A DNA stretch of 50,970 bases from Flavobacteriales bacterium (GTDB lineage: Bacteria > Bacteroidota > Bacteroidia > Flavobacteriales_E > Vicingaceae), in NCBI GenBank assembly GCA_002401955.1, contig NVUQ01000020.1, forward strand, positions 1 to 50,970, written 5' to 3'. The notes beneath the pieces were generated by a model that was not told where the DNA came from, did not search any database, and saw nothing but the letters and a program-made list of their open reading frames with translations. The translations under genes were made by a program, and so were the position numbers. Of the stretch, positions 1 through 50,970 are shown one piece after another. Numbering within the stretch: the first letter of the stretch is position 1; every line of letters starts with the position of its first letter.

Positions 1-79
1 TTATCAATTATCAATTATCAATTATCAATTATCAATTATCAATTATCAATTATCAATTATCAATTATCAATTATCAATT
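1..79. repeat. 7-bp tandem repeat array (unit ttatcaa)
   Basis: Eleven perfect copies of the heptamer ttatcaa run from the window edge to about position 77, so the array may extend further left. It runs into the 3' end of the neighbouring ArsC-like gene: the last residues (LIIDN) and the TGA stop of that gene are repeat sequence. Read on the minus strand, a 7-bp unit passes through all three frames every 21 nt and meets TGA and TAA, so it stops translation in any frame; read on the plus strand it has no stop. There are no spacers, so it is not a CRISPR array. Confidence 0.95.
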
Positions 80-419
80 TTCGTGCAACTTCAGCGATTA
101 CATTTTTAGAATTTCCAACAAAAATGTTATCATCAATGATAATTACTGGTCGTTTTAAAAACGTGTATTCTTCTAAGATCAACGATTTATAATCATTCTC
201 ATTTAGTGATTTATCTTTTAACCCCATGGATTTATATTTCATGGCTCTTTTACTAAATAAACTTTCATAAGAACCACTCATTTTTCCCATTTGCTCAAGC
301 TGTTCAGTTGTAATTTTATTAGATTTGATATCTTGAAATTCAAAAGAATCATTTAATTGTAATTCTTTGATTATTCGAGTACAAGTTGAACAAGTAGAGA
401 GATAAAATATTTTTCGCAT
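60..419 (-). CDS. ArsC/Spx-like thioredoxin-fold protein (arsenate reductase family)
   Basis: A 119-residue protein of the ArsC/Spx family. The N-terminus carries the beta strand and redox loop with a CSTC motif (Cys10 and Cys13), and the later KRPVII segment is the cis-Pro region typical of the fold. Length fits the family. Proteins of this type reduce arsenate or act as thiol-based regulators; the sequence does not decide between these, and no arsenic genes (arsB, arsR) are nearby. The C-terminus is encoded by the heptamer array, so copy-number changes there could alter the last few residues. The start at 419 lies only 12 bp from the divergent gene at 432, so promoter elements must lie inside one of the two coding regions. 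Confidence 0.8.
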   Translation of the reverse strand: MRKIFYLSTCSTCTRIIKELQLNDSFEFQDIKSNKITTEQLEQMGKMSGSYESLFSKRAMKYKSMGLKDKSLNENDYKSLILEEYTFLKRPVIIIDDNIFVGNSKNVIAEVARKLIIDN

Positions 420-431
420 AGGTTAAAATTT

Positions 432-1472
432 ATGAGCAAAAATAATAAAGTAAAAGAGTTATTTACAGCTAAAAAAATTGCTATTCCAATAATTATCGGA
501 TTAGGTGTTACTGCATATTTGCTTTATTCCAAAACCAATTGGGAAGAATTTTCTAAAGTAAAATGGAGTATTCAATGTTTTTTATGGCTATTTATTGCTC
601 TAATTATGATGGCTATTCGAGATTTAGCCTACATGTACCGAATTAGAGTGTTAACGAGTAAGCAAATAAGTTGGAGAAACAGTTTTGATGTAATTATGCT
701 TTGGGAATTTGCATCTGCAATAACCCCTTCGGTAGTTGGAGGCTCTGGAGTTGCGTTGTATATACTAAATAAAGAAGGTTTAAGCCCTGGGAAAAGCACC
801 ACAATTGTTATGATAACAGCCTTACTAGATGAACTGTTTTATGTAATTACAGTTCCAATAGTTATCCTATTTATTGGTACTCAATATTTGTTTCCTATCG
901 AACTTCAAAAAGAAATTTTAGGGTTTACATTTTCTGTAAAAGGAATTTTTGTCTTAGGCTATGTTTTTATTTTATTGCTTTGCTTGATAATTATTTATGG
1001 AATTTTTATTAATCCAACAGGATTTAAAAAATTATTGCTTAAGGTTTTTAGCTGGAAACCGTTGAGTAGATGGGAGTCTAAAATTGATAGTATTGGAACT
1101 GATATTATTACTACTTCTCATGAATTAAAAAGCAAACCTGTTTTATTTTGGTTAAAAGCTTTTGGAGCAACAATGTTTTCTTGGACTGCTCGTTTTTGGG
1201 TAGTTAATTTTTTGCTTTTAGCATTCACGCCTGTAGGCAATCATTTATTGGTTTACGGAAGACAATTGGTCATGTGGGTAATCATGCTAATTAGTCCGAC
1301 TCCAGGCGGAACAGGTATTGCTGAGTTTGCTTTTCAAGGATTTTTAGCAGATTTTACACCTTTAGGATTAGCTGGTTTGTTGGCTGTTTTATGGCGTTTA
1401 TTTAGTTATTACCCCTACTTAATAATTGGTGTTTTTTTGCTGCCTAAATGGTTAAAGAAAGTTTATGCTTAA
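432..1472 (+). CDS. Lysylphosphatidylglycerol synthase TM region/flippase-like (UPF0104) membrane protein
   Basis: A 346-residue polytopic membrane protein with about eight hydrophobic segments, beginning at residues 15-34. It matches the transmembrane module of lysylphosphatidylglycerol synthetase and related AglD-type proteins, including the conserved SPTPGGTGIAEFAF segment near residues 288-301. There is no C-terminal aminoacyl transferase domain, so it is probably not a lipid aminoacylase; lipid flipping or export is the usual suggestion for this group but is inference here. The polyprenyl synthase follows at once, which hints at a shared lipid-linked role. The start is the ATG 12 bp from the divergent ArsC-like gene. 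Confidence 0.75.
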   Translation: MSKNNKVKELFTAKKIAIPIIIGLGVTAYLLYSKTNWEEFSKVKWSIQCFLWLFIALIMMAIRDLAYMYRIRVLTSKQISWRNSFDVIMLWEFASAITPSVVGGSGVALYILNKEGLSPGKSTTIVMITALLDELFYVITVPIVILFIGTQYLFPIELQKEILGFTFSVKGIFVLGYVFILLLCLIIIYGIFINPTGFKKLLLKVFSWKPLSRWESKIDSIGTDIITTSHELKSKPVLFWLKAFGATMFSWTARFWVVNFLLLAFTPVGNHLLVYGRQLVMWVIMLISPTPGGTGIAEFAFQGFLADFTPLGLAGLLAVLWRLFSYYPYLIIGVFLLPKWLKKVYA

Positions 1473-1505
1473 TTGAACCAAGCTTTTATTACTTTTGATT
1501 TCCCA

Positions 1506-2483
1506 ATGAATAAATTAGATCAAATAAAGCAGCCGATTGAAAAAGAAATTAAGGAATTTGAGCCTAGATTTCGAGCTTCAATGAAAAGCAGAGTTTCATT
1601 GTTGGATAAGATAATGCACTACATTATTAAGCGTAAAGGAAAACAAATGCGACCGATGTTTGTTTTTTTATCAGCTAAAGTGTTTGGTGAAACAACAGAT
1701 TCTACCTACCGTGCAGCAGCAATGATAGAGCTTTTGCATACGGCAACTTTGGTACATGATGATGTAGTTGATGATGCCAATAAGCGAAGAGGTTTCTTTT
1801 CCATAAATGCCATTTGGAAAAATAAAATTGCAGTTTTAGTTGGAGATTATTTACTATCGAAAGGCTTATTATTAGCTGTGGAGAACGAAGAGTTTGAGTT
1901 ACTTAGAATTATGTCGAATTCGGTAAAAGAAATGAGTGAAGGCGAATTGTTACAGATAGAAAAGGCTAGAAAATTAGACATTACAGAAAATGTATATTAT
2001 GATATAATCAGACAAAAAACAGCAACATTAATTGCATCATGCTGTGCTTCTGGTGCAAATTCCGTTGGTGTAAATAAAGAAATTGTTGAAAGAATGCGTT
2101 TGTTTGGAGAATATACGGGAATAGCTTTTCAGATAAAAGATGATTTGTTTGATTATGGGAGTGATGGTGAAACAATAGGGAAGCCAACAGGTATTGATAT
2201 CAAAGAAAAAAAGATGACTTTGCCATTGATTTATGCGTTGAATAATGCGACCTCATCAGAAAAAAGAAAAATGATTGGGATTGTTAAAAAGCATAATGAA
2301 AATAAAAAGAAAGTAAAAGAGGTAATTCATTTTGTGATAGAGAAAGGCGGAATAGAATATGCCACAAAAGCGATGCACAAATACAAAGATAAAGCACTAG
2401 AAATATTAAAAGAGTTTGAACAAAATGAAGCCAATAAAGCTTTAGCAGATTTAGTAATTTACACAACAGAAAGAACCAAATAG
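1506..2483 (+). CDS. Polyprenyl diphosphate synthase (trans-isoprenyl synthase)
   Basis: It condenses allylic diphosphates with isopentenyl diphosphate to make the long isoprenoid chains of quinones. From the chosen ATG it is 325 residues, normal for the family. Both Asp-rich motifs are present: DDVVD (residues 85-89, first aspartate-rich motif) and DDLFD (212-216, second), together with GKQMRP near residue 45 and the VGDYLL helix. A TTG codon directly after the previous stop at 1473 would add 11 residues, but the ATG at 1506 matches where these proteins usually begin (MxxLDQIKxPIEKE). Product chain length cannot be read from sequence alone. It sits 33 bp behind the flippase-like gene and 1 bp ahead of the lipoprotein gene. 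Confidence 0.9.
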   Translation: MNKLDQIKQPIEKEIKEFEPRFRASMKSRVSLLDKIMHYIIKRKGKQMRPMFVFLSAKVFGETTDSTYRAAAMIELLHTATLVHDDVVDDANKRRGFFSINAIWKNKIAVLVGDYLLSKGLLLAVENEEFELLRIMSNSVKEMSEGELLQIEKARKLDITENVYYDIIRQKTATLIASCCASGANSVGVNKEIVERMRLFGEYTGIAFQIKDDLFDYGSDGETIGKPTGIDIKEKKMTLPLIYALNNATSSEKRKMIGIVKKHNENKKKVKEVIHFVIEKGGIEYATKAMHKYKDKALEILKEFEQNEANKALADLVIYTTERTK

Positions 2484-2484
2484 C

Positions 2485-2904
2485 ATGAAACAGATATTTT
2501 ATTTATTTAGTAGTCTCATTTTTTTAATAGCTTGCGATAGTCCAATTATTGAGAAAGTAGAAGAAACATATCCAGGGAATGAACCTAAAAAGGTGTCATA
2601 TTATCAAGAAGAAGGAGGGGAAGAGATGAAAGTAGAAGAAAAGCATTTTCATCAAAATGGAGAGTTAAAAATGTCAGGTAAATTTGTAAATGGAAAAAGA
2701 GATGGTGAATGGAATGCTTACTTTGAGAATAAACAAATACAAAGTTCAGGCACATTTAAAGAAGGAAAACGAACCGGGACGGCAAAAATATACTTTCCTA
2801 ATGGACAGTTGATGTATGAAGGATTTTACGAGAATAACAAAGAAGTAGGACATTGGAATTTTTATAATGAACAAGGCAGATTAGTGAAAGAAAAAGACTA
2901 TTAA
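2485..2904 (+). CDS. MORN-repeat (YwqK-type) lipoprotein
   Basis: A 139-residue exported lipoprotein. A signal peptide ends in a lipobox, LIAC, with Cys17 as the likely acylated residue. The rest is built from repeated NGxxxxxGxFxNGKxxGxW-type units, seen about four times between residues 55 and 135 (for example YFPNGQLMYEGFYENNKEVGHW). These are the MORN/YwqK repeats, common in Bacteroidota; automatic annotation often calls them toxin-antitoxin YwqK antitoxins, but nothing here supports that role. The ATG lies 1 bp after the stop of the prenyl synthase, so the two are probably cotranscribed. Function unknown. Confidence 0.75.
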   Translation: MKQIFYLFSSLIFLIACDSPIIEKVEETYPGNEPKKVSYYQEEGGEEMKVEEKHFHQNGELKMSGKFVNGKRDGEWNAYFENKQIQSSGTFKEGKRTGTAKIYFPNGQLMYEGFYENNKEVGHWNFYNEQGRLVKEKDY

Positions 2905-2951
2905 AGATAGTTTATGGTTGTTGGTGTATGGTTTTATATTTTTTTATTTTA

Positions 2952-3055
2952 CACTAATCACTAATCACTAATCACTAATCACTAATCACTAATCACTAAT
3001 CACTAATCACTAATCACTAATCACTAATCACTAATCACTAATCACTAATCACTAA
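2952..3055. repeat. 7-bp tandem repeat array (unit cactaat) directly upstream of dnaG
   Basis: Fourteen perfect copies of cactaat and a partial fifteenth fill 2952-3055, ending 2 bp before the TTG start of dnaG. Because 7 is not a multiple of 3, the array presents TAA in each plus-strand frame, and TAG and TGA in each minus-strand frame, every 21 nt. No ribosome-binding site remains between array and start codon, so the array itself is the 5' leader of dnaG if transcription begins upstream of it. Perfect identity between units suggests recent slippage growth. Confidence 0.95.
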
Positions 3056-3057
3056 AC

Positions 3058-5031
3058 TTGATACCAAAGCAAACTATAGACGAAATTTTTGACGCTGCCA
3101 TTATAGAAGATGTGGTGGGAGAGTTTGTGCCATTAAAAAAGCGAGGAGCAAATTATTTAGGTAATTGCCCTTTTCATAATGAAAAAACGCCATCCTTTAC
3201 GGTTTCACCTGCCAAAGGGATTTACAAATGTTTTGGCTGTGGTAAAGCAGGAAATTCTGTCAATTTTGTAATGGAACACGAACATTATTCGTATCCAGAA
3301 GCATTGCGCTTTTTAGCAGGAAAATATAGTATAGAAATTGAAGAAGAAGAGCTAACAGACGATCAAAAAGAAGCTGCTGATGAGCGAGAGAGTTTGTATA
3401 TTGTTTCTAATTATGCAGCTAATTATTTTAAAAAACAATTGCTAGAATCTAATGAAGGAAAAGCAATCGGATTAAGTTATTTTTTAGAAAGAGGATTTAG
3501 AGAAGATATTATTGAAAAGTTCCAATTGGGGTATAACCCTGATGGGTGGACTGCGTTTACTGATGAAGCAGAAAAGGCTGGGCACAATTTAAAATACCTT
3601 GATAAATCGGGTTTAACGATAGTAAAAGGAGATAAAAAGTTTGATAGATTTAAAGGGAGAGTAATGTTTCCTATCCATAATTTATCGGGAAGAGTATTAG
3701 GGTTTGGTGGTAGAATTTTAAAATCGACCGACAAAGCAGCCAAGTATTTAAACTCTCCAGAATCTGAAATTTATCATAAGAGTAAAGTCCTTTATGGAAT
3801 TTTTACAGCCAAAAAAGCCATTACTCAAGAGGATATTTGTTATTTGGTAGAAGGATATACCGATGTAATTTCATTGTATCAATCTGGTGTAGAAAATGTT
3901 GTTTCATCTTCAGGCACCTCATTAACCGAAGGGCAAATTCGTTTGATAAGAAGGTTTACCCCCAATATTACTATTTTATATGATGGAGATGCTGCAGGAT
4001 TAAAAGCTTCGTTTAGAGGTATTGACATGATTTTGCAAGAAGGGATGAATGTGCGTGTTGTACTTTTTCCCGAAGGAGAAGATCCAGATTCTTATGCGAA
4101 ATCTCATACTACCGAAGAACTAAAAGATTATATCACAACCAAAGCACAAGATTTTATTCGTTTTAAAACTTCTGTTTTAATTAAAGACGTGGGTAACGAT
4201 CCCATCAAAAAAGCAGAGTTGATAAAAGATATTGTGGCAAGTATCGCTATTATTCCAGATCAGATTAAACGATCGGTTTATACCAAAGAATGTAGTAGTT
4301 TGTTAGATATTCCTGAGCAAGCACTAATCAATGAAACCAACAATATTTTAAGAAAAAATATTGCTAAGCAAACTAAAAAATCATCATCGCAATTTCAGCA
4401 TCAGGAACAAGAAATTCCAGATGATTTATTTTTACCAGAAGAGTTTCAAGGACAAAAAGAAGAAAAAGGGAGTGGTGATTTACAGCATTGGGAAAAAGAA
4501 ATTATACGTTTGTTGGTGAGTTTTGGAGATCAAACAATTCATGTAGAACTTACTAACGAGCAAGATGAAAAAGTAAAAGAAGAAGTTTCTGCCGCGGTAT
4601 ATATGATAGACAATATTATTGGAGATGGTATTTTTTTTGAGAACAAGACCTATCAAAAAGTATTTGATTTTTATAATGAGAAATTAAAGAATGATCAATT
4701 ACCATCGCACCAAGACTTTATTAATAATACCGATCAAGAAATTAGTCAGTTTGTTATTGGGATATTTTCTACACAACATGAGTTGAGTCCGAATTGGGAA
4801 AAACATAAAATATTTACGATAACAGAAGATCAACAGCTAACCCTCGCTGTAGAAAGAACAACGCTATCGTTTAAATTAAGTAAGGTTGAGGTTTTGATTT
4901 TAGAAAAACAAGAAGAAATTAAAATAGAAAAATCTTACGATAAACAGCTAGAATTGATGAAAGAGGAGAAAGCTTTTCAAAAAATAAAAATACAATTGGC
5001 AGCTAAACTGGGTAGAATAATATTAAGGTAG
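3058..5031 (+). CDS. dnaG: DNA primase
   Basis: It synthesises RNA primers at the replication fork, working with the replicative helicase. Domains in order: a CHC2 zinc finger (Cys37, His40, Cys58, Cys61, in CPFHNEKTPSF and CFGCG), the RNA polymerase core with a Toprim fold (YLVEGYTDVI at 262 onward, catalytic DGD at 309-311), and a poorly conserved C-terminal helicase-binding region. The 657-residue length is normal. The start is TTG: MIPKQTIDEIF matches the usual N-terminus of DnaG in this phylum and no ATG fits. The heptamer array abuts the start. The gene is convergent with the response regulator at 5122. Confidence 0.95.
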   Translation: MIPKQTIDEIFDAAIIEDVVGEFVPLKKRGANYLGNCPFHNEKTPSFTVSPAKGIYKCFGCGKAGNSVNFVMEHEHYSYPEALRFLAGKYSIEIEEEELTDDQKEAADERESLYIVSNYAANYFKKQLLESNEGKAIGLSYFLERGFREDIIEKFQLGYNPDGWTAFTDEAEKAGHNLKYLDKSGLTIVKGDKKFDRFKGRVMFPIHNLSGRVLGFGGRILKSTDKAAKYLNSPESEIYHKSKVLYGIFTAKKAITQEDICYLVEGYTDVISLYQSGVENVVSSSGTSLTEGQIRLIRRFTPNITILYDGDAAGLKASFRGIDMILQEGMNVRVVLFPEGEDPDSYAKSHTTEELKDYITTKAQDFIRFKTSVLIKDVGNDPIKKAELIKDIVASIAIIPDQIKRSVYTKECSSLLDIPEQALINETNNILRKNIAKQTKKSSSQFQHQEQEIPDDLFLPEEFQGQKEEKGSGDLQHWEKEIIRLLVSFGDQTIHVELTNEQDEKVKEEVSAAVYMIDNIIGDGIFFENKTYQKVFDFYNEKLKNDQLPSHQDFINNTDQEISQFVIGIFSTQHELSPNWEKHKIFTITEDQQLTLAVERTTLSFKLSKVEVLILEKQEEIKIEKSYDKQLELMKEEKAFQKIKIQLAAKLGRIILR

Positions 5032-5121
5032 TTTGTTTAACAGTTTGTATAAAGATAAAATTCTTAAGTTTTTGAGAGGAAAAAGATTTGTTTTTTATTG
5101 GTAGTAAATTATGAGTTGGAG

Positions 5122-5481
5122 TTAATAAAGAGTTTTAGCATTTTCTATAACTTGTTCGATGGTGTTATGGGTAAAAGGCTTTTTAATAAATGTGCAATTA
5201 TTGAACGATTCGGCCCTTTTAACTTTTTCTTTGTTGTTACTGGCAGAAATAAATACGAGGTAAAAATCAAAATCCTTTCGTAATATTTCAGCTACCTCAA
5301 ATCCATTATCTTTACCGTTAAGGTTAATGTCCATAAATATGATTTTGACATCATTGGTCATTAATTTTTTTGCCTGAACAAGATTACTAGATACCCCAAC
5401 ACAATCATTTCCAGACTGCTCAATAAGTGATTCTAAATCAATAGCAATGATCATTTCATCTTCTACAATTAAGACTTTCAT
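5122..5481 (-). CDS. Single-domain response regulator (receiver domain only)
   Basis: A 119-residue CheY-like receiver with nothing after it. The acidic pocket is Glu7, Asp8 and Glu9, the phosphoacceptor is Asp51 (FMDINL), the switch residue is Ser79 and the conserved lysine is Lys101 (KKPF). With no DNA-binding or enzymatic output domain, it must act through protein contacts or as a phosphate shuttle. Its start overlaps the stop of the kinase gene by 4 bp (ATGA), so the two are translationally coupled and are almost certainly a cognate pair. The downstream partner is not visible here. Confidence 0.88.
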   Translation of the reverse strand: MKVLIVEDEMIIAIDLESLIEQSGNDCVGVSSNLVQAKKLMTNDVKIIFMDINLNGKDNGFEVAEILRKDFDFYLVFISASNNKEKVKRAESFNNCTFIKKPFTHNTIEQVIENAKTLY

Positions 5482-6500
5482 GCATTAAATTTTATCGTAT
5501 AACAAACACCCTTATTTACCGAAGAGTCTATGTGAATATTGGCATTAATTTGAATAGCCAATGCCTTTATTAATTTCATGCCTAAGCTTAACCTTTTTTT
5601 ATTATCTTCTTTTTTAATTATTCCAGCCCCATTGTCGGCAATTATCATGGAAATTTCGTTTCCTTTTTTGTTTACATGAATGCGCAATGACGGATTAGGA
5701 TTTGATTTAAATCCATATTTAAAAATGTTGGTAAGAATTTCATTCAAGATTAAACTACATGGAACCAGCACATCCATGTCGAGTTTGAAATTATCGATTT
5801 TAATATCTTGGTCAAATGTGTTATTCTCATCAATATATGTTGAAGAAATGTTTGAAACGAGATCTTCAATATAAGGTTTAACAAAAATCTCTCCCGAAAC
5901 ATCTGAGTCATACATTTTTTCGTGAACCAAGGAAATGGCAGAGATTCGTTGTTTTGAATTTTCGATGATGCGTTTAAATTCCGGATTATCAATTTCAGTA
6001 ACTTGCAATGAAAGCAAGCTGGATACAATTTGTAGATTATTTTTAATTCTGTGGTGAATTTCTTTTAATAGAAGATCTTTTGCATTTGCTTTTATACGCT
6101 CACTAATTTCCATAGAAACAACCATAAAATAATCAAGCTTACCTTGTTTGTCATAAATGGGAGAAATAGTTGATTCAAACCATAATTCCTTATCATCATC
6201 TGTTTTTATCATCCCCTCATGAACCCTAACTTCACCAGTATCTTTAGAGTCCTGAAGTTTCTCAAACATTGTTTTTCTGAATTCTTCAGGATAGAAATCT
6301 AAAGGAAAGGATTTTCCGTAAAACAAATTAACATCCTTAATATTAAGAGCTTCAATCCCTGCTCTACTCATATATTGTAAGTTGAAATTCGGATCTACCA
6401 CTTTGGTGCAAACTGGGGAGTTTTCAAGCCAATCTTTACTTCTTATTTCTACGTTTTTCAACGTATTTTCATCTTTCTCTGTGCTTGTTGTATCTAACAT
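5478..6500 (-). CDS. PAS-domain sensor histidine kinase (HisKA_2 family)
   Basis: A 340-residue soluble kinase with no membrane segment. A PAS domain spans about residues 20-135, followed by a HisKA_2 dimerisation domain with KEIHHRIKNNLQ (phosphoacceptor at His149/His150) and an HATPase domain: N-box LNEILTNIFKYG (about 252-263), G1 box DNGAG (289-293) and G2 box around 307-310. The kinase therefore senses a cytoplasmic signal. HisKA_2 kinases often pair with stand-alone receivers, as seen here, where the regulator overlaps the stop codon by 4 bp. The signal is unknown. Confidence 0.87.
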   Translation of the reverse strand: MLDTTSTEKDENTLKNVEIRSKDWLENSPVCTKVVDPNFNLQYMSRAGIEALNIKDVNLFYGKSFPLDFYPEEFRKTMFEKLQDSKDTGEVRVHEGMIKTDDDKELWFESTISPIYDKQGKLDYFMVVSMEISERIKANAKDLLLKEIHHRIKNNLQIVSSLLSLQVTEIDNPEFKRIIENSKQRISAISLVHEKMYDSDVSGEIFVKPYIEDLVSNISSTYIDENNTFDQDIKIDNFKLDMDVLVPCSLILNEILTNIFKYGFKSNPNPSLRIHVNKKGNEISMIIADNGAGIIKKEDNKKRLSLGMKLIKALAIQINANIHIDSSVNKGVCYTIKFNA

Positions 6501-6674
6501 GTGTTATTATTTTTAATCTGTCTTATCGCAATAAAATGAATCATTTGAAATTCACTTGTTATAAGGAGTTTGACACCTATCGCGTTAGGTTAATAACAAA
6601 ATTAACGTTTTTAACTGAGAAAGTCAAATGGTATCAATGCGAAAGAACAAATTCAAAAATAAATTTCAGTTTTA
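6501..6674. other. Intergenic stretch without recognised genes
   Basis: Between the kinase start and the asnA leader promoter there is AT-rich DNA. A reading frame of 80 codons crosses it on the plus strand but overlaps the kinase, has no recognisable features, and runs straight through the promoter elements. No hairpin with a T-tract and no RNA structure was recognised. Confidence 0.5.
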
Positions 6675-6707
6675 TTTGCTTTTCAATTATTTTTGTCTTT
6701 ACATTTG
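6675..6707 (+). promoter_or_regulatory. Bacteroidota-type promoter of the asnA leader
   Basis: TTTG at 6675-6678 and TACATTTG at 6700-6707, separated by 21 nt, match the -33 TTTG and -7 TAnnTTTG consensus of the primary sigma factor in this phylum. Transcription would begin near 6712-6715, about 10 nt before the first leader peptide ATG at 6724. Confidence 0.75.
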
Positions 6708-6723
6708 TACCGATAAATAAACA

Positions 6724-6771
6724 ATGAGAAATTTTAATAATAATAACTTTTTTAACTATCCTATAATTTAG
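6724..6771 (+). CDS. Asn-rich leader peptide 1 (asnA attenuator)
   Basis: A 15-residue peptide, MRNFNNNNFFNYPII, with six Asn residues, four of them consecutive, and a TAG stop at 6769-6771. It begins about 10 nt after the predicted transcription start. Three nt after the stop, the segment ggaaagg (6775-6781) is the exact complement of cctttcc (6812-6818) in the 5' arm of the following terminator. This is the layout of a ribosome-mediated attenuator: a ribosome stalled on Asn codons leaves the segment free to form an antiterminator, while a ribosome at the stop codon covers it and lets the terminator form. The downstream gene makes asparagine, so Asn-tRNA is the likely signal. The Phe codons could also matter. 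Confidence 0.8.
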   Translation: MRNFNNNNFFNYPII

Positions 6772-6804
6772 GACGGAAAGGTATTATTATAAAATAATAG
6801 ATAT

Positions 6805-6839
6805 AAAAAAGCCTTTCCAATTTGGAAGGGCTTTTTTTA
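6805..6839 (+). terminator. Attenuator terminator 1 of asnA
   Basis: The stem gcctttcca (6811-6819) pairs with tggaagggc (6823-6831) with one G-U pair, flanked by an A-run before it and seven T after it. Its 5' arm contains cctttcc, which can instead pair with ggaaagg at 6775-6781, directly after the leader stop codon. Confidence 0.85.
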
Positions 6840-6852
6840 TACCACAACAATT

Positions 6853-6900
6853 ATGATGAACAATTTTTTTAATAACAATTTTAATTACAATCCTCCATAG
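6853..6900 (+). CDS. Asn-rich leader peptide 2 (asnA attenuator)
   Basis: A second 15-residue peptide, MMNNFFNNNFNYNPP, with seven Asn residues and a TAG stop at 6898-6900. It resembles leader 1 in length, in Asn/Phe content and in the NY pair near the end, so the two probably arose by duplication. The ten bases after the stop (aggaagagag, 6901-6910) can pair in register with ctttcttctt (6935-6944) of the next terminator, with two G-U pairs, giving the antiterminator. The Pro-Pro-stop ending may slow termination and hold the ribosome over that segment; this last point is inference from known slow termination after proline. Confidence 0.8.
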   Translation: MMNNFFNNNFNYNPP

Positions 6901-6931
6901 AGGAAGAGAGATAATATTATATCAAAATGTT

Positions 6932-6964
6932 AGCCTTTCTTCTTATTTGAAGAAAGGCTTTTTT
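6932..6964 (+). terminator. Attenuator terminator 2 of asnA
   Basis: A perfect 11-bp stem: agcctttcttc (6932-6942) pairs with gaagaaaggct (6949-6959), loop ttattt, followed by a T-run to 6964. It ends 27 bp before the asnA start codon. The 5' arm competes with pairing to 6901-6910. Confidence 0.88.
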
Positions 6965-6991
6965 ATTACTTAACAATTTAAAAACAAAAAA

Positions 6992-8029
6992 ATGAGTGAA
7001 TTAATTATACCGAAAGGTTACAAAGCTACACTAGATGTAGAAACAACAGAAAAGGCAATTAAAAAACTAAAAGATTATTTTGAAGTTGCTTTGGCAGATG
7101 AATTATTACTAAAAAGAGTAACAGCACCAATTGTTGTGCTAACAGGTACAGGAATAAATGATGATTTAAGTGGGGTTGAACGCCCTGTTTCTTTTCCTAT
7201 TAAAGGGATGGCAGAACAAAAAGCAGAAGTAGTACATTCTTTAGCAAAATGGAAACGGTTAAAACTGTCCGATTTAAAAATGGAAATAGGCAGAGGAATC
7301 TATACTGATATGAATGCTTTAAGACCAGATGAAGTTTTAGGAAACATACATTCTATTTATGTAGATCAGTGGGATTGGGAAAAAACAATTAGCAAAGAAG
7401 ATAGAACACTAGACTATTTAAAGAAAACAGTTCGAAAAATCTATGATGTTTATAAACGTACAGAAGAAAACCTAAGTAAAGAACATACTGAAATTGTAAA
7501 AGAATTACCAGATGAAATAACATTTATTCAAGCTGAAGATTTATTGAAGGAATATCCAAATTTATCAGACAAACAAAGAGAAGCCAAAGCTGCATATAAA
7601 TATGGTGCAATTTTCTTAATTGGAATAGGAAAAGAACTATCTGACGGAAAACCTCATGATGGAAGAGCTCCCGATTATGACGATTGGACAACCGAAACAG
7701 AAAAAGGTTATTATGGTTTAAATGGAGATATCATTTTATGGAACTCTCTTTTAGAAAAACCATTTGAAGTTTCTTCTATGGGGATTAGAGTAGATAAAAA
7801 AGCGTTAGAAAAACAATTGAAAATTGCTGGACAAGAGGATAGGAAAAAATACCTATTTCATAAAATGTTATTGAATGATGTGCTTCCTTACACCATTGGT
7901 GGCGGAATTGGACAATCAAGAACTTGCATGTATCTACTTAAAAAGGCTCATATTGGCGAAGTTCAAGCAAGTATTTGGCCCGAGACAATGGTAGCAACTT
8001 GTGCACAATCAGGGATAGAACTGTTATAA
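6992..8029 (+). CDS. asnA: Aspartate-ammonia ligase (asparagine synthetase A)
   Basis: It makes asparagine from aspartate, ammonia and ATP (AMP-forming), in the cytoplasm. The 345-residue protein matches AsnA through its length, related to class II aminoacyl-tRNA synthetases; recognisable stretches are LTGTGINDDLSGVERPVSF near residue 50 and GGGIGQSRTCMYLL near residue 306. It uses ammonia rather than glutamine, since there is no amidotransferase domain. It is preceded by two tandem Asn-rich leader peptide/terminator modules, so its expression is very probably repressed when charged Asn-tRNA is plentiful. The stop codon is followed at once by an ATG that is in frame with the Phe/Tyr leader peptide of the aromatic operon. 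Confidence 0.95.
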   Translation: MSELIIPKGYKATLDVETTEKAIKKLKDYFEVALADELLLKRVTAPIVVLTGTGINDDLSGVERPVSFPIKGMAEQKAEVVHSLAKWKRLKLSDLKMEIGRGIYTDMNALRPDEVLGNIHSIYVDQWDWEKTISKEDRTLDYLKKTVRKIYDVYKRTEENLSKEHTEIVKELPDEITFIQAEDLLKEYPNLSDKQREAKAAYKYGAIFLIGIGKELSDGKPHDGRAPDYDDWTTETEKGYYGLNGDIILWNSLLEKPFEVSSMGIRVDKKALEKQLKIAGQEDRKKYLFHKMLLNDVLPYTIGGGIGQSRTCMYLLKKAHIGEVQASIWPETMVATCAQSGIELL

Positions 8030-8041
8030 ATGAAACTTAAA

Positions 8042-8083
8042 ATGACTACATATTTTTTTGAATACTTTTTTAAATACCATTAA
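8042..8083 (+). CDS. Phe/Tyr-rich leader peptide of the aromatic operon
   Basis: A 13-residue peptide, MTTYFFEYFFKYH, with four Phe and three Tyr, ending in TAA at 8081-8083. An in-frame ATG at 8030, directly after the asnA stop, would add four residues (MKLK). An intrinsic terminator follows 28 nt later, and the downstream operon makes Phe and Tyr, so this is very probably the leader of a Phe/Tyr attenuator. No clear promoter was found between asnA and this frame, so transcription may continue from asnA. A clean antiterminator pairing like that of the asnA leaders was not seen; aaaaaggg (8082-8089) can pair with the 3' arm of the terminator. Confidence 0.75.
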   Translation: MTTYFFEYFFKYH

Positions 8084-8111
8084 AAAGGGCGACCAAATTA
8101 TGTAAAAATAT

Positions 8112-8137
8112 AAGGGAGCCTAACAGCTCCCTTTTTT
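8112..8137 (+). terminator. Terminator/attenuator between asnA and the aromatic operon
   Basis: The stem gggagc (8114-8119) pairs with gctccc (8126-8131) around a six-base loop, extended by A-T pairs and followed by six T. It lies between the Phe/Tyr-rich leader peptide and the prephenate dehydratase start at 8159, so it should act as a conditional terminator. Confidence 0.85.
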
Positions 8138-8158
8138 AGTATTAAAAAATTAAGAATT

Positions 8159-8971
8159 ATGAAAATAGCAATACAAGGTATAGAAGGATGCTTTCATCAA
8201 ATAGCAGCAAATAAATATTTTGGTCATCAGGTTGATGTGCTCCCGTGCCTGTCGTTTGATGACTTAATAAAAACAATTAAACAAGATAGCAGTTGCGATT
8301 TAGGTATTATGGCCATAGAAAATTCCATTGCCGGAAGTTTGTTGCAGAATTATAAATTGCTTCAAGAAAATCAACTAAAAATTGTAGGTGAAACATATTT
8401 ACGCATTGAGCAAAATTTAATTGCACCAAAAGGATCAAAAAAAGAGGATATTAAAGAAGTGCATTCGCATCCCATGGCCATTTACCAATGCAAATTGTTT
8501 TTAGATGATATGACAGATGTAAAATTGATGGAAATGGAAGATACCGCATTGAGCGTTAAAAATTTGAATGGCAATAAAAACGTTGCGGCCATTGGAAGTA
8601 GTTTGTCTGCCACTATTTATGATAAGGAGATTATTGTCCCTTCCATTGAAACCAATAAGGATAATTATACCCGTTTTTTAATCATTGGTAATGATGAAGT
8701 TGAAGATGTTGAAGCAACCAATAAGGCATCCATTTACCTTGTTGCGGATCATGAAAAAGGAACCTTAGCAAAAGTATTGGAGGTTATTGCTAGGTGTAAC
8801 ATCAACCTCTCTAAAATACAATCCTACCCTATTGTGGGGGCTGTGTGGCAATACTATTTCCATTTAGATTTGGAATATGAGTCCTATCGTGATTTTAAAA
8901 ACATGTTACTCAAAATAACGCACCATACATCAGCTATTAAAATACTAGGTAATTACAAAAAAGGAACATAA
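8159..8971 (+). CDS. pheA: Prephenate dehydratase
   Basis: It converts prephenate to phenylpyruvate, the committed step to phenylalanine. The catalytic domain covers residues 1-180, with the TRF motif at Thr171-Arg172-Phe173. A C-terminal ACT domain (about 187-262) should bind Phe for feedback inhibition. At 270 residues it is the monofunctional form: chorismate mutase is instead fused to the DAHP synthase three genes downstream. It is first in a four-gene operon and its stop overlaps the next start by 1 bp (TAATG). It is regulated by the preceding Phe/Tyr leader and terminator. Confidence 0.92.
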   Translation: MKIAIQGIEGCFHQIAANKYFGHQVDVLPCLSFDDLIKTIKQDSSCDLGIMAIENSIAGSLLQNYKLLQENQLKIVGETYLRIEQNLIAPKGSKKEDIKEVHSHPMAIYQCKLFLDDMTDVKLMEMEDTALSVKNLNGNKNVAAIGSSLSATIYDKEIIVPSIETNKDNYTRFLIIGNDEVEDVEATNKASIYLVADHEKGTLAKVLEVIARCNINLSKIQSYPIVGAVWQYYFHLDLEYESYRDFKNMLLKITHHTSAIKILGNYKKGT

Positions 8972-10137
8972 TGAAAATTAAAACAGCAAATAGAATAGCA
9001 ACAGTAAAAGAATACTATTTCTCGAAAAAACTGAGAGAAATAGCACTTTTAAACGCACAAAATAAGGATATCATTAACTTAGGAATTGGCAGTCCTGATT
9101 TGATTCCGAACGATGCGGTAATTTCATCTTTAATTATATCTGCTCAAAACCCCAATAATCACTCCTACCAAAGTTACAAGGGTATTCCTGAACTTAGGAA
9201 AGCCATCTCTAACTGGTATAAAACAACCTATGATGTTGAGCTTGATGCTGCACAAGAAATTTTGCCTTTATTGGGTTCAAAAGAAGGAATTATGCACATT
9301 AGCATGACTTACCTCAACCCTGGAGATGAAGTGTTAATCCCTGATCCAGCTTACCCTACTTATGCCTCGGCAGCTAATTTAGCTGGTGGAAAAGTGGTTA
9401 AATATGATTTGGATGAAGCAAATAACTGGCACCCTTCAATTGAAAAATTAAAGGCATTAATTACCGATCGAACTAAATTAATATGGCTCAATTACCCGAA
9501 TATGCCAACAGGTAAACAAGCCAATTTAAAATTGCTAGAAAAGGTAATTGCATTGGCTAAAGCACACAACATTTTGGTATGTAATGACAATCCGTATAGC
9601 TTAACCTTAAATGATAATGAACCGACCAGCATTTTTCAAATATCAGGTGCGAAGGAAATTGCTTTAGAACTAAATTCCTTAAGCAAATCGCACAACATGG
9701 CTGGTTGGCGCTTAGGGTGGGTATCAGGAAATGAAGCCCGAATCAATGAAATTTTAAAATTTAAAAGCAACATGGATTCAGGGATGTTTTTACCCATTCA
9801 GCATGCAGCAATTACAGCATTAAATTTAGATCAATCATGTTACGAAGCAAACAATAACATTTACAAAAAACGCAGGGTTTTAGTGTGGGAATTATTAGAT
9901 GTTTTAGAATGTACTTATGATAAAAAACAGGTAGGAATGTTTGTGTGGGCAAAAATGCCTTCAAAAATAATTGACTCAGGAACGTTTTCTGATATTATAC
10001 TGTACAACACCCATGTATTCATTACTCCAGGAATAATATTTGGCAACAATGGTAATCAGCACATTCGAATATCACTTTGCAATAGTGAAGAAATAATCCA
10101 CAAAGCAATAACGAGAATTAAAAAATTTATGATATGA
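8971..10137 (+). CDS. Class I/II aminotransferase, probably aromatic amino acid aminotransferase
   Basis: A 388-residue PLP enzyme of aminotransferase fold type I. The PLP lysine lies in SLSKSHNMAGWRLGW (about residues 234-248), preceded by DNPYS. It lies between prephenate dehydratase and prephenate dehydrogenase, with a 1-bp overlap upstream and 4 bp downstream, so it most likely transaminates phenylpyruvate and 4-hydroxyphenylpyruvate to Phe and Tyr. Relatives are often annotated as aspartate or LL-diaminopimelate aminotransferases; the aromatic role rests on context. Confidence 0.85.
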   Translation: MKIKTANRIATVKEYYFSKKLREIALLNAQNKDIINLGIGSPDLIPNDAVISSLIISAQNPNNHSYQSYKGIPELRKAISNWYKTTYDVELDAAQEILPLLGSKEGIMHISMTYLNPGDEVLIPDPAYPTYASAANLAGGKVVKYDLDEANNWHPSIEKLKALITDRTKLIWLNYPNMPTGKQANLKLLEKVIALAKAHNILVCNDNPYSLTLNDNEPTSIFQISGAKEIALELNSLSKSHNMAGWRLGWVSGNEARINEILKFKSNMDSGMFLPIQHAAITALNLDQSCYEANNNIYKKRRVLVWELLDVLECTYDKKQVGMFVWAKMPSKIIDSGTFSDIILYNTHVFITPGIIFGNNGNQHIRISLCNSEEIIHKAITRIKKFMI

Positions 10138-10976
10138 CAGTAGTAATTATAGGTTTAGGTTTAATGGGAGGATCCTTAGCCATTGCATTAAATGAAGTGG
10201 GATTTAGTCAGCACATTATTGGTGTTGATTCTAATCCAACTCATTGCAAAAAAGCATTAGAATTAAATTTAGTAAATGAGATTAGAACCCTTGATGATGC
10301 CGTTATAGATGCCGATATGATTATCGTTGCAACTCCTGTAGCTGCTTCAATTGGCATTATTGCTCAAGTATTAGATAAAGCATTAGATCAAGTTGTTGTT
10401 GATTTAGGATCAACAAAAAAAGAATTGTGTCTCAATTTTAATACACACCCTAAAAGAGGGAATTATGTTTCGGCACACCCTATAGCAGGAACAGAAAATT
10501 CTGGACCTAAAGCAGCATGTAGCAATTTGTACAAAAACAAAAAAGTAGTGGTGTGTGAGAAAAATTTAAGTTCAGATCAAGCTTTATCTGTTGCTATAGA
10601 AATGTTTAATAAAATAGGAATGTCTACTGTTTTTATGACTCCAGATGAACATGATAAACACTTAGCATACATCTCGCATTTATCGCATATTTCATCTTTT
10701 GCTTTAGGGCTAACAGTATTAGATTTAGAGAAGGATGAAAAAAACATTTTCAATTTGGCTGGTAGTGGATTTTCATCTACAGCAAGGTTAGCTAAAAGTT
10801 CACCTGAAATGTGGAATGCTATTATTGCTCAAAACAAAGAAAATGTTTTGCCCGCATTAGATTCATACATCAATTATTTACGTGCTTTTAGAGATGATAT
10901 TATCAACAGCAATGAAAAAGAATTAAAAATAAAAATGACCAACGCAAATAAGATTAGAAAAATTATAAAAGAATAA
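10134..10976 (+). CDS. tyrA: Prephenate dehydrogenase
   Basis: It oxidises and decarboxylates prephenate to 4-hydroxyphenylpyruvate, leading to tyrosine. The N-terminus has the nucleotide-binding GLGLMGGSLA; residues SAHPIAGTENSGP (about 113-125) and the HLAYISHLSHISSFAL helix are typical of the family. It has 280 residues, without ACT or chorismate mutase domains. The ATG overlaps the aminotransferase stop by 4 bp, and the DAHP synthase follows 3 bp later, so all four genes should be translated from one mRNA. Confidence 0.93.
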   Translation: MTVVIIGLGLMGGSLAIALNEVGFSQHIIGVDSNPTHCKKALELNLVNEIRTLDDAVIDADMIIVATPVAASIGIIAQVLDKALDQVVVDLGSTKKELCLNFNTHPKRGNYVSAHPIAGTENSGPKAACSNLYKNKKVVVCEKNLSSDQALSVAIEMFNKIGMSTVFMTPDEHDKHLAYISHLSHISSFALGLTVLDLEKDEKNIFNLAGSGFSSTARLAKSSPEMWNAIIAQNKENVLPALDSYINYLRAFRDDIINSNEKELKIKMTNANKIRKIIKE

Positions 10977-10979
10977 GTT

Positions 10980-12095
10980 ATGAAAAGAGTAAAATCAATC
11001 AATAGCATTTTAAAAGGGAATAAAGAATTACCTATTGTTATTAGTGGCCCATGCAGTGCCGAAACAGAAGATCAATTAATTACATCAGCAATTGAACTAA
11101 AAAAAACCAATAAAGTAGATGTACTTAGGGCTGGTATTTGGAAACCAAGAACCAAACCAGGGAGTTTTGAAGGCGTTGGTGTGGAAGCCTTAAAATGGAT
11201 GGCGCAAGCCAAAAAAGAAACAGGTTTAAAAACAGCAGTTGAAGTAGCCAATGTAAAACACGTTTACCAAGCACTAAACCATGGAGTAGATGTATTATGG
11301 TTGGGCGCAAGAACAACAGTGAACCCTTTCGCTGTGCAAGAAATAGCAGATGCATTGGATGGTGTAAATACTACTGTATTGTTAAAAAACCCAATAAATC
11401 CCGATTTATCCTTGTGGGAAGGATCGGTAGAGAGAATTCTTAATAGTGGGATAAAAAATGTTGGGGTTATTCACAGAGGGTTTTCAAAGTACGGAGCTTC
11501 TAAATTCAGGAACCCACCACAATGGCAAATACCCATAGAACTAAAAAGAAAATTTCCAGAGTTAACGATGATCTGTGACCCTAGTCATATTTGTGGAAAT
11601 ACGCAGGATTTATTAACCGTATCGCAAAAAGCCTTGGATTTAAATTTTGATGGAGTAATGTTAGAGTCACACATTAATCCTTCCAAAGCGTGGAGTGATG
11701 CAAAACAGCAGGTTACACCAAAGGAATTATCAGAATTAGTCAATCAACTTGTTGTAAGAAAAACCAACCAATTAGAAGGTGAGCAAACGGTTGAGTTGGA
11801 CATTTTAAGACAAAAAATCAATTTGATAGATAATGAACTAATAGACTTATTATCAGGTAGAATGGAATTGTCTGATGATATTGGCGCTTACAAGAAATCA
11901 AAAGGAATGAAAATTTTGCAAACATCGCGATGGGATGAGATCCTTGATAAAAGTATTAAAGAAGGACATGAGAAAGGCCTTTCCAGAGATTTTGTAGTTA
12001 AATTTTTATCAACTATTCATTTGGAATCAATTGATCGACAAAATCAGATTATGAATTCGAATTCGTGGATAAATAAGGTGTTTTCGATAAAGTGA
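10980..12095 (+). CDS. Bifunctional DAHP synthase/chorismate mutase
   Basis: A fusion of two activities. Residues 1-255 are a DAHP synthase of the KDO8P-synthase-like type (GPCSAE near 22, RAGIWKPRTKPGSF near 50, CDPSHICGN near 199), which opens the shikimate pathway. Residues about 270-360 are an AroQ-type chorismate mutase (LDILRQKINLIDNELIDLLSGRM onward), which feeds prephenate to pheA and tyrA upstream. Joining the first step to the branch-point enzyme is common in Bacteroidota; chorismate or prephenate binding to the mutase domain probably inhibits the synthase. At 371 residues it is full length. Last gene of the operon. Confidence 0.92.
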   Translation: MKRVKSINSILKGNKELPIVISGPCSAETEDQLITSAIELKKTNKVDVLRAGIWKPRTKPGSFEGVGVEALKWMAQAKKETGLKTAVEVANVKHVYQALNHGVDVLWLGARTTVNPFAVQEIADALDGVNTTVLLKNPINPDLSLWEGSVERILNSGIKNVGVIHRGFSKYGASKFRNPPQWQIPIELKRKFPELTMICDPSHICGNTQDLLTVSQKALDLNFDGVMLESHINPSKAWSDAKQQVTPKELSELVNQLVVRKTNQLEGEQTVELDILRQKINLIDNELIDLLSGRMELSDDIGAYKKSKGMKILQTSRWDEILDKSIKEGHEKGLSRDFVVKFLSTIHLESIDRQNQIMNSNSWINKVFSIK

Positions 12096-12130
12096 TGAGG
12101 CAGAATATTATTCTGAATTTAACTATTTAG

Positions 12131-12165
12131 GGCTTTTATTTCAAAATAAAAAGCATTTTTATGCA
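12131..12165 (+). terminator. Probable terminator of the aromatic operon
   Basis: Imperfect hairpin: gcttttatt followed by aataaaaagc with one bulged A, then atttttat. It lies about 35 bp after the DAHP synthase stop. AU-rich and weaker than the others in the window. Confidence 0.45.
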
Positions 12166-12183
12166 TTATATCAAAATAATATT

Positions 12184-12191
12184 TACATTTG
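12184..12191 (+). promoter_or_regulatory. Promoter -7 element of the sulfur operon
   Basis: TACATTTG matches TAnnTTTG exactly. The -33 position (about 12156-12162) is T-rich but has no perfect TTTG. Transcription would begin near 12197, ahead of the riboswitch. Confidence 0.6.
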
Positions 12192-12234
12192 TCTCAGAAT
12201 TCAATTATCCATCACAATTCGTGATTTGTAATTG

Positions 12235-12361
12235 TTTATAAAGAAGAAGCGAGAGATTAGGCTCTATGACCTTCTGGCAACCAACTTGAAGTTCGTCAGT
12301 TGACGAATTGGAAAACAGGTGCCAATTCCTATCTCCTGAATGTTTCAGGTGAGAATATAAA
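12235..12361 (+). promoter_or_regulatory. SAM-I (S-box) riboswitch
   Basis: The conserved core of the class is visible: gagagattaggctctatgac, then ggcaacc (12273-12279), then aggtgccaattcct (12317-12330). P1 can be tttata (12235-12240) with tataaa (12356-12361), P3 is the hairpin ttcgtc/gacgaa at 12291-12306 inside ccaa/ttgg, and P4 is cctgaa/ttcagg (12335-12349). It should bind S-adenosylmethionine and lower expression of the metX operon. No terminator follows directly; the next hairpin with a T-tract is 107 nt further on and overlaps the end of a small reading frame, so the expression platform is unusual. Confidence 0.85.
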
Positions 12362-12371
12362 GAATTGCAAA

Positions 12372-12503
12372 ATGAATACAATTAACAAACCGAGAACACA
12401 AGCTGAAAACCAAAATGGTTATTCAGCTAACTATCTATCTAAAAAATCTGTTTTAGTTACAGAATTTATGATGCTTAGCATGTGCTGTTGTTGCACCTGC
12501 TAA
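12372..12503 (+). CDS. Leader ORF ending in a polycysteine tail (MCCCCTC)
   Basis: A 43-codon frame that begins 10 nt after the riboswitch and ends with MMLSMCCCCTC and a TAA at 12501-12503. Three Met and five Cys fall in the last eleven codons. Those codons are physically the terminator hairpin: MMLSM covers the 5' arm, the Cys codons the loop and 3' arm. Five Cys in seven codons, upstream of a cysteine/methionine operon, points to a cysteine-sensing leader peptide, as known for polycysteine leaders in mycobacteria. The first 30 residues show no domain. The same frame is open back to 12300, but that part is riboswitch sequence, so the ATG at 12372 is preferred. Confidence 0.65.
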   Translation: MNTINKPRTQAENQNGYSANYLSKKSVLVTEFMMLSMCCCCTC

Positions 12504-12518
12504 GTATCATTCTTTTTT
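12468..12518 (+). terminator. Attenuator terminator overlapping the polycysteine codons
   Basis: A strong hairpin: atgatgcttagca (12468-12480) pairs with tgctaagtatcat (12498-12510) with one G-U pair, then after one mismatch gtgc (12482-12485) pairs with gcac (12493-12496). Six T follow at 12513-12518. It ends about 130 nt before metX. A ribosome on the last codons of the leader ORF would block it. Confidence 0.85.
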
Positions 12519-12547
12519 CTTAAAATTTTATTGAATAAAGAGTGATT

Positions 12548-12570
12548 CGAATCCTTTCGAGTAGGATTCG
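12548..12570 (+). other. Hairpin in the metX untranslated leader
   Basis: Perfect 8-bp stem cgaatcct/aggattcg with a seven-base loop, between the attenuator terminator and metX. It has no T-tract. A role in mRNA stability or a degraded repeat element are both possible. Confidence 0.5.
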
Positions 12571-12587
12571 CTATGGCTAATATTTTG

Positions 12588-12610
12588 CACACTGAGCTTA
12601 GTCGAAGTGT
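12588..12610 (+). repeat. Possible short dispersed intergenic element
   Basis: The stretch cactgagcttagtcgaagtg, within acact...agtgt ends, resembles a short sequence that recurs between genes of many flavobacterial genomes. It appears once in this window, so the repeat assignment rests on recollection rather than on local copies. Confidence 0.35.
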
Positions 12611-12648
12611 TGTCAAAATGATTAACAATCTAAAATCAAACGATTATA

Positions 12649-13707
12649 ATGAGTACGAAAATATATACATACAAAAAAACAATAGAGTTAGAATCTGGTA
12701 GAAAACTACAAGGATTGAGTTTGGCTTATACCACATTAGGGAAACTAAATGCTAAGAAAAATAATGTGATTTGGGTAACACATGCCTTAACAGCAAATGC
12801 AAATCCAGAAGAATGGTGGAATGGATTAATTGGGAAAGGAAAATTTTATAATCCAGAAGAATATTTCATTGTTTGCGCAAATGTTTTGGGATCATGTTAT
12901 GGTACTACCGGCCCTCTTTCAAACAACCCTGATACAGGAAATCCCTACTATCATAATTTTCCAGATTTAACCATTAGAGATATTGTAAATGGAATTGACT
13001 TGTTAAGAATTCATTTAGGAATTGATAAAATCAATACATTATTAGGAGGGTCTTTAGGAGGACAACAAGCTGTAGAATGGGCTATTCAGCAACCAAATTT
13101 AATTGATAATTTGTTTTTGATTGCAACGAATGCACAACATTCTCCTTGGGGAAAAGCGTTTAATGAAAGTCAACGTTTGGCCATAAAATCTGATAGAACC
13201 TGGTTTTCTTATGCTGATGATGCTGGATTAAAAGGATTAAAAGCTGCTCGATCGATTGCTTTATTAAGCTATCGTAATTACGATACTTATTTATCGACTC
13301 AGCAAGATGATAATTCTAAAACTGATGAATATAAAGCAGCAAGTTATCAGAATTATCAAGGAGAAAAATTGGTAGAACGATTCAATGCTTTTTCTTATTG
13401 GCATTTGTCTAAAGCAATGGATAGCCATAATGTTGGTAGAGGGAGGAAATCTATAAAAGAAGCCTTAAGTCTTGTTAAAGCAAAAACATTGGTTGTAGCT
13501 ATCAGTTCGGATATTCTATTTCCTGTTTGTGAATCAGAAGTTTTAGTTGAAGGAATTCCTAATTCGGCACTCTCAATTCTTCATTCACTATATGGACATG
13601 ATGGGTTTTTGATAGAAACAGAACAATTAAAAAATGAATTTGAAATTTTTTATAAAAAAAACAAAACAGTAAAAACAAAAGTTAAACATTTAAAAATTGC
13701 AATATAA
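12649..13707 (+). CDS. metX: Homoserine O-acetyltransferase
   Basis: It activates homoserine with acetyl-CoA, the first committed step to methionine; some family members use succinyl-CoA. Alpha/beta-hydrolase fold with nucleophile Ser135 in GGSLGGQQ and catalytic His in LYGHDGFLIE near residue 307. The 352 residues are full length. It is first in the sulfur operon and is controlled by the SAM-I riboswitch and the polycysteine leader. Its stop overlaps the next start by 1 bp. A homoserine sulfhydrylase sits six genes downstream to use the product. Confidence 0.92.
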   Translation: MSTKIYTYKKTIELESGRKLQGLSLAYTTLGKLNAKKNNVIWVTHALTANANPEEWWNGLIGKGKFYNPEEYFIVCANVLGSCYGTTGPLSNNPDTGNPYYHNFPDLTIRDIVNGIDLLRIHLGIDKINTLLGGSLGGQQAVEWAIQQPNLIDNLFLIATNAQHSPWGKAFNESQRLAIKSDRTWFSYADDAGLKGLKAARSIALLSYRNYDTYLSTQQDDNSKTDEYKAASYQNYQGEKLVERFNAFSYWHLSKAMDSHNVGRGRKSIKEALSLVKAKTLVVAISSDILFPVCESEVLVEGIPNSALSILHSLYGHDGFLIETEQLKNEFEIFYKKNKTVKTKVKHLKIAI

Positions 13708-14942
13708 TGGGAACAATAAATAAAATTAAATTATACGGATTTGGAGTAGTAGGACAAGGGTTTCAAACCTATTTAGCTAAAAATGAGGATGCTAAAAGAC
13801 TACACACAATTATAGTAAAAAACGATTCTAAAAAGCGAAAGAATGTCGATTCAATAATAGAATTGACAAACTCGAAAACAATAAAAGATAAAGATGTTGA
13901 CGTAATACTTGAACTAATTAGTTCTTCAGAAGAAGCTTATGGTATCGTTGCAGAAAATTTAGAAATAGGTAAAAAAGTTATTTCAGCAAATAAAAAATTA
14001 ATCGCTGAAAACTTAAAAGAACTAATCAAAATTGAAAAAGATAATGATGCTACTTTTTTATACGAGGGAGCAGTTTGTGGAAGTATTCCAATAATTAGAG
14101 TGTTGAATGATTTGTTTGTTAATGAACAGTTATCTGAAGTTAAAGGAATTTTTAATGGCTCCTCTAATTACATTTTAACAAAGCTATTTAATGAAGAAAT
14201 TTCATATGCTGAAGCACTAGAAGAAGCTCAGAACCTTGGTTATGCCGAAGCAGATCCTACTTCAGATGTAGGAGGGTTTGATGCTTTGTATAAGCTGATA
14301 ATAATTGCAGCTCACGCATTTGGAATTATCCTAAAACCTGAACAAGTATTGAATTTCGGGATAGAAGGAATTTCAAAGGAAGACATTGATTTTGCGAAAC
14401 AGTACAATTTGAAAATTAAACTACTTGCAAAAGCAGCTGTTGTTGGAGGAAAAATAAATCTATCAGTATTGCCAACATTAGTTAGCGACAAAAATGAATT
14501 ATATAATGTAGAAAACGAATACAATGGAGTTGTAGTGGAAGGTAAGGATATAGGAACTCATTTTTATAAAGGCAAGGGAGCAGGAAGTTTCCCTACTGGA
14601 GCGGTTGTTTACTCGGATTTAAAGGCGATTGATGCTAATTATCGTTATTCCTATCAAAAGCTCGGTGGCAAATCTTTGTACTTTGATAATAATGAGAACG
14701 TCACACTTGTTTTAAGCGGAGAGGATAGCGTTAGTTTAAAGAATTTAGAATCTGCATTTAGTAGCTTTTACCCATTAGACCTTTATGGAAGACGATTTAT
14801 TGCTACTATAAGTATTAAAAAGTTACAGAATATTAAATATGATCTTCGGCTAAAAAACATATCAGTTTTAGGAGTAGAAGATAATGAATTGATAGAAATA
14901 TTAACACAGACTTCAAATAAAAATGAAGCGATAGCTGTATAA
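13707..14942 (+). CDS. hom: Homoserine dehydrogenase
   Basis: It reduces aspartate semialdehyde to homoserine, the substrate of metX. The N-terminal nucleotide-binding fold starts at YGFGVVGQGF (residues 9-18), and the catalytic domain has VISANKKLIAEN, GSIPIIRVLND and LGYAEADPTSDVGGFDALYK. At 411 residues there is no fused aspartate kinase. The C-terminus (from about 320) is weakly conserved and may be a degenerate regulatory domain. The 1-bp overlap with metX indicates coupled translation; placing hom in this operon dedicates a pool of homoserine to methionine. Confidence 0.9.
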   Translation: MGTINKIKLYGFGVVGQGFQTYLAKNEDAKRLHTIIVKNDSKKRKNVDSIIELTNSKTIKDKDVDVILELISSSEEAYGIVAENLEIGKKVISANKKLIAENLKELIKIEKDNDATFLYEGAVCGSIPIIRVLNDLFVNEQLSEVKGIFNGSSNYILTKLFNEEISYAEALEEAQNLGYAEADPTSDVGGFDALYKLIIIAAHAFGIILKPEQVLNFGIEGISKEDIDFAKQYNLKIKLLAKAAVVGGKINLSVLPTLVSDKNELYNVENEYNGVVVEGKDIGTHFYKGKGAGSFPTGAVVYSDLKAIDANYRYSYQKLGGKSLYFDNNENVTLVLSGEDSVSLKNLESAFSSFYPLDLYGRRFIATISIKKLQNIKYDLRLKNISVLGVEDNELIEILTQTSNKNEAIAV

Positions 14943-14945
14943 GAC

Positions 14946-17051
14946 ATGAAAACATTTAGAACAGAAACAGAAAATATTTTAGACCCAGTTGTTGAAAAAG
15001 ACATTATTGAATTAGGTCAGAAAATACACGAATATAAAACGGGAAAATTACCCGAAGATAAATTTAAAGCATTGCGTTTAGCAAGAGGGGTTTATGGACA
15101 AAGACAGTTGGGAGTTCAAATGATTCGAATAAAATTGCCTTACGGTAAGTTATTAGCAAATCAATTAACTCGTATTGCTGATGTATCAGATAAGTATTCC
15201 AATGGAAACTTACACCTAACAACACGACAAGATGTTCAGATTCACTATGTGAGTTTGGATAAAACACCCCAATTGTGGGAAGAATTGGAGCAAGATGAAA
15301 TCACATTAAGAGAGGCGTGTGGTAATACTGTAAGAAACATTACTGCATCGGTCTATGCTGGAATTGATCCAAAAGAGCCTTTTGATGTTTCTCCATATGC
15401 AGAGGCACTATATAAATATTTGCTGAGAAATCCAGTAAATCAAGATATGGGTCGAAAAATTAAAATTGCTTTCTCATCAAGTGAAGAAGACTCCGCCTAT
15501 GCATTTTTGAATGATTTAGGATTCATTCCAAAAATTGTAAATGGGAAAAGAGGATTTAAGTTATTGATAGGAGGAGGACTTGGTGTAAAACCATTTTTAG
15601 CAAAAACAGCTAAAACATTTATTTTGGCAGAAGACATTTTTGCTTATACAATTGCTATTCTAAGAGTATTTGACCGATATGGAGAAAGGCAAAAACGAAA
15701 TAAAGCAAGATTGAAATACCTGATTGATAGCATTGGGACTGAAGAGTTGTTGCGTTTAGTGGAAGAAGAATTGTTGGTTGTAGAAAAAGAGGAGATAGAA
15801 GTTTTGGAAGTAGAAGAACCAAGTTTGCGTTCGGTTAGGGTTGCTCCTATTACAAATGTTGAGGACATCAATCATTACTTGGCTTGGTATAAATCTAATA
15901 TTTATCACCAAAAACAAGAAGATTTTTATGCAATACAATTAAAAATTTCCAATGGAAACATTAGTTCTAAGGTAGCCAGAAAATTGGCTAAGGTGGTTAA
16001 CTATTTCTCTAATGGAGAGCTAAGAGTTTCAATTAACCAAGGGTTAATAATTAAGTACGTGAGAAAAGATTCGTTGCCTTATTTATATGAGGAGCTTAAA
16101 AAGTTAAACTTAATTAATCTTGGTTTTGATAGTACCGTAGACATAACCTCTTGCCCAGGTACAGATACTTGTAATTTAGGAATTGCAAACAGTACTGGCT
16201 TGTCGAGAGAATTGGAGAAATTTATTGAAAAAAACCATGCTGAATTTGTTTTTAATAGAGATATCAAAATAAAAATAAGCGGATGTTTTAATGCTTGTGG
16301 CCAGCATTCAATTGCTAATATTGGGTTTCATGGAAGCACGATTAAGAAAGATGGCAAACTAATACCAGCAGTTCAACTGTTACTTGGTGGTGGAATTCTT
16401 GGAAATGGAGATGGAATTATTTCAGAGAAAATAATAAAACTTCCAACAAAGAGAGCAATAAATGCAGTTGATATTATTTTGAATGATTATAAAAAGAACG
16501 GGAAGAATTTATTGTTTAACCAATATTACAACGATAACGGAAACCATTACTTCTATGATCTTTTAAAAGAATTAGCTGCAGCACCAATTCAAGAAAATGA
16601 ACAACTAGATTGGGGTCAAAAGGAAAAATTTGCTATGAGTATTGGTGTTGGAGAATGTGCTGGTGTAACGATTGATTTGGCTCAAACCATTCAATATGAG
16701 ATTGATGAAAAAATTGAACTGGCAAAAGAAACCTTAGAGTTAAAGCGTTTTTCTGATTCTGTTTATCATTCATACAACATTTTTGTACACAGTGCAAAGT
16801 TATTGTTATTGAGTAATGGCGATAAATACAATAGCCAAAACTCTGTGATAAATGAAGCAAATGAATTATTAATTAAAAATGATGTTCAACTAAGAAAACC
16901 ATTTAAAGAATTGGTGTTGGGAATTAAAACTGAAGTAGCTCAAAAAGAATTTGCAGCCCAATATTTTTCAGATGCACTTCAAGTAAATAGAATAATTAAA
17001 GGACTTGTAAACAAATTAGCTGAGGTTAAGGAAAAAGAAGTTCTTGTTTAA
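14946..17051 (+). CDS. Siroheme-[4Fe-4S] sulfite/nitrite reductase with helical C-terminal extension
   Basis: It most likely reduces sulfite to sulfide for cysteine and methionine synthesis. The enzyme has two repeats of ferredoxin-like plus siroheme domains over residues 1-530. Cluster cysteines are Cys403, Cys409, Cys447 and Cys451 (CPGTDTC and CFNAC). At 701 residues it is longer than common sulfite reductases: from about residue 545 there is an added helical region (LKRFSDSVYHSYNIFVHSAK and onward) that resembles a HEPN domain. Nitrite as substrate cannot be excluded from the fold, but cobA, siroheme synthase and cysH immediately downstream favour sulfite. Confidence 0.85.
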   Translation: MKTFRTETENILDPVVEKDIIELGQKIHEYKTGKLPEDKFKALRLARGVYGQRQLGVQMIRIKLPYGKLLANQLTRIADVSDKYSNGNLHLTTRQDVQIHYVSLDKTPQLWEELEQDEITLREACGNTVRNITASVYAGIDPKEPFDVSPYAEALYKYLLRNPVNQDMGRKIKIAFSSSEEDSAYAFLNDLGFIPKIVNGKRGFKLLIGGGLGVKPFLAKTAKTFILAEDIFAYTIAILRVFDRYGERQKRNKARLKYLIDSIGTEELLRLVEEELLVVEKEEIEVLEVEEPSLRSVRVAPITNVEDINHYLAWYKSNIYHQKQEDFYAIQLKISNGNISSKVARKLAKVVNYFSNGELRVSINQGLIIKYVRKDSLPYLYEELKKLNLINLGFDSTVDITSCPGTDTCNLGIANSTGLSRELEKFIEKNHAEFVFNRDIKIKISGCFNACGQHSIANIGFHGSTIKKDGKLIPAVQLLLGGGILGNGDGIISEKIIKLPTKRAINAVDIILNDYKKNGKNLLFNQYYNDNGNHYFYDLLKELAAAPIQENEQLDWGQKEKFAMSIGVGECAGVTIDLAQTIQYEIDEKIELAKETLELKRFSDSVYHSYNIFVHSAKLLLLSNGDKYNSQNSVINEANELLIKNDVQLRKPFKELVLGIKTEVAQKEFAAQYFSDALQVNRIIKGLVNKLAEVKEKEVLV

Positions 17052-17062
17052 AAACAATAAAT

Positions 17063-17842
17063 ATGAAATATAACACATATACAACTAAACCTGCTCCTAC
17101 GGTAAAAATCGTAGGAGCAGGTCCTGGAGATGCAGATCTGCTAACGATAAAAGCTTATAAAGCGATAAAAAATGCAAAAGCAATTTTGTACGATGCCCTA
17201 ATTGGTAAAGAAATATTGGATTTTGCTAATCCAGAAGCAACCTTGGTTTATGTAGGAAAAAGAGCCAATAATCACAGTTATACACAAGAGGAGATTAATC
17301 AATTGATGGTAGATTATGCCTATAATTATGGTAATGTTGTTCGATTAAAAGGAGGCGATCCTTATATTTTTGGTAGAGGCCATGAAGAATATAACTATGT
17401 TACTTCTTTTGGAATTGATGTAGAAGTAATACCTGGAATTTCAAGCGCTATAGCTGTTCCAGAATTATCCAACATTCCATTAACAAAAAGAGGTATTAGT
17501 GAAAGCTTTTGGGTGTTAACAGCCACCAACAGAAAAGGAGAGTTATCAAAAGATCTTCTTCAGGCAGTAAAATCTGATGCCACAATAGTTGTTCTGATGG
17601 GAGTTGGTAAGTTGAACAAGATAGTTGAATTATATCAACAAAATGGAAAACAAGAATTACCAGTTGCTATTATTCAAAATGGTTCGTTAAAAACGAGTAA
17701 AACAGTTGTTGGGTCTGTTAACACTATTGCAGAAATAGCAATTGCAAATAAAATAGGAACACCAGGAATAATTGTGTTGGGAGAGGTGGTGAATACCAAC
17801 CCAGCATTTATTTTAGAAAAAATTAGATATGAAAACAAATAA
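17063..17842 (+). CDS. cobA: Uroporphyrinogen-III C-methyltransferase
   Basis: It methylates uroporphyrinogen III twice with SAM to give precorrin-2, the first step toward siroheme. The 259-residue protein shows VGAGPGDADLLTIKA near residue 16, VRLKGGDPYIFGRGHEE near 93, and the GISSAIAVPELSNIPLT segment near 125, all standard for the family. With the next gene it supplies the siroheme cofactor of the sulfite reductase upstream. Its 3' end overlaps the siroheme synthase start by 14 bp. Confidence 0.92.
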   Translation: MKYNTYTTKPAPTVKIVGAGPGDADLLTIKAYKAIKNAKAILYDALIGKEILDFANPEATLVYVGKRANNHSYTQEEINQLMVDYAYNYGNVVRLKGGDPYIFGRGHEEYNYVTSFGIDVEVIPGISSAIAVPELSNIPLTKRGISESFWVLTATNRKGELSKDLLQAVKSDATIVVLMGVGKLNKIVELYQQNGKQELPVAIIQNGSLKTSKTVVGSVNTIAEIAIANKIGTPGIIVLGEVVNTNPAFILEKIRYENK

Positions 17843-18464
17843 TTTATACCCAGTCTTTATTAAGTTGGATGAGGTTCAAGTATTAATTGTTGGTGCTGGA
17901 AATGTAGGGTTAGAAAAAGTGCAATTTATTTTAAAGCAAAGCCCTGATGCAAAAATAAAAATAGTTTCAGAAACTTTTCATGCGCAAATAATCTTATTGG
18001 CAATAAAAAACTCCAACATTAAAATAACAGAAAGAAGATTCTTAAAAGAAGATTTAGATGGAGTTAAAATATTAATTGCTGCCACCAATAATAATCAGGT
18101 AAATGGAGAGATTTATGATTTGGCTCAAGAAAGGAATATTTTGACCAATGTGGTTGATAGCCCAGATCAGTGTGATTTTTACACTGCCGCAGTTTTAAGC
18201 AAAGGGAATGTTAAGATAGCAGTATCTAGTAACGGAGCTTCGCCAACATTGGCTAAAAGGTTAAGGGATATTTTAGAGGAGGTTATCCCCGAAGAAGTAA
18301 ATTACTCTTCCCTAGTTTTGGGAAGAATTAGATCTCGTTTAAAAGGAGATTTAAAAACAAAAATTAACACATTAAATCAGATTACTGATGTTTTAGTGAG
18401 GAGTAAAAACTCAATAGAACAACTAAGAAAACAATCTAATTTATATGATGTAAACTTAAATTGA
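17829..18464 (+). CDS. Precorrin-2 dehydrogenase/sirohydrochlorin ferrochelatase (CysG N-terminal type)
   Basis: It oxidises precorrin-2 to sirohydrochlorin and inserts iron, completing siroheme. The Rossmann motif VLIVGAGNVGLEK is at about residues 19-31, and VSSNGASPTLAKRLRD at about 138-153 is characteristic. The 211-residue protein equals the N-terminal half of CysG, with the methyltransferase half encoded separately just upstream (cobA), 14 bp overlapping. cysH begins 1 bp after its stop. Confidence 0.9.
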   Translation: MKTNNLYPVFIKLDEVQVLIVGAGNVGLEKVQFILKQSPDAKIKIVSETFHAQIILLAIKNSNIKITERRFLKEDLDGVKILIAATNNNQVNGEIYDLAQERNILTNVVDSPDQCDFYTAAVLSKGNVKIAVSSNGASPTLAKRLRDILEEVIPEEVNYSSLVLGRIRSRLKGDLKTKINTLNQITDVLVRSKNSIEQLRKQSNLYDVNLN

Positions 18465-18465
18465 A

Positions 18466-19152
18466 ATGGAACAAACTTTAAAAAGAACGTTTTCGAAAGA
18501 AGAAATCGAAAGGTTAAATAAAAAATACAATAAGCTAAGTGTAACTGAGCGAATAAAAGAATTGTATATAGATTTTGGTGCAGATGAAGTGATGTTAACC
18601 TCGTCTTTTGCGGCAACCTCTGCTTTTTTATTGAGGGTGTTTTCAAAAGAAAACCAAGCTCAGAAAATATATTTTATCAATACAGGGTATCATTTTGATG
18701 AAACATTAGCTTATAAAAAGCAGTTAACAGATTTGTATGGTTTAAATGTTGAGGACATAGGTGCGGAAAAATGGGAACATGACTTTACCACTTCAGATGA
18801 AACTTGGAAAAAGAACCCGAATTTTTGTTGTTCGGTAAACAAAGTGAAACCTTTAACATTAATTAAAGAGAGATTTTCTGTTTGGGTTTCAGGTTTAATG
18901 GAATGGCAGAGTGACCATAGAGCAAGTTTAGATATTTTTGAAGAGCGTGGAGGGATATTAAAATTTTATCCTTTACTAGATGTTTCCAAAGAAGAAAGAG
19001 AACAATACATTAAGGAAAATGAGTTACCTTTTCATCCTTTAGTCGCAAAAGGGTATTTTTCTATTGGATGTAAACATTGTACAGTTCCCGGAAAGGGTAG
19101 GGAAGGCAGGTGGAATAACAATCCTAAAACAGAATGCGGATTACACTTATAA
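18466..19152 (+). CDS. cysH: Assimilatory APS/PAPS reductase
   Basis: It reduces activated sulfate to sulfite. The 228-residue protein has the adenylyl-binding LTSSFAATSAFLL region near residue 45, and four cysteines of a [4Fe-4S] site: Cys121-Cys122 and Cys202-Cys205 (CC and CKHC). These are the mark of the APS-reducing type rather than the cluster-free E. coli PAPS reductase. The C-terminal ECGLHL carries the catalytic Cys224. It supplies sulfite to the reductase encoded three genes upstream. ATP sulfurylase is not in the window. Confidence 0.92.
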   Translation: MEQTLKRTFSKEEIERLNKKYNKLSVTERIKELYIDFGADEVMLTSSFAATSAFLLRVFSKENQAQKIYFINTGYHFDETLAYKKQLTDLYGLNVEDIGAEKWEHDFTTSDETWKKNPNFCCSVNKVKPLTLIKERFSVWVSGLMEWQSDHRASLDIFEERGGILKFYPLLDVSKEEREQYIKENELPFHPLVAKGYFSIGCKHCTVPGKGREGRWNNNPKTECGLHL

Positions 19153-19162
19153 AATAAATGTT

Positions 19163-19573
19163 ATGGAAGTAAAATTAAAAAGAGTTAATAAAGCATTTCA
19201 TTATGAGGCTATTAACGATAGCAAAATAAAAGTGAATATTGATGCCAACCCAGCCATTGGAGGTGAAGAAAAAGGAGCTAGGCCTATGGAATTATTATTG
19301 ATGGGAGTTGCTGGTTGTTCAAGTATTGATTTGGGGTTAATTCTTAAAAAACAAAAACAAGAATTAGTTGACTATCAAGTGGATGTAACAGCAGAACGTC
19401 ACGACAATATGTCCAAAACATTTAAATCAATACACCTACATTTTACTTTGTGGGGAGATCTTGATCATCATAAGGTTGAAAGAGCAATTGAATTAACGCT
19501 AACTAAGTATTGTTCAGTTGCTTTAAGTTTAGATAAAGCAATAGAAATTACGAACACATTTACAATTATATAA
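19163..19573 (+). CDS. OsmC family protein
   Basis: A 136-residue OsmC/Ohr-type protein with the paired cysteines of the peroxidatic site, in GCSSIDL (near residue 53) and KYCSVALS (near residue 114). Family members reduce organic hydroperoxides through a disulfide cycle. The frame is open upstream into cysH, but the ATG at 19163 gives the usual N-terminus. It sits between cysH and metZ with tight spacing. OsmC genes often accompany sulfur operons in this phylum; whether it handles sulfane or oxidised thiols here is unknown. Confidence 0.85.
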   Translation: MEVKLKRVNKAFHYEAINDSKIKVNIDANPAIGGEEKGARPMELLLMGVAGCSSIDLGLILKKQKQELVDYQVDVTAERHDNMSKTFKSIHLHFTLWGDLDHHKVERAIELTLTKYCSVALSLDKAIEITNTFTII

Positions 19574-19574
19574 C

Positions 19575-20735
19575 ATGGAAAACTTTGAAACATTAGCGAT
19601 TAGAACTCAAACAGAACGTTCACAATTTAATGAGCATTCAACACCATTACACCTAACATCTAGTTATTTATTTGAGGATGCAGAACAGATGCGTGCCATG
19701 TTTTCTGATGAAATAGAAGGAAATATTTACAGTCGATTCTCTAATCCAAATACCACCGAATTAATTGATAAAATGTGCTTGCTAGAAGGAGCCGAAGCAG
19801 GTTGGGCAACAGCTACTGGAATGGCTGCTGTATTTACTACGTTTGCGGCTTTATTAAGTAGCGGTGATCATATTTTATCTTGCCGATCGGTTTTTGGATC
19901 AACACATTCGGTTTTAACTAAGCTCTTACCAAAATGGGGTATAACCCATACTTATGTTGATTTAAATGAAACTGAGAAGTGGGAAGTGGCTATTCAACCA
20001 AACACTAGAATTATTTACATAGAGACACCAACCAATCCTGCAGTAGATATTATTGATTTAGAGTGGTTAGGACGGTTAGCTAAAAAACACAATATATTAT
20101 TGGTTGTGGATAATTGTTTTGCTACCCCATACATTCAACAACCTATAAAATATGGTGCTGATTTGGTAATTCATTCTGCAACAAAATATTTAGATGGACA
20201 AGGAAGAGTGTTAGGTGGAATTATTGTTGGGAAACAAGGATTAATTGATGAGGTGAAGCTGTTTGCAAGACATTCTGGACCAGCCCTTTCTCCATTTAAT
20301 GCTTGGATCATATCAAAAAGTTTAGAAACCTTGGCCTTAAGAATGGATAGGCACGCAGAAAGTGCATTGAAACTAGCACAGTGGTTAGAAAAACATAATG
20401 AAGTAGAATTGGTAAAATATCCTTTTTTATCATCGCATCCCCAATATGAAATTGCTAAAAAGCAAATGAAATCTGGTGGAGGTATAGTAACCTTTGTTGT
20501 TAAAGGTGGAGTTGAAAAAGGACGGGATTTTTTGGATAAGCTAAAACTCATTTCTATGACCGCTAATCTAGGTGATTCCAGAACTATTGCTACACATCCA
20601 GCCTCTACAACACACTCTAAATTAACAGAAGAAGATCGTTTAGAGACAGGAATATTGCCAGGATTAATTCGTATTTCTGTTGGTTTAGAGCATATAGACG
20701 ATATTATTATAGATATTGAGCAGGCAATGAGTTAA
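19575..20735 (+). CDS. metZ: O-acyl-homoserine sulfhydrylase (Cys/Met metabolism PLP enzyme)
   Basis: It joins sulfide and O-acetyl- or O-succinyl-homoserine to form homocysteine. The 386-residue enzyme belongs to the cystathionine gamma-synthase family: PLP lysine in HSATKYLDGQG (near residue 208), substrate arginine in the C-terminal LIRISVGLEH, and YSRFSNPNT near residue 52. Closest in pattern to MetZ, usually called O-succinylhomoserine sulfhydrylase, though metX at the head of this operon suggests an acetyl donor. It is the last gene of the sulfur operon, 1 bp after the OsmC gene. Confidence 0.87.
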   Translation: MENFETLAIRTQTERSQFNEHSTPLHLTSSYLFEDAEQMRAMFSDEIEGNIYSRFSNPNTTELIDKMCLLEGAEAGWATATGMAAVFTTFAALLSSGDHILSCRSVFGSTHSVLTKLLPKWGITHTYVDLNETEKWEVAIQPNTRIIYIETPTNPAVDIIDLEWLGRLAKKHNILLVVDNCFATPYIQQPIKYGADLVIHSATKYLDGQGRVLGGIIVGKQGLIDEVKLFARHSGPALSPFNAWIISKSLETLALRMDRHAESALKLAQWLEKHNEVELVKYPFLSSHPQYEIAKKQMKSGGGIVTFVVKGGVEKGRDFLDKLKLISMTANLGDSRTIATHPASTTHSKLTEEDRLETGILPGLIRISVGLEHIDDIIIDIEQAMS

Positions 20736-20748
20736 CTTAGTAACTTTG
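20715..20748 (+). promoter_or_regulatory. Promoter of proC
   Basis: TAACTTTG (20741-20748) matches TAnnTTTG; ATTG at 20715-20718 is a near match to TTTG with 22 nt between. Transcription would start close to 20754, 14 bp before the proC start, so proC is probably separate from the sulfur operon. Confidence 0.6.
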
Positions 20749-20767
20749 TGCTTTAATTATTTTAATT

Positions 20768-21574
20768 GTGGAAACAAAAATTACAGTAATAGGAGCAGGT
20801 AACTTAGGCATTTCTTTAGTAACAGGATTAGTAGATAGTGGAAAATACCAATCATCTAACTTTACTTTAACCAGAAGAAACGCAGCTAAATTAGAGTCCC
20901 TTAAAGCAAAAGGATTTACGATTTCAACTAATAATGTTGAAGCAGTAAAGAATGCCAACGTGATTATTTTAGCTGTATTACCTCAAAAAATTGACGAAGT
21001 TTTAGCAGAAATTTCAGCAGCAATAAATGAAAACCAATTGGTTATTTCTTTGGTTTCTGGAGTGAAGGTGAAAGACATTCAAAAAACATTAGGGAATGAT
21101 ATTCCTATTGTAAGAGCAATGCCTAATACAGCAATTGCGATAAGAGAGTCAATGACTTGTATAGCTACTACCGAACAGTGGAAAGCTAGAATAGGAGAGG
21201 TTAAAGAATTGTTTGAGTTGGTTGGAGAAACAGTAACCATTATTGAAGAGCAAATGACTTCTGCTACCGCATTATGTGCTTGTGGCATTGCATTTTTCTT
21301 AAGAGCGATCAGAGCAGCATCACAAGGTGGAAATGAAATTGATTTTCATGCAAATGAAGCATTAAAAATGGCAGCACAAACTGCTAAAGGAGCAGCAAGT
21401 TTATTAATTGCTAATAATTCTCATCCTGAAGATGAAATAGATAAAGTAACCTCACCAAAAGGGTGTACTATTGCTGGATTAAATGAAATGGAGCATAACG
21501 GGTTTAGTTCTTCTTTTATTAAAGGAATTACAGTATCAGCCAAAAAAGCGAAAGGATTGTACTCTGAAAATTAA
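20768..21574 (+). CDS. proC: Pyrroline-5-carboxylate reductase
   Basis: Last step of proline synthesis: NADPH-dependent reduction of pyrroline-5-carboxylate. N-terminal VIGAGNLGISLVTGL is the dinucleotide site; the C-terminal domain has the signature region CGIAFFLRAIRAASQGG and DKVTSPKGCTIAGLNEME. At 268 residues it is full length. The start is GTG, placed 20 bp after a good promoter element. The downstream mechanosensitive channel begins 10 bp after its stop. Confidence 0.92.
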   Translation: METKITVIGAGNLGISLVTGLVDSGKYQSSNFTLTRRNAAKLESLKAKGFTISTNNVEAVKNANVIILAVLPQKIDEVLAEISAAINENQLVISLVSGVKVKDIQKTLGNDIPIVRAMPNTAIAIRESMTCIATTEQWKARIGEVKELFELVGETVTIIEEQMTSATALCACGIAFFLRAIRAASQGGNEIDFHANEALKMAAQTAKGAASLLIANNSHPEDEIDKVTSPKGCTIAGLNEMEHNGFSSSFIKGITVSAKKAKGLYSEN

Positions 21575-21584
21575 AAATTAAAAT

Positions 21585-22424
21585 ATGAAATATATAGAAC
21601 ACATATTAGAATTTGAACTGATTAAGATAGCAAATTTTTCCTTGTCTGTTTATAATCTGTTTCTTGTGCTTATTATCTATTTTGCTGTTAAAGGCATTAA
21701 CCATAGCATTGATTTATTAATAAAAAAACGATTAGAAAGAGACGGGGTTAATGACTTTGTGGAGGGAAGAAGTAAATCTTTAACACTAATCGTTAAATAC
21801 ATTATTTATATACTTGGATTTTCTATTGCAATAAATAGCCTTGGTATTGATATGGGGTTTGTTTTAGGAGTATTTGCAGCTCTTGGTTTAGGTATTGGGT
21901 TTGCGTTACAAGATGTATTTAAAGACTTGATTTCTGGAGTTATTATTTTGTTTGAAGGAAATGTTTCTGTAGGAGATATACTTGAAGTTGATGGTTTAGT
22001 TGGAACGGTAAAAGAAATTAATTTGAGAACATCATTGGTAAGAACTAGAGACGGAATTTATATTGTTGTACCCAACAATAGAATTGTGAATGAAAAAGTA
22101 ATCAATTGGAGTACCAATACCAAAATGACACGATTTACAGTTTCAGTAGGAGTTGCCTATGGGTCGGATACAGATAAAGTAAAAGAATTATTATTGAAAT
22201 GTGTTACAGAAAATGATATGGTTTCTAAACGACCAAGACCAATGGTGGCTTTTCAAGATTTTGGAGATTCAGCATTACAATTTGATGTTCATTATTGGAT
22301 ATTAGATACTTGGCAAACAGAAATTGTAAAAAGTGATTTACGATTTGCAATAGACAAATTGTTTAGAGTAAACAACATTCAAATACCATTTCCTCAAAGA
22401 GATGTTCACGTTATTCAACAATAA
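21585..22424 (+). CDS. MscS-family small-conductance mechanosensitive channel
   Basis: An inner membrane channel that opens under membrane tension to release solutes. The 279 residues have three hydrophobic segments, the pore helix being rich in Gly and Ala (GVFAALGLGIGFALQDVFKD, near residues 91-110), then the beta domain (VGDILEVDGLVGTVKEINLRTSLVRTRDG, split by family-conserved glycines) and an alpha/beta C-terminus. It belongs to the short MscS type. It is followed 3 bp later by a ClC-type gene, so the two may serve a common osmotic or ion-balance role. Confidence 0.9.
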   Translation: MKYIEHILEFELIKIANFSLSVYNLFLVLIIYFAVKGINHSIDLLIKKRLERDGVNDFVEGRSKSLTLIVKYIIYILGFSIAINSLGIDMGFVLGVFAALGLGIGFALQDVFKDLISGVIILFEGNVSVGDILEVDGLVGTVKEINLRTSLVRTRDGIYIVVPNNRIVNEKVINWSTNTKMTRFTVSVGVAYGSDTDKVKELLLKCVTENDMVSKRPRPMVAFQDFGDSALQFDVHYWILDTWQTEIVKSDLRFAIDKLFRVNNIQIPFPQRDVHVIQQ

Positions 22425-22427
22425 ATA

Positions 22428-24203
22428 GTGGATTCTAACAAGTTTATGAACTCGTTTTATTTGTGGAGAATAAAACACATTCAGCACAAACATTTTGTAA
22501 TTTTTTTAAGCCTTATAGTCGGTTTATTGTCGGGGTTTGCCGCTGTAATAATTAAAAACTCTGTTCATTTTATCCAACAATTGGTATCTACAGGCTTTAC
22601 TAAAAATCTTCATAATTATCTCTATTTTGTTTTCCCTTTAGTAGGGTTGTTTCTTACTGTAATCTTAATTAAATATATTATTAGACGGCCTGTAGGGCAT
22701 GGAATCCCTGGTGTTTTATATTCAATATCTAAAAAGAACAGTATCATTAAATCATTTGGAACTTATGCATCAGTAATTACTAGTGCATTAACTGTTGGTT
22801 TTGGTGGTTCAGTTGGACTAGAGGGTCCTACAGTTTCAACCAGTGCAGCTCTTGGATCTAACCTCGGGAGGTTTTTTAAATTAGATTATAAGACAACAAC
22901 TTTGTTAATAGGCTGTGGTGCCGTTGGAGCAATGTCTGGAATTTTTAACGCACCAATTGCTGCGTTGGTTTTTGCCTTAGAGGTATTCATGTTTGATTTA
23001 ACATTAACATCTATGATACCGTTTCTTATGGCATCAGTTACAGCAGCCCTTACTTCAAGAATGATGCTTGGAGATAATGTTTTGTTTAATATTCAAATTA
23101 AAGATGCTTTTTTAGCTTCAGATGTCCCTTTTTATATATTGTTAGGCATTTTTACAGGCTTAATTTCTGTTTATTTTAATAAGATGTTTTGGTTTATTGA
23201 AGAACTTTTTGATAAGTTAAAAAAACCCTTTATAAAAGTATTGATTGGAGGTTCTTTATTAGGGTTGCTTATCTTTTTTATACCGCCATTATACGGAGAG
23301 GGCTTTGTTACGATTAAGATGTTGTTTTCGGGTAATTTCACGAGTATTGTGGATAACAGTCTTTTGTACGATTATAAAGATAATGTGTTCATTATGTTGG
23401 GGTTATTGTTTGCGTTAATGTTTTTTAAAGTGGTTGCATCGGCACTAACTTTTGGAGCAGGAGGAGTAGGGGGAGTTTTTGCTCCATCTTTATTTATTGG
23501 TGCTTCAGGAGGATTTGTATTTGCAAAAACACTCAACCATTTAGGGTTAACCAATTTGTCTGAAAGTAATTTTACCTTGGTAGGTATGGCAGGCTTAATT
23601 GCTGGAGTGCTTCACGCTCCTCTTACCTCTTTATTTTTAATTGCAGAAATAACAAGTGGCTATGAATTAATTATTCCATTAATGATTACGGCTACCATTG
23701 CTTATTTAACCTCAAAATACTTTGTGCCACACTCTATCTATAATATGCAATTGGCAAAGAGGGGAGAGCTATTAACAAGACATAAAGACAAAGCTGTGTT
23801 AACGCTAATGAATCTTAAAAAAGAGGTAGAGAAAGATTTTAACGTAATCCCACCCAATTCTACTTTAGGAGATTTAGTGAAAGTGGTCTCTTTATCCAAA
23901 AGAAATTTGTTTCCTGTTGTAGATGAAGAAGGTGTTTTGTGTGGTGTGATAACATTAGATCACATTCGAGAAATTATGTTTAAACCCGATATGTATGATG
24001 ATGTAATCATAGAATCTTTAATGGTTCTTCCTCGTGATTATATTAGTGTGAATGATTCTATGGATGAGGTAATGAAAAAATTCACAACTTCTAATGCATG
24101 GAATTTACCGGTTTTAGAAAATGATAAATATGTTGGGTTTGTGTCAAAATCAAAACTATTTAATGCCTACCGTAAAATGTTGATTGATTTTTCTGAAGAG
24201 TAA
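22428..24203 (+). CDS. ClC-family chloride channel with CBS domain pair
   Basis: A 591-residue membrane protein with the ClC signatures GHGIPG, GLEGPTVSTSAALGS and GGVGGVFAPSLFIGA, followed from about residue 450 by two CBS domains that usually bind adenine nucleotides. Glu132 in GLEGP is the gating glutamate. The position equivalent to the proton glutamate of E. coli ClcA (Glu203) appears to be Val186, next to Glu185 in FALEVFMF; Val there is typical of ClC channels rather than proton-coupled exchangers. The start is GTG, with an in-frame ATG seven codons on. Transport mode is inference from alignment by eye. Confidence 0.88.
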   Translation: MDSNKFMNSFYLWRIKHIQHKHFVIFLSLIVGLLSGFAAVIIKNSVHFIQQLVSTGFTKNLHNYLYFVFPLVGLFLTVILIKYIIRRPVGHGIPGVLYSISKKNSIIKSFGTYASVITSALTVGFGGSVGLEGPTVSTSAALGSNLGRFFKLDYKTTTLLIGCGAVGAMSGIFNAPIAALVFALEVFMFDLTLTSMIPFLMASVTAALTSRMMLGDNVLFNIQIKDAFLASDVPFYILLGIFTGLISVYFNKMFWFIEELFDKLKKPFIKVLIGGSLLGLLIFFIPPLYGEGFVTIKMLFSGNFTSIVDNSLLYDYKDNVFIMLGLLFALMFFKVVASALTFGAGGVGGVFAPSLFIGASGGFVFAKTLNHLGLTNLSESNFTLVGMAGLIAGVLHAPLTSLFLIAEITSGYELIIPLMITATIAYLTSKYFVPHSIYNMQLAKRGELLTRHKDKAVLTLMNLKKEVEKDFNVIPPNSTLGDLVKVVSLSKRNLFPVVDEEGVLCGVITLDHIREIMFKPDMYDDVIIESLMVLPRDYISVNDSMDEVMKKFTTSNAWNLPVLENDKYVGFVSKSKLFNAYRKMLIDFSEE

Positions 24204-24516
24204 TTTCAATTTAAAATAAAAAACACCAACCGATGTTTTTTGTATCATGCAGAAAGTTAATTTAAGCATGAGTAAGAGTGTAACGAAATTATTGTGTACT
24301 TTGTATTAAATCGCTACAAACATGGGGTTATGAATCAATCCTATTAACCATTTCCTTTATTATTTTGTTTATACATTAATATATACTTAACATAGTTATG
24401 ATTGCTCCGTATTTTCTAAAACTTTACTAGTCATTTGTTTTGATATTAAATTGGTTTAAAAAAAAGACCGATTTGTAAGTTAACAAATCGGTCTTTTTTA
24501 TAAGTTTATAAGGTAG
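24204..24516. other. Convergent intergenic region
   Basis: Between the ClC gene and gldN, which face each other. It holds a weak hairpin just after the ClC stop (24216-24241: aaaaaca and tgttttt around a small loop) and a strong bidirectional terminator near gldN. A 20-codon frame at 24247 has no support. The middle 200 bp show nothing recognisable. Confidence 0.6.
24460..24499. terminator. Bidirectional terminator between the ClC gene and gldN
   Basis: Perfect stem gaccgatttgt (24466-24476)/acaaatcggtc (24483-24493) with six-base loop, flanked by an A-run on the left and a T-run on the right, so it can end transcripts in both directions. It closes the gld operon. Confidence 0.92.
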
Positions 24517-25356
24517 TTAGAAATGCCATAAGTCATGTTCCATCTTAAAGATATCTTCTTTAATCTCTTCCGCCTTTAATAGTATATCAATTCCTACAAG
24601 GTGTTTTTTGTTACTTCTGTCATAAACATTAGATCTTTTAGTTGCATAACTATTAAACATTCGCTTCCAAAAGATATCTTCAAAGGTTCTTCTTTCTGCA
24701 TCATTTTGTCTGTTAAAAACATCATAGTTAGCAAAAACATAACGTGCTTCAGGAAAATAAATCCAGAACATTGGAACATTACCTTTTGAGTTACCATTCT
24801 CATCAAGTTGTAATCTTACTGGGCAAATTCCCATGATTCTAACATCCATGATTGATCTTTCATTATCAAAGAACCAATCTTCTTTTAAACGATAAGAAAC
24901 AATATCTTCAGATGTATATTCATTCCAAACAGTATCAGCAAAGCCCTCCATTACGTCACCATACTCATCATACTGTTCTTTAATTTCAGGATATTTTAAA
25001 ATACCTTCTACTTCAGCAGATGTAATAGGAATTTCAAACTCATCGCTTTGTTCATGATAAGCAGTAATCGTTCCTTCTGTAATCCCTTCTTTTATCACAG
25101 TAAACAAACTTTTCCTATCTGCAATATCTTGTATTGGAAAATAAAGAGGATGGTTTATTTTTTCACGTAAGTCTATCGTTCTCCATACTCTTCGGTGCCA
25201 CATTACATCAGCTTCACGAACATGAGTATAAGGAACAACTCTTCGGGTAGGCGTATTTTCCTTTACCCAAGGTTTGTCCAATATTTTATATTGAGCATCA
25301 GCAGATACTGATCCTAACAAAATTAAACCAATAATAATCAAACTACGTACTTTCAT
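24517..25356 (-). CDS. gldN: Type IX secretion/gliding motility protein GldN
   Basis: Periplasmic/outer-membrane-associated component of the type IX secretion system, forming the ring complex with GldK. A signal peptide (MKVRSLIIIGLILLGSVSADAQ) is followed by the conserved start YKILDKPWVKENTPTRRVVPY and by the YTHVREADVMWHRRVWR motif typical of GldN. At 279 residues it is slightly short for the family. Last gene of gldKLMN, and, unlike most genes here, it has a full Shine-Dalgarno sequence (25361-25370). It ends at a bidirectional terminator. Confidence 0.93.
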   Translation of the reverse strand: MKVRSLIIIGLILLGSVSADAQYKILDKPWVKENTPTRRVVPYTHVREADVMWHRRVWRTIDLREKINHPLYFPIQDIADRKSLFTVIKEGITEGTITAYHEQSDEFEIPITSAEVEGILKYPEIKEQYDEYGDVMEGFADTVWNEYTSEDIVSYRLKEDWFFDNERSIMDVRIMGICPVRLQLDENGNSKGNVPMFWIYFPEARYVFANYDVFNRQNDAERRTFEDIFWKRMFNSYATKRSNVYDRSNKKHLVGIDILLKAEEIKEDIFKMEHDLWHF

Positions 25357-25360
25357 AATA

Positions 25361-25370
25361 TCCTCCTTCT
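25361..25370 (-). promoter_or_regulatory. Strong Shine-Dalgarno of gldN
   Basis: On the minus strand the sequence agaaggagga lies 4 nt before the gldN ATG, a near-perfect complement of the 16S rRNA tail. Most genes in this window have A-rich leaders without such a site; the only other one this strong is ahead of gldK. Confidence 0.75.
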
Positions 25371-25395
25371 TTATTATTAATAAAATAATTTAATA

Positions 25396-27081
25396 CTACT
25401 TTATTTTTACAGTCATGTTACCCATAGTTACAGTTCTACCATCTGGCATTCTTACAGCCATTTTTTCTAAGTAAAAACGTTGCCCTCTTGATGATCTTTT
25501 AATTAAGTTTTTTGCGTTACTATTCATTCTATTGCCACTAACTTTTATACTCTTGTAATCACCATTAACAGTTGTACCTAATTCAAAAGATTTACATTTT
25601 ACCTTTAAGTCAAATACAAAACCTTCTAGTTTAGCCTGAAGAACACCACTTCCTAACTGACTCTTAGATAATGTTACAGTTCCAGTTTTTCCTGCAATAA
25701 ATGCCACAGGAGTTGGAATACGTTTTACTCTAAATTCAGCACTACCAACAGCTACATTATTACCTGTAGCTTCATCAATACCTGTAACATTAATTTTAAC
25801 TTTTCCAGGTTTTCTTGGTCGCATTACCCATCCTTTACCAGATTTACTTAAACCAGGTCCACTAGCAGTAAATTTTGGCATAGGAGCAGAAACAGAAACA
25901 GGGTTGTCAACCCCCATATAAAACACATTCATCTTATCTGCAGAAACTGCAAATGATGGTACACCTACTTCAAAACTACTTTTGAAATCATAAACTTTAG
26001 GACCTTTTTTAGTGTTTAATTTAATCAAACCTCCCCAATTATGTGCTCCTATTGAAGGCTTAATTTTTAATTTACCTTTTCCATTTATTACCTCTTTTTC
26101 GTCCATTTGGTACCAATCTGATCCATCTCCCCATTCTTTCCCTTTGGTTCCTTTCATTAATTTTTCAATGTTCGTTTCTCCACTTGCAAATAAAGCACTA
26201 TCTACTCCACCATTTTCAGTTGAAAAGATATAAACTTCAGGATTAACTCTATCATCATAAGCTGCAGTAAAAATATCTGCCGTAAAACTATCAGATGGAG
26301 TTAAATATGCTTTTGGCAATACTGCCATACCAACTATCTTGTTGAAAGATACTCCTCCAGCATCTATTCTTTCATAAAGTTTTGATATTACTTCAGATTC
26401 TGCAGACCTTACATCAGATTGTGTTTTAGACAATAAAGTAATAACAGCAGCTAAAGGAACATGATAAAACAGACCTACTTCCCATGGTTGATCACCATCA
26501 CTACCAGGTATCTCAGGTGTATCTAAGTACTTAATTTTATCTTTAATCAAAGATTTTACTTCTTTGGTTTCAAAAATTCCAATTAAACCCGTTTGATATT
26601 TATTCAATTTCTCTTTTAGTGTCTTCCCACTAAACTCCTCTTTTCCAGGCACTTTTATTGAATTTGCTGGATCAGCTATACCCATTATTTGGGTAGGAAT
26701 ATCATAATTATCTTTTACTAGTACTGCAGCTAAACTTAATGTATCAGATACCTCTAGAGGTACGCCTTCTACAGCAGCAATTAAACCTGATTTTAGTTTT
26801 TCGATATGGTCAAACATGTCATTAGCCATTTTTTTAACCTTATCTGATTTCTCAGCCCACAATCTGCCATTCGCTCCACCTGTATTTCTGGCTTTATCAA
26901 ATTGTAGGTAAACGAATCCATTGTTTGCATCTATGGTAGCCCCAGTTGATTGGATACCGGTATTTATATTTACGAAAGCATCTAAAATAGATTTAGATAC
27001 ATTCATTGCTAGTAAAGCAGTTAATACAAGGTACATCATACCTATCATCTTCTGCCTTGGTGGTAAATCGCCTCCACTCAT
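25396..27081 (-). CDS. gldM: Type IX secretion/gliding motor protein GldM
   Basis: Inner-membrane motor subunit that, with GldL, turns proton flow into energy for secretion and gliding. The N-terminus has the signature SGGDLPPRQKMIGMMYLVLTALLAMNVS, with a single transmembrane helix at about residues 12-33, then a long periplasmic part with Ig-like domains reaching toward the GldK/GldN ring. At 561 residues it is somewhat longer than the roughly 510-520 common in the family. Located between gldL (43 bp) and gldN (39 bp) as in other gliding bacteria. No Shine-Dalgarno. Confidence 0.95.
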   Translation of the reverse strand: MSGGDLPPRQKMIGMMYLVLTALLAMNVSKSILDAFVNINTGIQSTGATIDANNGFVYLQFDKARNTGGANGRLWAEKSDKVKKMANDMFDHIEKLKSGLIAAVEGVPLEVSDTLSLAAVLVKDNYDIPTQIMGIADPANSIKVPGKEEFSGKTLKEKLNKYQTGLIGIFETKEVKSLIKDKIKYLDTPEIPGSDGDQPWEVGLFYHVPLAAVITLLSKTQSDVRSAESEVISKLYERIDAGGVSFNKIVGMAVLPKAYLTPSDSFTADIFTAAYDDRVNPEVYIFSTENGGVDSALFASGETNIEKLMKGTKGKEWGDGSDWYQMDEKEVINGKGKLKIKPSIGAHNWGGLIKLNTKKGPKVYDFKSSFEVGVPSFAVSADKMNVFYMGVDNPVSVSAPMPKFTASGPGLSKSGKGWVMRPRKPGKVKINVTGIDEATGNNVAVGSAEFRVKRIPTPVAFIAGKTGTVTLSKSQLGSGVLQAKLEGFVFDLKVKCKSFELGTTVNGDYKSIKVSGNRMNSNAKNLIKRSSRGQRFYLEKMAVRMPDGRTVTMGNMTVKIK

Positions 27082-27124
27082 AATTTTATAATTTTAAAAA
27101 TTAGTTAAACAAAAAATAATTATG

Positions 27125-27919
27125 TTATGATTTCATTGCAGTTAACATATTGCCATAAACATTGTTTAAAGCAGATAAGTTAGTTGATAATTCAGAAATA
27201 TTTTCTTTATATCTCTTCGTATCTTCAACTGAATCAGAAAGATTAGTCATTAACTCTGTAATTCCAGCATACATAGCTTTCATCGTTTCAGCTTGCTGTT
27301 GAGAACCATTTAATTGAGCTGCATAAGAAGCGTTTAATTGCTCTAAAGTAGAAGCCATTTTTGCCATTTCAGCACCAGTATCAGCACCAGAATTTGCAGC
27401 TTCGTTTAATACCGCTATAGACTCAGAAGCTCTAGCGTAATCATCCGCTAATTCACTAACTTTACCTGAAGCATTTTTTAAACTATCAGTATATTCACTT
27501 GTAGCAACAGATGCATCAGAAATTTCTGATAATTTATTAGCATTAGTGCTTAAACTTCTTAATCCTTCGCCTAAGCTTTCGATTAATTCAGGCCCAATTT
27601 TTGCATCATCTAACATGGTGTCTAATTGCTCTACAGCATTACCTTTATTTTCTATCTCATTACCGTCTTCATCATGCATTCCCGCTAATTCTGGATATGC
27701 AAGTGTCCAATCTAATCCTAAATGTTGAGGCTCGAATGATGATACAGCAAAAATTAAAGCTTCTGTAGTCAATCCAATAACCAACATTGGTCCTGCACCA
27801 GGCCAGTGCATAATCTTAAATAATGCACCCATAATTACAACAGCTGCTCCCATTCCGTAAAGCAATCCCATGATTGTTTTACCTTTTTTTGTTTCAAACA
27901 AATATTCAATCCATCCCAT
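27125..27919 (-). CDS. gldL: Type IX secretion/gliding motor protein GldL
   Basis: Inner-membrane partner of GldM in the type IX motor. Two transmembrane helices lie in the first 65 residues (TIMGLLYGMGAAVVIMGALF and PMLVIGLTTEALIFAVSSF), with the conserved HWPGAGP between them and a charged residue, Glu, in the second. The remaining 200 residues are cytoplasmic and largely helical, with Ser/Ala-rich heptads suggesting coiled coil. At 264 residues it is of usual length. It is translated just before gldM. Confidence 0.95.
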   Translation of the reverse strand: MGWIEYLFETKKGKTIMGLLYGMGAAVVIMGALFKIMHWPGAGPMLVIGLTTEALIFAVSSFEPQHLGLDWTLAYPELAGMHDEDGNEIENKGNAVEQLDTMLDDAKIGPELIESLGEGLRSLSTNANKLSEISDASVATSEYTDSLKNASGKVSELADDYARASESIAVLNEAANSGADTGAEMAKMASTLEQLNASYAAQLNGSQQQAETMKAMYAGITELMTNLSDSVEDTKRYKENISELSTNLSALNNVYGNMLTAMKS

Positions 27920-27966
27920 TTTTTTTTAGTTTTAAAGTTAATATATAGATAGGTAATTAATTAATT

Positions 27967-29286
27967 TTACATAGTGTCATCCTTAGCTCTTCCTAAGTAT
28001 GTTTGTACACATCTAAACCCAATGTAACATTTAGCTGTATCTTGATATTCGTAAGTTCTAGTACTTGTTTGTAGGTAATACCCAATATCTTTCCATGACC
28101 CTCCTCTAATTACTTTTCTTTTTAATACTTCAGGATCACTATCCTTAGCATCATATAGGTAATCAGGATTTAAATCATGTGCAAAATTGTATGCTGATTC
28201 ATCAAATGCATTACTTGTCCATTCAGATACGTTACCAGCCATACAATATAAACCAAAATCATTAGGGTTGTATGAATTTACTTTTACAGTATGAAATCCA
28301 CCATCATCAATATAGTTTCCTCTCATAGGTTTAAAGTTTCCTAAAAAACATCCTCTACTGTTTCTTATATACGGTCCACCCCAAGGATATGGGCTTAAGT
28401 CTAAGCCACCTCTAGCTGCCCATTCCCATTCTGATTCTGTAGGTAGTCTAAAATCATTTACAATAGTACTTCCACCATCCATCAAAAAGTCATCGAAGAA
28501 GTTGGTTCTCCAGATACAGAAAGCAGTAGCTTGTTTCCAAGAAACACCTACAACAGGATAATTATCGTAAGCTGGATGCCAAAAATAATTTTGAGTCATA
28601 GGCTCATTAAACGAGTAAGTAAAATCATGAATCCATGCTAATGTATCAGGATAAACGTTGATTACATCTCTCATTATAAATGAAGACCTATCAGTGTTAA
28701 ACGCATGTCTTGCACCCTCTTCTCCATTTAAAGCATCTCTACTTTCTCTTTTTGCTGCTCTTTTAAAATCTATCCAATAATAGGTATAGTTTAATTTTCG
28801 AGCATCTATTTCTCGTCTACGCATAAAACGCTCTCCAGGAGTCAAATACATTGGCTCTAAAGCCTCTCTAACCTCAGGGTCATTCCATTTAAATTTAGCC
28901 CACCAATCTAGGTATGGAGGATCTATTTCTTCTCCATATTCATCTTCGGAGATTAAAAATTCTTCTTCATCAACTTCTTCACCTAAAATTCTTCTTGCAA
29001 TAGAATCTCTTACGTGATAAACAAACTGACGATATTCATTGTTTGAAATTTCTGTTTGATCCATATAGAACGCTTGAACAGAAACTGTTCTAGATTGAGC
29101 AGTTAAAGCATATGGTACATCTTGGTCTGATGGCCCCATATTATAACTTCCCATGGGGATAAATAACATTCCAAAAGGATCTGGTTGGTACCATTCTTCT
29201 CTTCCTTGTACCCCAACTAACTCTCCATTACCTTTACTACAAGAGTAAAGGATGACAACTGCTAATAATACTAATACTCGTTTCAT
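27967..29286 (-). CDS. gldK: Type IX secretion lipoprotein GldK
   Basis: Outer-membrane-associated lipoprotein of the type IX ring. A signal peptide ends in the lipobox LYSC (Cys16). The body is a formylglycine-generating enzyme-like (SUMF1) fold: RLPTESEWEWAARGG near residue 283, GLYCMAGNVSEWTSN near 342, and VIRGGSW near 389. In GldK this fold is structural, not known to be catalytic. 439 residues. A perfect Shine-Dalgarno precedes it. It is second in the porP-gldK-gldL-gldM-gldN block. Confidence 0.94.
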   Translation of the reverse strand: MKRVLVLLAVVILYSCSKGNGELVGVQGREEWYQPDPFGMLFIPMGSYNMGPSDQDVPYALTAQSRTVSVQAFYMDQTEISNNEYRQFVYHVRDSIARRILGEEVDEEEFLISEDEYGEEIDPPYLDWWAKFKWNDPEVREALEPMYLTPGERFMRRREIDARKLNYTYYWIDFKRAAKRESRDALNGEEGARHAFNTDRSSFIMRDVINVYPDTLAWIHDFTYSFNEPMTQNYFWHPAYDNYPVVGVSWKQATAFCIWRTNFFDDFLMDGGSTIVNDFRLPTESEWEWAARGGLDLSPYPWGGPYIRNSRGCFLGNFKPMRGNYIDDGGFHTVKVNSYNPNDFGLYCMAGNVSEWTSNAFDESAYNFAHDLNPDYLYDAKDSDPEVLKRKVIRGGSWKDIGYYLQTSTRTYEYQDTAKCYIGFRCVQTYLGRAKDDTM

Positions 29287-29290
29287 AATT

Positions 29291-29300
29291 ACCTCCTTCT
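29291..29300 (-). promoter_or_regulatory. Strong Shine-Dalgarno of gldK
   Basis: The minus-strand sequence agaaggaggt sits 4 nt before the ATG and is a full complement of the 16S rRNA tail. Upstream, in the 119-bp gap to the PorP gene, there is a hairpin (ccgctt/aagcgg, about 29330-29355) followed by T-rich sequence, which may partly separate the two genes. Confidence 0.75.
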
Positions 29301-29405
29301 TTTATTTTTACTCAGAAAAAACCCGAGTAAAACCGCTTTATCTTATAATTAAGCGGACTTTCTTTTCTTTAATCGTAATTTAAAATATAATGTATTTAGT
29401 TTTTC

Positions 29406-30371
29406 TTATAAAAATCTAACAGAGTGATAAACCTCTCTCTTAGGTGGTTTAATAATATCTGTACAATACTTAATCATGAATTCCAAACTTCCACTACTAT
29501 GATCACCTAATGCAGATGTAGTAACATCGTAAGAAACTCCTAGTTTTAATCCTGGTACTTGGGGAATGTTTACCCCAGCTAATGCTGCTATTGCGTCTTG
29601 TATTCTATATGAAACGCCTCCCCACACTAATTTATTGTAAACAATCAATGCATTTATATCAAGTTGAGTAGATGATGCATCTGTTTTAGCTAATATAGAC
29701 GGCTTTAAAACCCATTTTTGAGCACCACCACTTAAATCCCAATCGTAACCAGCAGTAATGTAGTAATGAAGAGATTGTGCATAACTTAATGCTCCTGTAG
29801 CTCCCGAACTATCAGTATTTCCATTAGCAGCAGCTTTTAATTCTTGTTGTGGAATATGCAATGTGGATATACCAACATACATCTTGTTTTTTATACTATA
29901 GAACAAACCAAATCCAGCATCAAATGTTATTGCAGAACTTTCTTCATTTGGTATAGAAGGATCTTGCGTATAATCATCAATCGCAACAAATTCATCTCCA
30001 AAAGATTTACTTACCATTCCTACATCTAAACCTATTCCTAATTCACCAGGACCAAGATTAAGGTGGTATGCATATGATAACTTAGCTATTAAAGAACTCT
30101 CAATCCCTAATTTATCTTGAAAAACAGTTAATCCAATACCATGTTTGCTAAGTCTTGCATCAGCACTAAAAAGATGTGTTTGAGGTCTTCCGTCAAAACC
30201 CATCCATTGTGATCTTGTTAAGAATGTAGCACAGATACCTCCATTATGACCTGTAGATCCAGGGTTAATGCTTAGTTGATTAAACATGTTCTGAGTCCAC
30301 TGTACATCTTGCTGAGCTGTAGCCACAAATCCAGCGAATAAAAAGGTGGTAGAAATAAGTAATTTCTTCAT
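29406..30371 (-). CDS. PorP/SprF family type IX secretion outer membrane protein
   Basis: A 321-residue outer membrane beta-barrel of the PorP/SprF family. From the ATG at 30371 there is a signal peptide (MKKLLISTTFLFAGFVATAQ), followed by the conserved QDVQWTQNMFNQLSINPGSTG, then alternating beta strands ending in an aromatic-rich C-terminus (HSVRFL). An ATG 8 codons upstream is less likely, because it would place charged residues ahead of the signal peptide. Members attach cell-surface proteins to the type IX machinery. Being upstream of gldKLMN fits a role as a core component. Confidence 0.9.
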   Translation of the reverse strand: MKKLLISTTFLFAGFVATAQQDVQWTQNMFNQLSINPGSTGHNGGICATFLTRSQWMGFDGRPQTHLFSADARLSKHGIGLTVFQDKLGIESSLIAKLSYAYHLNLGPGELGIGLDVGMVSKSFGDEFVAIDDYTQDPSIPNEESSAITFDAGFGLFYSIKNKMYVGISTLHIPQQELKAAANGNTDSSGATGALSYAQSLHYYITAGYDWDLSGGAQKWVLKPSILAKTDASSTQLDINALIVYNKLVWGGVSYRIQDAIAALAGVNIPQVPGLKLGVSYDVTTSALGDHSSGSLEFMIKYCTDIIKPPKREVYHSVRFL

Positions 30372-30503
30372 ATAAATATTATTTTTCAAGTGCATAAATT
30401 CTGCTTTTCAGCATTCATTAGTCGGCTAAGATAACTAAATATTTATTTTAACCAAAAACTTTTTCAACTTTATTATGTTAATAAGATGTTAACAACTCGT
30501 AAA

Positions 30504-31664
30504 TCAGGATAATTTCTGAAAGGTTTGCCACCATCTATTTGGCACTTCGTTATCGCAAGCCGTTTTATAATCATTATATGAACAAGGAACTAGTACATGT
30601 CTTTCGTACTTGATCTTTTTATGAGAAGGAAATGGTACATCCATCCACCAACGTTCGCTTTTGTCACTTTTGTAAAAAACAACTTCGTTTTTACCATCTT
30701 GCATATTCACCATGTACTTGAGGTAAGATTTTCTACTACCTACAGGGAAATCTTTTTTTCTATGGTTAAACCCATCAATAAAGTACCAAATCATTTGAGC
30801 TACACTATGAGCTGTTTGTCCATTTATATCTAGTTCAGGGTTGATTTCATAAAAACCAATAGAGGTTAATTTATCACTTAAACCAGCATAACGAGCTATT
30901 TGACAAGCCTGTTCGCCATAAAACCCATTTGGGGAAGCATTTCTATTTCCTGGAGCTTCTGATTGACGAATAGCTGAAATATCAAAGCTGACAATGTCAG
31001 CATTTCTAACGATTGGTTCTACTTCTTCAATATTTTTTTGAACTTGACCTAAACGATAAGAGTCAAAATAGAGTTTAGATATTAGACCAACCTCTTCTTT
31101 ATCTACAAAATAACTTTGGTAACCTATGTTACTATAATTGAATAGAAAGTTAGGTTGATGAAGAATTATTTTTGTTAAAAAATTGTTAGAATCTATTTCT
31201 TCATCAGCTTGACCTAAATTTAATTTTGAATCTATAGCAACTAAGTTAACTGTTTGTTCTAGGTTTTTATATGCTAAAAAGTTGGCATAGGTTAAATCTT
31301 GGCTGCCTCCAATAATTATTGGAAGAACATTTTTCTTTACTAAGTGTTCGATAATAGAGCTTAACGCAAAATAAGTATCGTCAATGGCAGCTCCAATTTT
31401 TAAATTACCAAGATCTATAATCTTAGCAGTTGAATTAAATCGAGTTAAGCGGTATAAATATTTTCTTACATGATTAGGCGCCTGAGCACATCCTTCGTTA
31501 CTAGAGTTTCTTTCTTCGCCAACGCCTATTATAGCAATGTTAAAATCAGAAACATCTTGGTCTTTGAAAAGTTCTATAGAATTTAAAAATTGATTGTCTT
31601 TGTAATCAAAGTTTAAATCGCCTTCGTTAATGTTTACAGGTTTAAAATATTCTGAGAAATCCAT
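30504..31664 (-). CDS. Arginase/formimidoylglutamase-fold protein with degenerate metal site
   Basis: A 386-residue member of the ureohydrolase (arginase) superfamily, closest in appearance to proteins labelled formimidoylglutamase in Bacteroidota. The fold landmarks are present but the manganese ligands are not: GGDHS is GGSQD (119-123), DAHxD is DSKLN (145-149), and the SxDxDxxDP motif reads SFDISAIRQSEAP (226-238). It is therefore probably not a manganese hydrolase. It lies between topA and the gliding genes, a neighbourhood that may be conserved. Possible structural or binding role; function unknown. No other histidine-utilisation gene is nearby. Confidence 0.75.
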   Translation of the reverse strand: MDFSEYFKPVNINEGDLNFDYKDNQFLNSIELFKDQDVSDFNIAIIGVGEERNSSNEGCAQAPNHVRKYLYRLTRFNSTAKIIDLGNLKIGAAIDDTYFALSSIIEHLVKKNVLPIIIGGSQDLTYANFLAYKNLEQTVNLVAIDSKLNLGQADEEIDSNNFLTKIILHQPNFLFNYSNIGYQSYFVDKEEVGLISKLYFDSYRLGQVQKNIEEVEPIVRNADIVSFDISAIRQSEAPGNRNASPNGFYGEQACQIARYAGLSDKLTSIGFYEINPELDINGQTAHSVAQMIWYFIDGFNHRKKDFPVGSRKSYLKYMVNMQDGKNEVVFYKSDKSERWWMDVPFPSHKKIKYERHVLVPCSYNDYKTACDNEVPNRWWQTFQKLS

Positions 31665-31677
31665 TTTTTAGTAAAAA

Positions 31678-31760
31678 GTAATCATTAATAAGTAAAAATT
31701 AGAAAGTCAGATTTTGACAAACTAATGCTCACTGATTACTGAACACTATCTACTGACTTC
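31678..31760. repeat. Degenerate short-repeat spacer between topA and the arginase-fold gene
   Basis: About 80 bp containing imperfect, alternating copies of actgatta/actaatg/gaacact-like words. It looks like a decayed version of the cactaat array at 2952, but no two adjacent units are identical. Confidence 0.4.
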
Positions 31761-31766
31761 TAAAAA

Positions 31767-34253
31767 TTATTTTTTCTTTTTAGCTTTCGCTCTTGCTTTT
31801 TTCTTGGGAGCTTTTTCTTCAATCATTTTTTGAACTTCTTCTAAGGTTAATTTCTCAACTTTAAAAGTTTTTGGCAATTCAATTTTCATTTTTCCTTTAA
31901 TGATATTAAATCTTCCCCAACGTGCTTTCTGAACAGAAATTCCTTCATCATCCCATCTATGGATGTATTTGTCAATTTCTTTTTGTTTTTTTATTTCGAT
32001 TAATTCAACAATATCATCGTGAGTTAGGTTGTCAAAATCATATTTCTTGTTCACATTGATAAACATTCCATTCCATTTGATAAATGGACCAAAACGACCA
32101 ACACCTTTTTGAACTGGTAAGTTTTCATACTCATCAATTGGAGCGTCAGCTGCCTGTTTTTCTTTAATTAGTTCAATGGCTCTAGTTAAGTCAATATTGG
32201 CCATTTCTTCATCTCTTGGAATAGAAACAAACATATCTCCAAATTTAACATAAGGACCAAATCTTCCTTGTGCAACAACAATTTCTTCACCCTCGTGAGT
32301 CCCAATGGTTTTAGGGAATTTAAAAAGCTCTAAAGCGTCTTCTAAACTGATTTTTGCTATTGTTTGTCCAGTTAAAAGACTTGCAAATTTTGCTCCGCCT
32401 TCATCTTCAGTTTTTCCAATTTGAGCCATAGGTCCAAACTTTCCAATACGAACGATTAATGGTCTTCCAGATTCAGGATCATTTCCTAATGCTCTTTCTC
32501 CACTTGCTCGTTCAGCATTTTCTAAGGTATCTTCTATTCTTGCGTGAAATGGATCGTAAAACTCTCCAATCATTTTGTCCCATTGCTTTTGTCCTGCAGC
32601 AACTTCATCAAACTGTTCTTCAATTTGGGCAGTAAAACTATAATCTAATACTTTAGAAAAGTTTTCTACTAAGAAATCTGTAACAACAGTTCCAATATCA
32701 GTTGGGAACATTTTCTTTTTTTCAAAGCCGTAATTCTCTTTTGCAGTTACGTCCGAAATACCTCCGCTCGTTAAAGTAAGCGTATTAAAATCTCTCTGAT
32801 TTCCGTCCCTATCTTCTCTAACAACATAGCCTCTTTTTTGTACTGTAGAAATAGTTGGTGCATATGTAGATGGTCTCCCTATTCCTAGGGCTTCCATTTT
32901 TTTAACTAAACTTGCTTCTGTATATCTTGCAGGATGATGAGAAAAACGTTCTGTTGCAGAAATTTCTTGCATGTTTAATTTCTCACCGACAGTTAATGGA
33001 GGTAAAATACCTTCTTTTTCAGAATTGTTTTCGTCATCAGTTCCTTCTAAATAAACTTTTAAGAATCCATCAAAGATTAAAACTTCCCCTTTTGCAACAA
33101 AGTTTTCTTCTGTTGTTGAGATATTAATTTTTACCGTTGTTTTCTCTAATTTGGCATCACTCATTTGAGAAGCGATGGTTCTTTTCCAGATTAATTCGTA
33201 CAATCTTGTTTGTCCAGGATCTCCCATAAAAGTATGGTCGCTCATATAGGTTGGGCGAATTGCTTCGTGAGCTTCTTGTGCTCCTTTTGTCTTAGTACTA
33301 AATTTTCTTACCTGAGAGTATTCTTCTCCGTAAGAAGTAGTAATTTCTTTTTTAGCTGCACCTATTGCTTCATTAGATAAGTTAACAGAATCGGTTCTCA
33401 TGTAGGTAATCTTTCCTGCTTCATACAAGCGCTGTGCAACCGTCATTGTTTGAGATACTGAAAATCCAAGTTTTCTACTTGCCTCTTGTTGAAGAGTTGA
33501 AGTAGTAAACGGTGCTGCTGGTGATTTTTTAGCAGGTTTAGTTTCTAAGTTGTCGATAGTAAACTCAGCTTCTGCACATTTTTCTAAGAAGGTTTGAGCT
33601 TCTGATTTGGTCTTAAAGCGTTGTGGTAATTCTGCTTTTAAGATTGCGTTGTTACTAACCACAAAATTTGCGACTACTTTATATGATGAAGTGTATTTAA
33701 AATCTAAGATTTCATTTTCACGCTCAACGATTAAACGAACTGCAACAGATTGAACTCTACCTGCAGATAAAGAAGGTTTAATTTTTTTCCATAAAACTGG
33801 AGAAAGTTCATAACCTACTAATCTGTCTAATACTCTACGAGCTTGTTGAGCATCAACTAAATCTTTATTTATTTTTCGTGGATTCTCTACTGCTTTTGTA
33901 ATAGCAGATTTAGTAATCTCATGAAACACAATTCTTTTTGTTTTTTCTTCCTTAAGATTTAAGGCTTCTAACAAGTGCCAAGAAATGGCTTCTCCCTCGC
34001 GATCCTCATCACTCGCTAACCAAACTGTTTCAGCAGTTTTGGATAATTTTCTTAATTCAGCAACAATTTTCTTTTTGTCATCAGGGATAACATAGTCTGG
34101 TTCAAAATTATTTTCAATATCTACTGAGATATTTTTACCAGGTAAATCTCTGATATGTCCAAAACTCGATTTTACAGTAAAATCTTTTCCAAGAAATTTT
34201 TCTATTGTTTTTGCTTTCGCAGGTGACTCGACAATTACTAGATTCTTCGCCAT
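31767..34253 (-). CDS. topA: DNA topoisomerase I
   Basis: It relaxes negatively supercoiled DNA (type IA). The N-terminal Toprim domain begins VESPAKAKTIEKFLG (residues 7-21), the acidic DxD-type residues are in SDEDREGEAISWH, and the active-site tyrosine is in ITYMRTDSVNLS near residue 283. The 828 residues end in several topoisomerase C-terminal repeats (GRFGPYVKFGD-like units) and a lysine/alanine-rich tail; the zinc fingers of E. coli TopA are absent, as is common in this phylum. It is divergent from miaB. Confidence 0.95.
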   Translation of the reverse strand: MAKNLVIVESPAKAKTIEKFLGKDFTVKSSFGHIRDLPGKNISVDIENNFEPDYVIPDDKKKIVAELRKLSKTAETVWLASDEDREGEAISWHLLEALNLKEEKTKRIVFHEITKSAITKAVENPRKINKDLVDAQQARRVLDRLVGYELSPVLWKKIKPSLSAGRVQSVAVRLIVERENEILDFKYTSSYKVVANFVVSNNAILKAELPQRFKTKSEAQTFLEKCAEAEFTIDNLETKPAKKSPAAPFTTSTLQQEASRKLGFSVSQTMTVAQRLYEAGKITYMRTDSVNLSNEAIGAAKKEITTSYGEEYSQVRKFSTKTKGAQEAHEAIRPTYMSDHTFMGDPGQTRLYELIWKRTIASQMSDAKLEKTTVKINISTTEENFVAKGEVLIFDGFLKVYLEGTDDENNSEKEGILPPLTVGEKLNMQEISATERFSHHPARYTEASLVKKMEALGIGRPSTYAPTISTVQKRGYVVREDRDGNQRDFNTLTLTSGGISDVTAKENYGFEKKKMFPTDIGTVVTDFLVENFSKVLDYSFTAQIEEQFDEVAAGQKQWDKMIGEFYDPFHARIEDTLENAERASGERALGNDPESGRPLIVRIGKFGPMAQIGKTEDEGGAKFASLLTGQTIAKISLEDALELFKFPKTIGTHEGEEIVVAQGRFGPYVKFGDMFVSIPRDEEMANIDLTRAIELIKEKQAADAPIDEYENLPVQKGVGRFGPFIKWNGMFINVNKKYDFDNLTHDDIVELIEIKKQKEIDKYIHRWDDEGISVQKARWGRFNIIKGKMKIELPKTFKVEKLTLEEVQKMIEEKAPKKKARAKAKKKK

Positions 34254-34396
34254 TCATTTAAGGGTTTAAGAATTATTATTTTTTGCAAAGAAATGAAATA
34301 AAAAATGGATAATCCAAATTGATTGTCAAATTAGGCTTCTTATATTATAAAATAATATACTTTTTTTTAATACGCAAATATTTGTTTTTATGTCAT

Positions 34397-34429
34397 TTTG
34401 TCATTCAATATAAAAAATAAGTAATTTTG
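34397..34429 (+). promoter_or_regulatory. Bacteroidota-type promoter of miaB
   Basis: TTTG at 34397-34400 and TAATTTTG at 34422-34429, spaced by 21 nt, match the phylum consensus. Transcription would start near 34435, leaving a leader of under 10 nt before the ATG at 34444. The rest of the 190-bp divergent gap toward topA shows no other clear element. Confidence 0.75.
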
Positions 34430-34443
34430 TTCTCCGAAGTAAG

Positions 34444-35895
34444 ATGTCTATGGAAACAGGAAATAAGATTATTGATGAGTCGGTTCAAGGAAGTGCAACA
34501 ACGCTTGAATCAAACCAGAATGGAAATAGAAAAGTTTATATTGAGAGTTATGGTTGTCAAATGAATTTTTCTGATAGTGAGATTGTGGCTTCAATTTTGG
34601 CTAAAGATGGATTTAATACTACTAAAAATCTTGAAGAGGCTGATGTAGTACTTGTAAATACCTGTTCTATTAGAGAAAAGGCAGAACAAACAGTTAGGCA
34701 ACGATTGCGTTCATTTCAGAAAGCGAAAAAAGAAAAGCCAGAAATGATTATTGGCGTTTTGGGTTGTATGGCTGAGCGTTTAAAACATAAGTTTTTAGAG
34801 GAAGAAAAGTTGGTTGACATTGTTGTTGGACCTGATGCGTATAGAGATTTACCAAATCTTGTAAAACAAGTAGACGAAGGAAAAAAAGCGGTAAATGTTC
34901 TTTTATCCAAAGAAGAAACTTACGCTGATATTAGCCCCGTAAGGTTATTAAGCAATGGTGTTTCGGCATTTATTTCAATTACAAGAGGGTGTGATAATAT
35001 GTGCACCTTTTGTGTAGTGCCTTATACAAGGGGCAGGGAAAGAAGTAGAAGTCCTGAAACAATACTAAACGAAGCAAAAGACTTGTTTGCTAATGGATAT
35101 AGAGAAGTTACATTATTGGGGCAAAATGTAGATTCTTATTTGTGGTATGGAAAAGAAGGTTTAAAAAAAGATTACAAAAATTTATCAGAAGAAGAAAAGG
35201 CAAAAAGCATAAATTTTGCTCAATTGATGGAACAGGTAGCACTGGTTAGTCCAAAATTAAGAGTCCGTTTTTCAACTTCACACCCAAAAGATATTACGGA
35301 TGAGTTTTTAGAAATGATGGCTAAATACGATAATATCTGTAAATATATTCACTTACCGTTTCAGAGTGGAAATACTAGAGTGTTAGAGAAAATGAATAGA
35401 GGCTATACTCGTGAATGGTATATGGGAAGAATTGATAAGATTAAAGAGGTAATGCCAACCTGTGCTATTTCTGCAGATATTATAGCTGGTTTTTGCTCTG
35501 AAACTGAAGAAGAGCATAAGGAGACATTGTCTATGATGGAGTATGTGAAATATGATTTTGCATATATGTTTAAATATTCTGAGCGACCAAATACTCAGGC
35601 AGCTAAGAAGTTTGAAGATGATGTAAGTGAGGAGGAAAAAAGCAGAAGATTGTCGGAAATAGTTGCTTTACAAAGAGGTCATTCTTTAGTAGCAAATAAA
35701 GGTTATGTTGGAAAAACCTTTGAAGTACTAGTGGAGAAAACATCTAAAAAATCAGATCAAGAATTAGCAGGAAGAACTTCACAGAATACGGTGGTTGTTT
35801 TTCCTAAAGAAAACTATAAAATTGGAGATTATGTTATGGTTAAAGTTGATAACTGTACTGGAGGAACTCTATTGGGAAAGGCTGTAAATAATTAG
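34444..35895 (+). CDS. miaB: tRNA-2-methylthio-N6-isopentenyladenosine37 synthase
   Basis: A radical-SAM enzyme that methylthiolates i6A37 in tRNAs reading UNN codons. Order of domains: UPF0004 domain with three cluster cysteines (YGCQMN, NTCSIRE, LGCMAER), radical SAM core with CDNMCTFC, and a C-terminal TRAM domain. The full 483 residues are present, with a slightly extended, polar N-terminus of about 28 residues before [12 protein letters not shown]. Two ATGs lie close together (34444 and 34450). It is followed after 54 bp by the sigma-54 activator. Confidence 0.94.
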
Positions 35896-35949
35896 AAATT
35901 GATAATTAAAGATTCAAAATAAATAATCTCAAATCATTAATTAGAAAAA

Positions 35950-37206
35950 ATGAATACGCAACAAATAAAACAACGGTTTGGTATTATAGGAAATACTCCT
36001 GAACTTGATAGAGCTATTGAGGTTGCTGCGCAGGTGGCTATAACAGATTTATCGGTTTTAATTACTGGAGAAAGTGGTGTTGGAAAAGAGGTTATGCCTC
36101 AAATTATTCATCAATTAAGTGCTCGTAAACACAATAAATATATTGCTGTAAATTGTGGGGCTATTCCTGAAGGAACAATAGATTCGGAGTTGTTTGGTCA
36201 TGAAAAAGGAGCATTTACTGGAGCGCACGATTCTCGTAAAGGTTATTTTGAGGTTGTTGATGGTGGAACCATTTTTTTAGATGAAGTTGCTGAATTACCA
36301 GTTCAAACTCAAGTGAGGTTGTTAAGGGTTTTAGAAACTGGTGAATTTATAAAGGTAGGCTCATCAAAAGTGATAAAAACTGATGTAAGAATTGTTACCG
36401 CGACAAACGTAAATATTCCTGAAGCAATAAGAAAAGGAAAGTTTAGAGAAGATTTGTTTTACCGTTTAAATACGGTACCTATTCAATTACCAGCTTTGCG
36501 AGAGAGAAAAGAAGACATTCATTTATTATTTAGAAAATTTGCTGCAGATTTTGCAAATAAATACAGAATGCCAACAGTAAAGTTGTCTGCTGAAGCTGTT
36601 AGTTTATTAGAGAATTATCGGTGGAAAGGGAATATTAGACAGTTAAAAAATATTGCTGAACAAATTTCCGTTATTGAGAGTTCGAGAGACATCGATATGA
36701 ATATTTTGTTGAAATATTTACCAGAAGATCATAATCAAAATTTACCAACGATATACAAAGGTGGAGAAAGCTCAGATTTATCGGAAAGAGATATTTTATA
36801 TAAAGTTTTGTTTGATTTAAAGGGGGATGTAACGGAATTAAAAAACATTGTAGTAGGGTTAATTCAGAACAATGATGGTGATCTTTCTAGTGTTGTTAAT
36901 AACCCTGCAATAATGCAGAGCGTACAGCGTCTATATGAGGATGAACAACAACAAAAATCAGAAGACCCAAAAATTTATACCCCACAAATAATCCCTAAAG
37001 AAGAGTTGTTGGACACGGAGGGGGGGCGAAGTGTACAAAATGAGCTTGTTGTTGAAGAGTCATTATCCTTAGCTGATAAAGAAAAAGAGATGATTATTAA
37101 AGCACTTAAAAAATATAGTGGAAAGAGAAAAAAAGCAGCAGAGGAATTAGGAATTTCAGAAAGAACACTTTATCGAAAAATTAAAGAATATTCTATAGAT
37201 AATTGA
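35950..37206 (+). CDS. Sigma-54-dependent transcriptional activator without receiver domain
   Basis: A 418-residue AAA+ activator. The central domain has Walker A GESGVGKE (about residues 39-46), the sigma-54 contact loop GAFTGAHD, Walker B GGTIFLDEV, and FYRLNTVPIQLPALRERKEDI. The C-terminus has a Fis-type helix-turn-helix (KKYSGKRKKAAEELGISERTLYRKI). It starts about 20 residues before the AAA+ domain and so lacks any N-terminal sensor, suggesting control by level or by a partner. A variable region of about 100 residues (270-375) links AAA+ and HTH. It overlaps lptE by 4 bp, a pairing that hints at envelope regulation. Confidence 0.9.
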   Translation: MNTQQIKQRFGIIGNTPELDRAIEVAAQVAITDLSVLITGESGVGKEVMPQIIHQLSARKHNKYIAVNCGAIPEGTIDSELFGHEKGAFTGAHDSRKGYFEVVDGGTIFLDEVAELPVQTQVRLLRVLETGEFIKVGSSKVIKTDVRIVTATNVNIPEAIRKGKFREDLFYRLNTVPIQLPALRERKEDIHLLFRKFAADFANKYRMPTVKLSAEAVSLLENYRWKGNIRQLKNIAEQISVIESSRDIDMNILLKYLPEDHNQNLPTIYKGGESSDLSERDILYKVLFDLKGDVTELKNIVVGLIQNNDGDLSSVVNNPAIMQSVQRLYEDEQQQKSEDPKIYTPQIIPKEELLDTEGGRSVQNELVVEESLSLADKEKEMIIKALKKYSGKRKKAAEELGISERTLYRKIKEYSIDN

Positions 37207-37700
37207 GAAGCATAATATACATATTGGCTTGTATTATTGCACTTGGATGCAAAGTAAATTATTCATTTACTGGAGCATCTATTGCTGAGGATGTAAAAAC
37301 TGTTTCCGTAAAAACATTTCAGAGTTATGCACCTTTGGCGAACGCTAATATAAGTCAAACATTTACCGAAGCACTAAAGGATAAGTTTTTATCGCAAACA
37401 AATCTAGATTTGATTGCTAAAGATGGCGATTTAAGATTTGAAGGGTCGATTACTGGATACAATGTGACATCTGTAGCAATACAAGGTAATGAAACTGCAG
37501 CATTAAATCGATTAACCATTACTGTTAAAGTAAAGTTTACCAACACAAAAGATGAAAAGTTGGATTATGAGACTAATTTTTCTAGGTATACGGATTATGA
37601 AAGTTCTCAAAATTTAGCAAGTATTGAAGATGGTTTGATAACAGAAATTAATGATCAATTAACACAAGATATTTTTAATAAAGCAGTAAGTAATTGGTAA
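37203..37700 (+). CDS. lptE: LPS assembly lipoprotein LptE-like
   Basis: A 165-residue outer membrane lipoprotein: signal peptide ending in the lipobox ALGC (Cys16), then a domain with the VKTVSVKTFQSYAPLANANISQ start typical of Bacteroidota LptE, which plugs the LptD barrel for lipopolysaccharide delivery. The start codon is TTG, overlapping the stop of the activator gene by 4 bp (TTGA), so the two are coupled. No ATG fits before the signal peptide. The next gene begins directly after the stop. Confidence 0.83.
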   Translation: MRSIIYILACIIALGCKVNYSFTGASIAEDVKTVSVKTFQSYAPLANANISQTFTEALKDKFLSQTNLDLIAKDGDLRFEGSITGYNVTSVAIQGNETAALNRLTITVKVKFTNTKDEKLDYETNFSRYTDYESSQNLASIEDGLITEINDQLTQDIFNKAVSNW

Positions 37701-38531
37701 ATGCAAGTCAATAATTTCATACACTATTTAAATTTTCCAGAGAAGCTTTCCGCTGTTACTGAAGAGGAAATCACTCATGTAGTTAAAGAGTTTCCATATT
37801 GCCAGACTGGTCAGTTAATGTATGCTATTCAATTAAATGCTAACAATAGTATTTTGTTTGAAGAACAACTAAAAAAAGCAGCTTCCATTTGCCCAGACAG
37901 AACTAAATTGTTTGAGTATATTCAATTACAAAAGGAAATAACACCTTTAAGCAAAGAGGTAAAAGAAGAAATAATTACCCAGAAAAAAGAAGAGGGTGTT
38001 GAAACTAAAACAGAGAAAGACTCTGTTGTTGCTGACGATAAATTTGTTCCTGTAGAAGGAAAAGATGAATTAGATATTTTAGAAAAAGAATATTTAACGG
38101 CTGCTATTAGTAGTACTATTTTATTGGAGTCGGATAATGCTCAAGAAGAAATTATAGAAGAAAAAGAAGTGAATTTATTTGATGATTCAATTTCTCATTC
38201 TTTTTCTTCTTGGTTAAAACACTATAGTGGACAAGAACAAAATGCTGATTTAAAGGAAGAAAAAGAGCTTAACCAAGACATTATTAATAAGTTTATACAA
38301 GAGGATCCAAGAATAAAACCAAAGAAAACAGTATTTTATTCTCCAACCAATATGGCACGGATAAGCGTTACTGATTCAGGAGTTGTAAGCGAAACTTTGG
38401 CTCTAATTCATGTAGATCAAGGTAATTATCAGGAGGCAATTAACGCCTATGAAAAATTATCCTTGAAAAATCCAAAAAAAAGCAGTTATTTTGCATCCCA
38501 GATTAAAATTTTGAAACAAAAGTTAAAGTAA
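37701..38531 (+). CDS. Conserved protein between lptE and secG, with C-terminal TPR-like helices
   Basis: A 276-residue cytoplasmic protein, no signal peptide or membrane segment. The N-terminus (residues 1-80) is helical with the FPYCQTGQLMYAIQL stretch; the middle (90-200) is acidic and low complexity, probably disordered; the C-terminus (about 225-276, LALIHVDQGNYQEAINAYEKLSLKNPKKSSYFASQI) is a TPR-like hairpin. It begins directly after the lptE stop and overlaps secG by 1 bp. I do not recognise a defined function; the location suggests an envelope or secretion link. Confidence 0.7.
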   Translation: MQVNNFIHYLNFPEKLSAVTEEEITHVVKEFPYCQTGQLMYAIQLNANNSILFEEQLKKAASICPDRTKLFEYIQLQKEITPLSKEVKEEIITQKKEEGVETKTEKDSVVADDKFVPVEGKDELDILEKEYLTAAISSTILLESDNAQEEIIEEKEVNLFDDSISHSFSSWLKHYSGQEQNADLKEEKELNQDIINKFIQEDPRIKPKKTVFYSPTNMARISVTDSGVVSETLALIHVDQGNYQEAINAYEKLSLKNPKKSSYFASQIKILKQKLK

Positions 38532-38914
38532 TGGTATATATAATTTCAGTATTGGTAATAATCGTTTGTGTACTTTTAGTACTAATTGTATTAGTCCAAA
38601 ACCCAAAAGGTGGTTTAGATTCAGCATTTTCTACTAACAATCAAGTAATGGGGGTTAGAAAAACAACAGATTTTTTAGAGAAAGCAACATGGACTATGGG
38701 AATAGCATTGGTAGTTTTAAGTATTTCATCAGCAGCAGTTACTAGTTCTGCTTCTGCACCTTCAGATGATGATGGTGGTGTTCAGTCAAAAATGACAGAA
38801 CAAATTGATGAGAAAGCAATGCCTTCTGCTCCAGTAACAAATGGAATACCTCTTCCAAATGCAGAAACTCCTGCAGGAGCTGGACAACCAGCACCAGTAG
38901 ATAAAGGGGAGTAA
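38531..38914 (+). CDS. secG: Preprotein translocase subunit SecG
   Basis: Small subunit of the SecYEG inner-membrane channel. Two transmembrane helices lie at about residues 2-22 and 53-75, with the conserved VLIVLVQNPKGGLDSAF between them and the FLEKATW motif before the second helix. At 127 residues it is longer than the classical protein because of a 50-residue Ser/Pro/Ala-rich tail, common in this phylum. It overlaps the previous gene by 1 bp and is followed by a strong terminator. Confidence 0.92.
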   Translation: MVYIISVLVIIVCVLLVLIVLVQNPKGGLDSAFSTNNQVMGVRKTTDFLEKATWTMGIALVVLSISSAAVTSSASAPSDDDGGVQSKMTEQIDEKAMPSAPVTNGIPLPNAETPAGAGQPAPVDKGE

Positions 38915-38930
38915 AAAATAAGATTTTATG

Positions 38931-38974
38931 AAAAAGTGTCAGTTAAATAATATTTATCTGACACTTTTTTTATG
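38931..38974 (+). terminator. Terminator of the lptE-secG operon
   Basis: Perfect stem aaaaagtgtcag (38931-38942)/ctgacacttttt (38958-38969) with an AU-rich loop of 15 nt and a following T-run. It separates secG from groES. Confidence 0.9.
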
Positions 38975-39072
38975 GAATAAGAAAGATTGTCTTGCTTAAA
39001 GCTGTTTTATCTAATTGGTATGAAATGTGACAAGCTTCAGAAAGAAAAAATATTCATATTAAAACATAAATT

Positions 39073-39348
39073 ATGGCAATTAAAATTAAACCACTTGCAG
39101 ATAGAGTAATTATTGAAGCTGCAGCTGCTGAAGAAAAAACGGCAGGTGGAATTATTATTCCAGACACAGCAAAAGAAAAACCTCAAAGAGGAAAAGTTGT
39201 GGCTGTAGGGAATGGGAAACCAGATGAGCCTATGACTGTTAAAACAGGAGATTTGGTGCTTTACGGAAAATACGCAGGAACTGAAGTTACTGTTGAGGGC
39301 AAAGATTATTTAATTATGCGAGAAGCTGATGTTTTCGCAATCGTATAA
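39073..39348 (+). CDS. groES: Co-chaperonin GroES
   Basis: The 91-residue lid of the GroEL chaperonin. It begins [15 protein letters not shown] and has the mobile loop [21 protein letters not shown] (split by the usual GGI). Full length. No CIRCE operator (TTAGCACTC inverted repeat) is present in the 100 bp upstream, so heat control, if any, works differently. groEL follows after 66 bp of AT-rich sequence, presumably on the same mRNA. Confidence 0.96.
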
Positions 39349-39414
39349 TTAGAAATTAAAATAATTAGAAATTAATCTCAAATTTCTAATCACAAATCAT
39401 AAATTAAGAATTAA

Positions 39415-41055
<1,641 letters not shown>

Positions 41056-41089
41056 CAGCGAATCGCTGTAGATAATTAATTATATTTGA

Positions 41090-41127
41090 CCCTCATTCGT
41101 TAACTAACGAATGAGGGTTTAATTTTT
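41090..41127 (+). terminator. Terminator of groES-groEL
   Basis: Stem ccctcattcgtt (41090-41101)/aacgaatgaggg (41106-41117) with a four-base loop and a T-rich tail. A smaller hairpin, acagcg/cgctgt, lies directly after the groEL stop (41055-41070). Confidence 0.88.
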
Positions 41128-41132
41128 ATAGT

Positions 41133-41315
41133 ATGAAATTACATCTAACACAAAAAATAGGGATTGGAGGAATAGCCTTTGTTTCATTGATAGCAATGGT
41201 ATTTTATTTTGGAGGATGTTTTTCTCCATTTATTTTTGCTATTTCTATTCCGTTTTGTGTGTTAATTTTAATAGGGCATTCAATTAATAATTCTCGAAAA
41301 ATAAAAAACAGTTGA
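41133..41315 (+). CDS. Small membrane protein of unknown function
   Basis: A 60-residue protein that is mostly two adjacent hydrophobic segments (about residues 9-27 and 30-49) with a short charged C-terminus (NNSRKIKNS). Its stop codon overlaps the TTG start of the methyltransferase gene by 4 bp, which supports it being real and cotranslated. No family recognised. Confidence 0.55.
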   Translation: MKLHLTQKIGIGGIAFVSLIAMVFYFGGCFSPFIFAISIPFCVLILIGHSINNSRKIKNS

Positions 41316-41968
41316 ACACCTTTCAAAAATATTTAAGCCATTTTTATCGAATAGTAGTTGAAAAAACAACTAGCGAGTATAATTCAGAATTAATTGTGGC
41401 GATTCAAGAAGGTCGATATGTACTCAATACAAGAAATTCAAATTATTCTTTTGCGAGTTTACACCGTGTTTTTCAGAAAGCATTAAATAAGATTGAAATA
41501 AATAATTCGAAATCTATTTTGCTTTTGGGTTGTGGAGCAGGAAGTATTCCTACTATTATTTATAAAGAGTTAGGGCTTAATCCTCAAATAGATGCAGTAG
41601 AGATTGATGAGAAAGTAATAGCATTAGGTAATAAATATTTTGGCTTAAATCAGTACCCTAATTTAAATGTTGTGATAGATGATGCAATAAATTTTATTGA
41701 AAAAACAGATAATAAATACGACATCATATTGGTTGATTTGTTTAAAGGAATTAATGTTCCTGAGGAATTTTTAAAGCAATATTTTTTTGAGAGTTTAAAA
41801 TCATTACTCAAAAATAACGGTGAAGTGTTGCTGAATTATGTTGCTTATAATTATGAAACAAAACAACAGGTTTTGACTATAGAAAAAGCATTAGAATCAA
41901 CTTTTCCTCAAAGTTTAAAAACATACCAGCTAGAAAGGATTAACCGAATTTTTTACGTTAAGAAATAA
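41312..41968 (+). CDS. Spermidine synthase-like SAM-dependent methyltransferase fold protein
   Basis: A 218-residue Rossmann-fold protein of the spermidine synthase-like group: motif I ILLLGCGAGSIPTIIYKE (about residues 69-86), acidic loop DAVEIDEKVIALGNKYF, and DIILVDLFKGINVPEEF. It lacks an obvious aminopropyl-donor pocket signature, so polyamine synthesis is uncertain and the class is often annotated simply as methyltransferase. The start is TTG, coupled by a 4-bp overlap to the small membrane protein. Confidence 0.75.
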   Translation: MNTFQKYLSHFYRIVVEKTTSEYNSELIVAIQEGRYVLNTRNSNYSFASLHRVFQKALNKIEINNSKSILLLGCGAGSIPTIIYKELGLNPQIDAVEIDEKVIALGNKYFGLNQYPNLNVVIDDAINFIEKTDNKYDIILVDLFKGINVPEEFLKQYFFESLKSLLKNNGEVLLNYVAYNYETKQQVLTIEKALESTFPQSLKTYQLERINRIFYVKK

Positions 41969-42002
41969 AAAAAGCTCCTAAAATAATTTTAGGAGCTTTT
42001 AA
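41966..42002. terminator. Bidirectional terminator
   Basis: Stem aaaagctcctaaaa/ttttaggagctttt with a two- to four-base loop, A-run before and T-run after. It ends the methyltransferase transcript on the plus strand and the secreted-protein gene at 42016 on the minus strand. Confidence 0.9.
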
Positions 42003-42015
42003 TAGGTTTATTTTT

Positions 42016-42471
42016 TTAAAGATCGAAATCAGGTTCAGCAGCTTTCGCGTATTTTTTCTTTTTTGGTTTGATATTTTTCACAAAAAGGACGTTTACCAAT
42101 TCTTCATCAGCAGTTAAAATAACATTGCTAATACCATTAACAACATTTATCTCTGTTTCTTCTTCTTTTTCGTTGTACTTAAACTTCATGTCTAGTTTCT
42201 CGTAAGTATCGTCTTCAAATTTTAAAAACATGTTTTTAAAATCAACATTTCCATTTTTTACAGTTACTTTTCCGTAAAAACAATCAGCCATACTTCCTTT
42301 ACGTATAGTAATGATAACATTGTCGTAAATTCCGTCACTAACATTAGTAGCGCCTCTTTTTTCAAAAACTTTTGCATATTTTGAGTAGCAAGTTAATTGC
42401 ACAGTATTACTTTGTGAAAAAAAAGGAGAAGCAATTATGGTAAATATTAAAATGGGTATAATTTTTTTCAT
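42016..42471 (-). CDS. Secreted protein of unknown function
   Basis: A 151-residue protein with a signal peptide (MKKIIPILIFTIIASPFFSQ), then a predicted beta-rich domain (YSKYAKVFEKRGATNVSDGIYDNVIITIRKG at about 29-59 and the following strands) and a lysine-rich C-terminus ending in PDFDL. No family recognised. It is alone on the minus strand between two plus-strand units, with a shared terminator at its 3' end. Confidence 0.65.
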   Translation of the reverse strand: MKKIIPILIFTIIASPFFSQSNTVQLTCYSKYAKVFEKRGATNVSDGIYDNVIITIRKGSMADCFYGKVTVKNGNVDFKNMFLKFEDDTYEKLDMKFKYNEKEEETEINVVNGISNVILTADEELVNVLFVKNIKPKKKKYAKAAEPDFDL

Positions 42472-42573
42472 GTTTTTTATTTTAGTGGATATAAAGATAA
42501 ATATACTTTATTTATTCTCTAAATTTGATAGCTATTATTTTGTATTTTAATAGTTTGAAAATAGAATGATAAT

Positions 42574-43146
42574 ATGAGTATAAATTTAATTAAAAATAAC
42601 TTTCTTGAAGCAAGTCAATTATTAGACCAATTTATTAATAATGAGAATAATTTGCAGCAAATTGAAGCAGGTGCTAAAATTATGGTAGAAGCTGTTAAGG
42701 GTGGTGGAAAGATAATTTCATGTGGTAATGGTGGCTCTATGTGTGACGCCATGCATTTTGCAGAAGAAATGACGGGTAGATTTAGAGAGAATCGAAAAGC
42801 ATTACCAGCTGTTTCAATTTCAGACGCTTCGCACATTAGTTGTGTAGGAAATGATTATGGTTATGATGAAATATTTTCTCGTTATGTTGATTCTTTAGGG
42901 AAAGCTGAAGATGTTTTATTAGCCATTAGTACAAGTGGAAATTCAAATAATGTTATAAAAGCAGCTAAAATTGCTAAAGAAAGAGGAGTTAAAGTGGTTG
43001 GATTAACTGGAAAAGATGGTGGAGAATTAGCCGCTTTGTGTGATGTGGAAATAAGAGTTGCTCATATGGGATATGCAGATAGAATTCAAGAAATTCATAT
43101 CAAAATAATTCATTCATTTATTCATTATATAGAAGAAAACTTATAA
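42574..43146 (+). CDS. gmhA: D-sedoheptulose 7-phosphate isomerase
   Basis: A SIS-domain enzyme that makes D-glycero-D-manno-heptose 7-phosphate for lipopolysaccharide or S-layer heptose. The 190-residue protein shows [23 protein letters not shown] (split around the sugar-binding serine), [15 protein letters not shown] and the C-terminal helix [18 protein letters not shown] with the metal/active-site Glu and His of GmhA. No other heptose genes are in the window. yifB starts 4 bp after its stop. Confidence 0.9.
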
Positions 43147-43150
43147 TCCA

Positions 43151-44689
43151 ATGCTCGTAAAAACTTTCGGAAGTGCGGTTGTTGGTGTTGATGCTATTAC
43201 AATAACTGTTGAAGTTAATGCTGATAGAGGTTTTAAGTTTTTTATGGTAGGTTTACCAGATAATGCTGTAAAAGAAAGTCAACACCGTATTGAATCTGCG
43301 TTAAAAAATGTAGGGTTAAAAATGCCAGGTAAAAAACTGGTAATCAATATGGCTCCTGCAGATATTCGTAAAGAAGGTTCTGCTTATGATTTAACAATAG
43401 CTATTGGAATTTTGGCTGCATCTGGTCAAATGAATGAAGAAAAAATAAGCGATTATGTTATTATGGGTGAGCTTTCATTAGATGGGAGTTTACAACCAAT
43501 AAAGGGTGCTTTACCAATTGCTATTCAAGCAAAAAAAGAAGGCTTTAAGGGTTTTATTTTACCTAGAGGAAATGCTAAAGAGGCAGCAGTTGTTGATGGC
43601 TTAGATGTTTATGGGGTTGATAATATTAAAGAAGTAATAGATTTTTTTAATGATGAAAAATCGTTAGAAAAAATTGAAATAGATACAAGAAAAGAGTTTT
43701 ATAAGAATTTAAATAATGTCGATTTTGATTTTGAAGATGTTAAAGGACAAGAGAATATTAAAAGAGCTTTAGAAATTGCAGCTGCAGGAGGGCATAATGT
43801 AATTTTAATTGGTCCGCCAGGAGCTGGAAAAACAATGTTGGCAAAACGATTACCTACTATTCTTCCTCCATTATCATTGCAAGAAGCATTAGAAACAACC
43901 AAAATTCATTCTGTAGGAGGAAAACTAAGTAAAGAGACTTCATTGATTAGTGTACGGCCATTTAGATCTCCTCATCATACAATTTCTGATGTAGCTTTAG
44001 TTGGAGGAGGAGGTTTTCCACAGCCAGGAGAGATTTCTTTAGCTCATAATGGCGTATTATTTTTAGATGAATTACCTGAGTTTCAACGAACTGTTCTAGA
44101 AGTTTTGAGACAGCCTTTAGAGGATAGAAGCATTACAATTTCTAGGGCAAAATTTACGGTAGATTATCCAGCTAGTTTTATGATGGTAGCCTCTATGAAT
44201 CCTTGTCCATGTGGGTATTATAACCATCCTGAAAAAGATTGTGTCTGTTCTCCAGGAGTGGTACAAAAGTATTTGAATAAAATTTCTGGACCATTGTTAG
44301 ATAGAATTGATTTACATGTGGAGGTTACTCCCGTTTCGTTTAACGAATTAACTAATAAATCCGTTGGCGAATCTAGTAATGATATTAGAGAGCGGGTAAT
44401 TGAATCGAGAAAAATTCAGGAAGTAAGATTCTCAGAAAATAAAGGGGTACACTGTAATGCTCAGGTTTCTTCAAGAACACTGAAGGAGATTTGTCAGATT
44501 GACCAAGAAGGTAGAGATCTTTTGAAAAAAGCGATGGATAAGCTTGGTCTTTCAGCTAGAGCTTATGATAGAATTTTAAAGGTAGCTAGGACTATTGCCG
44601 ATTTAGAAAAAACAGAAAATATACAAACTGCTCATTTGGCTGAAGCTATTCAATATCGAAGTTTGGATAGAGAAGGATGGGCAGGGTGA
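43151..44689 (+). CDS. YifB/ComM-family Mg chelatase-like AAA+ ATPase
   Basis: A 512-residue AAA+ protein. The N-terminal domain (1-165) has the ribosomal S5-like fold, the AAA+ core has Walker A GPPGAGKT (about residues 221-228), the LFLDELPEF Walker B, and the [23 protein letters not shown] cysteine cluster near residue 350, followed by a C-terminal helical domain. ComM homologues act as helicases that promote branch migration during natural transformation; whether this organism is competent is not shown here. It is followed by a bidirectional terminator. Confidence 0.92.
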
Positions 44690-44694
44690 TACCA

Positions 44695-44735
44695 ATAAAA
44701 AAGGGTCTCGAATTTATTTCGAGACCCTTTTTTGT
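44695..44735. terminator. Bidirectional terminator between yifB and the subtilase gene
   Basis: Perfect stem with aaaaaagggtctcgaa (44697-44712) and its complement (44718-44733), loop of five bases. The A- and T-runs let it serve both convergent genes. Confidence 0.95.
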
Positions 44736-44753
44736 GAACTAATCAATTAATAA

Positions 44754-47700
44754 TTATTCTTTTATAAACTTATGAGTTAAACTTCCGTTATTTAATTGAA
44801 TAAAGTATATCCCTTTATTTAATTGAGAAACATCAATGTTGAAATTGTTTTTATTAATTGTTTTTGAAAATATTATTTTTCCTAACACATCAATAATTTT
44901 AATGTCTTTATTCTCCATCTCAACACTATTGTAAACACCTTCTATAGTGATAACATTTTGAGCGGGATTAGGGTAGATACTTACCTTAAATTCATTTTCT
45001 TCTTCAACACCTGTTGGATTACAAATAGTTACTGCTAAAGTGCTTGGAGAACTACTTCCACATACATTATCAGCTGTTACACTAATTGTTCCTCCTGAAG
45101 AACCTGCAGTAGCAGTTATAGAGTTAGTTCCGCTAGAGCCTGTCCATGTAGCTGGTAATGTCCATGTGTAATATACGCCTGCAACATTAGTAACAGAGTA
45201 AGTTTCTATATCAAACTCACAAGGAACGATTACACCAGAAATAGCACTTGGTGTTGATGTTGGTGCTACCACTTCAATGTGAGCACTATCTGTTTTATTT
45301 GTAGGACCATTTCCATCATCAACAGTTAATGAAACAGTGTAAAATCCAGGATTAGCATAAGTTACTGTTGGATTTTGAGCACTAGATAAAGCAGGTGTTC
45401 CACCTGAAAATGCCCAAGACCACGATGTTGCCGTTCCTCCTGTTGTTAAATCTGAGAATGAAACACTAGAACCAACACAAACTTGACTTGGGGAACCTTG
45501 GAAATCACAAGATAAAGCACTAGATGTATTGTTCCATTTCCATATACCATCTTGCGATGTAGTTGTTTGATTATTAAACCAACCTGACCAGCCTATAGAA
45601 ACATTTTGAAATTCAACAAATAAATGTTGTTCTGTATCAATAATGTTCCAAGTAACTCCTCCGTCTTGACTATAAGAAGATCCAGCACCTGTCGTAAAAA
45701 CAGTATTTGTTCCTTCTATGTAACATAAACCATTTGTTAAAACAGTCCCTGTAGTTGTAACGGTGCTCCATGTTGAACCGCTATTTGTTGTTTCATATAC
45801 AATACCGTTATTATCAACAATTAAACCTGTGTTTCCATCTTTATATGAAAGGTTACCAGTTGTTCCTGTTGTAACAGCACCGCCAAAATCAGCAATAGGA
45901 GACGTGTAAACAGACCAAGTAGCACCTCTATCCGTAGAATGATAAATTCTTCCTACACTAGTTGTAAACCAAACATTATTACCAACAACCTCAATCTGTC
46001 TTGTGTAACCAAATTCATTTCCATTCAATGGGTTTGGTATGTTCCCTCCAGCAATTGCAGTCCATGTTGTCCCTCCATTTGTTGTTCTATAAAGTTCAAA
46101 TTCTCCATTTATTGGATCTCCTTGGCAAAAACCTTCGTTAGCATCCCAAAAATGTACTACATTGGTAAAAGAAGCTGCATTATTAAACGTTGCTGTATTT
46201 TGTCTTGTCCATGTTGTACCTCCATTGCTTGTTTTCCAGATTCCTCCAGTTTGCCCTCCTGCATTTGGGTAGGCAGCTAACCATGCTGTATTTGCATCAA
46301 TTGCAGAAATCATAGAAATACCTAACCCTGAATTCCCAACATTAATACTACTTGAATTCCATGTGTTACCGCCATCAGTAGTTTTTGTAAATTCTTGAAC
46401 ATTTGCTCCACCGCCACTTCCGTCATATCCTAAAGCCCAAACATTGTTAGCATCAACTATCGAAATCCAGTTAATACCTCTTGAAGCAGTAGTAAAAGAA
46501 GAGTTTTGTTTAATCCAGTTACCATAAGGTTGTAGTGTAACATTAATATATTGACTTTTAGTTAAAGGCACTGTATTTTGAGAATTGGTTACAGTTAATG
46601 AAACATCATAAGCTCCAGCAGTTGAGTAAGTAACTACAGGTGGAGTTTGTCCTACATAAGTTGCGTTAGCACCAGTACATCCTGTACAACTCACAGTTCC
46701 ACTAGCACCTACATCAAATACCCATGTCCAGTTAGTTATTGTGTTACCACCACCAGAAGAATTATCTGTAAATGTTACTGTTTGTCCTTCTAATATGCTT
46801 GTAGGGTTTCCTGTAAATGCAGGGATTGGATCTCCATTAAGAGTTGCTTGTACACATTGTAAAGCAGCAAGAGCATCAATTCTTGGTCCCATATTTTGAT
46901 TTACAGTAGCTCCAGAGCTTATTAAGCATGCTTCTATTTGAGCAGGAGTCATTGCTGGGTTAACACTAAGCATTAATCCTACTAATCCTGCAGCAAAAGG
47001 TGTAGCCATAGATGTTCCACCCATTTTAGCATAACCATTGGTAGTTGTGTAAACAGTACTTAATAAACCACCATTTGAGTAACCTCCTGGAGCACAAATA
47101 TCAACAAACGCTGTTCCTCCATTATAAGTTGAGAAAAATGATCGAGAATCGTTTGCATCTACAGAACCAACACAAATTACATTGTTGTAAGCTCCAGGGT
47201 AATGTAAAACAGTATTATTATCATTTCCTGCAGCAGCAATAAAAACAATGCTCGGGTAAGCATTTATTAAGTTTTGAAAACTAGCACTAGATGATGTCCC
47301 TCCAAAAGACATGCTTACAACATTTGCTCCGTTCATACACGCCCAAAGAACACCATCATAGCTGTCATAAACACTTCCTGATGATCCAGAATTTGGTGTT
47401 GCTTTAATTCCAATTAACTCAACATCACCACCAAGAGAAGCTATACCTGTATTATTGTTGATATCAGCCGTTGCTAAACCAGCACAATGTGTACCATGCG
47501 ACCAACTTGCATCAGCGTTGTAATCTTGCGGGGGTGTAGCATCATTATCATTATCGGAAACATCTCTTTGTAAATAAGTAGTTAAATCTGAATGATTAGC
47601 ATAAACAGCATTATCTACAATAGCTACTTTTATAGCACTACTTCCTGTGCTAATGTTCCAAGCTGCTTCAGACCCAACTAAAGTATGATACCATTTATTT

Positions 47701-48119
47701 GTTCCAGAATGATAAGTGTCATTAGGAACAAAACTTGTTTTATAAATGGGCATTTTTTCAGCATATTCAATACCTTCTATTTGAGAAAGCTTTTTAACTA
47801 ATTCATCAATTTTAGCAAAATCATTAAATGTAATTCGATAAATTTTCATTAGTTCCTTTTTACCTGTGTAGTAACTAGGACGCTCAAATTTTGTAATATC
47901 AACACCTTCTAAAGCAGCTTTTATTAAAGGATACTTCTCTATATTCTCTTCTAAACTAAAAGAATGTTCATCACTTCTGTTTAGTGAGTTAGGATTAACA
48001 TATACATCATTTTTTAATTTGAACATCACTTTTCCATCTAAAAAATCAGAATTGTGAGTTTGTGCAAAAGCAAGGTTAAACAGTGCAATGCAACATAGTA
48101 ATAGGGTAGTTTTTTTCAT
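44754..48119 (-). CDS. Secreted subtilisin-like (S8) peptidase with PKD domains, Asp-box repeats and type IX sorting tail
   Basis: An 1121-residue exported protease. Order: signal peptide (residues 1-20); propeptide (21-130); S8 domain with Asp169, His208 (SHGTHCAG), oxyanion Asn299 and Ser370 (GGTSMATPFAAG); a PKD domain (about 430-520); five or six BNR/Asp-box repeats (STDRGATWS, SNGGTTWT and similar, 550-850), suggesting a beta-propeller; a second PKD (about 870-950); an Ig-like region; and a C-terminal type A sorting domain (from SIYPNPAQNVITIEG, about 1047, to the end), which would route it through the type IX system encoded at 24.5-30.4 kb. Substrate unknown. Confidence 0.93.
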   Translation of the reverse strand: MKKTTLLLCCIALFNLAFAQTHNSDFLDGKVMFKLKNDVYVNPNSLNRSDEHSFSLEENIEKYPLIKAALEGVDITKFERPSYYTGKKELMKIYRITFNDFAKIDELVKKLSQIEGIEYAEKMPIYKTSFVPNDTYHSGTNKWYHTLVGSEAAWNISTGSSAIKVAIVDNAVYANHSDLTTYLQRDVSDNDNDATPPQDYNADASWSHGTHCAGLATADINNNTGIASLGGDVELIGIKATPNSGSSGSVYDSYDGVLWACMNGANVVSMSFGGTSSSASFQNLINAYPSIVFIAAAGNDNNTVLHYPGAYNNVICVGSVDANDSRSFFSTYNGGTAFVDICAPGGYSNGGLLSTVYTTTNGYAKMGGTSMATPFAAGLVGLMLSVNPAMTPAQIEACLISSGATVNQNMGPRIDALAALQCVQATLNGDPIPAFTGNPTSILEGQTVTFTDNSSGGGNTITNWTWVFDVGASGTVSCTGCTGANATYVGQTPPVVTYSTAGAYDVSLTVTNSQNTVPLTKSQYINVTLQPYGNWIKQNSSFTTASRGINWISIVDANNVWALGYDGSGGGANVQEFTKTTDGGNTWNSSSINVGNSGLGISMISAIDANTAWLAAYPNAGGQTGGIWKTSNGGTTWTRQNTATFNNAASFTNVVHFWDANEGFCQGDPINGEFELYRTTNGGTTWTAIAGGNIPNPLNGNEFGYTRQIEVVGNNVWFTTSVGRIYHSTDRGATWSVYTSPIADFGGAVTTGTTGNLSYKDGNTGLIVDNNGIVYETTNSGSTWSTVTTTGTVLTNGLCYIEGTNTVFTTGAGSSYSQDGGVTWNIIDTEQHLFVEFQNVSIGWSGWFNNQTTTSQDGIWKWNNTSSALSCDFQGSPSQVCVGSSVSFSDLTTGGTATSWSWAFSGGTPALSSAQNPTVTYANPGFYTVSLTVDDGNGPTNKTDSAHIEVVAPTSTPSAISGVIVPCEFDIETYSVTNVAGVYYTWTLPATWTGSSGTNSITATAGSSGGTISVTADNVCGSSSPSTLAVTICNPTGVEEENEFKVSIYPNPAQNVITIEGVYNSVEMENKDIKIIDVLGKIIFSKTINKNNFNIDVSQLNKGIYFIQLNNGSLTHKFIKE

Positions 48120-48207
48120 CGAAAATTAAATTTAGTTAGTTTAGAGCTAGCAATTTAATAAAAAATACTGAATTAGACTGGGTTTAAAACCTATAAGAGG
48201 GTATCGT

Positions 48208-49560
48208 TTAACGAACGGTCGTTTTAAACTTTTTAGCGATTGTTTCGAGTTCTTCAATAATAGTGTTTCGATCTGTCATAAGTTGAACTAACATTTTTTG
48301 CTTACTGAAAAAACGAGAAATAAATTGCCAATTGTAATACAGTCTTCGAGCAATTCTAGTGTAGAAAATAGTGAAGAAGCCACTTAATGGTAATGCAATC
48401 GCATAACAGAAAGTAAAGAGAGAATGATGAGTAAATTCCCAAACTAAGAATGTGATTAGGCTATAGAAAATAACAAAAGAAAACGTACCAAGAGACATTA
48501 ATAACGCTCCGTAAAATGCTTCACTATCTGTTATTTTTAACGCAATAAGTCGAGGGATTTTGTAAGGAATAAAACTATTGATGTAGCCAAATAACCATAT
48601 TGGAAAACCAACGATTAAAATAAAAATGGATTTGATAAAGTAACCCAAAATATTACCTTGCTGACTTCCTTTTTCTATTGTTCTATCAGAAAGGTTCATT
48701 GTTTTTAAGTTTAAAAAGTAGTCGTCAATTTTTGTTTTTGTTTGTTGAAAAAGTATTGGGTTTTCTTTTTGAAAAAGGTTAATGGCACTGTATATTTTTT
48801 GTGATGCTTCTACGTTAGCAAAAACATCGTTCTGGTTATTATTTGTAATCTTCAACAAGCGCTTTTTGTATAAACTTTCCACTCTTTTTACTAAGATTAC
48901 GTACTCTTCTTTATCAATATCAACAATTAAATTCTTAATGCTTTTTTCAATGTTCTCCGTTAGTTTTTTTGCTACAGAAATTTCTTCATTTTTATATTCT
49001 TCGATGTAATCGTTGCTTTCTAAAGGTTTTCCAAATTGTATAAAAAGTTCACTTTTAAACCTGCTAGATTTAGTGTAATTTAATCCTACAGGAAGTATTT
49101 TTATATTGAGGTTATAGTTGTTTTCTTTTGCCGCCCCTAATGCAATTCTTGCAGCACCAGTTTTAATTTTTCTAAGTTTTCTTTCGCTTTCGCTGGTTCC
49201 TTCCGGAAAAATCATAATCACGCCATTATCACTTAGTTTTTGGTAACAAGCTTTAAAAGTGTCTTTGTTTTTACTTAATTTTTTGTGATTATCTTGAGCT
49301 CGATATATCGGCACCATATTAAATCGTTTTAATATACTACCAATTAACCTGTTGTTGAACATGGTGGCTTTTGCTAAGAAACTAATTTTATGATTTATTA
49401 AAACACCTATACTAAGAGGGTCTAAAAAAGAACTTGGGTGGTTGGCAACAATTAAAAAAGGGCCTTTTTCAGGAATGTTTTCAAGACCTTTAATATGAAC
49501 CTTTCTAAAATAGATTTTTAAGGCTAAACGGGTCAATGTTTTAAAGAAGGTGTAAATCAT
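48208..49560 (-). CDS. Lysophospholipid acyltransferase (PlsC-like) with C-terminal membrane domain
   Basis: An acyltransferase of the glycerophospholipid pathway. In the first 180 residues are the catalytic NHPSSFLDP (His41 and Asp47; the family in this phylum often has five rather than four residues between them), and FPEGTSESERKLR with the substrate-binding glycine. Residues 330-410 add three hydrophobic segments, so the protein is membrane-anchored. At 450 residues it is longer than the minimal PlsC, with an extra helical region (200-310). Which acyl acceptor it uses is not visible. Confidence 0.83.
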   Translation of the reverse strand: MIYTFFKTLTRLALKIYFRKVHIKGLENIPEKGPFLIVANHPSSFLDPLSIGVLINHKISFLAKATMFNNRLIGSILKRFNMVPIYRAQDNHKKLSKNKDTFKACYQKLSDNGVIMIFPEGTSESERKLRKIKTGAARIALGAAKENNYNLNIKILPVGLNYTKSSRFKSELFIQFGKPLESNDYIEEYKNEEISVAKKLTENIEKSIKNLIVDIDKEEYVILVKRVESLYKKRLLKITNNNQNDVFANVEASQKIYSAINLFQKENPILFQQTKTKIDDYFLNLKTMNLSDRTIEKGSQQGNILGYFIKSIFILIVGFPIWLFGYINSFIPYKIPRLIALKITDSEAFYGALLMSLGTFSFVIFYSLITFLVWEFTHHSLFTFCYAIALPLSGFFTIFYTRIARRLYYNWQFISRFFSKQKMLVQLMTDRNTIIEELETIAKKFKTTVR

Positions 49561-49781
49561 ATTGAGTATAAATTTACTTCAAATTTATTTGATATTCAGA
49601 TTATTCAAAAACATATAAAATACAAAAACTGACTTTTGGTAAACATCATACCAATTTAATTTCAAATAGCTATTAACCTCCTTTCTAAAAAAAGAAATGG
49701 TTTTTAGTACTAAAAAGTAATATGGTAATGTTGTGAAATTTACGTAATTTCACTATATCTAAATTTAAAACGTATTAAGTA
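49561..49781. other. Divergent intergenic region with a 16-bp palindrome
   Basis: This region separates the acyltransferase and the DUF3943 gene. At 49701-49716 lies a perfect palindrome, tttttagtactaaaaa, which could be an operator for a dimeric regulator or a fortuitous AT-rich symmetry. No terminator with a clean T-tract and no clear TAnnTTTG element was found. Confidence 0.4.
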
Positions 49782-50594
49782 ATGCTTAGAGGTTTTATTG
49801 TATTAGCTTTTATTCTTTTTTATCTAAACTCTTTTTCTCGAGTATATTCGGTAAGTGATCGTTTTTTTGATGAATTAGGTGTCCATAAAATTTCTTTAGT
49901 AACTAATTCTCAACAACAACAGATAGGTAAAGTTTTTTTTCAGCCTTTAAAAATTAATTGGCAAAAGACCGCTATTTCTTTTCCGAAGCTTAAAGAAAAC
50001 AATTCTTTAACAATAAATGATACTGGAATTTATTTTGATGTTTGCCCATTACGAAACCATAATAAATCAGGTTGGCAAAAAATTAAGACTGCTGCAGTTA
50101 GAATTTCTGGAGTTGAATTTTTGGGAGCACTTATTATACTAAGCCTTCCTGAAAAATACTCGAAATGGCCACCAAATGCAATGAAATATGCACGCACTAA
50201 TGTTATTGATGCTTATACAAAACCTCCAGTTATAGATATAGATGATTGGCTAGTAAATTACATAGGACATCCCTACGCAGGAGCAGCTTATTATAACGCA
50301 GTAAGAAGTCAAGATGGAACAGTTTTTCAATCCTTTATGTTGTCTACTTTTGAATCGTTATTATGGGAATATGTTATTGAAGTTTATTCAGAACATCCTA
50401 GTATTCAAGATTTATTGACAACATCTCCTCTTGGAGCATTTTTTGGTGAACTTGCTCACAGGGCTACAATTAGCATGAGGAGAAATGGGTTTACATTTGG
50501 AGAAAAAATCATTACTCTTTTAATAAACCCTTCATTTGTAGCTAATAACGGCTATAATCCATATAAAAGAAAACCTAAAATTAAGGTAGAATAG
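49782..50594 (+). CDS. DUF3943 domain-containing protein
   Basis: A 270-residue protein with an N-terminal hydrophobic stretch (residues 3-21) that is probably a signal peptide. Residues 145-250 match DUF3943: the NYIGHPYAGAAYYN motif, then STFESLLWEYVIEVYSEHPSIQDLLTTSPLGAFFGELAH. Such proteins are predicted to be outer membrane or periplasmic; the function is not known. It is convergent with the sulfatase-like fragment, with only 7 bp between stops. Confidence 0.8.
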   Translation: MLRGFIVLAFILFYLNSFSRVYSVSDRFFDELGVHKISLVTNSQQQQIGKVFFQPLKINWQKTAISFPKLKENNSLTINDTGIYFDVCPLRNHNKSGWQKIKTAAVRISGVEFLGALIILSLPEKYSKWPPNAMKYARTNVIDAYTKPPVIDIDDWLVNYIGHPYAGAAYYNAVRSQDGTVFQSFMLSTFESLLWEYVIEVYSEHPSIQDLLTTSPLGAFFGELAHRATISMRRNGFTFGEKIITLLINPSFVANNGYNPYKRKPKIKVE

Positions 50595-50601
50595 ACTTTA
50601 G

Positions 50602-50970
50602 CTAGTTGTTTTTATAGTAATTGTTCTGATAAAAATAATCGTTAGAATAATAATACCCAATGGTTTCTTTTAGGAAAGAATCGTTTGTTTTAATGGGAGT
50701 TAATCGATTACCTTCTTTTTCCCATTCATAAAAATTCGCTGATTTTTTATCTCTTAAAACCATTAGTTTGTTGTTTTTAAAAAGCCCTAAACTTCTATAG
50801 TTTCCGATAAATGCTCGTTCATCAGTAGTTTCCATTTGAGAGATATCTTTACCAAGTAATTGTGATTGATAACTCCAATTAAAATAGCCAAATAGGGTCG
50901 GAAATAAATCTATTTGAGAGCACAACTTGTTCACATCTTCTGGTGCTTTATTTTTTAGGTTGTAGATAAA
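50602..50970 (-). CDS. Sulfatase/LTA-synthase-like protein, C-terminal fragment cut by the window edge
   Basis: The frame stays open to the window edge: residues read through the GTG at 50934 and on to 50970, so this is the 3' end of a longer gene. The visible 122 residues include QIDLFPTLFGYFN, the usual segment near the end of alkaline-phosphatase-superfamily enzymes (sulfatases and phosphoglycerol transferases), followed by LLGKDIS and a C-terminal Tyr/Asn-rich tail. No catalytic residue is in view, so the exact family is uncertain. Confidence 0.7.
   Translation of the reverse strand, partial: FIYNLKNKAPEDVNKLCSQIDLFPTLFGYFNWSYQSQLLGKDISQMETTDERAFIGNYRSLGLFKNNKLMVLRDKKSANFYEWEKEGNRLTPIKTNDSFLKETIGYYYSNDYFYQNNYYKNN

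Follow-up and report, generated by a model that had tools for sequence, protein, structure and literature searches.

A SAM-I riboswitch followed by a polycysteine leader reading frame in Bacteroidota: a probable two-input attenuator of methionine and sulfur genes

The metX-sulfite reductase operon in the window analysed here (the whole stretch of 50,970 nucleotides from a Flavobacteriales bacterium) is preceded by a leader in which a SAM-I riboswitch aptamer is followed within a few nucleotides by a short ORF ending in methionine and cysteine codons. The pairing of a SAM-I aptamer with a cysteine leader recurs across Bacteroidota, so the leader RNA probably reads two sulfur signals serially. 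The reading that we favour, with good though not full confidence, is that of a two-input attenuator in which SAM gates the leader ORF and the supply of Cys- and Met-tRNA sets readthrough.

A SAM-I aptamer and a cysteine-rich leader ORF precede the operon

The features of the leader and of the operon behind it are as follows.

12184–12191, + strand: promoter-like TACATTTG (read by eye)
12226–12233, + strand: P1 extension, 5′ strand TTGTAATT, pairing with 12363–12370 (MFE fold, register-locked pairing test)
12233–12363, + strand: predicted SAM-I riboswitch aptamer, RF00162 (Rfam covariance model, 64 bits against a cut-off of 44.4)
12363–12370, + strand: P1 extension, 3′ strand, in the leader ribosome-binding region (MFE fold, register-locked pairing test)
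12372–12503, + strand: leader ORF, 43 codons, MNTINKPRTQAENQNGYSANYLSKKSVLVTEFMMLSMCCCCTC (sequence reading; counterparts in other loci)
12468–12500, + strand: control codons M M L S M C C C C T C (translation; Cys/Met enrichment across leaders)
12468–12519, + strand: hairpin 1:2 (stem 12468–12510) and U-tract, terminator-like T1 (fold, hairpin-plus-tail scan)
12506–12515, + strand: strand 2, just 3′ of the stop codon, pairing with strand 1 or strand 3
12537–12546, + strand: strand 3, pairing with strand 2 (antiterminator 2:3) or joining 3:4
12541–12586, + strand: hairpin 3:4 (12541–12578) and AATATTTT tail, terminator-like T2 (fold, scan)
12649–13707, + strand: metX, homoserine O-acetyltransferase (Pfam alpha/beta hydrolase; function name by resemblance)
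13707–14942, + strand: homoserine dehydrogenase
14946–17051, + strand: nitrite/sulfite reductase family
17063–18464, + strand: two siroheme genes, tetrapyrrole methylase (17063–17842) and siroheme synthase N-part (17829–18464)
18466–19152, + strand: PAPS/APS reductase
19575–20735, + strand: Cys/Met metabolism PLP enzyme (O-acylhomoserine sulfhydrylase type by context)

Within the window RF00162 alone, among Rfam families, passes its gathering score, and the aptamer, whose sequence and fold pass the Rfam cut-off, is a predicted SAM sensor. A first-pass annotation of this DNA had named a SAM-I riboswitch here and proposed a covariance-model search, with which the score above agrees. The leader ATG (12372) lies 9 nt past the end of the aptamer model, with 8 nt between, and the stop codon TAA occupies 12501–12503; coordinates and translation thus bear out the earlier description of a 43-codon ORF just 3′ of the aptamer, ending MMLSMCCCCTC. 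The operon had been assigned to methionine and reduced sulfur, and its genes (a metX-type hydrolase, homoserine dehydrogenase, sulfite and PAPS reductases, siroheme genes and a PLP enzyme) are of that kind; it also includes OsmC, listed between the PAPS reductase and the PLP enzyme. In the leader, then, a short reading frame carries repeated codons for the amino acids that the operon serves; its translation and the stalling of ribosomes on it upon starvation are predicted.

Three smaller elements were seen in the same region. The promoter-like TACATTTG resembles TAnnTTTG, which we take to be the −7 element of Bacteroidota promoters. A hairpin, ATCAC-AATTC-GTGAT, stands at 12211–12225, immediately 5′ of the P1 extension, and by eye similar sequence occurs in several members of the family of leaders to which this one belongs (hereafter the window's family). 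A small hairpin, TCTGTTTTAGTTACAGA, lies within the leader ORF at 12447–12463, 5′ of strand 1; hairpins of its type are found, again by eye, at about the same place in some relatives with the stem sequence changed, and it is perhaps an RNA polymerase pause hairpin.

Cysteine leaders accompany metX/metY-linked but not metH-linked SAM-I riboswitches

A search of 60 genomes, the window's own included, with RF00162 gave 69 matches in 53 genomes. A metY protein alignment supplied 80 named loci, which are the best 80 of 585 relatives and hence a set biased to close metY relatives; their titles name one Candidatus Kapaibacterium and otherwise Bacteroidota groups, and the SAM-I model made 66 matches in 65 of them. 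Altogether the 135 SAM-I matches comprise 42 before metH, 78 before metX or metY and 15 not classable by gene. Leader ORFs were required to begin with an ATG 4–24 nt past the aptamer and to run for 15–80 codons, the ORF with most Cys being taken where there were several (2 of 71 loci), and a cysteine leader was called when at least three Cys stood among the last 14 codons. Further leaders came from model searches; a class-wide leader-model search, in which few candidates were scored per genome, is excluded from the absence counts.

Cysteine leaders were found at 64 of the 78 metX/metY-linked SAM-I riboswitches. The first-pass annotation had suggested seeking Met/Cys-ending short ORFs upstream of metX and cys genes in Bacteroidota, and before metX and metY they do recur. 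Five of the remaining loci have two Cys, two have fewer and seven have no ORF by the rule, although one of these seven (L143) does carry a cysteine leader with its start at +26. Among the 42 metH-linked SAM-I riboswitches, by contrast, there was no cysteine leader, and none reaches even two Cys. Two loci outside the 78 and 42, L127 and L134, for which the gene class is missing, both have a cysteine leader. Given an ATG, Cys-run ORFs were observed at 64 of 71 loci as against 141 of 14,200 shuffles (1%). The hosts include Cyclobacteriaceae, Pedobacter, Mucilaginibacter, Pontibacter, Hymenobacter, Saprospiraceae and Thermonema, and leaders in those clades end, for example, in CICMCCCC, CCMCCCCCCC or MMCCCCM. 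In three Algoriphagus loci (L086, L087, L089) and in L080, L088 and L122 the start codon is at the usual distance and the Cys run is lost or reduced.

The composition of the leaders points to the residues themselves. Cysteine makes up 52.5% of the last ten residues versus 1.8% elsewhere, and methionine 13.6% versus 1.8%. Because both TGT (217) and TGC (137) are used, it is the Cys residue that is kept and not one codon; and because blastp at E 0.01 sorts the 64 leaders, minus their last 12 residues, into 39 groups, the biggest with 8 members, conservation is confined to the Cys/Met run and does not extend to the remainder of the leader. Such a pattern argues for selection on the codons read rather than on a peptide fold or a single RNA hairpin. 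The first-pass annotation had named, as evidence against itself, a hairpin conserved in relatives where the ORF is not; we found the opposite, with the Cys run kept more widely than the hairpin. Across 19 close leader pairs, 83 comparisons of Cys codons show no change, 9 a synonymous and 20 another change, and there is no sign in these pairs of a synonymous preference at Cys codons.

Spacing is conserved at both ends of the ORF. Counted from the aptamer end, the leader ATG is at +7 to +11 in 64 of 69 leaders, in an A/U-rich context, and the last Cys falls 0–5 residues before the stop in 64 of 64, a position that would suit different coverage of strand 2 by a stalled ribosome and by one at the stop codon.

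When a direct terminator was defined as a hairpin of dG under −8 with a tail of at least 3.5 within 100 nt 3′ of the aptamer, one was present at 35 of 42 metH copies. Riboswitches with a leader had one in 4 of 69 cases, and metY loci lacking a leader in 4 of 9. The earlier statement that SAM-I riboswitches normally carry their own terminator is thus true of the metH copies, which act as an internal control, and the expression platform beside P1 is without a direct terminator in 65 of the 69 leader cases; the leader ORF therefore mostly replaces the usual terminator. The window's own genome holds a second SAM-I riboswitch (L068), located before metH and followed by an ordinary terminator.

Two terminator-like hairpins and a predicted competing antiterminator

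Folded in two segments, hairpin 1:2 has predicted free energies between −25.8 and −28.8 kcal/mol and z-scores between −6.4 and −7.1; 0 of 200 shuffles were as stable, and TTCTTTTTTC stands directly 3′ of its stem. Two Met codons start its 5′ arm, the Cys codons occupy the loop and the top of the stem, and the 3′ arm contains the final Cys codon together with the stop codon. No other terminator-like hairpin of the window comes near it in the hairpin-plus-tail scan (−24.1 kcal/mol, tail 4.38); a simple terminator scan of the window did not list it, probably because of a stem mismatch. The Met and Cys codons had been described at first as forming a strong terminator at 12468–12518. That hairpin is real, yet it is one of two terminator-like hairpins, for strands 3 and 4 (12537–12586) had been overlooked, and with them the arrangement becomes that of a trp-type attenuator.

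The tail of hairpin 3:4 is weak in the window (3.12 in the hairpin-plus-tail scan); in the related loci G003, G010 and G013 it consists of six or seven T. The sequence ahead of the operon therefore offers two candidate intrinsic terminators with a U-tract, the second with a weak tail, and termination at 1:2 or 3:4 is predicted. Just 3′ of hairpin 3:4, at 12590–12609, is a CACTGAGCTTAGTCGAAGTG repeat with three exact pattern matches in the genome; as a guess, it may have displaced the U-tract present there in some relatives.

Without a ribosome the window's RNA is predicted to fold into 1:2 and 3:4; with the RNA free from about the stop codon onward it forms 2:3, and with strand 2 covered it forms 3:4. 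The probability of the outer 3:4 stem is 0.00 in the stalled state, 0.74 with the ribosome at the stop and 0.46 for ribosome-free RNA. After shuffling of the strand-2 region the stalled value averages 0.43, and 0 of 100 shuffles were as low as the window's 0.00.

Covariation and predicted switching in the window's family

Fourteen of 20 family leaders, where 1 is expected, have a 2:3 duplex that outdoes 95% of shuffles, and the duplex sequences vary among members (AUCAUUCUU/AAGAGUGAU, AUCGUUCA/UGAACGAU, UACAUCUU and partner, CAUUACC/GGUAAUG). In most members the same strand 2 also pairs with ORF codons in 1:2. As the per-locus duplex listing was fitted to the best duplex, it leans towards pairing; a partner-swap test is without that bias, and in it a leader's own partner outdid the exchanged one 279 times out of 354 for 2:3 and 256 times out of 354 for 1:2. 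These counts are not independent, because the members are related. A MAFFT alignment of the attenuators was dropped since it misplaced strand 3 in divergent members, and pairings were counted per locus instead.

A switch was called where the 3:4 probability was at most 0.14 in the stalled state and at least 0.5 at the stop. Mutually exclusive antiterminator and terminator structures sharing a strand were found, by this measure, in the window and in 7 of the 15 family loci with a candidate; 3 of 18 family leaders have no candidate. Six of the seven switching loci were matched by at most 2 of 100 shuffles, and G009 by 20 of 100. Among the non-switchers, G006, G007 and G028 keep 3:4 in both states and five loci are weak; G004 and G012 have eroded Cys runs. 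Many family members have two U-tailed hairpins at nearly fixed sites around and after the stop codon. When U-tailed hairpins spanning the Cys run and stop were counted at a dG of at most −8 and a tail of at least 3.0, 14 of 18 family leaders had one, versus 11 of 51 others. The idea that leader codons form the terminator therefore applies mainly to the window's family.

The aptamer appears to be tied to the leader's start by an extension of P1. In the predicted fold of the window the last paired base of the extension is 2 nt 5′ of the leader ATG. Across the 18 leaders of the family, 7.22 of 9 pairs form versus 4.90 in shuffles, with at least 8 pairs in 9 of 18; the excess is weak in the 51 leaders outside the family (5.22 versus 4.67) and absent from the 42 metH controls (4.40 versus 4.43). 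SAM binding closes P1, so the leader's ribosome-binding region would be expected to be hidden. The fixed spacing, the scarcity of intervening terminators and, in the window's family, the P1 extension suggest that the aptamer probably governs entry into the leader ORF.

Leaders outside the window's family

In the other leaders the second half of the device is less apparent. The 3:4 switch was seen in 2 of 51 non-family leaders, being absent or not detectable in 49, and the hairpin-plus-tail scan gave no terminator-like 3:4 hairpin in 32 of the 51. A 2:3 duplex stronger than 95% of shuffles occurs in 12 of 67 leaders, and the partner-swap test favours the native strands in 2596 of 4412 comparisons (59%), with no 2:3 signal for Pedobacter (37/102), Mucilaginibacter (21/42) or Hymenobacter (13/42). 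Most Pedobacter and Mucilaginibacter leaders have a hairpin directly after the stop and an adjacent second one with no clear U-tract behind; here termination may need Rho, or the mechanism may differ.

A model for serial sensing of SAM and cysteine

From these features we infer that SAM binds, that leader translation is thereby blocked, that ribosomes stall and that transcription ends at either of the hairpins, steps which would work together as follows. With SAM bound, P1 would close, in the family with an extension of about 8 bp, hiding the ribosome-binding region and leaving the leader untranslated; 1:2 with its U-tract and 3:4 would then both form, and transcription would end early. When SAM is low the leader would be translated and the ribosome would meet the C-terminal Met and Cys codons. 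A shortage of charged tRNA-Cys or tRNA-Met would make the ribosome stall with strand 2 free, 2:3 would form, 3:4 would be blocked and the metX-sulfite reductase operon would be transcribed; if the tRNAs are plentiful, the ribosome at the stop codon would cover strand 2 and 3:4 would terminate transcription. With two inputs in series the operon would thus reach its highest activity under a joint shortage of SAM and cysteine. In the window's family 1:2 has a U-tract of its own, and SAM and Cys may therefore use separate terminators. We put forward more tentatively, and give somewhat less than an even chance to, a serial logic throughout the phylum in which SAM-I uses translation of the Cys/Met leader as its platform, with 1:2 serving SAM and 3:4 serving cysteine as separate terminators in the family; each signal would then have its own stop, and the operon would open only with both low.

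In the single-terminator explanation of the first-pass annotation, only hairpin 1:2 would end transcription, any ribosome inside it, stalled or moving, being enough to block it and strands 3 and 4 lying idle; its clear lead in strength over the window's other terminator-like hairpins (−24.1 kcal/mol, tail 4.38) and its U-tailed counterparts in other leaders (14 of 18 in the family, 11 of 51 outside it) speak for this. We nevertheless consider it unlikely, as it leaves unexplained both the covarying 2:3 pairing and the second hairpin at the same site in relatives, and most non-family leaders keep the Cys run without the hairpin. A real coupling of aptamer and leader that acts through Rho, RNA decay or translation of the first gene is the stronger competitor, though still the less favoured account: 32 of 51 non-family leaders are without a second terminator-like hairpin, and mycobacterial cys leaders, for which Rho has been suggested, are likewise described as having no conserved terminators in the part of that report available to us (PMC1262725). 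It may be the rule outside the window's family; within it, two U-tailed hairpins stand at near-fixed sites in many members.

That the Cys-rich nascent peptide itself senses metal or redox state, as in some copper-responsive leader ORFs, is improbable. A stretch of as many as seven Cys would be able to bind soft metals, and a copper-responsive upstream ORF is described in the accessible part of one report (PMC9426467), but the operon's products are methionine and sulfide, Met codons are enriched alongside Cys, and the run adjoins the stop codon and, in the family, alternative RNA strands. That the Cys run arose by chance, or reflects low-complexity TTG repeats next to an otherwise ordinary SAM-I riboswitch, can be given almost no weight: the window's own genome has 73 matches to four TGY in a row (frames unsorted), yet the division of cysteine leaders between metX/metY (64/78) and metH (0/42) copies and the 1% seen in shuffles tell against it. 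The two-input attenuator thus remains the reading that we prefer.

Relation to known systems

The individual parts are of known kinds. The aptamer has the sequence and fold of SAM-I/S-box riboswitches (RF00162) and stands, like them, before methionine genes; it differs from the usual SAM-I riboswitch in that the leader ORF start adjoins it, mostly in place of a direct terminator. In the trp, his and leu attenuators, control codons end a short ORF and the pairings 1:2, 2:3 and 3:4 are exclusive. The same placing of the control codons and the same exclusive strands are found here, but entry to the leader lies behind a riboswitch and 1:2 is itself terminator-like. By the title of a 2020 report by Canestrari, mycobacterial polycysteine leader ORFs are said to be leaderless. 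A T box binds tRNA directly; here, unlike in a T box tandem, sensing would fall to a translating ribosome and would concern Cys. We know of no earlier case in which a metabolite riboswitch gates the leader ORF of an amino-acid attenuator. Within the open-access literature (subscription papers and supplements fall outside this scope) we did not find a SAM riboswitch coupled to a cysteine leader, and the coupling appears to be new.

Several published leaders come close, as far as the accessible parts of the respective reports go. Short ORFs with Cys runs near the stop occur upstream of cys genes in Actinobacteria, where no riboswitch is mentioned and terminators are not conserved (PMC1262725). 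The uORFC-8-2 motif upstream of cysS in Rhodobacterales places Cys codons in a short-ORF hairpin whose stem is a U-tailed terminator; it has two Cys codons and belongs to another gene and phylum, with no riboswitch mentioned (PMC8632094). The mgtA leader with mgtL joins a Mg2+-sensing riboswitch and a Pro-codon leader ORF, so that there as here two signals converge on one leader RNA, although ligand and residue are different and the ORF bases are part of the sensor rather than 3′ of an aptamer (PMC6460261). SAM-I with a Met T box is a listed tandem riboswitch with 'NOT A AND B' logic, and like the present leader it sets a SAM sensor before a tRNA-charging sensor; the accessible main text contains none of 'leader peptide', 'uORF', 'attenuat' or 'cysteine' (PMC9481103). 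In Sinorhizobium meliloti metA a translation-controlling riboswitch is followed by a terminator before the gene, but it is of class SAM-II and no amino-acid control run is described in that portion of the source (PMC9373788). Leader-peptide attenuation is reported upstream of amino-acid operons in Flavobacterium psychrophilum, the operons not being named in the available text (PMC9723704).

If the two-input reading is true, two classical RNA mechanisms are joined in series to make a natural two-input gate at the point where sulfide goes to methionine rather than cysteine, and this would explain why the metX/metY SAM-I riboswitches of Bacteroidota mostly have no terminator of the kind present in the metH copies. 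Sulfur regulation in this phylum seems little studied, and culturable hosts with such leaders (Pedobacter, Mucilaginibacter, Pontibacter and Hymenobacter) make the proposal directly testable.

Cysteine leaders without a SAM riboswitch

Three metY loci have Cys-rich short ORFs without a SAM riboswitch. One in L118 (Flavobacteriaceae UBA7684, from 3620) ends in YGCCC and one in L132 (from 3593) in SMCMCCMYMCM, so a Cys leader may exist without the aptamer. In the Candidatus Kapaibacterium locus (L144) a Met/Cys-rich leader, MMQMCMMMCCCMRGTC..., begins at 3703 upstream of metY, and neither the SAM-I model nor Rfam gave a SAM riboswitch there; it is followed by a strong hairpin from 3868 and then by TTTTTGTTTTT, and is perhaps a stand-alone Met/Cys attenuator.
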